Positions 1-41,997 of a stretch of DNA of 41,997 bases are shown here, one piece after another. The position numbers were made by a program, and so were the translations under genes. The stretch spans positions 1-41,997 of the forward strand of contig CAIWAD010000082.1 in assembly GCA_903910645.1 (NCBI GenBank), given 5' to 3'. The notes under the pieces are model-generated. The model did not search any database. It saw nothing but the letters and a program-made list of their open reading frames with translations, and was not told the origin of the DNA. Source of the stretch: an uncultured bacterium. GTDB lineage: Bacteria > CAIWAD01. How positions within the stretch are numbered: the first letter of the stretch is position 1; every line of letters begins with the position of its first letter.

Positions 1-330
1 CGGCACGCGCTTCTCCAGCATGACATGGGCCATGCCCTTGGCGCTCTCGCTCATGACCACATCAAAGTGCGGCGTGGCACCGCGAATGATGGCACCCAGG
101 CAAATGATGGCGTCCACTCCGCCCTTGTCCGCCAGCTTGGCAGCAGCCAGGGGAATTTCGAAGGCACCTGGCACACGCACCACGGTGACCGTGTCCCGGT
201 TGCCGCCATGGCGCTCGATGCAATCCAGCGCACCTTCCAGCAGACGCCCGCCAATGAGGTCATTGAAGCGCCCCAGCACAATGGCGAAGCGCCTTGAGTC
301 GGCGCGCAAGTGTCCGTTGATCTCAATCAT
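1..330 (-). CDS. ribH: 6,7-dimethyl-8-ribityllumazine synthase, 3' end cut by window
   Basis: Lumazine synthase condenses 5-amino-6-ribitylamino-uracil with 3,4-dihydroxy-2-butanone 4-phosphate, the penultimate step of riboflavin synthesis, in the cytosol. The 110 visible residues show the family pattern: FAIVLGRFN near residue 15, [14 protein letters not shown] near 50, and [16 protein letters not shown] near 77-92 with the catalytic-region His after Thr-Pro. Family members are about 155 residues, so roughly the last third lies outside the window. The ATG at 330 is preceded by AGAAGGAA, a good ribosome binding site. In a normal rib operon it would follow ribBA directly. Here a 2.4 kb segment carrying an opposite-strand AT-rich gene separates the two, so ribH may need its own promoter; I see no strong one. 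Confidence 0.95.
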
Positions 331-539
331 GGCCGTTTCCTTCTGAACTGTGCTCGATGGGGATGATTTAACGAAAAGCAAGGGTTGGAAAAACGCGGTC
401 GAACAAAGCTCCGAATCATCCAGAAAGACTGGACTTAGAAATAATTTCGCAGTATCCTTGTGCAAAGAATTTTACTTCGAATCTGGTTCTGCTTTCACAG
501 GTCCACGCCCCAGCATCCTGTGGCGGAAAGGAGTTGTAG
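331..539. other. AT-richer spacer between ribH and the Sel1-repeat gene
   Basis: This spacer separates the divergent starts of ribH (minus) and the Sel1-repeat gene (plus). Base composition falls from the G+C-rich ribH side to the AT-rich Sel1 side within it. It should hold promoters for both genes, but I could not find a convincing -35/-10 pair. A small open frame crossing it on the plus strand has no recognisable protein features. Confidence 0.4.
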
Positions 540-2753
540 ATGAAGATTTCGAAACGCTGGTCAAACATGTCAACTACTTATATTTCAATATTTTTCACTA
601 TTATAGTTTTGAATTTACCAATTTGCGCCACATCTAACGCCGCGCAACAAGAAGTTAATACTGATGAAGGGTTTAACAAGGCTTGCGCTTTAATTGAATC
701 TAATTCGAAAGATGGAATTAATGAAGCATTAAAACTGTTAAAAATCTCAGCAAAAAATGGCAACCTTAATGCCGCAAGTAAAGTCGGAGAGATTTACTTT
801 AGCAAGAAAAATTGGTTTTACAATATAATTGCCATTCAATATTTGTCGAAAGGTATCAAACAGAATCATCCAGAGTCTTGTGTAGCCATGGCTAATTTCT
901 ATTTGGACAGAAAAAAACCAAAAATCAACAAGGGGCTTGAATTTTTAGATAAAGCCGATTATAACCAAAACGGATATGCAAAGGCAAATCTGGCGAAGTT
1001 CTACAGCAATGCTAGATTTGGCAAATCAAATGACTCGTTGAGTACTGAATTATATAAAGCAGGATCAATGCTTGAAGACAAAATTTGCATGTTTGAATAT
1101 GGGAAGCTCTTATTCGATCAATCTGAAAGCACCGTTTTTGAAGGTGTTAAATTAATCCAATCATCGGCCAACAAAGGCTACATTCCCGCCACGAATTATA
1201 TGCAGCATATTTCCGACAGCCTTTGTGCATTGAATGAGAAATCATTCATGAGGCAATATGATGCTATCATTTATCTGATTGAAAACAATGAATCAATGCG
1301 AACCAACCTCTTGGAAAAGTTAGCATTGTCGATGATTAGAACAAATGATGAAAGACTGGAATCAACACTAAAGGATCTCGAAGATGCTGGAATAAAAACA
1401 GGTTTTGATTTATGCAAGGAAATCTTGGCAAACAAGATTGATCTATCGAACAAGCAAGTTATGCATAACTGCTATTTGGAGAAAATTGAATCTGGTGACT
1501 TAAACGCTATTTGTGGGTATTTAACAGATTTCACAAACGGCAGCTTTAATGATATGAATTCAAACTACATAGATCTTTGTCTTTCATCTGGTGATGAATG
1601 CTGCTTTCCTGAGTTTGAGGACATCAAAAAATTGCTATCCATTACAATAATATACAAACTGAACGAACACATAGGGACTGACTCATTCGAATCCATAGAC
1701 ATGGAAAACAACCTGTTTAATAATATTATTGTAAGCGACAGTAATATTGATAATTGCGTCTTAGTACTTAATAAACTGACAAAATACAACAGTAAGGCGC
1801 TATTAAAGACTCTATTCTGCACCTATCTACTTTACGATTCAAATGTCATCAAAGAGAGTGATCTTGGAGAAATTTCTACAAGTGTGAGGCAGCACAAGAG
1901 GTCTGATTATGTTCAAACACGTGATGAAATCATCAATGATGTAATATCCACAAATAGAGTATTAATTAAGAGGGAGATTCAAAGTCCATACATTTGGATG
2001 GGGTCAGAAGATTCGAATCTGAAATTTAACTATCAAATAAACAGCAATGCATTTGACAGATCGTTAAGTATTATAAGATTTTTTTCTGGCGATATAGACT
2101 CTATCGAACATGTACTCTCGAAGTTCTATTTAGCCAAAGGCGTACTTAATTCGAAGGATAAATCAAAGTGCGAAGAGTATTTCAATATGTCATATTATTA
2201 CGCATCTCAAGACAGCACCTTTTTAAATTGTGAAACTTATGCGCTTTTGGCCGCTCTTCATTCAATCAACAATTCTCCATACTTTGACTTATCTAAGGCC
2301 AGGTCTTATATTCTCAAAATGGATGGAGGAATTTGTGATCCAATCCTTAAGAAGTTCTTTAAGGAATCAATAAATAATGAATCTGAATCACAATTGAGCG
2401 TCGAAGATGTGGCGTATCTAGAGAAGGCCGCAAATTCAGGTGATATTGATAGTGCAATAAAACTCGGCGCCATTTATTCAAATAAAGACGGGAAAAGCTA
2501 TAACCTTACAAAGGCATTACATACATATCAATTGGCGGAAAGAAAATCGGGAATTGCATGTTATAGAATTGCTAAGATTCATAATGAGTTCGGCGACCCT
2601 TTGGACTTTGTACTGGAATACCTCTACTCCGCTCAATCGCTGGGATATGACGCGGATGATTTAATGAGTCTTATCAGCGAACTTGAACACAAATTAGATC
2701 GTGATAAAGTGGGACAAGCCTCCCAGCGTGCCATGGAGCGTACAACGCCATAA
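540..2753 (+). CDS. Secreted Sel1-repeat (TPR-like) protein, AT-rich
   Basis: This is a 737-residue protein. Its N-terminus has basic residues followed by a hydrophobic stretch (about residues 12-35, ending near SNAA), consistent with a signal peptide and export. The rest is helical repeats of Sel1 type, clearest near residues 45-90 (EALKLLKISAKNGN, then AASKVGEIYF) and 615-700 (YLEKAANSGDIDSA, then KALHTYQLAERKSG). Sel1 repeats normally form protein-binding solenoids; no enzyme motif is visible. The ATG follows AAAGGAG at a good distance. G+C is about one third, far below its neighbours, and codons are A/T-ending. Only the last ~16 codons (from about 2706) return to the G+C-rich style. It lies antisense within the riboflavin operon, ending 1 nt from the ribBA stop. 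Acquisition by transfer is likely; the function is unknown. Confidence 0.8.
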   Translation: MKISKRWSNMSTTYISIFFTIIVLNLPICATSNAAQQEVNTDEGFNKACALIESNSKDGINEALKLLKISAKNGNLNAASKVGEIYFSKKNWFYNIIAIQYLSKGIKQNHPESCVAMANFYLDRKKPKINKGLEFLDKADYNQNGYAKANLAKFYSNARFGKSNDSLSTELYKAGSMLEDKICMFEYGKLLFDQSESTVFEGVKLIQSSANKGYIPATNYMQHISDSLCALNEKSFMRQYDAIIYLIENNESMRTNLLEKLALSMIRTNDERLESTLKDLEDAGIKTGFDLCKEILANKIDLSNKQVMHNCYLEKIESGDLNAICGYLTDFTNGSFNDMNSNYIDLCLSSGDECCFPEFEDIKKLLSITIIYKLNEHIGTDSFESIDMENNLFNNIIVSDSNIDNCVLVLNKLTKYNSKALLKTLFCTYLLYDSNVIKESDLGEISTSVRQHKRSDYVQTRDEIINDVISTNRVLIKREIQSPYIWMGSEDSNLKFNYQINSNAFDRSLSIIRFFSGDIDSIEHVLSKFYLAKGVLNSKDKSKCEEYFNMSYYYASQDSTFLNCETYALLAALHSINNSPYFDLSKARSYILKMDGGICDPILKKFFKESINNESESQLSVEDVAYLEKAANSGDIDSAIKLGAIYSNKDGKSYNLTKALHTYQLAERKSGIACYRIAKIHNEFGDPLDFVLEYLYSAQSLGYDADDLMSLISELEHKLDRDKVGQASQRAMERTTP

Positions 2754-2754
2754 C

Positions 2755-3954
2755 CTACATGTTCAGCATGTGGCCCAGCTTGTTCATTTTCGTGCGAAGA
2801 TAGTGCTCGTTGAAGGCGCCATGCGGCACCTGCAAGGGCACGCGATCCGTCACTTCAATACCAAAGCCCTTCAGCCCCACAATCTTGCGTGGATTGTTGG
2901 TGAGCAGCCGGATGCGACTTAGGCCCAGATCCTGCAGGATTTGGGCCCCAATGCCGTAATGGCGCAAGTCCGGCGCGAACCCAAGACGCTCGTTGGCCTC
3001 CACCGTGTCCGCCCCTTCATCCTGCAAGGCGTAGGCCTTCAGCTTGTTGGCCAAGCCAATGCCACGCCCCTCCTGGCGCATGTACAAAACCACGCCCACC
3101 CCCTCCTCGGCCACCATGCGCATGGCGTGGTGCAGCTGGTTGCCGCAGTCGCAGCGCATGCTGCCGAAGACATCCCCCGTCAGGCACTCGCTGTGCACGC
3201 GCACCAGCACGGGCTGCTCCGCAGCGGCGGGATCCCCCATCACCAGGGCCAGATGGTCGCGCTTGTCCACAGGGCTGTAGAAGTGGTGCATGGTGAACTC
3301 GCCCCACGGCGTGGGCATGCGCACCTGGGTACGCTCCAGCACCTGGCTTTCATGGGCGCGGCGCCAGGCAATGAGATCCTCGATGGTGATCATGCGCAGA
3401 CCGAAGTTCTCCTTCACACGCAACAGATCAGGGACCCGCGCCATGGTGCCGTCGTCGTTCATGATCTCGCACAGCACTCCCACGGGCTGCAATCCGGCCA
3501 GACGCGCCAGATCCACCGAGGCCTCCGTGTGCCCGGCGCGCTGCAGCACGCCACCGCGTGCGGCCATGAGCGGATGGATGTGGCCGGGCCGCGCCAGATC
3601 CGCGGGCTGCGCCGTGGGATCCGCCAGGGTCTTCAGGGTAATGGCGCGATCGGCGGCGCTGATGCCCGTGCTGGTCCCCTGCCGGGCATCCACACTCACC
3701 GTGAATGCGGTGGCGTGGAGGGCGGTGTTCTGGCCCACCATCAGCTCCAGCTCCAATGCCTGGCAACGCTCGCGGCCAAGGCTTGCGCAAATCATGCCGC
3801 GACCATGCTTGGCCATGAAGTTCACGCGCTCCGGCGTGGCGGCCTCGGCGGCCATGATGAAATCGCCTTCGTTCTCGCGGTCTGCATCGTCCACCACAAT
3901 GATCATCTCGCCCTGGGCGATGGCGGACAGGGCGTCTTCAATGGAGTCAAACAC
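2755..3954 (-). CDS. ribBA: Bifunctional 3,4-dihydroxy-2-butanone 4-phosphate synthase / GTP cyclohydrolase II
   Basis: The protein is a 399-residue fusion, the usual RibBA length. It makes both precursors of riboflavin, from ribulose 5-phosphate and from GTP. The N-terminal DHBP synthase half carries [11 protein letters not shown] at residues 22-32 and the [14 protein letters not shown] motif at 142-155. The C-terminal GTP cyclohydrolase II half has the zinc cysteines C257, C268 and C270 ([14 protein letters not shown]), then [14 protein letters not shown] and LLTNNPRK. I chose GTG at 3954 because AAGGAAG lies just upstream and the residues before it overlap ribE without resembling the family. 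Sixteen bases separate it from the ribE stop, so it is part of the ribD-ribE-ribBA transcript under the FMN riboswitch. Its stop abuts the end of the inserted Sel1 gene. Confidence 0.96.
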
Positions 3955-3970
3955 GCGGATCTTCCTTTCG

Positions 3971-4642
3971 TCAATATCCAAGGCGGGACAAGGCGTCCAT
4001 GCCCAGCGAGTCGCCCGTGTCCCGGGCGGCGCCTCCGTGGGCGAGCAACTGCTCCACATACTTGGCCAGGCAATCGAATTCAATGTTCAACGCGCCACCT
4101 GGACGCAGCCCGCCCAGCAGCGTGTGTTCCAGGGTGTAGGGAATGAGCGCCACCTGAGCGCGGCCCTCGCCGCCCTCCTGTCGGGCATGCGCCGCCACGG
4201 TAAGGCTGACTCCGTCCAGGCAGATGGATCCCGTGCGGGCCACATAGCGCAGAAACTGCGCGGGAAAGGCCACCTCCATTTCCATGCCCAGCGCTTTGCG
4301 ATCCAGCCGCACAACGCGGCCCGTGCAATCCACATGACCCTGCACCAAGTGGCCGCCCAGCCTTGTGGACAGGGTCAGGGCCCGTTCCAGATGCACGCGC
4401 ATGCCGGTTGCCAAAGCCCCCAGCGTTGTCTTGGACAAGGTCTCGCCCACCGCCTGGAGCTCCACCTGGCCACCGAGGCGATCCACCTCCACGGCTGTCA
4501 GGCAGACGCCATTCACCATCAGGCTGTCCTCGGGCTTCAAATCCTCCAACACCCTGGCGGCCTGAAGACGCAATCGCCGACCGTCCCCGTCACTGCGCAG
4601 GGCCTGCACAAGCCCCATTTCCTCCACAATGCCCGTGAACAT
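3971..4642 (-). CDS. ribE: Riboflavin synthase, alpha subunit
   Basis: Riboflavin synthase dismutates two molecules of 6,7-dimethyl-8-ribityllumazine to riboflavin and the ribitylamino-uracil precursor. The 223-residue protein begins with the diagnostic MFTGIVEE. It has two lumazine-binding repeats: the first runs to about residue 95 ([16 protein letters not shown]), the second from about 98 ([35 protein letters not shown]). Length and layout match the family. The ATG at 4642 overlaps the ribD stop as TGATG, so the two genes are likely translationally coupled. The gene is sometimes named ribC in other species. Confidence 0.96.
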
Positions 4643-5751
4643 CAGCAATCTCCCTTCGGCCGCCAGACATGCCATGAATCCGCGCCAAGTCTGCGCGACA
4701 GGCCAAGCCTCCACTCCGACAACAGCGTACCGCCGGGCATTTCCACGCAAGGCACGCCTCGACCCAACAGAAGCGGCGCGGTGACAATGTGGATCTCGTC
4801 CACAAGGCCCGCCTCCAGGAAGGCGCCATGCACCTTGGCGCCGCCTTCCACCAACAGGCCGTCCAGTCCCAGCGCCAGGGCCTGGGCCATGACCCAATCC
4901 AAGGGGGGATGGGAGGAAGCATGCACCGCCACGCCCACTCCGCAGGCCTGCAGGGCCCTTACTCGTGAAGCCGGCGCATGGGATCCGCACAGCACGGTGA
5001 GGGCTTGTTCCCCGGCGCTGCGCACCAGCCGGCTTTCCAGCGGCAGCCGCGCCCGGGAGTCCAGCACCAGGCGATGCGGTGCGCGACCCTGGATCTGTCC
5101 TTTGGGAAGATCGAGCCCCAGGCGCGGATCGTCGGCCAGCGCGGTGCCAATGCCCACCAGCAAACCCGGATGCGCCGCACGCAGCCGAAGCGTCTCCAGG
5201 CGACTCTGCGCTCCGCTGAGCAGAGTGCGCGCCCCCGCCATGGCCGCAATGCGTCCGTCCAGGCTCTGCGCCCACTTCAGCGTGATCCAGGGACGCCCGC
5301 GCTCCATGCGCCGGAAAAAGTTGCGGTTCAGCTCACGCGCCTCCCGGGCCAGCAAGCCGCTGTGGGTCTCCACGCCGCCCCGCCGCAAGGCCGCCAGCCC
5401 CTGTCCCGCCACAAGAGGATTGGGATCCACCGTGGCCACCACCACCCGCGCGATGCCCCGTTCAAGGATCAGCTCGGTGCAGGGACCCGTGCGACCATGG
5501 TGGCAGCAGGGCTCAAGGCTCACCACCAAATCAGCGCCACGGGACAGATGTGCCGGAATTCCACGCAGGCACTCCACCTCGGCGTGCCCGCTCCCCGCCC
5601 GGCGATGGAAGCCCTCCGCCACCACTTGGCCATCCTTGAGAAGCACGGCCCCCACCATGGGATTGGGGGCGGCGCCGCCACGGCCCAATTCGGCCAGAGC
5701 CAGGGCGCGGCGCATGACGGCGGTCCAGAGGGAGATGGGCGCTACGGACAT
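4642..5751 (-). CDS. ribD: Bifunctional riboflavin deaminase / pyrimidine reductase
   Basis: RibD deaminates and then reduces the pyrimidine intermediate after GTP cyclohydrolase II. The 369-residue protein has an N-terminal cytidine-deaminase-like zinc domain: HAEV at residues 56-59, then PCCHHGRTGPC with C82 and C91 as ligands. The C-terminal reductase domain starts near residue 150 (PWITLKWAQSLDGRIA) and includes GLLVEGGAKVHGAFL near 295. I chose the ATG at 5751 because the residues before it lack family similarity. Its ribosome binding site is weak (GAGG) and lies in a possible hairpin. First gene of the operon, downstream of an FMN riboswitch, ending in a TGATG overlap with ribE. Confidence 0.95.
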   Translation of the reverse strand: MSVAPISLWTAVMRRALALAELGRGGAAPNPMVGAVLLKDGQVVAEGFHRRAGSGHAEVECLRGIPAHLSRGADLVVSLEPCCHHGRTGPCTELILERGIARVVVATVDPNPLVAGQGLAALRRGGVETHSGLLAREARELNRNFFRRMERGRPWITLKWAQSLDGRIAAMAGARTLLSGAQSRLETLRLRAAHPGLLVGIGTALADDPRLGLDLPKGQIQGRAPHRLVLDSRARLPLESRLVRSAGEQALTVLCGSHAPASRVRALQACGVGVAVHASSHPPLDWVMAQALALGLDGLLVEGGAKVHGAFLEAGLVDEIHIVTAPLLLGRGVPCVEMPGGTLLSEWRLGLSRRLGADSWHVWRPKGDC

Positions 5752-5752
5752 G

Positions 5753-5789
5753 AAGGCCTCGCGATGGGCGGGGCGGAAGGGCAGGCCTT
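5753..5789 (-). promoter_or_regulatory. Possible SD-sequestering hairpin before ribD
   Basis: On the minus strand AAGGCCT (5789-5783) can pair with AGGCCTT (5759-5753). The second arm covers the weak GAGG ribosome binding site and ends 1 nt before the ribD ATG. It lies between the FMN riboswitch and ribD, so it could be a translational expression platform. The repeat is seen; the regulatory role is inference. Confidence 0.4.
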
Positions 5790-5842
5790 GGCGCGGCATG
5801 CGCCCGCACCCAGTGGGCACAGGAGCATGCGGGTTGTTGCGA

Positions 5843-5989
5843 AGGCCGTCTTCCTCTCATCCGGGCTCTCACCGTCGGCGTCCGGATTTCACGGACTCGG
5901 CCCCGCGCCATGGCCCATGCGGGCAAAAGGCAAGGGGTTCGCGGGCTGTCACCGCCGGCTGGGACTTTCACCCAACCCCGGAAAACGAC
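5843..5989 (-). promoter_or_regulatory. FMN riboswitch (RFN element)
   Basis: Read on the minus strand, the segment contains the conserved RFN blocks in order: GGTGAAAGTCCC, GCCGGCGGTGACAGCCCGCGA, GTGAAATCCGGAC, GCCGACGGTGAGAG and CCCGGATGAGAGGAAG. The closing P1 stem is visible: GTCGTTTTCC (5989-5980) pairs with GGAAGACGGC (5852-5843), with G-U pairs. FMN binding to this class represses riboflavin genes downstream. Here it precedes ribD by 91 nt. No strong intrinsic terminator follows, so control may be at translation. Confidence 0.93.
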
Positions 5990-6042
5990 TTGGAACCGCG
6001 CAGAAGTTAGGTCGGGGTGTCCACTTCCCCAAGCCCATGGAA

Positions 6043-6062
6043 AGGGCGCCCGTGGGCGCCCT
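6043..6062 (-). terminator. Likely intrinsic terminator after the hybrid kinase gene
   Basis: On the minus strand AGGGCGCC, loop CACG, GGCGCCCT forms an 8-bp G+C-rich stem followed by TTCC. It lies just after the stop at 6084 and before the FMN riboswitch. The U-run is short, so efficiency is uncertain. Confidence 0.6.
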
Positions 6063-6083
6063 GACACTGCATGAGGATCGGCA

Positions 6084-9000
6084 TCAGGTTTCCTGGTCCA
6101 GGCGCTGTCTCACGCGACGCGCCAATTCCGCCGCGCTGAAGGGCTTCTGCAACAAGGGCGTCTTGGCGGGATCCAGACCGTAGCGGTCCAGCGAGTCATC
6201 CGTGTAGCCGCTCATGAACAGGACCCGCAAATCGGGGATGCGCGCCGTCAGGACGCTGGCCAGTTCCGGCCCGCCCATGCCCGGCATGATGACATCGGAG
6301 AGCAGCAGATCGAAACGACCCTCCTGCCGATTGACCAACTCCAGCGCTTCCGCCGCGCTGGCAGCCGCCACGACCTGGTAGCCAAGAGAGGAAAGGATGC
6401 GCCGGGTGACTTCCCGCACCGGCGGCTCGTCCTCCACCAGCAGCACATTCTCCTGACCCGCGCCCGAAGGTCCATCGTCCTTGCCGTCCTGGTTGGCGTT
6501 GGCCTGGCTGGCGGCGATGGGCAAATAGACATGGAAGGCCGTTCCCGAACCCGTGCGGCTGAACACATCGATGAAGCCGTCGCTCTGCTGCACAATGCCC
6601 AGCACCGTGGAGAGGCCAAGACCCGTGCCCTTGCCCTGCTCCTTGGTGGTGAAGAATGGCTCGAAGATGCGGGCCTGCACCTCTTCGCTCATGCCGCTGC
6701 CCGTGTCGCTCACCGTCATGCGCAGGAAGCGTCCTGGACGACTGTTGGGATGGCTGCGGCAGAAATTCTCGTCCACTTCCGCCGGACGCAGCTCGATGTC
6801 CACATGGCCGCCGCCGTTCATGGCGTCGCGGGCATTCACCACCAGGTTCACCACCACGGATTCCAGCTGGCTGGGATCCACGCGCACCTTGGGAAGGTTG
6901 GGCGGCAGGCTGGTGGCCAGCGCGATGTCTTCGCCAATCAAGCGGCGCAGCATCTTCTCCAGGCCGCGGATCACTTCGGCCATGTCCAGGGTGCGGGGCT
7001 CCAACACCTGCTTGCGGCTGAAGGCCAGCAGTTGCCTGGTAAGCGCCGCCGCCCGCTCTCCGGCATCGCGGATGTCGCCCAACAGCATGCGGTGCGGATC
7101 GTCCGCGCCCATGGAGTTGATGAGCATCTCGCTGTAGCCGTTGATGACGGTAAGCAGGTTGTTGAAGTCGTGGGCCACGCCACCTGCCAGCTGGCCGATG
7201 GCTTCCATTTTCTGGGACTGGCGCAACTGCATCTCCAGCCGCATCAGATCCGTCACATTGGACCAGCTGCCCACCACTTCCAGGGGCTTGTCCTGGGAAT
7301 CGCGCAACACGCGCCGCTCGTCCCGCAGCCAGATGTACTCTCCATCCTTGCGCCGCAGGCGGAAACTCACGGTGCTGGCCTGCTCGTTCAGCAAGGAGGC
7401 TTCCGCCTCCTGCAGGCGCTGCCGGTCCTCCGGATGGACGCGCTCCGACCACCAAGCGGGCCCGATCTCATCCACCGAGAAACCGGAGAGCTGAAGGATG
7501 TTCTCGCTTATCCAGGAGGGGAACCAGCGTCCCGCCGTCATGCGCAGGGTGTAGATCACCGCGGGGCCCAGGCTTACCACCCGCTGCAATTCCTCCTGCA
7601 GGCGCCGGCGCACAATGAACTGGCCAATCTGCCGTCCAATGGCCTCCAGGGACTCCAGCAGTGGGGCATCGGGCTCCGCCATGGGGCGGCAAATGAAATC
7701 CAGCACGCCCATCACTTCACCTGCATGCTCCACCGGAACACCGAAGGCGCAAGTAAGGCCGCTGTGGGTGGCGGCTTCCCGCCGGATGTAGTTCTGGTCC
7801 CCGGCCACATTCATCACCACCAGGGAGCTGCGGCTTGCCCATACCCGGCCCGGCAGGCCTTCTCCCGGCTCGAAGCGGTTGTAGCGGGTTTCACCCACAA
7901 TGCCGCTGTCCGCCAAATGGTCTCTGCACCACAACTCGCTGCAGCGCAACACGCCTTCCTGCCGCTCCACGGTCCACAGCGCGCCAATGTCCCAGCCTTC
8001 GGCCTCACAGAGCACTTGCACAACCCTTCGTGTGGCCTCTTCCAGTGTGGCCGCCTCCGCCAGCACCTGGCTGATGCGCGCCTGGGTGGCCACCCGCTGC
8101 TCCGCCTCGGCACGGGCCGTGATGTCCCGATCTACCCCGCGATAGCCCACCAGCTGGCCTTCCGCGTCAAGAATGGGGGCGCCACTAGTCTCCAGCACCA
8201 GACGACGCCCGTCCCGCCGACGGACCACATTGATGAGGCCGGCGAAAGGCTCTCGACGCCGCCAGATGCCGCCAAAGGTTTCCACCGCCATCACGGCGAC
8301 TTCCGGATCCATGAAATCGGTGGGCGAGTGGCCCAGCACCTCATCCGGATCCCAGCCGAAGAGTTCGCGGGACTTGGGACTGGCGTAGGTGTAGCACCCC
8401 ATGGCGTCCAGTTCCCAGATCCAGTCGTAAGTGGTCTCCACCAGGTCGCGGTAGCGGGCCTCGCTGGCGCGCAGGGCCTGCTCCGATTCGTGGCGGGCCG
8501 TGATGTCCTGGGTGGTGCCAATGAACACATGCAGCTTCCTGTTGCTGCTTGGGGGAGGGCGATAGGTCTGTGCGTTCACCAGCAGCCACCGGTAACTGCC
8601 GTCCGCCTGCACCACCCGCAGTTCCAGCACGGCCTTGAAGTCAGGATCATCCTGCATGGTGCGCATGGTCCGTTCCACCATGGCGCGGTCATCCACATGG
8701 ACGCTATCCAGCGGATGTGGCCAGCCCACCAATCGTTCCGACTGCTGGAAGTGGGCGGCCGCTCGTTCATCCATCTGGAACTGGCCCAGATCCAGATCGT
8801 GCTGCCATGTCCCTTGCCCAGCCGCGTCCAGAGCCAGCCACAGACGCTCCTCGCCCTCACGCAGCGCACGCTCCGCCTGTTTGCGTTCAAATGTGGAGGA
8901 CAAGAGGTTGGCCACCGCCTGCAGCACATGGACCTCTTCCGTGGTCCATTCCCGGGCTTCCCGCACCGCGTCGAAGCCCACAAAGCCCTCCAGGTGCTCC

Positions 9001-12000
9001 TGGCGCAGGATTGGAAGCACCAGCACGGACTGGATGTCCTGGGCCTGAAGCATCTCCTGCTCGGCGCCGGCCTCCGGGGGCATGTAAGCCACGCGCGGAA
9101 TGTGGATCACCTCGCCACGACGCAAGAGCTCCATCCACCACGGCATCAGGGAGGTTGGAAGCGCCTGCAGATTCGCCATCTGGGGATCCACACCGTGGGC
9201 GCACCATTCATGCGTGTTGCTCACCGTGTCGTTTTCCGCGTCCAGGATGAAGATGTAGGAGCGGTCCGCGCCCACCAGGCGGCCAATGGCGCTGATGGTG
9301 TCCTGGATGGCCATGTCGTAGCCATCGTCCACAAGGGAAAGAAAGCGCGTGGACACGCTGGCGATGGTGGCCAGCAGCTCCATGCGACGCTGAAGGACAC
9401 TCTCCGCCTGCTGGCGTTCCGTGATGTCCCGACTGATGGAGAGCACGGAAACGGCAGTGCCGTCCTCGTCCAGTTCCGGCTCCAGGCGCACATTGTGGGT
9501 CACGCGGCCCTGGGCCCCGTTGAAACTGTAGACGCCTTCCCGGGACTGCCCGCTGTTGAAAACCGCCTCGATGGCGTCCTCCCAGAAGCGGCACTGGGCC
9601 TCGGGAAAGCCCAGCTCCCTCATGGTGCGCATGGTGAAGCGCTCGGATGGAATGTCGAAGGCCAATCGGGCATTGTCCGTCACGAAGAGGATGCGGCCCT
9701 TGCGGTCATGGCGCATCACTATGTCCGGCAGCCCCTCCAGCAGCGCCCGGTGGCGCTCCTCGCTTTCGCGCAGGGCCTGGTTGGCCAACTCCGCGCGGTC
9801 GCGGGCCGCCACCATGTCCTCCATCACATTCAGTGTGCTGGCATGGGCCTCCGCCAGGTGCTCCCGGTGGGCGCGCAGGTCAACGGTTTGACGCTCCAGC
9901 TCCGTCGCCAGCTGGCGACTGGCATCCAGGGCGGCACCGCGCTCCTGGATCTCCCGGGTAAGCTGCTCGCGATGCTGCTGCAGCTCGCTCTCCATCCGGC
10001 GCCGCTCCGCCACCTCCTCACGCAGGTTGGCCGTGGCCAGGGTCAATTCCCCAAGCAAGCGTCCATGCTCTTCCGGAAGCAATTCCGAGGGCTCTGCTCC
10101 CTCGCCAATGCGCAAGAGCTGAAGCTGCCTTTCCAGGAAGCGCCGGTTGTCCTCATCCAGCGGCAGGGCGCTTTCCGATTCGTCCAGCAGACTGAAGAGA
10201 CGGTCTTCCAAGCTGTGCTGCTTGACCCTGGCCCCCCACCTGCCGGTGGCCGTGTGGGCCATTTGCCACAGCATGTGGGAAAGGCGCCCCTGGCCCAGTT
10301 GCTGGGCCAGGACTGAGGCCCGTTCGCAGGCGAAGGCCTGCCAATGGTGGAACTGCTCTTGCGACGCTTCGTCCGCCGCCTTCAAACAACACTTCAGCGC
10401 CTGTCCGGGATCGCCATCCAGACGCAGGAGTTCCCCCTGCAGCAAGAGCAGCTTGTGGGTGAAATTGGCCGACGCATGCGTGGCCCACACCTGGAACAGC
10501 TCCAGCGCGGAGACAAGCTCCCGGCGCCATGCCATCTGGGTCTCCGGATCCTGTTCCTCCATGAGCAAGGCATGGACAAGCTGCCTGGTCACCACATGCT
10601 CTGGCCAGGGCAAGAGACCCTGAGTTCCCACGGTGAAAATCAGCGGATCCGCCGCATCCACCGCCTCCAGCGCCTGGCGGTGGTGCCCCAAGTGCAGCAG
10701 CATCTGGGCGCGCAGGATGTGGTGGATGCACAGCACCTGGATGTTGCCATGGCTTTCCAGCACCCGCACATGGTCCTGAAGGAAGGCGCCCTCCGCCATG
10801 TCCACATCCAGCGATCCTTCCAGCACGCGGAACAACATCAGTCCGCCCTCCAGCAGGTCAATGGCCCACTGGTTGGTGCGAGTGCGGCTGAAGTGAAGCG
10901 AATCCTCCGACTCGTGGATCAGCCGTGCCAGCGGCCATCCCTGGAAGAAACGGCAGTACATGTTGTGGCCGTAGGCGTAGGCCGCGTATTGCAGGTTGCC
11001 GGAGCGCAGCCCGCTCTCGCAGGCTTTCTGGTACTCGTCCGACGCCTGGCGCATGGGGTTGTACCAATGGCTCAGGGAGCTGCCATGCATCAGGTGGTAG
11101 ACGCTGAGATCCGACGGGGCGGTGAAGATGTTGGCCATGACGCCGTCCGCCAGCCTGCCAAACTCCCGCGCCGTGGAGTAGTCCCTGTCCACCCAGCCCA
11201 GCAATCCTCCAAAAGCCGTGTGGCTGTAGCCCACCTGGGGGACATGGCCATGTTCCAGGGTCATGTTCACAACCATGGGCACAATCACGGCCCACAGGCG
11301 CTGATGAGAGCGATAGCAGGGCGGCCCCATGGTGATGAGGATGCGCACGGCCATGAGTTTCATGGGATCGCTCATGGCGGGCAGGGAAAGAAAATCTGTT
11401 GCGTTCCTTTCGCCCAGACGGCGGCGCACCGCGGCGATCTGTCCGTCCCGCTCCTGTTCGAAATCAGTCTCGGGCAGCTGGATGTCCACCGCGGCCAAGG
11501 CGCGGCGGCCGGCGGTGATGGCTTCGCTGTAACGGGCGGTCAAGGTCTGCTGGAGGATCAATTGACACAGGATATCCGCCTGGTCCAAGGGAGTACGGGC
11601 ATGGGCCACCGCCTCGTGGATGCAGCGCTCCGCCTGCTGCCGATCTCCCTCCAGGAACTCCGTCTCCGACCAGCCCTTCAGCAGCCGCAAGGCCAGACCA
11701 TAATGGCGCGTCCACAGCGTGGACTTGAAGGCCGGATCATCCAGAAAGGCAGCGGCGACCCGGTTGAAGTGCAGGGCGGCGCGGTAGGAGGTCGCCAGCA
11801 TGGAGCGGCGGGCGGCGGCCACATTCAACTCCACCAGACGGATGCGCTCCGCGTCTTCATCGATGAGTTGGCGGCCGGTGTTGAGATGGTCCGTCACCTC
11901 CAACAGGCGGGACTCCAGCTCTTCCTCGGACAGGTGGGACAAAAGCATGCGTCCAATGCGCAAGCGCAATCCGGCCACGGCGGATGGCGCGATGAGGGCG

Positions 12001-13184
12001 TGGGCTGCTTGCTGGACCCGGTCGTGCCGGAAGCGGTAGCGCCCAAGGGATAGCGGCGCCCCCGGGGACGATGCCTCCACCGGGACAATGGCACGCAAGG
12101 CAAGCGCACCTTGCAGGACCTCCAGGCAACGCGACGGCGATAGGCCGCTGGCGCTGGCGAGAAGCTGCAGGTCGAACAGGTTTCCCAGGCAAGCCGCAAG
12201 AGAGAGCAAGTCCTTGGTGGCGTCTGGCAGGACGCTGAGCAGCTGGGCGAAGAGCTGCACCACATCGCCTTCCACCAACTGGCTGGAGTTCCACTCCCAC
12301 ACGCCCGCGGTGGCATTCCACCACAGGCCCTCGCCTTCACTCATGTACTCCAGGAAGGTGCGCACGAAGAAGGGGTTGCCGCCCGTACTGCCGTGCACAT
12401 GGCGCGCAAGGCCCGGCAGATCCGTCACCGCGGGGGGCAGTGTGTCCTGCAACAACTGCGTCACATCGGGAAGCAGCAGGTCGCGCACCTCCACCCTGTA
12501 CACATGGGAGGTCTGCCGGCGCAGGTCCTCCAGGCAGGCGGGGAAGGCATGCTCCCCTCCCACCTCATTGTCCCGCCAGGCCAGGATGATCAGGATGTAG
12601 CGCAGCGTGCTGCCCAGTTGCAGCTGGCGAATGACCGCCAGGGAAGCGCTGTCCGCCCACTGCCAGTCGTCCAGGAAGAGCACCAGGGGGCGCTCGGCGC
12701 GGCACACAGCCACCAGGAAGCTGCGCACCACATGGGCAAAGCGGTGGGGCGCTTCAAAAGGACTGATCTCCGGCACAGGGGGCTGGGGGCCCAGCACCAG
12801 CTCCAGCTCCGGGGCAAGCTCCGTGATCAGGCGACCCAGGTCTCCCACGGCGACGCGGATATCCGCCACCACACGCTCTCGGTCAAGGGAGCCCATGGCC
12901 AGCAGCTGCCGCCCAAGCTCGCTCAAAGCTTGGCAGAGGGCGAAGAGGGGGATGTCCTGCTGGAACTGGTTGAATTTTCCAGAAAGGAAGAAGCCGTTCC
13001 TGCGCTCCACATCGTTGCGCAGGGTTTCCACCAGCGCGGTCTTGCCGGATCCCGATCGACCGGGAATCTCCAGCAGGACACCGTGCCCGCCGCCCGCCAC
13101 ATCGAAGGCGGAGAGGCAGGTGGAGATCTCGACATCGCGCCCATAGAGGCGCTGGGGGAAATGCAGCTGGGGGGGCTTTTGCAT
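6084..13184 (-). CDS. Giant AAA-ATPase / GAF-PAS hybrid sensor histidine kinase with receiver
   Basis: This is a 2366-residue cytosolic signalling protein; no membrane segment is evident. Order: YGRD-type AAA ATPase (Walker A GRSGSGKT 42-49, Walker [11 protein letters not shown] 167-176); a long helical TPR-like region (about 430-1000); coiled coil (1043-1128); PAS 1143-1256; GAF 1261-1434; PAS 1445-1565; PAS 1573-1690; GAF 1698-1860; PAS 1865-1980; HisKA with phospho-acceptor H2005 (VAHDFNNLL); HATPase with N box [15 protein letters not shown] and [10 protein letters not shown]-terminal receiver with D2297. The ATPase/TPR part matches the class of predicted ATPases usually fused behind a Ser/Thr protein kinase; that kinase domain is absent here. 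The ATG at 13184 follows the upstream stop by 2 nt; a longer start 28 codons upstream would overlap the previous gene. Probably co-transcribed with the PAS array gene. The stimulus is unknown. Confidence 0.9.
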
Positions 13185-13186
13185 GC

Positions 13187-16100
13187 TTAGGATCCGGAGT
13201 TGGAACTGGACCCTGTGCTGGAGCCCGTTCGCGTCAGTTCGTCCGCCGCCATGGCCTTGTAGGGGCAAGGTCTGCCCATTTCCTGGCAGAGCGCGTTCAC
13301 TTCCTTCTTCAATTCGATCATGCGCAACTCCCGTCCCACCGCCACACGGTTGAAGCGGGCCAGTTCCTCATTACGCGCCTGAAGAATAAGCGCGTGCTCC
13401 TGCATGGCTTCTTCCGCCAGCTTCCGCTCCGTGATGTCCACCTCTGAGCCTGCCAGGCGGAGTACACGACCATGCGAATCCCGCATGGCGATGCCGCGAT
13501 CGGCGATCCAGCGCCAATCCCCGTTCTGCCGCAGGATGCGGTACTCCTCCGCGAACACTGCGCTGCGCCCCTCCATGTGGGCCTCCACGGCGCCCATGAC
13601 ACGGTTGTAATCATCAGGATGGATGCATTGCCCCCACAGATCCTCCGAGTGGCCCACATCCTCATCCGGCCCAAAACCATGAAGCACCTTCCACTGGGAT
13701 GAATAGAGCACACTGTGACGCTGCATGTCCCAGTCCCAGATGGCGGACTGGGAACCGGCGAGCACCAGTTCGTAACGCTCCGATCGTTCCTTCAGCGCCT
13801 TTTCCGAGGCTAGGCGCTCCATCTCCGCCGCCGCGCGCACACCCGCCAGGCGCAGGAGGGTCAGCGTCAGGGCCGGGCGCGAGTTCAGGCGACGGCTGGA
13901 CACAAGAATGGATCCAATGACTCGGCCATTGTGCCCGTGAAGGGCCAGGCCCACATAGCTCTTCACCTTTTCTTCGCGCAAGGCGGCATAGTCGGGAAGG
14001 TTCTGGATCTCCTGGGGGCCCAGTACCAATTCGTCCATGTCCAGCAGCTTGGCGGCCAGCGAGCCGTCCAGGGCATAGGATTCCAGCTCACCAAAGCCAT
14101 CGCTCTTCCACACCGCCACTTCCCGCACTCGCCCCTTCACGGTGTCCACACGCAGGATGTCCACCTGATCCGCACCAAAGGCCTGCGACAGGAAGAGCGC
14201 AAGGGAATTGAAGAAGGTGGCCTCGCCCTGACCACTATGGGATCGGGCCAGGAAGGACTGCACCTCCTCCAGCTGCTTCATCTCCGTGACATCGGTGTGC
14301 GTGCCTTGCATGAGCAAGGGACGGCCATCCTGCGCCCATTTGGTGACGCGGCCACGGTCCAGCACCCACACCCAGTTGCCATCCCGGTGCTGCATGCGGG
14401 CGACACACTCATAGAAGCGATCTTCACCGGCGAAGTGCCGGGCCAGCAGGGCGCTGGAATGCTTCAAGTCGTCAGGATGGGCGAAGCGCGTCCAGGTGTC
14501 GATGCTCACCGGTTCGATCTCGGCAAGCGTATAGCCCAGGATCTCCGCCCAGCGCTCGTTGAAAATGGCCTCGCCCGTCTGGACCTTCCACTCCCAGGTG
14601 CCCACATTGGCCGCCCGGATGATCATGTCCATGCGTTCGCGCTCACTGGCCAGCTGATGTTCGAACTGCCGGCGGAAGGTGATGTTCTCGTGGGCCACCA
14701 CAACGAGACCCTGGCTGTCCTTCAGCGGCAGCACGCGGAGCTGGAACCAGCGATCCTCCGACTCGCTGTGGCAGGGGTACTCCATCTGGAATTCGCCCAG
14801 CCGCCCTTCCATCACATCGCGGATGCCTTTTGCGGCTTCGCCGGCTCCTACATCATCCTTCACATTGCCGCACACCTCGAAATAGTTGGTGCCAATTCCC
14901 ACGCCCACCAGATCATTGGCGCCATTCTCCAGGGCGAAGTGCCGCCACGCCTCATTCACTTCAAGAATCTGGCCGTCGCGATCCAACACCGCCACATGGG
15001 CGCTAAGAGAGTTCAGGATGCTGCGGCTGAAACGGACGGTTGCCTGAAGCGCGTCTTCGGCATTGCGCTGGGCGCTGATATCAGTGAAGAGGCCGAAGGA
15101 TCCACTGAAATGGCCATCCTCCGCATAGAGCGGCGTGGCGGACACCTTGCACACACAGCGTCCACCATTCTTGCGCAACAAGGTGCGCTCGTAGGTGTTT
15201 TCCCGCCCCTGACGCCGCGCCTGCATTTGGGCAAGATGATCCGCGTGCTCACCGGGATCCATGAAGTCCAGCATGGAGCGTCCCGCCATTTCGTCCGCCG
15301 TGTAGCCCAGCAAGCGGCAAATGGCCGGATTGACAAAAATCGTCAGTCCATCGGCATCCATGGACCAAATGCCCTCGCTGGCTGTCTCCACCATCTGGCG
15401 ATGGCGGCGTTCGCTGTCCGCCAGGGCGTTCTCGGCGCGCTTGCGCTCCACCAGGTCGTAAATGATGGAAGCCAGCTCTTCCAGGAAAGTGGCGTCATCC
15501 TCGTTGTAGGCGGATTCCTTGTTGCCCACTCCCAGGATGGCCCGCACCTGCTCCCCGCGCATCACCGGCACCACCAGCTCGCGGTGCACCATGGCGTGGC
15601 CTTTGGGAAGGCCCTTGCGGTGTGACAGGCTTTGGTAGTCGTTGTGGATCACCGCTCGCCGGGAATGGAAAGCGTCCACCCACACGCCCGCCATGGAAAT
15701 GGGATAGTGGGAATGCTTGCCTTCGGCAGTGCAGAGCTTCATGAGGGTGTTGGTGGACCACGCCGTCAGGGTCAGGTTCTCCTGGTCCTCGTCCACGAAG
15801 TGGTAGAAACCGATGGTGCTTCCTGTGTGGTGCTCGGCTTCATCCAGGGCGGATTGCATGAGCACATCCAGTTCCACTTCCTCCACCAGCAAGGACAGGC
15901 GCAAGCGGATGCGCAACAGGGCCTCGCTGCGCATGCGGCGTCGGATGTCCCGGCAGAATCCCGCGTACATGCCACCATCCACCGGCAGATAGGTGCTGCG
16001 CATTTCCACGGGACGCACGGAACCGTCCTTGCAGCGCATCTGCACCTGCACATCCACCGTGCCCTTGTCGCGATTCATTCCGAACCATGACGCCATGGCC

Positions 16101-16687
16101 TCCGCGTCCAGATCGTGGCTCACCTGGGAGGCATGCAAGCCAATCAACTCCTGGGGCTGGTAACCCAGCATGTGGGCGAACGCCGTGTTAACCTCCAGCA
16201 GCTTGCCTGAGGCATCGGCCAGCGCGAAGCCATCGAGATTGCTCTCCAGGATGGCGCGAAAGCGGGACTCCCGCAGCCGCAGATCCTGCTCGGCCTCGCG
16301 CTTCAGCGTCACATCCTCCAGGAAGCCCATGTAGAGGTCATCGCCAACGCGCGATGCGTTGAGTTCGGCGCAAATCCGCGAGCCGTCCTTGCGAAGCAGG
16401 AACAAATCCGTCTGCCGTCGTCCTTCGGCACGCAGCTGGGCAAAGCCCTCAGAGGCGGCGGCGGCCCCTTCCTCTGGCACCAAGTGGGTGATATGCAGGG
16501 TGAGAAGCTCTTCCTGGCTGTAGCCCAACAAGGCCAAAGCGGCAGCATTGTTGTCCCGGATATTGCCACGCCCATCCACCAGCAGAACGGCCAGCGGTGC
16601 GCGATCGATGAACTCGCGATAACCGGCGCCACCCGCCTCGATCCTGGATGGGACACGATCACCCGGGTTGGACTGTTTGGCATCCAT
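13187..16687 (-). CDS. Multi-PAS/GAF sensor protein without an output domain
   Basis: A 1166-residue soluble protein made almost only of sensory modules: PAS about 23-127, PAS 137-251, GAF_2-type 259-414, PAS 419-541, PAS 547-680, PAS 687-805 (with HPDD), GAF-like 812-952, PAS 967-1086. Short helices of the form DIT-ERK-AE link them. The tail (1090-1166) contains AVGRELRMIELKKEVNALC, a segment I recall from other PAS proteins before or instead of a kinase, and ends in a Gly/Ser-rich stretch. No HisKA, HATPase, GGDEF, EAL or receiver is present. I chose the ATG at 16687, preceded by GGAG; the open frame extends 65 codons upstream through an AT-richer, promoter-like stretch. It precedes the hybrid kinase by 2 nt, so it may serve as its co-sensor. 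That partnership is inference. Confidence 0.85.
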   Translation of the reverse strand: MDAKQSNPGDRVPSRIEAGGAGYREFIDRAPLAVLLVDGRGNIRDNNAAALALLGYSQEELLTLHITHLVPEEGAAAASEGFAQLRAEGRRQTDLFLLRKDGSRICAELNASRVGDDLYMGFLEDVTLKREAEQDLRLRESRFRAILESNLDGFALADASGKLLEVNTAFAHMLGYQPQELIGLHASQVSHDLDAEAMASWFGMNRDKGTVDVQVQMRCKDGSVRPVEMRSTYLPVDGGMYAGFCRDIRRRMRSEALLRIRLRLSLLVEEVELDVLMQSALDEAEHHTGSTIGFYHFVDEDQENLTLTAWSTNTLMKLCTAEGKHSHYPISMAGVWVDAFHSRRAVIHNDYQSLSHRKGLPKGHAMVHRELVVPVMRGEQVRAILGVGNKESAYNEDDATFLEELASIIYDLVERKRAENALADSERRHRQMVETASEGIWSMDADGLTIFVNPAICRLLGYTADEMAGRSMLDFMDPGEHADHLAQMQARRQGRENTYERTLLRKNGGRCVCKVSATPLYAEDGHFSGSFGLFTDISAQRNAEDALQATVRFSRSILNSLSAHVAVLDRDGQILEVNEAWRHFALENGANDLVGVGIGTNYFEVCGNVKDDVGAGEAAKGIRDVMEGRLGEFQMEYPCHSESEDRWFQLRVLPLKDSQGLVVVAHENITFRRQFEHQLASERERMDMIIRAANVGTWEWKVQTGEAIFNERWAEILGYTLAEIEPVSIDTWTRFAHPDDLKHSSALLARHFAGEDRFYECVARMQHRDGNWVWVLDRGRVTKWAQDGRPLLMQGTHTDVTEMKQLEEVQSFLARSHSGQGEATFFNSLALFLSQAFGADQVDILRVDTVKGRVREVAVWKSDGFGELESYALDGSLAAKLLDMDELVLGPQEIQNLPDYAALREEKVKSYVGLALHGHNGRVIGSILVSSRRLNSRPALTLTLLRLAGVRAAAEMERLASEKALKERSERYELVLAGSQSAIWDWDMQRHSVLYSSQWKVLHGFGPDEDVGHSEDLWGQCIHPDDYNRVMGAVEAHMEGRSAVFAEEYRILRQNGDWRWIADRGIAMRDSHGRVLRLAGSEVDITERKLAEEAMQEHALILQARNEELARFNRVAVGRELRMIELKKEVNALCQEMGRPCPYKAMAADELTRTGSSTGSSSNSGS

Positions 16688-16881
16688 GGCAACTCCAGCC
16701 CTCTTGTTCGTAAGGAGTAGTGTGTCCGATTTTAATACAGGCTGTTGTTTCTTAGACACGACTGCTTCATGATCGGCATTTCCCCCATTGTTATTGAGCG
16801 TCTTCCACGCCCTCCCAGTCTTCATCCTGCGCCGCCAACGCCCTATCTTTTCGTTGAAAAATGAAGAAAGGGGATGGGCCA

Positions 16882-17685
16882 ATGTGGCAGGGAACTCTAT
16901 GTAAAATGCTTATCCAGCATGAAGATCCGTTGTCATACACCCTGCACGACGCCTTTGGCGGGCCTGGTCTGGAGCTAAGCGACCTGTTGGGCTCGCACCT
17001 AAGCCTTCGCCACAACAATGAGCGGCGCTGCGTGCATTGTGGCTCATCCACAAATCGGCTCTTTGGTGAGGGGTCCTGCTACCCTTGCTTCACCACCCTG
17101 CCTCAGAATGATATCTGTATTCTCAAGCCTGAGCTTTGCCACTACCATGACACGGGAAATCCCTGTCGTGATGCCGCCTGGGGAGAGCGCCACTGCTTCC
17201 AGCCCCATGTGCTTTATCTGGCGGTGAGCAGTGGATTGAAAGTGGGCATCACCCGGCAAAGCCAAGTGCCCGTGCGTTGGATGGATCAGGGAGCCAGCCA
17301 GGCCCTGCCCGTGCTCCGGGTGGCCGACCGCCTGACGGTGGGGCGCCTGGAACACGCCCTGGCCGCGCACATTCCGGACAAGACCCATTGGCAGCGCATG
17401 TTGCGCCATGAGCTGCCGGAAGTGGATCTAATGGCCGAACGCCAGCGCGTGCTGGACTTGCTGGATGGTGGCGGCCAGGCGGAGCTGCTGGAGCCCCGCA
17501 TCTGGTCCTTCACATATCCATCCCTGGCTTGGCCCACCAAGGTGAAGAGCCTGGGACTGGAGAAGCTGAACCGCGTGGAGGGCCGCCTGATGGCCATCAA
17601 GGGCCAGTACCTGATCCTCGACAACGGCGTGATCAACATCCGCAAACACAGCGGGTGGTGCGTCCAGGTGGAGGTGCTGCCATGA
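16882..17685 (+). CDS. DUF2797 family protein with cysteine clusters
   Basis: A 267-residue protein resembling the DUF2797 family, whose function is not established. Visible features: the N-terminal MWQGTLCKM; a cysteine-rich segment near residues 50-100 (CVHCG, CYPC, then further Cys/His around CHYHDTGNPC) that probably binds metal; and a central YLAVSSGLKVGITR stretch followed by RWMDQGA, resembling the GIY-YIG-like core of T5orf172-type domains. I chose the ATG at 16882 because AAAGGGG lies about 8 nt upstream; an ATG seven codons earlier lacks a binding site. It is divergent from the PAS array gene (194 bp between starts). Its stop overlaps the start of the patatin gene as ATGA, so the two are likely coupled. 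Confidence 0.82.
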   Translation: MWQGTLCKMLIQHEDPLSYTLHDAFGGPGLELSDLLGSHLSLRHNNERRCVHCGSSTNRLFGEGSCYPCFTTLPQNDICILKPELCHYHDTGNPCRDAAWGERHCFQPHVLYLAVSSGLKVGITRQSQVPVRWMDQGASQALPVLRVADRLTVGRLEHALAAHIPDKTHWQRMLRHELPEVDLMAERQRVLDLLDGGGQAELLEPRIWSFTYPSLAWPTKVKSLGLEKLNRVEGRLMAIKGQYLILDNGVINIRKHSGWCVQVEVLP

Positions 17686-18536
17686 GCACGAGACTCGGGC
17701 AGGGACTCGTTCTGTTCCTGCTGCTGGCCCTTTGGACGGCCGGATCCGCCGGGACGGACAAACCGCGCATGGCCCTGGCGCTGGGGGGCGGTGCTGCCCT
17801 GGGCTACGCCCACCTGGGCGTGCTGGAGGTGCTGGAGGCGGAGGGGCTGCGGCCGGACGTGGTGCTGGGGGCCTCCATGGGCAGCATCGTGGGCGGCCTT
17901 TATTGCGCCGGACTGGACGCGGATCAGATTGCCGCCCAGGCGGAGGATCTGGACATCTTCAAGTTGATGGACTGGCAGTTGGGCGGCATGGGCTTTTTCG
18001 AGTGGGACAAGGTGCGCCGCCGTCTGGGACCGCTGCTGGATGGCCGTCGCGTGGAGCGCTGTTCTCCTGCACTGGTGTGCGTGGCCACGGATCTGCGCTC
18101 GGGCGAGCGCATGCCCCTGAAAAGTGGGCCCTTGCTGGATGCCATGCTTGCCTCCGCCACCATTCCGGGCCTGTACGAACCCGTGCGCTGGAACGGTCGC
18201 CTGCTGGTGGATGGCGGACTGGTGGATGAAGTGCCCATCCTGAGCGCCCGGGAAACCGGCGCGGACCTGGTCCTGGCGGTGGATGTCTCGCACCCCCTGC
18301 TGGACGAGGAGCTGAAGGGCCCCTTCGATGTCATGCGCCAGGCCTACTTCATCATCCAGATGCACAATGTGGACCATCGCCGCCCCATGGCGGACCTGCT
18401 CATCCGTCCGGATCTGGAAGGCCTGGATTTCCACAAATTCGGTGAAGTGGAAGCCGCCCGGCGGGCTGGGCGTGAAGCCGCGCGCAAGGCCCTGCCGGAG
18501 CTGCGTCGGCTCATGAAGGCGAAGGGCTGGAAATAG
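17682..18536 (+). CDS. Patatin-like phospholipase (RssA/NTE type), exported
   Basis: A 284-residue serine lipase-like hydrolase. An N-terminal hydrophobic segment (residues 8-24, ending in TAGSAG) suggests a signal peptide, so it probably acts outside the cytosol. Patatin motifs are complete: the oxyanion-hole GGGAALG at 35-41, the nucleophile elbow GASMG with Ser65, and the catalytic DGG with Asp177. The family hydrolyses acyl esters of phospholipids; the true substrate here is unknown. The ATG overlaps the DUF2797 stop by 4 bases. It ends 45 bp before the convergent rarD gene; I see no clear terminator between them. Confidence 0.9.
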   Translation: MSTRLGQGLVLFLLLALWTAGSAGTDKPRMALALGGGAALGYAHLGVLEVLEAEGLRPDVVLGASMGSIVGGLYCAGLDADQIAAQAEDLDIFKLMDWQLGGMGFFEWDKVRRRLGPLLDGRRVERCSPALVCVATDLRSGERMPLKSGPLLDAMLASATIPGLYEPVRWNGRLLVDGGLVDEVPILSARETGADLVLAVDVSHPLLDEELKGPFDVMRQAYFIIQMHNVDHRRPMADLLIRPDLEGLDFHKFGEVEAARRAGREAARKALPELRRLMKAKGWK

Positions 18537-18581
18537 GAGTTGTGGGACCAGGCCCGCCAGGATCTGGCGCGTCGTGCGTGA

Positions 18582-19469
18582 TCAGGCGTCCTGCACCCGG
18601 GAGCGCCGCCAGAAGCTCTCGGCGGCGAACAGGGCCAGGGCCAGCCACACCACCCCGTAGGCGGCCAATTGGGCCGGGGAGACCCGCTCGCCAAACAGGG
18701 TCCATCCAATGATGAACTGGGTGGTGGGGGCCAGGTACTGGAGCAAGCCCAGCGTGGACAAGGGAATGCGCCGGGCGCCCGCCGCGAAGAGCAAGAGCGG
18801 CAGGGCCGTTACCGGGCCGGTGGCCGCCACCAAAAGCCAGCTCAACGCATCGCTTCCCCCCACGGGGCCATGGCCGCCGCGCGCCACCAGACCCAGCCAT
18901 ATCAGGGCCATGGGGGCCAGGAGCAGAGTCTCCAGCGCAAGTCCCGTGATGCTGCCCAATGGCGAGGTTTTCTTCACCAGGCTGTAGACGCCGAAACTGC
19001 CCGCCAGCGTCAGGGCAATCCACGGAGCCTGTCCGCCCAGGAAGGCCAGGGCCACCACGCCCAAGGCCGCCAGGGCCACGGCCATCCACTGCGCCGGGCG
19101 CAGGTGCTCCTTCAGCACCAGCACGCCCAACACCACATTCAACAGCGGATTGATGAAGTAGCCCAGACTGGTGTCCAGGATGTGGCCGGAGTTCACCGCC
19201 CACACATAAGTGAGCCAGTTCAGCGCAATGAGCCCGCCCGCCAGGGCCGTCAGCCAGCGCGTGGCCGGCTTCCGCATGGCAAGAACCAGTTCACCCAGGC
19301 GGCCGCGCAGGGCCAGCACGGCCACCAGGGCCAGGGCGGACCACAGCACGCGATGGGCCAGCAGTTGGGGCGCCGGCACCGCTTGGATGCTCTTCCAGTA
19401 GATGGGCATCAGGCCCCACAGGGCATAGGCCGCCACGGCAAAAGCCAGTCCCCGTCCGCGTTCACTCAT
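18582..19469 (-). CDS. rarD: RarD-like EamA-family transporter
   Basis: A 295-residue integral membrane protein with about ten hydrophobic helices, as in the RarD branch of the drug/metabolite transporter superfamily. Family features include YALWGLMPIYWK near the N-terminus, LLAHRVLWS near residue 36, NWLTYVWAVNSGHILDTSLGYFINPL near 85-110, and QYLAPTTQFIIGWTLFGE near 245-262. The ATG follows AGGGAGGTGAC, a very strong binding site. The transported substrate of RarD proteins is not firmly established. It is divergent from slyX (95 bp) and convergent with the patatin gene. Confidence 0.9.
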   Translation of the reverse strand: MSERGRGLAFAVAAYALWGLMPIYWKSIQAVPAPQLLAHRVLWSALALVAVLALRGRLGELVLAMRKPATRWLTALAGGLIALNWLTYVWAVNSGHILDTSLGYFINPLLNVVLGVLVLKEHLRPAQWMAVALAALGVVALAFLGGQAPWIALTLAGSFGVYSLVKKTSPLGSITGLALETLLLAPMALIWLGLVARGGHGPVGGSDALSWLLVAATGPVTALPLLLFAAGARRIPLSTLGLLQYLAPTTQFIIGWTLFGERVSPAQLAAYGVVWLALALFAAESFWRRSRVQDA

Positions 19470-19564
19470 GTCACCTCCCTGCCGCCATGATAAGGAGCAA
19501 AAGGCTGCCGCCCGCCACCCCCGCCATTTGCGAGCTTGCCAGCGCTTAGATGAAGGAGGACGGG

Positions 19565-19744
19565 ATGGACACGGATCTGCGCGTGCAGCGCCTGGAAGAG
19601 AAGATTGCCCACATGGAACGCCTGCAGCAGGTGCTGGACGATGTGGTGCGCGGGCAGGAGCTGCGCCTGCAGCACATGGCCCGCCAGTTGGAGGAGCTGC
19701 GCGGAGCATCGCCCGCGGAGCATGGCGGCGACAATCGTGGCTGA
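19565..19744 (+). CDS. slyX: SlyX-like coiled-coil protein
   Basis: A 59-residue, highly charged coiled-coil protein with the SlyX pattern: RVQRLEEKIAHMERLQQ, then LDDVVRGQELRLQHMARQLEEL. SlyX proteins are about 70 residues and have no well-defined function. The ATG at 19565 follows AAGGAGG at ideal spacing and was preferred over an ATG five codons upstream. Its 3' end overlaps the recQ start by 23 bp, so the genes are probably translated in series. Confidence 0.75.
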   Translation: MDTDLRVQRLEEKIAHMERLQQVLDDVVRGQELRLQHMARQLEELRGASPAEHGGDNRG

Positions 19745-21185
19745 CCCCATTCCGCAGCTGCTGCGCCAGGCCTTTGGATTTTCATCCTTTCGTGGAAGCC
19801 AGGAAAAGGTCATCCGACGCCTGCTGGGCGGCGGCCACGCCCTGGTGGTGATGCCCACCGGCCAGGGAAAAAGCCTGTGCTACCAGCTGCCCGCCCTGGC
19901 GCTGGATGGCCTCACCGTGGTGATCTCGCCCCTCATCGCCCTAATGAAGGACCAGACCGACGCCCTGCGCGCCAGGGGCATGGATGCCGCCACGCTGAAC
20001 TCCAGCCAGTCCGCCAAGGTGCGCGCCCAGGGTCTGGAGGCCATTCGCCAGGGAAAACATCGCCTGCTCTTCGTCTCGCCGGAGCGCTTCCGCAAAGCCG
20101 CCTTCACGGCGGCGCTGGCCGAGCGGAAGGTGAGCTTGCTGGCTGTGGACGAAGCCCACTGCATCAGCGAGTGGGGCCACGATTTCCGCCCGGACTACAC
20201 ACGACTTGCGGAGTTCCGACGCATGATGGGCAATCCCCTGACCCTGGCCCTTACCGCCACCGCCACGCCGGAGGTCCAGGCGGACATCCGTCTGCAGCTG
20301 GGCCTGGATGAATCTTCCATGCCCCTGTTCCACGATGGCGTGGAGCGCCCCAACCTGCGGCTCTCCGTGGAACCCGTGCACGAGGCGGATGAGAAGGAAG
20401 CGCGGCTGGCGGAGCTGCTGCGTGGGGAGAAGCGCTCGGCCATCGTCTACTTCGCCCTGATCCGCAGCCTGGAGGACATGAGCCTGCGCCTGGAGCGCGC
20501 GGGCCTGCGCCACATGGTCTACCATGGACGCCTTCCCCGGGAGGAGCGGCGGCGCGTGCAGGAGCGCTTCATGGCGGATCCCCAAGCCCGCGTGCTGGCC
20601 ACCAACGCCTTCGGGCTGGGCGTGGACAAGGCCTCCATTGGGCTCATCGCCCACGCCGAGGTGCCCGGCAGCCTGGAGGCCTACGCCCAGGAGATTGGCC
20701 GGGCGGGGCGTGATGGACGCGAAGCCCGCTGCGTGTTGCTCTATGACCAGCAGGATCTGCTCATCCAGATGGAGTTCGCCGAATGGGCCAATCCATCGCC
20801 GGGCTACCTGGAGCGCCTGCTGACCTTGTTGCGGGACCATCCGCAGATGGCGCGGGACGGTGGCTTGGACTGGCTTCGCCAGGAGCTGGTCTTCAACGGA
20901 CGCTTCGACTTCCGCCTGGAAACCGCCCTGGGCCTCCTGGAGCGTCATGGCGTGGTGGAGGGGGACCTGGAGCGCGGAGATTTGCGCGTGGTGCAGGAGC
21001 GTCTTCCCCACATCCTGGAGAATGAGGAATCCGCCCAGTTGAAGAAGAAGCGCGATCTGGGACGCCTGCACGACCTGGTGCGCTACACGGCCTCATCGGA
21101 CTGCCGCCATGTTTTCCTTCACCGCTTCTTCGGAGCGGCGCCAGGCAAAGCCTGCGGCAGTTGCGATGTGTGCGTCGGCGCCTGA
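19722..21185 (+). CDS. recQ: RecQ-family ATP-dependent DNA helicase, short form
   Basis: A 487-residue 3'-5' DNA helicase of superfamily 2, acting in recombination and replication repair. All core motifs are visible: Walker A MPTGQGKSLCYQ at 44-55, DEAHCISEWGHDFRP at 143-157, ALTATAT, and QEIGRAGRDG (motif VI). The C-terminal zinc-binding region has CRHVFLHRFFG followed by CGSCDVC and then stops. The winged-helix and HRDC domains of E. coli RecQ (about 610 residues) are missing. Start choice is not certain: ATG at 19722 has only GCGGAG very close upstream, and a GTG at 19737 is possible. It overlaps slyX by 23 bp. Confidence 0.92.
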   Translation: MAATIVADPIPQLLRQAFGFSSFRGSQEKVIRRLLGGGHALVVMPTGQGKSLCYQLPALALDGLTVVISPLIALMKDQTDALRARGMDAATLNSSQSAKVRAQGLEAIRQGKHRLLFVSPERFRKAAFTAALAERKVSLLAVDEAHCISEWGHDFRPDYTRLAEFRRMMGNPLTLALTATATPEVQADIRLQLGLDESSMPLFHDGVERPNLRLSVEPVHEADEKEARLAELLRGEKRSAIVYFALIRSLEDMSLRLERAGLRHMVYHGRLPREERRRVQERFMADPQARVLATNAFGLGVDKASIGLIAHAEVPGSLEAYAQEIGRAGRDGREARCVLLYDQQDLLIQMEFAEWANPSPGYLERLLTLLRDHPQMARDGGLDWLRQELVFNGRFDFRLETALGLLERHGVVEGDLERGDLRVVQERLPHILENEESAQLKKKRDLGRLHDLVRYTASSDCRHVFLHRFFGAAPGKACGSCDVCVGA

Positions 21186-21278
21186 TCCGCTTCGAGGGCG
21201 GCTTTCCTGCCATGCATTTTTCCCTTGGCCCTTCCACGCCAATTGGTGAAGCTCTGCCGTCAGCCGCAGGAGAACGCC

Positions 21279-21983
21279 ATGGATGCCAAGGCCCTGGTCC
21301 TGGACAAGCTGGTGCAGCGGCAAGCCCACCTGTTCGAGCTGCAACGACGCCTGCACGCGCCACGCAGCACAACGCACCCGCCTTTCATCACCATTTCACG
21401 CGAGTTCGGCTGCCCGGGGGTGCGGCTGGGGCTGGCCCTGCTGGAAAGCCTCAACACCGCCAAGCTGGATGCGGAGCAGTGGTCCATCTACGACCGGCGC
21501 GTGTTCGATTTCATCCAGGGAGATCCGGCGCTGAACAGGCGCTTCTTCGAGGAGCACATGGAGCGACGCGCCCATGAGTTCGAGGAGTACCTGCACGCCA
21601 CATTCGCCCAGGCGCCCTCCGATCTGGCCCTGTTCCAGCGCTGGTCCGCCGTTATGCGGGAGCTGGCGCGAGCGGGCCAGGCCGTGTTCGTCGGGCGCGC
21701 CTCGCACATGGTGACGCGTGACCTGCCCGGCGGCCTGCACCTGCGCGTGGTGGCCCCCTTCGAGTGGCGGGTGATCCGACACATGGAGGACAGCGGCCTT
21801 TCGGAAAGTGAGGCACGCACCATCACACGGCTGAAGGACCGCGAGCGCCAGGACTACCTGCACCGCTACTTCGGCGGCGGAGCCGAGGAGGCCGGCGCCT
21901 TCCATCTGGTGTTCAACGCCGCGCGCCTGGGCGTGGAGGACATGGTGAAACTGGTCACCTGCCAGTTGGAGCGCATGAACTGA
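21279..21983 (+). CDS. Cytidylate-kinase-like family protein
   Basis: A 234-residue protein of the cytidylate kinase-like family (Cytidylate_kin_2 type). Its nucleotide-binding segment is ITISREFGCPGVRLG near residues 38-52, where most relatives carry a GSGG loop; here it reads GCPG and no loop lysine is seen, so catalysis is uncertain. Other family features: FVGRASHMVTRDLPGGLHLRVVAP near 145-168 and RLKDRERQDYLHRYFG near 190-206. An N-terminal helical extension of about 35 residues precedes the core. The ATG at 21279 follows CAGGAG and was preferred over an earlier ATG. It stands 93 bp after recQ and may share its transcript. It could be a true nucleotide kinase or a non-catalytic relative. 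Confidence 0.75.
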   Translation: MDAKALVLDKLVQRQAHLFELQRRLHAPRSTTHPPFITISREFGCPGVRLGLALLESLNTAKLDAEQWSIYDRRVFDFIQGDPALNRRFFEEHMERRAHEFEEYLHATFAQAPSDLALFQRWSAVMRELARAGQAVFVGRASHMVTRDLPGGLHLRVVAPFEWRVIRHMEDSGLSESEARTITRLKDRERQDYLHRYFGGGAEEAGAFHLVFNAARLGVEDMVKLVTCQLERMN

Positions 21984-21985
21984 GA

Positions 21986-22007
21986 AAGGGGGCCGCAGGG
22001 CCCCCTT
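21986..22007. terminator. Bidirectional terminator between convergent genes
   Basis: AAGGGGGCC and GGCCCCCTT form a 9-bp stem with a GCAG loop. It lies 2 nt after the stop of the kinase-like gene and 25 nt from the stop of the convergent lipoprotein gene. Short T-runs follow on both strands (TTCC on plus, TTTCTC on minus). Confidence 0.65.
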
Positions 22008-22032
22008 CCATGATCACCGAAACGTTGGTCCC

Positions 22033-23226
22033 TTACTTGAGTGGCATGTCCTCGCGACGCATGGGTGCGCCGGCAGGGCCGCTCGCATTCAGTGTGTTCA
22101 CCAGGGTGAAGGCGCCCGAGGAGCCGTTCACGGTGCCCACCGTCCACCACCAGCGGGGGCCGTCGCCGCCCGTGGCGGGCACATCCACGCCTCCCACGCG
22201 CTCGCGGCCGGCGAAGATTTCCACATGGGCACCGGAAGTGCTGAGCAGGCCGTTCCCCGACCAGTCATACACGGCGTAGGTGTAGGTGCCCGGATAAAGC
22301 TGCTCGATGGTGGTGGCCTCCGGACCCCAGGAGCTGGTGTCGTCCACATCCAGCCAGGCGTAGGGCGGCGCCACATTGTTGCCGCGGTCGGCGTAGAACA
22401 CATGGTAGGCGGCGCCGTCGATACTCGGCGTGTACAAGTGGGAATCCAGGTCCGTGGGATATTCGCCCCAGGTGAGGATGAACTTGTAGTCGTAGTCCGA
22501 GGCCTGCTGCACCACATCACCAATCTGGATCCAGGGCAGGAACCACTGCTGGCCGTCCACCTCGATGGTGTAAAGGCAGTACTGCAGCACATCCTCCGTC
22601 ATGATGGTGGCGGCGCCGAACATGAGTTCCTCGAAGATGGCCGCGTTGATGCCACTGGTGAAGAGGCTCAGGTTCACAATGCCCGCCTCGCCCAGGGCGG
22701 CGGCCTCACCGGTCACGCGCACACTCCAGAATCCGCCCAGCGTGCTCATGCCAGTATCCAGGATATTGGAAAGCGTGCCCTCATAGCAGTGGGCCGTCAC
22801 GGAACCGTCCCCAAGCAGGTCGGCGATGTGGGAAGGATCCGTCTCGTAGATCTGGAAGAAGCCGCCGGTGGGGATCAGGTGCAGGGTGGAGTTGCGCGTG
22901 GTCTGGCTGTTCAGGGGCAGCACTTCAAAAGCAGGATAATAGCCCGCCAGCTCCACCCACAGCAAGGCCGTGTCCTCGCCCTGCAACACTTCGGCGGAGG
23001 CACCCGACACAGGCGTGCCAGCCTCGTTCAGCACCGTCAGGTTCACCGTGTAGTGCTGAAGCTGCAGTTCGGTGTAACCGCCGGAGTTGGTGGTTCCCGT
23101 CACATACTCAGGCGCGTGGCTGGTTTCTTCGGTGTCGTCCTCTGTGCAGGCGTTGAATGAAAAGCCCATGGCCAACACCAGCGCCAGCACGGGTAGACGA
23201 AGCAGCCAATTTTTCAACTTGGACAT
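22033..23226 (-). CDS. Lipoprotein with YfaP-like C-terminal domain
   Basis: A 397-residue predicted lipoprotein. The signal peptide has KLKNWLLRL, a hydrophobic core, and a lipobox-like FNAC with Cys27; an acidic, Thr-rich linker follows. Residues 55-130 look like a carboxypeptidase-regulatory or Ig-like beta domain (VNLTVLNEAGTPVSGASAEV). From about 265 to 350 the pattern LTWGEYPTDLDSHLYTP, then YAWLDVDDTSSWGPEA and PGTYTYAVYDWSG resembles YfaP-type domains, whose role is poorly known. The ATG follows AGGGGGG. It is probably exposed in the periplasm or on the outer membrane. No enzyme motif was recognised. Confidence 0.7.
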   Translation of the reverse strand: MSKLKNWLLRLPVLALVLAMGFSFNACTEDDTEETSHAPEYVTGTTNSGGYTELQLQHYTVNLTVLNEAGTPVSGASAEVLQGEDTALLWVELAGYYPAFEVLPLNSQTTRNSTLHLIPTGGFFQIYETDPSHIADLLGDGSVTAHCYEGTLSNILDTGMSTLGGFWSVRVTGEAAALGEAGIVNLSLFTSGINAAIFEELMFGAATIMTEDVLQYCLYTIEVDGQQWFLPWIQIGDVVQQASDYDYKFILTWGEYPTDLDSHLYTPSIDGAAYHVFYADRGNNVAPPYAWLDVDDTSSWGPEATTIEQLYPGTYTYAVYDWSGNGLLSTSGAHVEIFAGRERVGGVDVPATGGDGPRWWWTVGTVNGSSGAFTLVNTLNASGPAGAPMRREDMPLK

Positions 23227-23277
23227 GTGTAGCCCCCCTGTTGGAATGAACGGCCCGTCATGGCGCGGCCGAAGTGG

Positions 23278-24531
23278 TCAAACGGACTCGGGGGGAGTGT
23301 CCAGATCAAGATCCGGATAAAGCTGCGCAACACAATCCGGGCAAAGGCTGTGGCTGAACTCCGCATCGGTGTGGTCGCGAATGTAGACTTCAATCTGCCG
23401 CCAATACCCGCCGTCGTCACGGATTTTCTTGCACCCGGAGCAAATGGGCAACATGCCGCGCAGTACGCGGATGTCTCCCAGGGCTTGTTGCAACGCCCGG
23501 ATCACCTGTTCGCGGGACTGCTCCGCCTTCACGCGGGCGGTCACATCGTGCAGCAGAAGGAGACGCCCCAGCCTTGGGCCGCCCTCCTCCTGCAAGGGCA
23601 CCATGTGCAATTCCACATGCAGGTCACCCTGGGCGAGCGCCAACGCGGCCCTCTGCTCCTCCTCCCCCTTAAGCAATGCAGAGAGGGTATCGTCTTCCAA
23701 CAGGAGCTTCTCAAGGGCCTGACCCGAAACTTTCAACAGGCGCTGGGCGCTGGGATTCACATCCACCACACGACCCAGGGGATCCAGCAGCACCATGCCG
23801 TCAGGCATGTGCCGCTGCAGCATGGCGTGGCCAATGGGCGAAAGATCCAGCAGCCGGTGCTTGTAAAGGGCCCAGGCCAGCACCAGCCCCATCAGGCCAA
23901 AGCCGATGGACGAGAAATCCACTCCATGGAGCTGGGGCAGATCCAGCAGGTAGAGGCCCCCACTGACAAAGGGCAGCAAGGTGCTAAGCATGAGCACTCG
24001 TAATTGAAGGCGCAGCGCGGGAGAACCCGTGCGGGAGCTGGCCCACAGCAGCATGTTGGCGATGAACATGCCCGCGTACGAGTACACCACGCTGACCCAC
24101 ATGGCTGGCCCATATTGGCTCACCTCGTTGCGGCGCATCCACAGCTCAGGCGGATCCAGCGTATAGAAGCAGTGGTGCCAGGAACTGGTGGCGATGGCGA
24201 GTGCGACGCTCAGCGGCAAGACCCAAAGATAGACCTTCCACAGGCCCTTCAGCCACTGCTCGCGGCCAGTGTAGATTAGCGTGAACGCCAAGAAGAGAGG
24301 TACCGTGACCGCGTACCCGATGGCCCCGAAGGAGGCGAATCGGAAGGCCTGGGCCGGGTCCACGACCACCAGTTCCAGCACGCCTGCGCCGGACCACACC
24401 GCCACGGCACCCATGTAGGCCGATAGCGTGCGTGCGCCCCGAGTGCGCCACCGCGTCAGGAGGAAAATGGAAAGCACGCCGGAGCTGATGGCGGACAGCA
24501 GCAGCAGCAGGCTGATTCCGTTCCAGATCAT
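23278..24531 (-). CDS. 7TM-PAS membrane sensor ending in a four-cysteine module
   Basis: A 417-residue membrane sensor. The first ~220 residues hold about seven hydrophobic helices in the arrangement of the histidine-kinase N-terminal 7TM region (starting SLLLLLSAISSG; a loop with YTLDPPELW). A PAS domain follows (about 225-335: GHAMLQRHMPDGMVLLDPLGRVVDVN). The C-terminus carries LPICSGCKKIRDDGGYW and FSHSLCPDC, with C364, C367, C397 and C400. This CxxC-CxxC module occurs at the end of many bacterial sensor proteins and probably binds metal; its function is unknown to me. No kinase, cyclase or receiver domain is present, so the output must go through a partner or the cysteine module. The ATG at 24531 follows GCGGGGC. 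Confidence 0.82.
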   Translation of the reverse strand: MIWNGISLLLLLSAISSGVLSIFLLTRWRTRGARTLSAYMGAVAVWSGAGVLELVVVDPAQAFRFASFGAIGYAVTVPLFLAFTLIYTGREQWLKGLWKVYLWVLPLSVALAIATSSWHHCFYTLDPPELWMRRNEVSQYGPAMWVSVVYSYAGMFIANMLLWASSRTGSPALRLQLRVLMLSTLLPFVSGGLYLLDLPQLHGVDFSSIGFGLMGLVLAWALYKHRLLDLSPIGHAMLQRHMPDGMVLLDPLGRVVDVNPSAQRLLKVSGQALEKLLLEDDTLSALLKGEEEQRAALALAQGDLHVELHMVPLQEEGGPRLGRLLLLHDVTARVKAEQSREQVIRALQQALGDIRVLRGMLPICSGCKKIRDDGGYWRQIEVYIRDHTDAEFSHSLCPDCVAQLYPDLDLDTPPESV

Positions 24532-24603
24532 GGGTGCCCCGCTTGTGCCTGCTCCAGAAGCAAGGCCGTGATGAACTTGGATTCAACATGATAAGACCTG
24601 TGC

Positions 24604-24637
24604 AAAAAAAGAACCCCGGCCTGGATGACCGGGGTTC
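24604..24637 (-). terminator. Strong intrinsic terminator after the PLD-like gene
   Basis: On the minus strand GAACCCCGG (24637-24629) pairs with CCGGGGTTC (24619-24611) around a 9-nt loop. Seven T residues follow (24610-24604). It lies 47 nt past the stop of the 24684-27929 gene. Confidence 0.9.
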
Positions 24638-24683
24638 GTCTGGATGCCTCCATGTGCGGGGAACTCCCCGCCCGGGATTCCGC

Positions 24684-27600
24684 CTATCGAACCAGCAGCA
24701 TTTTCTGCGTGGCCACGCCGGAGGGATGCTCCGCGCGCAGCACATACATGCCGCTGGCCTGACCGCTGAAGTCCAGCGTGCGGCGCAAGGTGCCGGCGGG
24801 ATGCTCGCCCAACTCCCGCGTCCACACCAGACGGCCCATCAGGTCAAAGGCCTGCAGACGCACGGCGCCGGCGCGGGGCAGCACCAGCTCCACTTGCGTG
24901 GTGGGATTGAAGGGATTGGGATGGAGGCTGGCGATCTCCAGCCCGCGGGGAGCCGTTGCCGCCTCATCCACCGCGCTGAAGTCACCCGTGCCACCCGCCT
25001 GGTGGTAGCGCGCGGCGAACTCCTGCAGGTACTGGTTGGCCAGCAGGGCGCTGTGGAAGATGAGCGTGTTCTCGTTGTTGGTGTCCTCGGCGGAGTTGGA
25101 CCAGTTGTAGGAACCAGCCACCACCATGGGATCGCTGTCCGGACTCTCGCCGTCAATGATCATGTACTTGTGGTGCAGGATGCCGCCACCATCCGTCACG
25201 TGGATGTCGGCGCCCGCCTCCTGCAATGTGATCCACTCGCTGAACTGGTCACCCTGGGTGTCGAAGACGCCGCGCACCGTGGCGCCGCGCAGGTGGGCGT
25301 CGCGCATGGCGTAGCCCAGCTCGTTGCGCGTGAAGGTGTAGATGCAGAAGAAAAGGGCGTCATTGGCCGTGGCCACGGCGTCCACCATGTTCTGGCTCAC
25401 ATTGTCGCCGTGGCTGAAGTAGATCTCCACGGGCGTGCCGTCCACCAGGAAATAGTGCGGCGTGTTGTTGGTCTTGTACTCGCCGAAGTAGCTCTCGGCG
25501 GGGTTGGGCGTCATGCCGCTTGAACCCCACATCTCGTTGAACTCCAGCGTGTAGGCGCGGGCCACGGCCTGATCGCGGATGATGATGACATTGTCCTTGG
25601 CGTGGATGCCGTTGTCGCTGGGTTGGTCGATGAGGTTTGTGCTGCCTGTCCACACCATGTCATTCAAGGGATCGCCATCGGCGGCGTCGAAGACCATGAA
25701 CTTGTTGTGCTGGATACCTGTGGACGAGTGCTGGCCAAAGGAGTTGTCAATGACCGTGATGCCGGCGTTCTGCAGCTGGTTCACCTCGGGCTGGCTGTGG
25801 TCGGCGTCGTAGATGAAGCGCACGGCCACGCCACGGTCGTGGGCGCTCACAAGGGCGGTGGCCACGCTGGCGATGTTCAAGCTGTAGATGGCGCAGTCAA
25901 TGCTGGTCTGGGCGGCATCGATCAGGGCGTTCAAGTGGCTCGGGATCTGGTTCTCCTGGCTGTCCACCGCCTCGTTGCCCACAATGGCGTACTCGGTCTC
26001 GACATCGTGCGTGAACATCACCTGGATGGAGCCGGCGTTGGCCGACACGGTGGACACGAAGAACTCGCTGCTCCAGCTCTCGCCCGTCTCGTTGGCGGAG
26101 CCCACGCGCACGGCGTAGGGCGTTCCAGGCTCCAGGCCGCTCAGCGTCACGCTGTGCTCGGTGACGGACTCGTCGTAGGCCTGTTCGCCAAAATCCTCTC
26201 CCATGGCGTTGGCCCATTCCACCAGCGTGTTGCCCGGATTCTGGGTGGTGAAGTCAAGACGCACGCCGCTGGTGGTGTGCTCGGATTCCCAGGGGCCGCC
26301 ATTGATGCCGGGACCCACCAGCTGAATCTGGTCCGAGGCGATGCGCGGCAGCAGCTGGTAGCCGCTATGGTAGGGTGAACTGGTGTCGTACTGCCCCAGC
26401 ACGCCAATCATGTCCACGGCGCCGGTGGGAATGGGCAGCCCCACCAGTTCGCAATTGGCGTGGATGCGCAGGGATCCGGTGCCCGTGGCATCTGTGAAGG
26501 TGTAGTTGGTGTTGCCGGCCCAGGTGCCCGCGCCCTGGATGCTTATGCCGTTCATGCGCAGCAGGGTGGCCTCCAGCGGCTCGCCAGCGGCGCCCTGGGC
26601 ATTCACTTGCGCCACGGTGACCACGGTGGGATCCACCGTCACGCCCGCGCCGTGCAGCGTAAGGAGCTCGGCGGGAGTCAGTTCCACCAGTCCATTGAAC
26701 TGGGTGACCGTGCCCATCACCGTCACATCGTCGCCAATGTCCACGGCGCCGGAGAAGGTGCCGCTGTAGCACACAATGCCGCCGGAGCCGTCCTGCATGT
26801 ACACGGCCACGCCCTGCTGGGTGTCTGCCGTGATCACGCCGCGCACCACCACCACCTGCCCAAGCAGCTGGGGTGTGCCGTCGGGGTTGTTCACATGCAG
26901 TTCGGCGATCTCGATGGGATCCCCCACCACCTGGATGCCGGGGCTGTCCTCAATGGGCAGGGGCGTGCCATCGGCCACCGCGGTGCGCACCGTGAAGGCA
27001 TAGGCCGCTGTGGCCATGGGATGCTCCACATTACTCAGTTCGAAGACGCCGTTCTCCTCGCCCACCAGTGCGGCGCCCGTCACACGCAGCGTGTCGCCCA
27101 CCTGGGCAAGGGAGGCCGCGGAGAAGCCGCCACCGCTGATGCTCACGCCACCGGCGTTCCAGCCCTCGGGCAGGATGATCTCCACTGTGGCCAATTCATA
27201 GTCTTCCGCCGTGACGGTGATGCTGAAGGACACGGGAGCGGGATTGTTGACAAGCGCCAGGCTGCACACGGCAGTGCCGCTGCCATTGGTGAGGGGCGTG
27301 TCGGGCTCGGGATCGGAGTCCCCGTTCTGGGGATTGCTGGCGGTGGCGCTGGGGTGCAGCACGAAGTCCGCGTTGTTGTTGCCCGCGTCCCAGCCGTTGC
27401 CGTCCAGTGCATGGGCGCCGCCGGTGGCCATGTCCGCCTGGGTGGAGGTCTCAAAGGCCTTGCGCTCGTAGCTGGCGCCGCGCACATGGGCTTCGGCAAT
27501 GGCCGTGCCCTCGGGCGTGTCCCCTGCAAGCCAGGCCACGCGATCCACGGTGACCAGGGATGCGGTCACCAGGCGCACATGGCCACCGCTGTTGCCCAGT

Positions 27601-27929
27601 CCCAATGCCACGGCGCTGGAGAAGTCCGGCGCGGGCACCACGGCCGTGCCGCCGAAGAGCAGGAAGCGCTTGGGCTGCAGCATGGTTCCGGCGGGGAAGG
27701 TCTGCTTGTCCTGCCAGGTGGTTCCCGTGCTGGACTTGTACTGGATGCGCCAGTTGCCCATGTCAATGGCCGTGTCCGTGGGATTGTAGAGTTCCACGAA
27801 CTCTTCGTTCACACCGCTGGTCTCGTAGAAACGCAGCTCGCTGATCACCACATGGTCGGCCTGCTGGGCCAGGCTGCGTCCCGCCAGGGCCAACAGGGCC
27901 AGGGCCAGAATCGCCGTCAATCGTCTCAT
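24684..27929 (-). CDS. Secreted phospholipase D-like protein with lamin-tail domain and C-terminal sorting signal
   Basis: A 1081-residue exported protein. Signal peptide: RRLTAILALALLALAGRSLAQ. A lamin-tail domain follows at about 20-130 (VVISELRFYETSG, EEFVELYNPT, PAGTMLQPKRFLLFGG), then beta-rich segments, an OB-fold-like domain near 365-450 (GQVVVVRGVITAD, YMQDGSGGIV) and a fibronectin-III-like segment near 550-630. Two phospholipase D HKD motifs follow: H741-x-K743 with D748, and H919-x-K921 with D926, both intact. The last ~80 residues carry HPNPFNPTT, FDLMGRLVW and GMYVLRAE, a type-A type IX-like sorting domain. PLD enzymes cleave phosphodiesters of lipids or nucleic acids; the substrate is unknown, though the OB-fold makes extracellular DNA plausible (inference). 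The ATG at 27929 follows CAGGAG. A strong terminator ends the unit. Confidence 0.88.
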   Translation of the reverse strand: MRRLTAILALALLALAGRSLAQQADHVVISELRFYETSGVNEEFVELYNPTDTAIDMGNWRIQYKSSTGTTWQDKQTFPAGTMLQPKRFLLFGGTAVVPAPDFSSAVALGLGNSGGHVRLVTASLVTVDRVAWLAGDTPEGTAIAEAHVRGASYERKAFETSTQADMATGGAHALDGNGWDAGNNNADFVLHPSATASNPQNGDSDPEPDTPLTNGSGTAVCSLALVNNPAPVSFSITVTAEDYELATVEIILPEGWNAGGVSISGGGFSAASLAQVGDTLRVTGAALVGEENGVFELSNVEHPMATAAYAFTVRTAVADGTPLPIEDSPGIQVVGDPIEIAELHVNNPDGTPQLLGQVVVVRGVITADTQQGVAVYMQDGSGGIVCYSGTFSGAVDIGDDVTVMGTVTQFNGLVELTPAELLTLHGAGVTVDPTVVTVAQVNAQGAAGEPLEATLLRMNGISIQGAGTWAGNTNYTFTDATGTGSLRIHANCELVGLPIPTGAVDMIGVLGQYDTSSPYHSGYQLLPRIASDQIQLVGPGINGGPWESEHTTSGVRLDFTTQNPGNTLVEWANAMGEDFGEQAYDESVTEHSVTLSGLEPGTPYAVRVGSANETGESWSSEFFVSTVSANAGSIQVMFTHDVETEYAIVGNEAVDSQENQIPSHLNALIDAAQTSIDCAIYSLNIASVATALVSAHDRGVAVRFIYDADHSQPEVNQLQNAGITVIDNSFGQHSSTGIQHNKFMVFDAADGDPLNDMVWTGSTNLIDQPSDNGIHAKDNVIIIRDQAVARAYTLEFNEMWGSSGMTPNPAESYFGEYKTNNTPHYFLVDGTPVEIYFSHGDNVSQNMVDAVATANDALFFCIYTFTRNELGYAMRDAHLRGATVRGVFDTQGDQFSEWITLQEAGADIHVTDGGGILHHKYMIIDGESPDSDPMVVAGSYNWSNSAEDTNNENTLIFHSALLANQYLQEFAARYHQAGGTGDFSAVDEAATAPRGLEIASLHPNPFNPTTQVELVLPRAGAVRLQAFDLMGRLVWTRELGEHPAGTLRRTLDFSGQASGMYVLRAEHPSGVATQKMLLVR

Positions 27930-28002
27930 CGTCTGCTCCTGTGAATCAAAGTGCGCCGGGCGCACGAAAGGTTTCGCGTTGGATCCTGGCGGCCACGGGC
28001 TG

Positions 28003-29049
28003 TCAGTAGCCCACCAGCACGCCGTTGTAACCCATTTCCGTCAGGGCGCCGTGGATCATGGCGCGCTTCTCGCGGTAAGGCAGGAAGGCGCTCTTGAAGC
28101 CGTTGGTGATGATCTTTGCCACTTCGTGCTCACCCAGGTTGAAGGTCTGGGTCATGCGCCACAGCTCCTCCGTGATGGTGGTGTCGCTGATGAGGCGGTT
28201 GTCCGTGTTCACGGTGACGCGCAGGCCGTAGTCCAGGTAGAACTTCAATGGATGGGAATCCAGATCCGGCACCACGCGGGTCTGCACATTGCTGGTGGGA
28301 CAGGCCTCAATGGGAATGCGCAGATCGTTCATGTAGTTCAGCAGGCTGCCATCCTCCTTCAGTCGGGTGGAATGGCCAATGCGCTGGGCGTGCAAATGGT
28401 GCAGGGCCTGGTGGATGCTCTCGGGGCCGTAGGCCTCACCGGCGTGCACGGTGCAGTTCACATTGTTTTTGCGGATCAGATAGAAGGCTTCGCGGTGGTC
28501 CTTGGCCGGAAAGTTGGCCTCCGCCCCCGCAAGGTCGAAGCCCACCACGCCCGCGCTCTTGTAGGCCACGGCAAGTTCCGCCAAGCGCAGGCTGGTGGCG
28601 GGATTGATGTTGCGGATGCCGCAGACGATGACCCCGCAGCGGATGGGATACTGGCGCTCGGCGCGGCGCAGGCCGGCCAGCACGGCGTCCATCACCTGGG
28701 CCAGGCCCAGCCCTTTTTCGATGTGCAGGATGGGCGCATAGCGCACTTCCAGCCAGCGCACATTCTCCCGGGCGCAATCCTCCGCCAGTTCAAAGGCCGT
28801 GCGCTCCAGCGCCTCCACATCCTGCATTACGGCCAGGGTGTAGCGGAAAACCGTCAGGTAGTCCACCAGACTCTCGTAGTTCTGACCCAGACGCAGCAGA
28901 CGGAAGAGCTCCTGCTCGTCCATGCTGGGCAGTTCCACATGGCGCTCCCGCGCCAATTCGATCATGGTGGCAAGGCGCAGGCTGCCGTCCAGGTGGCAAT
29001 GAAGCTCGGCCTTGGGCATGGCGTGAATCTTGTCGCGGGTCAGGCTCAT
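28003..29049 (-). CDS. add: Adenosine deaminase
   Basis: A 348-residue zinc hydrolase converting adenosine to inosine in purine salvage. Family residues are visible: metal ligands H17 and H19 in AELHCHLDG, H202 in VHAGEAYGPESI, a further His in RIGHSTRL, and the Asp of VNTDNRL near the C-terminus. The TDN form instead of TDD is, as far as I recall, also found in other bacterial adenosine deaminases. The ATG at 29049 follows GGAGGAGG; an earlier in-frame ATG adds 27 residues unlike the family. A hairpin lies just upstream. Aminodeoxyfutalosine or adenine deaminase activity cannot be excluded from sequence alone. Confidence 0.9.
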   Translation of the reverse strand: MSLTRDKIHAMPKAELHCHLDGSLRLATMIELARERHVELPSMDEQELFRLLRLGQNYESLVDYLTVFRYTLAVMQDVEALERTAFELAEDCARENVRWLEVRYAPILHIEKGLGLAQVMDAVLAGLRRAERQYPIRCGVIVCGIRNINPATSLRLAELAVAYKSAGVVGFDLAGAEANFPAKDHREAFYLIRKNNVNCTVHAGEAYGPESIHQALHHLHAQRIGHSTRLKEDGSLLNYMNDLRIPIEACPTSNVQTRVVPDLDSHPLKFYLDYGLRVTVNTDNRLISDTTITEELWRMTQTFNLGEHEVAKIITNGFKSAFLPYREKRAMIHGALTEMGYNGVLVGY

Positions 29050-29070
29050 GGCCTCCTCCGGATTGACAAA

Positions 29071-29095
29071 AGGGCCGTTCCCGAAGGACGGCCCT
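29071..29095 (-). terminator. Hairpin with short T-run before the adenosine deaminase gene
   Basis: On the minus strand AGGGCCGT and ACGGCCCT form an 8-bp stem with a 9-nt loop, followed by TTTTG. It ends about 10 nt before the add ribosome binding site. It may terminate the upstream gene (stop at 29271) or attenuate add. Confidence 0.5.
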
Positions 29096-29270
29096 GACTG
29101 GTGCCGGTCGCGGCGCCGGGCCGCTTCCACGGAGGGTCAATATAGCTCACGCGACCGTCCCAACTCCGCTATTCCAGAGTGCTCATGGCCCCCTTGAATT
29201 CCATCAATGCGCAGCAGCTCTCGTACTCAAGGATCGAGGACGAGGATTGGACGGAATGTGAGCGCTCGTC

Positions 29271-31493
29271 TTATTCCAGCCGATTGGCCGCCAGCGCTTT
29301 GGAAATGGCGTCCAGCTTGGCATAACTGTCGCCCAGGCGGCGTTGGGGAATGGCCGCCATCTCCTGGTGCTCGCCTTCGCCAAGCTGGGAATTCACCTGC
29401 TTCAGCAGTTCGCCCAGTTCGGGATGGACATAGTCAGCAAGCTCCCAGGCCTTGAGCAGGGCCAGGATCTGCAGGCGTTCGGTTTGGGACAATTCCAGCT
29501 GGTCGGCCTTGTCGTCAATGACCGCCTCCCAGCGGACGCGGGGCATGTAGCCCAGGCGGCGCAGGTCCTCCACCAGCTTCTGCACGCGGATGCCCGGCGC
29601 CAACAGCATTAGGCAACCATCGAAGCGCGCCAGCCAGGATTTGCGCAATCCAGGAACCAGGCCCAGTTCGCGCATGAGGCGATCGTCGCCGGTCTTCAGC
29701 ACCATTAACTGGGGATCCACCAGCATGTGCCCATGGCGACTGGTGACTTCCTCCAGCAGGTAGTTCACATTCTGTGGAATGGCCTGGGCGCTGTTCTCCG
29801 ACAGGAAACCGCGGATGCCGTCCAGATCCAGCCCGCTGTCCAGGCCGCGGGAAAGGCTCTGGGCACTGATGCGGTAGCGGCCGCGCTCATAGTCCGCGAA
29901 GCGTGCCAGGAACAGGGTGCGCTCCGGCAGGAAGCGGGCGGGCAGCCACACTTCAAGGTTGGCCTGCACCAGCAGCTTTTCACCCTCATCGAACCAGCCG
30001 TCCAGATCCTCTGCCGGCAGGCCTTCCTGCAACATGCGACGGCCGCGGGAGGACAGGCGGAAGACCAGACCGCCCTGCTCCGGGTGGTTGGACAATTCCA
30101 CCAACCCCAACCAGAAGAGCGGCTTCACCAATTGGTGCGTGACGAACTTGTCGATGGCCGCGCGCTGGTTCTCGCTGCGCGTGCCGCCATCCATTTGGCC
30201 ATAAAGGTAGGCCAGCTCCTCCTGGGCAATCCACGCCGTGGGGCTCACATGGCGCAACAGCCACAGCAGGCGCAAAGGATCCAATCCGCCGCCCTCGCCG
30301 TGACCCAGGCTTTCCTCCAGTCGGCCCTTCTCCAGCAGATCGGCGCCGAAGGCATCGGTCATCATGCTGCGAAGACTTTCCCCCGGCTTGCGGAAGAAGG
30401 TGGAAGTGGCCGCCATGTTCACGGCCCAGATCTCGTGCTTCAACTGCACAATGCCGTGTTGTTCGAAGAAATCGAAGAGGAAATTGAAGAGGTGCTGGTC
30501 TTCCTGGGGAGGCTGGAAGAGCCCGCACACGCGCTTCACTTCAGTTTTGTGGATTCCACCCTTCTGGATGCGCTGGATGCGGTGGTTCACCAGATGGATG
30601 AGCAGGATCAGGGCGTTCTGGAAAAGCTGCACCGGCTCGTGGCGCACCTTCCAGGCCTCTGGCGCCAGACGCGTGGCATAGGCAGGATAGAGCTGGGGCG
30701 CCGCCTCCTGCATTTCGTAATTGGCGCGCACCATGGCCACGGCGTCCGTGACCAGAAGGATGCGCCCTTCGGCGGGGAAATATTGATCGTGCTTCAACAA
30801 GGCCGTGCCGTCGCTGGTCCACACCAGTCCCGTACCCCGGAACAGGGTGATGAGCTCGCGCTTCAGCTCGTCCGAATCCAGCTTCACGCCGAAGAAGCCC
30901 ACATGCCGGCGCAGGTCGCGCAGGGTAAGGCCTTCCGGGTGCATGCTCAGCACTTTCAGGATGACCCGGCCCGTCCAGCTGAGGTGTTCATCCACGGCGG
31001 CGGAAAAAGTGGGGCCGTCCAAAAGCAGGGCCTTGAAAGAGGCCAGCAGCATGGCGCGATCCAGACAGGCTTCCGGCACCTGCAGCGGACTGCGGGCATA
31101 GAAAGCCTGGGACATGTGCTTCAATTCCTGGGGATCCCGCCCCGCCAGCTTGCGGCGCAGACGGTTGCGATAGAAGGAGGGCAGGCGGAACAGGGGTTCC
31201 AGATTGGACACCAGGGCCACCAGCTCGGGCCCGGCGGCAGGCTGGCCCTCTTCGTCGGGCTCACCGGCGGACTTCAGCTCAATCAGGCCGGAGTTGCGCA
31301 GACTGTCCAGGATGATTTGGGAATCTTCGCTGGCTTCCGCCGCCACTTGGGCAGACAATTCGGCATAAGGAACCGAACCGCCCTCGGCAGCCAGATAGAA
31401 CAGCACTTCAAGATGTTGGTGCTGGCTTTCCTGGTAGGTGGCCAAATGCCCTAAGGCGCGTAGAAAGTCGGAGGGAATGTGGAAAGCCATCAT
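29271..31493 (-). CDS. Helicase-associated (XPB/Ssl2 N-terminal-like) protein without a motor domain
   Basis: A 740-residue protein with no membrane segment or signal peptide. Residues about 520-640 (LLVQANLEVWLPARFLPERTLFLARFADYE, YRISAQSLSRGLDSG, NYLLEEVTSRHG) resemble the helicase-associated domain described as the XPB/Ssl2 N-terminal region (Helicase_C_3). The preceding ~500 residues look like successive winged-helix-like units (for example ILKVLSMHPEGLTLRDLRRHVGFFG near 180). No Walker A, DEAH or other helicase motor motif is present, so it cannot unwind DNA on its own. It could be a transcription- or repair-associated DNA-binding factor; that is inference. Start: ATG at 31493 or 31490, with no clear binding site close by. 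It has its own promoter and a roughly 100-nt structured leader. Confidence 0.65.
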   Translation of the reverse strand: MMAFHIPSDFLRALGHLATYQESQHQHLEVLFYLAAEGGSVPYAELSAQVAAEASEDSQIILDSLRNSGLIELKSAGEPDEEGQPAAGPELVALVSNLEPLFRLPSFYRNRLRRKLAGRDPQELKHMSQAFYARSPLQVPEACLDRAMLLASFKALLLDGPTFSAAVDEHLSWTGRVILKVLSMHPEGLTLRDLRRHVGFFGVKLDSDELKRELITLFRGTGLVWTSDGTALLKHDQYFPAEGRILLVTDAVAMVRANYEMQEAAPQLYPAYATRLAPEAWKVRHEPVQLFQNALILLIHLVNHRIQRIQKGGIHKTEVKRVCGLFQPPQEDQHLFNFLFDFFEQHGIVQLKHEIWAVNMAATSTFFRKPGESLRSMMTDAFGADLLEKGRLEESLGHGEGGGLDPLRLLWLLRHVSPTAWIAQEELAYLYGQMDGGTRSENQRAAIDKFVTHQLVKPLFWLGLVELSNHPEQGGLVFRLSSRGRRMLQEGLPAEDLDGWFDEGEKLLVQANLEVWLPARFLPERTLFLARFADYERGRYRISAQSLSRGLDSGLDLDGIRGFLSENSAQAIPQNVNYLLEEVTSRHGHMLVDPQLMVLKTGDDRLMRELGLVPGLRKSWLARFDGCLMLLAPGIRVQKLVEDLRRLGYMPRVRWEAVIDDKADQLELSQTERLQILALLKAWELADYVHPELGELLKQVNSQLGEGEHQEMAAIPQRRLGDSYAKLDAISKALAANRLE

Positions 31494-31537
31494 AGGGTGT
31501 GAAGGATCGTTCCTGAACGGTAGATTGGCCCCAACGC

Positions 31538-31588
31538 CCTCCCAAGGCGGGAGGAGAACCCGGGATGGGGGCCGTTGCCTTCCGGGTT
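31538..31588 (-). promoter_or_regulatory. Two-hairpin 5' leader of the motor-less helicase-like gene
   Basis: Two adjacent inverted repeats lie between the predicted promoter and the gene: AACCCGG/CCGGGTT (31557-31563 with 31582-31588) and CCTCCC/GGGAGG (31538-31543 with 31549-31554). Transcription from the promoter at 31600-31628 would put both in the leader. The repeats are seen; function is unknown. Confidence 0.4.
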
Positions 31589-31599
31589 AAATCGTTGAA

Positions 31600-31628
31600 A
31601 GTCTAACAGTTCGCTCATGCCTTGTCAA
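31600..31628 (-). promoter_or_regulatory. Sigma-70-type promoter for the helicase-like gene
   Basis: On the minus strand a perfect TTGACA (31628-31623) is followed by a 17-nt spacer and TAGACT (31605-31600). Transcription would start near 31593, about 100 nt before the ATG. Confidence 0.5.
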
Positions 31629-31657
31629 GTTGAAGAGGGCCTTTCCCCTGGCAATTC

Positions 31658-31686
31658 CTGACAAAATTGGCCCTAAACCGTATCAA
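31658..31686 (+). promoter_or_regulatory. Possible promoter for the divergent lipoprotein gene
   Basis: CTGACA (31658-31663), a 17-nt spacer and TATCAA (31681-31686) make a moderate sigma-70-like promoter. If used, transcription starts near 31693. That favours the GTG at 31705 over an upstream TTG as the start of the following gene. Confidence 0.35.
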
Positions 31687-31704
31687 ATTCCTGCTCCCCA
31701 ACCT

Positions 31705-32460
31705 GTGCGCGGGATCCTGCCCAACCCACGGGGAAGCTGGGGCCGCATTGGACTTATCCTCTTGCTGCCCATACTTTTCGCCTCCTGTCTGGCCGACACG
31801 GTGAGCCATTTGTGGGCCACGCGCTCCCAGTTCCTGGACTTCGATCGCAACCTGCGCTTTGAGGCCTCCACCGCCCAGCGCGGACCCGGTTTGCGCTTCC
31901 TGGATCCCCGCCTATCCACCAAGGATGTGTTGGCCGTGGCCAGTGGCCGCAAGGCCACGAGCATTGTGCGCCGTCCCGATGGAGAAACCTGGGTGTTCCG
32001 CTACCTGCGCCGCCCCACCCAGAAAGGCAAGGCGGTGACATTGGAACTGGACTTCCGCCACGGCCTGTTGGAGCGCATTGGCGTGGATCGCCGCTTCAGC
32101 GAACAGTTGGGCGATGAGCGCATCCACATGCTCATCCGGCAATTCGTGGGGCCCAATACCGAACTGAACTTGTTGAGTGGCAGGGTTGTCTGCAAAGTCC
32201 CCAAGGAGGAACTGCGCCGATTCCCGCCCTTGACGCGGCCTGCCCTGGTGCGTTTGCTGGGAGAGGAGAACCTGGTGCGTGAAGTGAAGTTGCGCAAGGG
32301 CGATCCCAAGCACATTTTCCGCTACAAACTGGCGGGCACGCCCGGCGAAAAGGGCGCCATGAGTTTTGGCGCCTCATTTGACGATTTGGGAGCACTGTCC
32401 TTGATCACCAGCCGCATCGGTTCCTTCTCACTGGAGTTCGACCTAAGCGGCGTGCGCTGA
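31705..32460 (+). CDS. Predicted lipoprotein of unknown function
   Basis: I do not recognise this family. From the GTG at 31705 the protein has 251 residues. It begins with arginines, a hydrophobic stretch (IGLILLLPILFASC) and a lipobox-like cysteine, so a lipoprotein is likely. The remainder is basic and beta-rich, with no enzyme motif. The start is uncertain: the frame opens at a TTG at 31630, but a promoter-like site at 31658-31686 lies downstream of that codon, and neither candidate has a clear ribosome binding site. It is divergent from the helicase-like gene and convergent with the sigma-54 activator, whose stop is 13 bp away. Confidence 0.6.
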   Translation: MRGILPNPRGSWGRIGLILLLPILFASCLADTVSHLWATRSQFLDFDRNLRFEASTAQRGPGLRFLDPRLSTKDVLAVASGRKATSIVRRPDGETWVFRYLRRPTQKGKAVTLELDFRHGLLERIGVDRRFSEQLGDERIHMLIRQFVGPNTELNLLSGRVVCKVPKEELRRFPPLTRPALVRLLGEENLVREVKLRKGDPKHIFRYKLAGTPGEKGAMSFGASFDDLGALSLITSRIGSFSLEFDLSGVR

Positions 32461-32473
32461 ACCCTGGCCGCGC

Positions 32474-33889
32474 CTATTTCCCCCCCGATCCATCCCGGAA
32501 CTGCTTGGGCAAATGGCGGTAGAGCGTGCCACGGCTGACGCCCAGTTTGCGCGCCGCCGCCTGCACATTGTACTCGCAGGCTTCCAGGGCCGCCAGAATG
32601 GCCTGCTGGCGAATGCTCGCCATGGGGCCCAGGTCTGTGAGGGACTCCACCATGGCGCGGCCGGTGGCCAGGGCCGTTTCCCCCATCATCTGCTGGGGGC
32701 CATGGCCTTCACGCACTTCCACCGGCATGTCCTTCAGCTCGATGAGCGGCCCGTCCGTCAGGGCCAGGGCGCGGCACACGGCATTCTCCAGTTGGCGCAC
32801 ATTGCCCGGCCAGGGGCAGCGGTCCAGGATGGCCATGGCTTCATCGCTTAGACCGTCCACATCCGTGCGCCCCATGCTGTCCCGATGCTTGGCGAAGAAA
32901 TAATTGGCCAGCAAAGGGATGTCCGCGTGGCGTTCGCGCAAAGCGGGCAGATGGATGGTGAAGGCGTTGATGCGGTAGTACAAATCCTCGCGAAACTGGC
33001 CGGACATGGCGCGCTGGGCCAGGTTCTGCTTGGTGGCGCTGACCACGCGCACATTCACCGGCACCGTGGTGGAACCGCCCACCCGCTGGATTTCCCGCTC
33101 CTGCAACACGCGCAGCAGCTTGGCCTGCAGGCCGGGATCCAGTTCGCCGATTTCGTCCAGGAAGAGCGTGCCGCCGTTGGCCTCTTCGAAGCGCCCCACG
33201 CGACGAGCCACGGCTCCCGTGAAGGCGCCCTTTTCGTGGCCGAACATTTCGGATTCCATCAATTCCCGGGGAATGGCCGCGCAGTTGATGCTGACAAAGG
33301 GCCCGTCGGTGCGGGCGCCGTTCTCATGGATGGCCTTGGCCACCAACTCCTTGCCGGTGCCGCTTTCCCCCTGGATGAGCACGGTCATGTCATTGCGCAG
33401 GGCGGACTGGAGCAGCTGGAACACCTTTTGCATTTCCACTGAATCGCCAATGATCCGCCCCATGCCCCGCCGCTCCCGCTTGCGCAGACGGGCCAGTTGC
33501 AAACCCACACGCCGACGATCCAGCGCCTTGCGCAGGGCCAGTTCCAGCTTGTAGCTCTCGAAAGGCTTGACGATGTAGTCCCAGGCGCCGGCCTGCATGG
33601 CCTGGATGGCGATCTCCACGCGATCCTGGCCACTGACGATGATGGCGGGAAGCTCCGGATCCAACTGGCGCACGCGAATCAGCAGTTCCACGCCATTGAT
33701 GCCCGGCAGACGCACATCAATAAGCAGCACGCCCAGGTCGGGCAGCTCCTCCATGGCATGAAGAAAGCTCTCGGCGTCGGGGAAAGGCAGCACGCGCAGT
33801 CCCGTGCTCTCAATGCTTTCCTGCAGCAGGCGGCGCTGAAAAGGATCGTCCTCCACCAGCGCAATGGGAAGTGCGGCGTCGAAACTCAT
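32474..33889 (-). CDS. NtrC-family sigma-54-dependent response regulator
   Basis: A 471-residue three-domain activator. The receiver (1-125) has the acidic pair E13-D14, phospho-acceptor D58 in LLIDVRLPG and a KPF lysine near 109. The AAA+ domain (about 147-385) has Walker A GESGTGKE at 174-181, the sigma-54 contact loop GAFTGA at 221-226, Walker B TLFLDEIGEL and arginine-finger segments. The C-terminal helix-turn-helix (ACEYNVQAAARKLGVSRGTLYRHL) is of Fis type. It would activate sigma-54 promoters after phosphorylation. The ATG follows GGGAG. No cognate histidine kinase is adjacent; the hybrid kinase at 6-13 kb is distant. The target genes are unknown. Confidence 0.93.
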   Translation of the reverse strand: MSFDAALPIALVEDDPFQRRLLQESIESTGLRVLPFPDAESFLHAMEELPDLGVLLIDVRLPGINGVELLIRVRQLDPELPAIIVSGQDRVEIAIQAMQAGAWDYIVKPFESYKLELALRKALDRRRVGLQLARLRKRERRGMGRIIGDSVEMQKVFQLLQSALRNDMTVLIQGESGTGKELVAKAIHENGARTDGPFVSINCAAIPRELMESEMFGHEKGAFTGAVARRVGRFEEANGGTLFLDEIGELDPGLQAKLLRVLQEREIQRVGGSTTVPVNVRVVSATKQNLAQRAMSGQFREDLYYRINAFTIHLPALRERHADIPLLANYFFAKHRDSMGRTDVDGLSDEAMAILDRCPWPGNVRQLENAVCRALALTDGPLIELKDMPVEVREGHGPQQMMGETALATGRAMVESLTDLGPMASIRQQAILAALEACEYNVQAAARKLGVSRGTLYRHLPKQFRDGSGGK

Positions 33890-34174
33890 GCGGGACTCCC
33901 GTCAAGTGACAACACAGGCCAAGCACCCCGCCCTTGCAGATGGAACACCCGTGGCGGACACTTGCCGCACGGTGTCGACAAAGCTCTTGTACTGCAGGTT
34001 AGGCCGATGATTGTACCAGCGACACGCGCCGCAGGCGTTAGCACAATGCATGCCAATTTCAGAAAAGCCTGTGAGGTCAAGGATCTGCTGTCCATTGATG
34101 GAACGCCCCAAAAGTACACAAGTGTTCGTATTAAAAGGTGACATGTTCTAAGAGCCTGCGGAAATTGCGAAAAG

Positions 34175-34208
34175 GACGGGCACGGAATGGCTCTGTCCCA
34201 TGCCCGTC
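34175..34208. repeat. Inverted repeat with minus-strand T-run
   Basis: GACGGGCA (34175-34182) and TGCCCGTC (34201-34208) are perfect inverted repeats with an 18-nt loop. On the minus strand the stem is followed by CTTTTCGC, so it could act as a terminator there. It is first in the hairpin run. Confidence 0.5.
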
Positions 34209-34265
34209 ATGAGCAGTTCCTTCAGCGTTGGAAATGCAGAAATAGATTGATTCAAAGCGTGGACA

Positions 34266-34320
34266 GGCTAAAAAGCATGAGGCCCTCTGGTTTCCCAAAG
34301 GACCTCACACATTGGGGGGG
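34266..34320. repeat. Hairpin element A
   Basis: GGCTAAAAAGCATG leads into a stem TGAGG...CCTCA (34278-34282 with 34303-34307), then CACATTGGGGGGG. The flanks closely match element B at 34571-34629 although the stem sequences differ. On the minus strand the stem is followed by TGCTTTTTAG. Confidence 0.5.
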
Positions 34321-34380
34321 CACTTTTTCCATTGTCTGTGCAATGGTGGCTGCGAATTCTCGCCTCATCGTTGCATACAT

Positions 34381-34405
34381 CATGCCAAAAGAATGTGCTG
34401 GCATG
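34381..34405. repeat. Inverted repeat, 7 bp arms
   Basis: CATGCCA (34381-34387) and TGGCATG (34399-34405) are perfect inverted repeats with an 11-nt loop. It is part of the hairpin run. A smaller CCATTG/CAATGG pair precedes it at 34329-34346. Confidence 0.4.
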
Positions 34406-34421
34406 CGAGAGGTATCCCTGC

Positions 34422-34470
34422 GGGCATGTTTCATAATGAGGCGCTTTTTGGTGTTTTTTGAAACATGCCC
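34422..34470. repeat. Inverted repeat, 11 bp arms
   Basis: GGGCATGTTTC (34422-34432) and GAAACATGCCC (34460-34470) are perfect inverted repeats around a 27-nt T-rich loop. This is the second longest stem in the region. Function is unknown; it could be part of a structured RNA or a binding site. Confidence 0.5.
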
Positions 34471-34570
34471 TCTAATAGACCACCAGCCGTCTGGAAGGGA
34501 GCCTGCCGCCGACGATGCCAACCCATGCCCGTGTGGTAGTTTAACATGTTGATTATCAATGGCTTTATCT

Positions 34571-34629
34571 GGCCTAAAAACATGCAAAGGGCCCGAACAT
34601 CTCTGTTTGGGCCCTTTGCAATTGGGGGG
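34571..34629. repeat. Hairpin element B
   Basis: GGCCTAAAAACATG leads into perfect 12-bp arms TGCAAAGGGCCC (34583-34594) and GGGCCCTTTGCA (34609-34620), with ATTGGGGGG following. The minus strand reads a T-run (TGTTTTTAGG) after the stem, so a minus-strand terminator is possible, yet no minus-strand gene lies upstream of it. The flanks match element A. Confidence 0.55.
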
Positions 34630-34785
34630 ATGAATCAGCGCGTCACAATTTCAAAGTCGCTTAGAGCACAATCCATGCCACTTTTGACTCCTCCCCCTCA
34701 ACTGCCAAGGACAAGGCCTCCTTAACCCTGTCCGTGGCGGATTCCAGTCCTTAGCTTCTATCCATCCAATTCACGCGAGGACGCC

Positions 34786-36813
34786 ATGAAGCACTACCAA
34801 TTGAGTCTGTGGAACTGGGTGCCCTTCACGCATAAAGGGCGGTTTCACCAGCGCTCTTGCTCCTCGTTTACACTTACGCTGATTGCCGCCCTGTTCACTG
34901 CCGCACTGGCTCAGGCCTTGCCCGTGAAGGATCCCGCTTTGCTGGGTTTTGCGGAGCAAATAGATCGTCAGGCTCACAATCCCTTCACCCTGGAACAGTT
35001 GAGCGCCTGCGTGGTGGAGGAAAAGGGAGCCCTGGTACTGGATCTTTACCGCGTGGGACAGACCGTGGATGGCCGCACGCTGGAGGCAAGCCGGTTGGTG
35101 GGCGAGGTCTGTGCGGGGCCTTGGCCCTTCATGGCGGCGGAAACGGGTTACGCCTACCGCCGCTTCCGCCTGGACAAGCGCCTGGAGGCGGGACAGGTGG
35201 AGCTGCCGCTGAAGGGCTTGTTCAACCTCAACATCAACAGCGAGGCTTGGACGGACACGGCCTCCGTGCTGGTGCGCCTGGACCTTCGCCTGGCGAGGAA
35301 AGGGGCCGACGAGGACCTGATGTGCGCCGACCTTCCGCTACGCTTCCACCGTGATGCGAAGGGCCTGCACCGGTTGCCGGCCCTGTTGGAGGGCCCGCTC
35401 CTGTGCAAAGTGGACAGTCGACGGCCCGGCGACCTGACCGTGGCCCTGAAGACAGACCTGCCCGCCGCCGTGGCCGTGGAAGTGGAAGGGGTGGGGACCA
35501 CGCCAAGCAAGGCCGACGGACCTTCCCATGAAGTGGCCCTGACAGGTCTGCCCACGGATTGTCCCTTGCGCTACCGCGTGCTGCTGGATGGCTGCGCCGC
35601 CACGGAATGGCTGGACTTCCGCCTGCCCGGCGCGAAAGGAAAGGCTGTGCGCCTGGCCTACTTCGGGGACAGCCGCGAAGCGGATGGTGGCGGGGACCGC
35701 GCCCACATGGGCATCAATCTGCACGCCCTGGAGTTGCTGCTGGGCCAGGCCCATGTCCAGGGTGCGGAGGCCCTGCTCTTTGGCGGAGACCTTATCAGCG
35801 GCTACACCATCTGGCCGGAGGATTTCCGCAGCCAGCTGCAGGCATGGAAGCAGGCCGCACTGGGTTTCTGGCGGGAACGCCCGGTCTTTACGGGAATTGG
35901 CAACCACGAGACCCTCTTGCGCATTTACAAAGGGAAGGAAGTGGACTGGCTGGGCATGGATCGCTGGCCCTACGCAACCCAGAGCGCCGAGGCTTTGTTC
36001 GCGCGAGAGATGTGCAACCCGGAGAATGGCCCGGAGCAGCCCGACACGGAGCTTCCCGGTTACGCCGAGACGGTGTTCAGCACGCGCCTGGGCTGCGTGA
36101 CAGCCATTTTCTTCAACAACACCTGGTGGTACAACGAGCATGAGGAACTGACGGGCGGTTGCCCCCAGGGCCACATCCTGGAGGACCAGTTGCAGTGGCT
36201 GGAAGAGGAGATTCGCGCCGCGGACGCCGATCCGGCCTGTCGCCACATCCTCTTCATCGCCCACGAGCCGCCTTTTCCAATGGGCGGCCATGTGAAGGAC
36301 AGCATGTGGCATGGTGGCGACAACGGGGTGCGGCCCTGGCGCCTGGCTGAGGACGGCCAGTTGGTGGCCCTGGCGCCGGGCATTGTGGAGCAGCGCAACC
36401 GGCTGGTGCGCCTCTTCGCCAACAGCCCCAAGAGCGCTGCGGTACTGGCTGGCCACGAACACGCCTACGCCCGACTCCTGCTGACTCCGGAGACACCTGC
36501 TGGTGATCCCGCCCGGGACGATGCCGACGGTGATGGCCGACTGTGCGAGACAGGGGAATCCTGCAGCCCAGTGCCTGGCTTGAAGCGCCCGCTTTGGTTT
36601 CTCATCGGTGGCGGCGCTTCGCCCTACTACGCCAAGGAGCCCACACCCTGGGCCAGCTGGTGGGAAGCCCGCCCGGACGCCGCGCGTGGCAGCTTCTACA
36701 CATCCCAGGAAGCTCTGCTGCTCTTCGATGCGGATGAACGGGGCATGAGCCTGCGCGTGCTGAATCCCTTTGGTGAGGAAGTGGATCGCGTGGAGAACCT
36801 TAGAACTCCTTGA
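34786..36813 (+). CDS. Secreted calcineurin-like metallophosphoesterase
   Basis: A 675-residue protein. A hydrophobic segment near residues 27-45 (FTLTLIAALFTAALAQA) suggests a signal peptide after an unusually long N-region, so export is likely. Residues 55-285 are a beta-rich N-terminal part. The phosphoesterase domain follows with all metal-binding motifs: YFGDSRE (D295), GGDLI (D335), GNHE (N373, H374), AHEPP (H493) and GHEHAY (H557, H559). Between GHEH and the C-terminus lies DADGDGRLCETGE, which resembles a calcium-binding EF-hand loop. Such enzymes hydrolyse phosphomonoesters or diesters; the substrate is unknown. The ATG at 34786 follows GAGGACG. It begins after the hairpin-rich intergenic region. 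Confidence 0.85.
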   Translation: MKHYQLSLWNWVPFTHKGRFHQRSCSSFTLTLIAALFTAALAQALPVKDPALLGFAEQIDRQAHNPFTLEQLSACVVEEKGALVLDLYRVGQTVDGRTLEASRLVGEVCAGPWPFMAAETGYAYRRFRLDKRLEAGQVELPLKGLFNLNINSEAWTDTASVLVRLDLRLARKGADEDLMCADLPLRFHRDAKGLHRLPALLEGPLLCKVDSRRPGDLTVALKTDLPAAVAVEVEGVGTTPSKADGPSHEVALTGLPTDCPLRYRVLLDGCAATEWLDFRLPGAKGKAVRLAYFGDSREADGGGDRAHMGINLHALELLLGQAHVQGAEALLFGGDLISGYTIWPEDFRSQLQAWKQAALGFWRERPVFTGIGNHETLLRIYKGKEVDWLGMDRWPYATQSAEALFAREMCNPENGPEQPDTELPGYAETVFSTRLGCVTAIFFNNTWWYNEHEELTGGCPQGHILEDQLQWLEEEIRAADADPACRHILFIAHEPPFPMGGHVKDSMWHGGDNGVRPWRLAEDGQLVALAPGIVEQRNRLVRLFANSPKSAAVLAGHEHAYARLLLTPETPAGDPARDDADGDGRLCETGESCSPVPGLKRPLWFLIGGGASPYYAKEPTPWASWWEARPDAARGSFYTSQEALLLFDADERGMSLRVLNPFGEEVDRVENLRTP

Positions 36814-36889
36814 CGACTTTCAGACCTCGCTTTCTTGGATTGTTCCGAATGATTCAGGTGTTAGATTGGACCCGCAACAAGGAGGCGGA

Positions 36890-37489
36890 ATGGATCGACG
36901 GATGAAGCTGTTGCTGATGGGAATTGCCCTTGTTGGCATCATGTCTTGCTCTTCCAAGCCGGACGATGATGCGGAACCGGTTAACATGACCTTCGCCGTG
37001 GTGGACGCCCTTTTGGGACCTCCGGCCGCGCTGGAGCAGCCCCAGATGAGCATCCGCGCACCCAAGGGCTGGAAGGCCCTGGATTCCGCCAAAGTGGCCG
37101 CTTTGGAAGCTCCCAGGGGGCATACCTTTCAACTGAAACCACGCATGATATTCATGGATGACAGCACGGGCAGCGTGCTGGTGGTCAGCTCCTGGACCAC
37201 GGATTCCACCTGGACCTGGGCCCAGCTTGAAGCCCGCCAAAGGGGTGAAGTTGACCAAGCTGTCCGTGGTCGCCAGGCACGGCACGACTCCTTCATCCTG
37301 GCCGGTCAGAACTGCCTGCAATCCTTTGTGCAGGACTCCCTACGAGTGAACTTCAAATTATTGCTGGCCAAAGGCATCCAGTTGGACTATGTGGTATCGG
37401 GCGCCGTTTACGCTACTCAAGTGGAGCAGATCGAATCCTCGCTCGGCTCCCTGACTTTTCCAGATGGTTCCACACAAACACAGGAGTGA
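36890..37489 (+). CDS. Small lipoprotein of unknown function
   Basis: A 199-residue predicted lipoprotein: basic start (MDRRMK), hydrophobic core and lipobox IMSC with Cys20, followed by an acidic linker. The rest resembles small outer-membrane-anchored proteins of no known role (for example MSIRAPKGWKALDSAKV and a Trp/Thr-rich STWTWAQLEARQRGE). The ATG follows AAGGAGG at ideal spacing. A weak promoter-like pair (TTGTTC, 16 nt, TAGATT) lies in the 76-bp gap after the phosphoesterase gene. The next lipoprotein starts 4 bp after its stop, so they form one unit. Confidence 0.75.
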   Translation: MDRRMKLLLMGIALVGIMSCSSKPDDDAEPVNMTFAVVDALLGPPAALEQPQMSIRAPKGWKALDSAKVAALEAPRGHTFQLKPRMIFMDDSTGSVLVVSSWTTDSTWTWAQLEARQRGEVDQAVRGRQARHDSFILAGQNCLQSFVQDSLRVNFKLLLAKGIQLDYVVSGAVYATQVEQIESSLGSLTFPDGSTQTQE

Positions 37490-37493
37490 CCCC

Positions 37494-37784
37494 ATGAAGT
37501 TGACCAAGCTTGCCGCCCCCCTGCTGGCCCTGGGCCTGCTCATTGGCTGCACGGCGAATGTCCATGTGATTGGTGATGGCCCCAAGGGCGGCGCCACTGT
37601 GAAGCAGAAGCAGTGGTATGCCCTGTTTGGTCTGGTGCCCCTGAACAATGTGGATTCCAAGGCCATGGCGGCGGGTGCCACTGATTACCAGATCAAGACT
37701 GTTTACAACCCGGACGATGTGCTCATTTCCATTTTCACAAACTATGTGACGGTATCCTGTCGCACGGTGGAAGTGACGAAGTAA
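37494..37784 (+). CDS. Small Bor-like lipoprotein
   Basis: A 96-residue predicted lipoprotein with signal peptide KLTKLAAPLLALGLLIGC and a good lipobox (LIGC, Cys19). The mature part (KQKQWYALFGLVPLNNVDSKAMA, IKTVYNPDDVLISIFTNYVTV) loosely resembles phage lambda Bor-type lipoproteins in length and pattern, though the match is weak. The ATG follows AGGAG, which overlaps the stop of the previous lipoprotein gene. A strong terminator follows. Confidence 0.65.
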   Translation: MKLTKLAAPLLALGLLIGCTANVHVIGDGPKGGATVKQKQWYALFGLVPLNNVDSKAMAAGATDYQIKTVYNPDDVLISIFTNYVTVSCRTVEVTK

Positions 37785-37803
37785 GTCGCCCCACTCCTCA
37801 TGC

Positions 37804-37836
37804 AAAGGCCCCGGATCCCCGGGGCCTTTTTCTTTT
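37804..37836 (+). terminator. Strong intrinsic terminator
   Basis: AAGGCCCCGG (37805-37814) and CCGGGGCCTT (37819-37828) form a 10-bp stem with an ATCC loop, followed by TTTCTTTT. It lies 20 nt after the Bor-like gene and separates it from the convergent lipoprotein gene. Confidence 0.9.
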
Positions 37837-37850
37837 CAATCCTGCTGCCA

Positions 37851-38327
37851 TCAGTGGGTGACGGGCCTCAGTTCGAAGCGCAGATAGGATTCCTTCCCAA
37901 AGGGCACCATGCGCTCCTTGGTGGCAAAGGGCCACTGGCCCAGGCGCGGAGTGGGCGGCAGCTCCCAGCGGCCCGTATGCGCCACAATGGCCTGCTCCTC
38001 CACCACCACCTGGCAGGTGCGGCGGGGATCGTAATGGAGCAGCCATGTGATGGGCTTCTCAAGCAGGCGCTGGCCCCGTCGTCCGCCCAGGCGTGTGCCG
38101 GTGGAGGCCTTCACCACCTGCCCATCCTGAAGCAGGCTCACCTCGAATTCCAGGGGATCGCCCATCAGGCCCAGGTGGAAATCCGCCGCGCCCACCTGCA
38201 CCTCCACCAGGCTCACCATCCAGTCGCCGGATTTGCGGGGCTGCAAGCGCCCGGCGGAGCAACCACCCAACACCAGGACCGCCACCATCATGCCCACCAG
38301 GACACGGCCGGATTTGACCAGGTTCAT
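37851..38327 (-). CDS. Small lipoprotein of unknown function
   Basis: A 158-residue predicted lipoprotein with a signal peptide (SGRVLVGMMVAVLVLGGC) and good lipobox LGGC, Cys23. The mature part is beta-rich with no enzyme motif. The ATG overlaps the rmuC stop as ATGA and is preceded by GGGGAGGAG. It is the last gene of the compact minus-strand unit that starts upstream of arsC. I do not recognise the family. Confidence 0.7.
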   Translation of the reverse strand: MNLVKSGRVLVGMMVAVLVLGGCSAGRLQPRKSGDWMVSLVEVQVGAADFHLGLMGDPLEFEVSLLQDGQVVKASTGTRLGGRRGQRLLEKPITWLLHYDPRRTCQVVVEEQAIVAHTGRWELPPTPRLGQWPFATKERMVPFGKESYLRFELRPVTH

Positions 38328-39745
38328 GTCTCCTCCCCTTCCAGAAGCTCCCGGGATTCCAGTGAAGCCACCTCCGCCTCCGGCAGCGCTTCCACCTTGC
38401 GCAGCTTGTCGCCCATGATGCGCGTGTCGTTGCGCACTTTCGCCAGCTCCCTGCCCGCGTCCTCGATCTTTTTCTCCGCCTTTTCCAGCAGGCCGCCAAA
38501 GGATTCGAACTTCCGCTTCACATCGGAAAGCAGTTTCCACACCTCGCTGGAGCGCTTTTGGATGGCCAGGGTGCGGAAGCCCATCTGCAGGCTGTTGAGC
38601 AAGGCGGCCAGCGTGGTGGGCCCCGCCACCATCACTTTGAACTCGCGCTGCAGCTGCTCGGCCAGACCCGGACGGCGCAGCGCTTCCGCGTAGAGGCCTT
38701 CCGTGGGCAGGAAGAGGATGGCGAAGTCCGTGGTGGCGGGCGGGTGGATGTACTTGTCGCGGATGTCCCGGGCGTCGGATTTGAGCTTCGCCTCCAACTG
38801 GCGTGCCGCCACCTCCACCGCCGCCGAGTCCCCGCGCTCGCTGGCGTCCACCAGGCGCTCGTAGTCCTCCTTGGGAAACTTGGCGTCCAGGGGCAGAAAA
38901 ACCGGCCCATCCTCATCGTCGCGGCCAGGCAGGCGCACCGCAAACTCCACCACTTCGGCGGAGCGTGGCCGGGGCCGGTACTGGCGCACGAACTGCTCCG
39001 GAGCCAGCATCTGCTCCAGCAGTGCGCCCAGCTGCACCTCGCCCCAGGTGCCGCGCGTCTTCACATTGATCAACACCTTTTTCAAGTCGCCCACGCCGGC
39101 GGCCAGTCCCTGCATTTCCCCCAGGCCCGCATGCACGGCGGAGAGCTGCTCGCTCACCTGGCGGAAAGACTCGCCCAGCCGCTTCTCCAGCGTGTCGTGG
39201 AGTTTCTCGTCCACGGTGCGGCGCATCTCGTCCAGCTTCTGCTCGTTCTGTCCGCGCAGTTTCTCCAGCTGCTCCGCCACCCCCTGGCGCAGCAATTCCA
39301 CCTGCTTCCCAAGCTCCACGCGCAAAGCATCCAGGCGCTCACTCTGGCTGCGCGCCAATTCACCAATGCGCTCCCCCTGCTCCGTACGCTGCTTGGCGGA
39401 TTCGCTGCCCAGACGCTCGCGCAAATCCTCCAGCTGGGTGGCGAAGTGGGCCAATTGCTGCTGCTGGGATTGTCCCAGCGCGGTCACAGGATCCCGCAGC
39501 GTGGCACCCAACTGCTGCACCAGCTGACCCAGTTCGCCACGCAAGGCCGTGGCCGCTTCCTGCTGTTCCCGACGCTGGGCGGACAGCTCGTCACGCAAGC
39601 GCTGCTCCAGGCGTGCGGCTTCCTCCCGCTGGCGTCCCAGCTCAGCCAGCACGGGGGCCAGATCCGGTGCGGGCGCCTTGCGCGCCACCAGAACTCCCAG
39701 GAGCGCCAGTGCCACCACCACGCCGGCCAGAGTCAACAGGGTCAT
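38324..39745 (-). CDS. rmuC: RmuC-family DNA recombination protein
   Basis: A 473-residue protein of the RmuC family, linked to limiting recombination at inverted repeats. The N-terminus is one membrane helix (LLTLAGVVVALALLGVLVA). A long coiled coil follows (about 30-225). The conserved RmuC core covers about 235-420: KVLINVKTRGTWGEVQLGALLEQML, LPLDAKFPKEDYERLVDA, DIRDKYI, DFAILFLPTEGLYAEAL, GPTTLAALLNSLQMGF. The core resembles restriction-endonuclease-like folds; biochemical activity is not well established. The ATG at 39745 follows GAAGG, 4 bp after the cyclic-nucleotide-binding gene, and its stop overlaps the next gene. Confidence 0.93.
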   Translation of the reverse strand: MTLLTLAGVVVALALLGVLVARKAPAPDLAPVLAELGRQREEAARLEQRLRDELSAQRREQQEAATALRGELGQLVQQLGATLRDPVTALGQSQQQQLAHFATQLEDLRERLGSESAKQRTEQGERIGELARSQSERLDALRVELGKQVELLRQGVAEQLEKLRGQNEQKLDEMRRTVDEKLHDTLEKRLGESFRQVSEQLSAVHAGLGEMQGLAAGVGDLKKVLINVKTRGTWGEVQLGALLEQMLAPEQFVRQYRPRPRSAEVVEFAVRLPGRDDEDGPVFLPLDAKFPKEDYERLVDASERGDSAAVEVAARQLEAKLKSDARDIRDKYIHPPATTDFAILFLPTEGLYAEALRRPGLAEQLQREFKVMVAGPTTLAALLNSLQMGFRTLAIQKRSSEVWKLLSDVKRKFESFGGLLEKAEKKIEDAGRELAKVRNDTRIMGDKLRKVEALPEAEVASLESRELLEGEET

Positions 39746-39749
39746 GCCT

Positions 39750-40265
39750 TCACCTTCCCAGAATGGTCTTGGACTCCACTTCCAGCACCAGGGCCTCGAA
39801 AAGTCGGAGCACATCCTTGTTCGTCTTCTCCAGGTGGGAGGCCAACAGGCGCGCGATCTGCTGCAGAAGCTTCCAGCCAATGGCCGGATGGCGGTTGCCC
39901 AGGTCGGCGAAGGCGTCCCGGCGCAGGATCCAGCAAGTGCAGGCCGTGCGCGCCGCCACAGTGGCGATGCGCTCTCCACCGCCCACCAGGGCCACCTCGC
40001 CGAAAAGCGGATGCATGGCCGCACCCAGGATGGCCCTGGTGTAGGGTTCCTGATCCATGGTGTAGTCGAAGACCTCCACCTCACCCTCCACCAGCAGGAA
40101 GGCGCAATCGCCATGCTCGCCCTTGCGGATGATCTCTGCGCCCTGCCGGTAGACGCGCTCCTCCAGGATCTCCGCCACCAGGCTGAGGGCCTCGGGATCG
40201 TCCTCCAGGGGCGCCATCAGCGGAAAGGCGCGCAAGTGGTCCAACAAGTCCAGGCGGGCTTTCAC
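39750..40265 (-). CDS. Stand-alone cyclic-nucleotide-binding domain protein
   Basis: A 171-residue soluble protein that is almost entirely a CNB domain (about 25-140): YRQGAEIIRKGEHGDCAFLLVEGEVEVFDY, then PLFGEVALVGGGERIATVAARTACTCWILRRDAF. The phosphate-binding-cassette region reads FGEVALVGGGERIATV, where cAMP binders usually have FGELALL....RAATV. Binding of cAMP or cGMP is therefore plausible but unproven. There is no DNA-binding or enzyme domain. The GTG start overlaps the channel stop by 4 bases (GTGA), strongly suggesting coupled translation with the potassium channel. Confidence 0.85.
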   Translation of the reverse strand: MKARLDLLDHLRAFPLMAPLEDDPEALSLVAEILEERVYRQGAEIIRKGEHGDCAFLLVEGEVEVFDYTMDQEPYTRAILGAAMHPLFGEVALVGGGERIATVAARTACTCWILRRDAFADLGNRHPAIGWKLLQQIARLLASHLEKTNKDVLRLFEALVLEVESKTILGR

Positions 40266-41383
40266 GAGCGGCCTCCCTCGCGCTTGCGCCGCACCACCAC
40301 AGCACGGCTGCGCGGCCTCAAAAGATGATCCGGCGGCGGGCACAGCACCGGGTGGTGGGGCTGCACCAGCTTGGCCTCGCGCAGGCGGCTCACCAAGTGG
40401 CTCACATCCGGAGTCTTCTGGGCCTCGCGCAGCGCCTCGCGCTTCACCTGCAAGGGGCTTCCCACATTCTCCACCAGACCCACCAGCATGGCGCCCTCCT
40501 CGTCCAGATAGCGGCGGGCCAGCTCCGCGAAGGGACGACCCACCAGTTCGGGGGGAATCTCCTCGAAACTGAAGACCGCGCCCTTGTCCAGCCGCAGCAG
40601 GTCGTCGAAGACATTGCCCATGCCCGGCGCCACCAGCATCTGGGCGGCCATGGCGCGACGGAAGGCGGAGGGGTCGATGAGTTCGTCCGCGCCCGCGTCG
40701 CGCAGGTAGCCCACAAAGCGCTGCTCGCGCACTTCCGCGCACAAGTGGGCTTCCTTGTTCAGCTGGCGGAAGGCCATCACCGCCAGCAGGGTGCGGGAAT
40801 CCGGCGCGGGATCGTGGTCGTCCGCCAGGATAAGCGCCATGGCGGCGCGGGCCGCGCCAGCGCGCTCCAGATCCGCCGCCTGGGTGATGTCCCCGTTCAC
40901 CAGGTGCAGACCTTCCAGGTGGGGGCGGCTGCGCAGGGCGCTCATGCGATCCATATCCATGTTGCTGATGAGCACGATGCGATCAGCGCGGCCATGGGGG
41001 CCATGCTCCACCAGGGAGCCCAGCATGCTGTCCAGATCCTCGCTCCAGCCGCAGACCAGGGTGTGGGCGCCCAGATGATCCATGCGCACGAATCCTCTCA
41101 ATTGTTCCAGACGCTGCTGCAGGATGGCGCTGCCCGCGCGGGCCGCCACGGTGGCCACCACGGTCACTCCCGCCAGCACCACCAGAATCACCAGCAGTCG
41201 GCCCAGCTGGGTTTTGGGCGTGATGTCACCATAGCCCACTGTGGCGGTGGTGGTCACCAGCCAATAGAGCACATCCACCGGCGTGCGCACTTGCTCCTGG
41301 TCGTGCTCCAGCCACCAGAAGAGCAGACCGGCCACCACGAAAAACACCGCCAGGCCCCAGGCCAGGCGGCGCTGCTGACGCAT
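40262..41383 (-). CDS. Two-helix potassium channel with RCK/TrkA-N domain
   Basis: A 373-residue channel protein. The first helix is at about 9-25, the selectivity filter TVGYGD at 48-53, and the second helix at about 59-80, the classic 2TM pore. The cytosolic part starts LGAHTLVCGWSEDLDSML, an RCK (TrkA-N) Rossmann fold, with LISNMDMDRM and GDITQAADLERAGA; an RCK-C-like segment lies near 265-310. Four subunits would form the pore. The ATG at 41383 follows GGAG; earlier ATGs lack one. It lacks the C-terminal nucleotide-binding domain often fused to such channels, but the next gene supplies one. It follows arsC by 51 bp. Confidence 0.9.
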   Translation of the reverse strand: MRQQRRLAWGLAVFFVVAGLLFWWLEHDQEQVRTPVDVLYWLVTTTATVGYGDITPKTQLGRLLVILVVLAGVTVVATVAARAGSAILQQRLEQLRGFVRMDHLGAHTLVCGWSEDLDSMLGSLVEHGPHGRADRIVLISNMDMDRMSALRSRPHLEGLHLVNGDITQAADLERAGAARAAMALILADDHDPAPDSRTLLAVMAFRQLNKEAHLCAEVREQRFVGYLRDAGADELIDPSAFRRAMAAQMLVAPGMGNVFDDLLRLDKGAVFSFEEIPPELVGRPFAELARRYLDEEGAMLVGLVENVGSPLQVKREALREAQKTPDVSHLVSRLREAKLVQPHHPVLCPPPDHLLRPRSRAVVVRRKREGGRS

Positions 41384-41434
41384 TGCGTCTCCGGTGGTCA
41401 TGGCCGGCACCATGCATGGCCCGCGGAAGTGTTT

Positions 41435-41794
41435 CTACGCACGGTCCAGCAGCTCCAGCACGGCCTCCGGCGGACGCCCCAGGCGGGCCTTGCCGCCACA
41501 CACAAGAATGGGCCGTTCCAGCAGGGCGGGATGGGCGGCCATGAGTTCCAGCCATTCTCCACGACTGCGCACGCTGTGGCGATCCAGGCCCAGCTCCTTC
41601 AGCAGGGGTTCCTTCACCCGCATGAATTGCAGGGGCTCCAGCTCCAGCGCCTGGGCCAGGCGCTCCAGCTCCTCCACCGTGGGTGGATGCTCCAGGTAAA
41701 GGACGATTTCCGGCTCCACGCCACGGGCCTGCAGCAGGGCCAGCGTCTCACGGCTTTTGGAGCAGCGCGGGTTGTGGTAAAGACGACAGGTCAT
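41435..41794 (-). CDS. arsC: ArsC/Spx-family reductase-like protein
   Basis: A 119-residue thioredoxin-fold protein of the ArsC family: LYHNPRCSKSRETLALL at 5-21 with the reactive Cys11, YLEHPPTVEEL, KEPLLKELGLD, and the RPILVCGGKARLGRPPEAV segment with the conserved arginines. Glutaredoxin-linked arsenate reductases share this pattern, as do YffB-type proteins of unknown role; without an ars operon nearby the arsenate function is uncertain. The ATG at 41794 follows AGGAGGG. It lies between the partial phosphatase gene and the channel gene on the same strand. Confidence 0.85.
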   Translation of the reverse strand: MTCRLYHNPRCSKSRETLALLQARGVEPEIVLYLEHPPTVEELERLAQALELEPLQFMRVKEPLLKELGLDRHSVRSRGEWLELMAAHPALLERPILVCGGKARLGRPPEAVLELLDRA

Positions 41795-41820
41795 GAACCC
41801 TCCTGCAGGAAAAGTACCAA

Positions 41821-41997
41821 TCAGCATGGCCCCAAAGGCTTGTCCAGCCAATCCAGCACCCGTTCTTCCTGGGCCATGGTCTCCACGCTGCCAGGACGCC
41901 GTTTGCGCAACCAGGCCAGCGCCGCAAGGCCGTCCAGGCCCAGTTCCCTGCCCGCAAGGCAGGCCAGGAAAGTGCCGGTGCGGCCCATGCCCGCGGC
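41821..41997 (-). CDS. Tyrosine / dual-specificity phosphatase, C-terminal part only
   Basis: Only the last 58 codons and the stop lie in the window. They begin with AAGMGRTGTFLAC, the P-loop of cysteine-based protein tyrosine phosphatases (HCxxGxGRTG); the catalytic Cys itself lies just beyond the edge. RKRRPGSVETMAQEERVLDWL follows, as in small dual-specificity phosphatases. The stop is 26 bp before the arsC ATG, so the genes are likely co-transcribed. The rest is outside the window. Confidence 0.8.
   Translation of the reverse strand, partial: AAGMGRTGTFLACLAGRELGLDGLAALAWLRKRRPGSVETMAQEERVLDWLDKPLGPC

Follow-up and report, generated by a model that had tools for sequence, protein, structure and literature searches.

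In the genome of the uncultured bacterium investigated here, the riboflavin biosynthesis genes ribBA and ribH, both encoded on the minus strand, are separated by an AT-rich segment which is filled by a single intact open reading frame on the plus strand, i.e. a gene of opposite orientation is placed inside a same-strand operon. The explanation which we consider to be well founded as a whole, and distinctly probable, is the insertion of one foreign gene predicted to encode an exported Sel1-like solenoid, by which ribH would have become partly uncoupled from the FMN riboswitch heading the operon.

The interrupted riboflavin locus

The window, i.e. the whole stretch of 41,997 bp that was analysed, corresponds to the complete contig C82 of an assembly which comprises 2.96 Mb in 296 contigs. 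Its minus strand carries, in the direction of transcription, an FMN riboswitch (5845..5989; RF00050, 93.8 bits), which is the only one found in the genome, followed by ribD (4642..5820; RibD_C with E = 5e-35, deaminase domain with E = 1e-13), the riboflavin synthase gene ribE (3971..4642; located from its open reading frame and start position, and named from position and sequence) and ribBA (2755..3954; NF006803, E = 1.5e-189; GTG as putative start codon). As stated in the original prediction, these three genes are tightly packed with no more than 16 bp between them. Codons 1-110 of ribH are present at positions 1..330 of the minus strand (TIGR00114, E = 5e-34), while the remainder is found on contig C175. 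The genome contains one ribH locus, the search having returned two contig pieces of a single gene; a second ribH and a second FMN riboswitch were sought throughout the genome and neither was found.

Two-state segmentation by G+C content places the borders of the inserted segment (about 2.35 kb, no strand assigned) at positions 363..2708, from which the limits of 345 and 2705 predicted from inspection of the letters deviate by no more than about 20 bases. The segment has a G+C content of 35% versus 64.4% for the genome. Calculated per 1-kb window over about 937 kb of the genome, the mean G+C content amounts to 0.644 with a standard deviation of 0.034, and the 1-kb windows within the insert (G+C of about 0.345) are found 8.7 standard deviations below this mean, by which the predicted G+C content of one third and its abrupt contrast to the neighbouring genes are confirmed. 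Elsewhere in the window, at positions 34001-35000, a response-regulator gene of the sigma-54 type and a metallophosphoesterase-like open reading frame flank a mild dip in G+C content (0.50-0.53); no clear gene of its own is seen at this site.

The gene occupying the segment (540..2753, plus strand) consists of 737 codons and is preceded by a probable Shine-Dalgarno sequence, AAGGAG (528..533, plus strand), read from the sequence 6 nt before the ATG at position 540. This open reading frame is not a product of chance because 736 open codons would arise at its composition with a log10 P of about -23, and because the remaining five frames over the same stretch contain 35 to 86 stops each. Its G+C content is 0.357 and its GC3 0.37, compared to a GC3 of 0.76-0.83 in the four host genes for which this value was computed. 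The relative codon adaptiveness of the gene is 0.256 versus 0.61-0.72 in these four host genes, three of which constitute the codon reference set so that ribH alone (0.642) provides an independent value. In both measures the gene is thus unlike its host. It is arranged tail to tail with ribBA, the two stop codons being separated by 1 bp. As its final 15 or so codons are of host-like composition and stop 1 base before the stop codon of ribBA, the gene may have lost its original 3' end.

For comparison, four relatives (G001 to G004) were available, two of which belong to the same genus, one to the same family and one to the same class, the phylum being represented by five genomes in the collection. 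In each of them ribBA and ribH are adjacent on the same strand, the distance from the ribBA stop to the ribH start amounting to 10 bp in G001, about 90 bp in G002, 39 bp in G003 and 62 bp in G004. The rib locus is headed by an FMN riboswitch in all four, and in none of them is the inserted gene present, be it at this tight and empty junction or anywhere else in the genome. In a broader sample of 109 loci, the fetched DNA includes both ribBA and ribH in 84 cases, and in 82 of these 84 the gap between the two genes is shorter than 300 bp; separation of ribH from ribBA is hence not a regular trait. Locus L069, from the MAG of another bacterium, shows a gap of 1651 bp with an open reading frame at about 5236-6444; considered as a counterpart of the insertion, it was rejected since this frame lies on the same strand and resembles a multi-spanning membrane protein.

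Because ribBA and ribH are adjacent in all four relatives, because the gene is absent from them and because the gap is short in the vast majority of the sampled loci, the segment, as judged from gene order, is a lineage-specific insertion which occurred after divergence from the nearest relatives compared. The recent acquisition postulated in the original prediction is therefore supported by the intact junction and the missing gene in these relatives as well as by the non-host codon usage.

Expression of ribH

As reconstructed from the gene order, the ancestral arrangement clearly coupled ribH to the riboswitch. At present, 2.4 kb harbouring a gene on the opposite strand lie between ribBA and ribH, and the sole riboswitch is still located upstream of ribD. 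Two outcomes fit this situation, namely read-through from the upstream rib genes into ribH or a new ribH promoter within positions 331-539. These positions correspond to the divergent intergenic region between ribH on the minus and the inserted gene on the plus strand (209 bp, G+C of 0.47), which is the nearest possible site for a promoter of ribH's own. A promoter scan of positions 1-6200 yielded 9 promoter-like sites versus 4.5 expected, with AT-rich DNA giving rise to chance matches; the site nearest to ribH (498-469, minus strand) is weak and of a type that matches at chance level. Long untranslated read-through RNA is usually terminated by Rho, for which reason we lean slightly towards an at least partial uncoupling of ribH from the riboswitch. 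The original prediction had assumed that ribH lost, or must replace, control by the FMN riboswitch. This assumption is half supported: the ancestral coupling holds and the genome has one riboswitch and one ribH, but the loss itself is one of two possibilities, as read-through would preserve control.

It is conceivable, though rather unlikely in our view, that ribD, ribE, ribBA and ribH form a noncontiguous operon, giving one transcript which would run antisense through the inserted gene. In this case ribH would stay under FMN control, and the two mRNAs would interfere with each other through colliding polymerases and through cleavage by RNase III. Between ribBA and ribH, the minus strand revealed no convincing intrinsic terminator, and read-through is therefore possible; neither the hairpins at the end of ribBA (z = -0.21) nor those in the leader of ribH exceed shuffled sequences in stability. 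Moreover, the orientation of ribH is unchanged and the riboswitch has remained intact. Such a transcript would, however, be untranslated for about 2.4 kb, a situation in which termination by Rho is the usual outcome, and since the insertion is lineage-specific there is no conservation that would argue for a regulatory role. The geometry as such is that of the noncontiguous operon menE-menC-MW1733-ytkD-MW1731 from Staphylococcus aureus (PMC7154746). We give little credence to the further idea that FMN-controlled read-through serves ribH and simultaneously acts antisense on the exported repeat protein, a recent chance insertion thereby having coupled flavin status to an envelope protein.

According to the course of events which we favour, an operon consisting of ribD-ribE-ribBA-ribH and controlled by an FMN riboswitch would have received a foreign gene of low G+C content, inserted in opposite orientation into the short spacer between ribBA and ribH, recently enough that the codon usage of this gene has yet to adjust. 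Upon insertion, ribBA would have become the tail-to-tail and ribH the head-to-head neighbour of the new gene, and the single-copy ribH would now depend mainly on a promoter within the divergent region of 209 bp for its expression, at least in part independently of the riboswitch.

Origin and route of entry

The inserted gene was very probably acquired from another organism. Its designation as foreign is based on composition and on absence from the four relatives, since neither a donor nor a full-length homologue was found in GTDB contigs, viral contigs (close-relative scans by means of exact short patterns), phages (tblastn), plasmids and 386 sampled genomes, the whole-genome sample being sparse across families.

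With respect to the mode of entry, it appears distinctly unlikely that the gene was carried in by a small mobile element, or entered through site-specific insertion, with a direct repeat marking the boundaries, a scenario which would be compatible with our preferred explanation. An imperfect 19-bp direct repeat (16 of 19 positions identical) is present near both borders of the segment, its left copy at 356..374 and its right copy at 2649..2667 (both plus strand), and provides a weak lead to the insertion mechanism. When zone pairs of this size were drawn at random from the segment, only 0.9% contained an equally good match, a proportion which refers to zones chosen after the repeat had been seen. 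In addition, other AT-rich islands of the genome, on contigs C214 and C30, adjoin transposase or integrase genes. Against this route, the right copy of the repeat is situated within coding sequence, in the 3'-terminal part of the inserted open reading frame, and a transposase or recombinase in the insert, inverted ends at its borders and a second copy in the genome were all looked for and none was found. The segment consists of a single open reading frame devoid of a transposase or recombinase domain and lacks inverted ends, and is thus not classified as a mobile element.

The possibility that the gene is an old native one which has disappeared from the four sampled relatives, and that its low G+C content stems from peculiarities of the protein or from missing expression rather than from transfer, draws on the small number of relatives in a phylum of five genomes, but it is very improbable as it demands independent losses in several lineages, each cleanly restoring a short ribBA-ribH spacer, and as a GC3 of 0.37 versus about 0.8 is not explicable by protein composition.

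Equally improbable is an artefact of assembly, in which the insert would be chimeric or derive from a contaminant sequence fused to the riboflavin operon. It is true that the assembly is split into 296 contigs and that C82 begins inside ribH, just 330 bp from the start of this gene, where an exact 141-nt overlap (window positions 1-141) with the end of C175 (locus L138), which carries ribH codons 64-154, marks a graph break. The insert is, however, flanked on either side by the genes that adjoin each other in the relatives with identical order and strand, such that two independent false joins at one spot would be needed, and it comprises one clean gene equipped with a ribosome-binding site of its own. 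The overlap looks like an assembly-graph break at k = 141, perhaps due to strain variation near the insert.

The number of AT-rich islands observed in the genome is a lower bound. The second of them (C214, locus L216, about 2000-5700) reaches a G+C content as low as 0.34 and is located beside DDE transposase and rve integrase genes; it contains three open reading frames resembling lipoproteins or exported proteins, one of which shows a sub-threshold match to a HYDIN/VesB-like Ig domain. The third, milder AT-rich stretch (C30, locus L168, about 5250-8500) lies beside an rve integrase open reading frame and contains small membrane-protein-like frames.

The encoded protein and comparison with known systems

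The product of the inserted gene is probably an alpha-solenoid with degenerate Sel1-like repeats. A hydrophobic stretch at its N-terminus (540..650, plus strand), which in the translation read by eye resembles a signal peptide that signal peptidase I may cleave after SNA, suggests that the protein is exported. Searched with the whole protein, Pfam Sel1 (PF08238) yields 13.2 bits (E = 0.15) and, with residues 36-187, 18.8 bits (E = 0.0025), both values being below the cut-off of 30.7, so that the gathering score of the family is not reached. The initial label of a Sel1-repeat gene therefore stands as a resemblance at the level of the fold and fails as a family assignment by the curated Pfam cut-off. 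SEL1L matches residues 624-682 (E = 0.0026) and bacterial Sel1 structures were matched as well; a protein of 1129 aa from genome G096 which contains repeats of the Sel1 type was matched with E = 5e-4, and the plasmid search gave three short matches to SEL1-like or TPR-type proteins. The weak Sel1-type matches fall at residues ~45-90, 58-177 and 620-690, i.e. at both ends of the protein. It is the convergence of these several independent weak hits on Sel1 or TPR proteins that the Sel1-like reading is based on.

AlphaFold run without an alignment produced all-helical models of low confidence (mean pLDDT of 44 and 55). When these low-confidence models were submitted to Foldseek, Sel1 proteins ranked high, with TM-scores below 0.3 for the Sel1 matches, and the top match for residues 36-290 was a Sel1 repeat protein. 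NCBIfam and PADLOC returned nothing for the inserted protein. A search of the bacterium's own genome for the Sel1 family gave no match at E <= 0.001, hence the inserted gene is not one member of a recognisable Sel1 family there. Most likely, the protein functions as an envelope scaffold, a regulator or an interaction protein.

In its probable signal peptide and predicted all-helical repeats it is akin to secreted or periplasmic Sel1-repeat proteins such as ExoR (PMC4550343), HcpC, AlgK and c5321 from Escherichia coli. HcpC, c5321 and AlgK are among its Foldseek matches, and its Sel1-like stretches are situated at residues ~45-90 and 620-690. Unlike these four proteins, it comprises 737 amino acids with degenerate repeats scoring below the cut-off, and over its long central part no repeats are recognisable; the likeness to these named proteins lies in predicted features.

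As an event, the insertion is of a known kind. An ordinary transfer of an AT-rich single gene into a GC-rich bacterium likewise brings about an abrupt change in composition, alien codon usage, absence from relatives and a clean empty site, and the gene as such is an ordinary orphan. What differs from such a transfer, and makes the case of interest, is the unusual place, antisense inside a conserved biosynthetic operon and upstream of a single-copy gene, with neither mobility gene nor donor found. With a foreign gene breaking open an operon junction that is usually tight, and with a single-copy biosynthetic gene lying downstream of the break, the locus represents a clean natural experiment, in which promoter rewiring versus read-through is directly testable and which bears on the survival of an essential gene after its separation from the operon.

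The closest parallel in gene arrangement is the noncontiguous S. aureus operon, for which co-transcription has been shown (PMC7154746). Common to both is one opposite-strand gene among the operon genes of a cofactor pathway. In contrast to the S. aureus case, the arrangement described here is attributed to a recent insertion, affects a riboswitch operon and is known from gene order.
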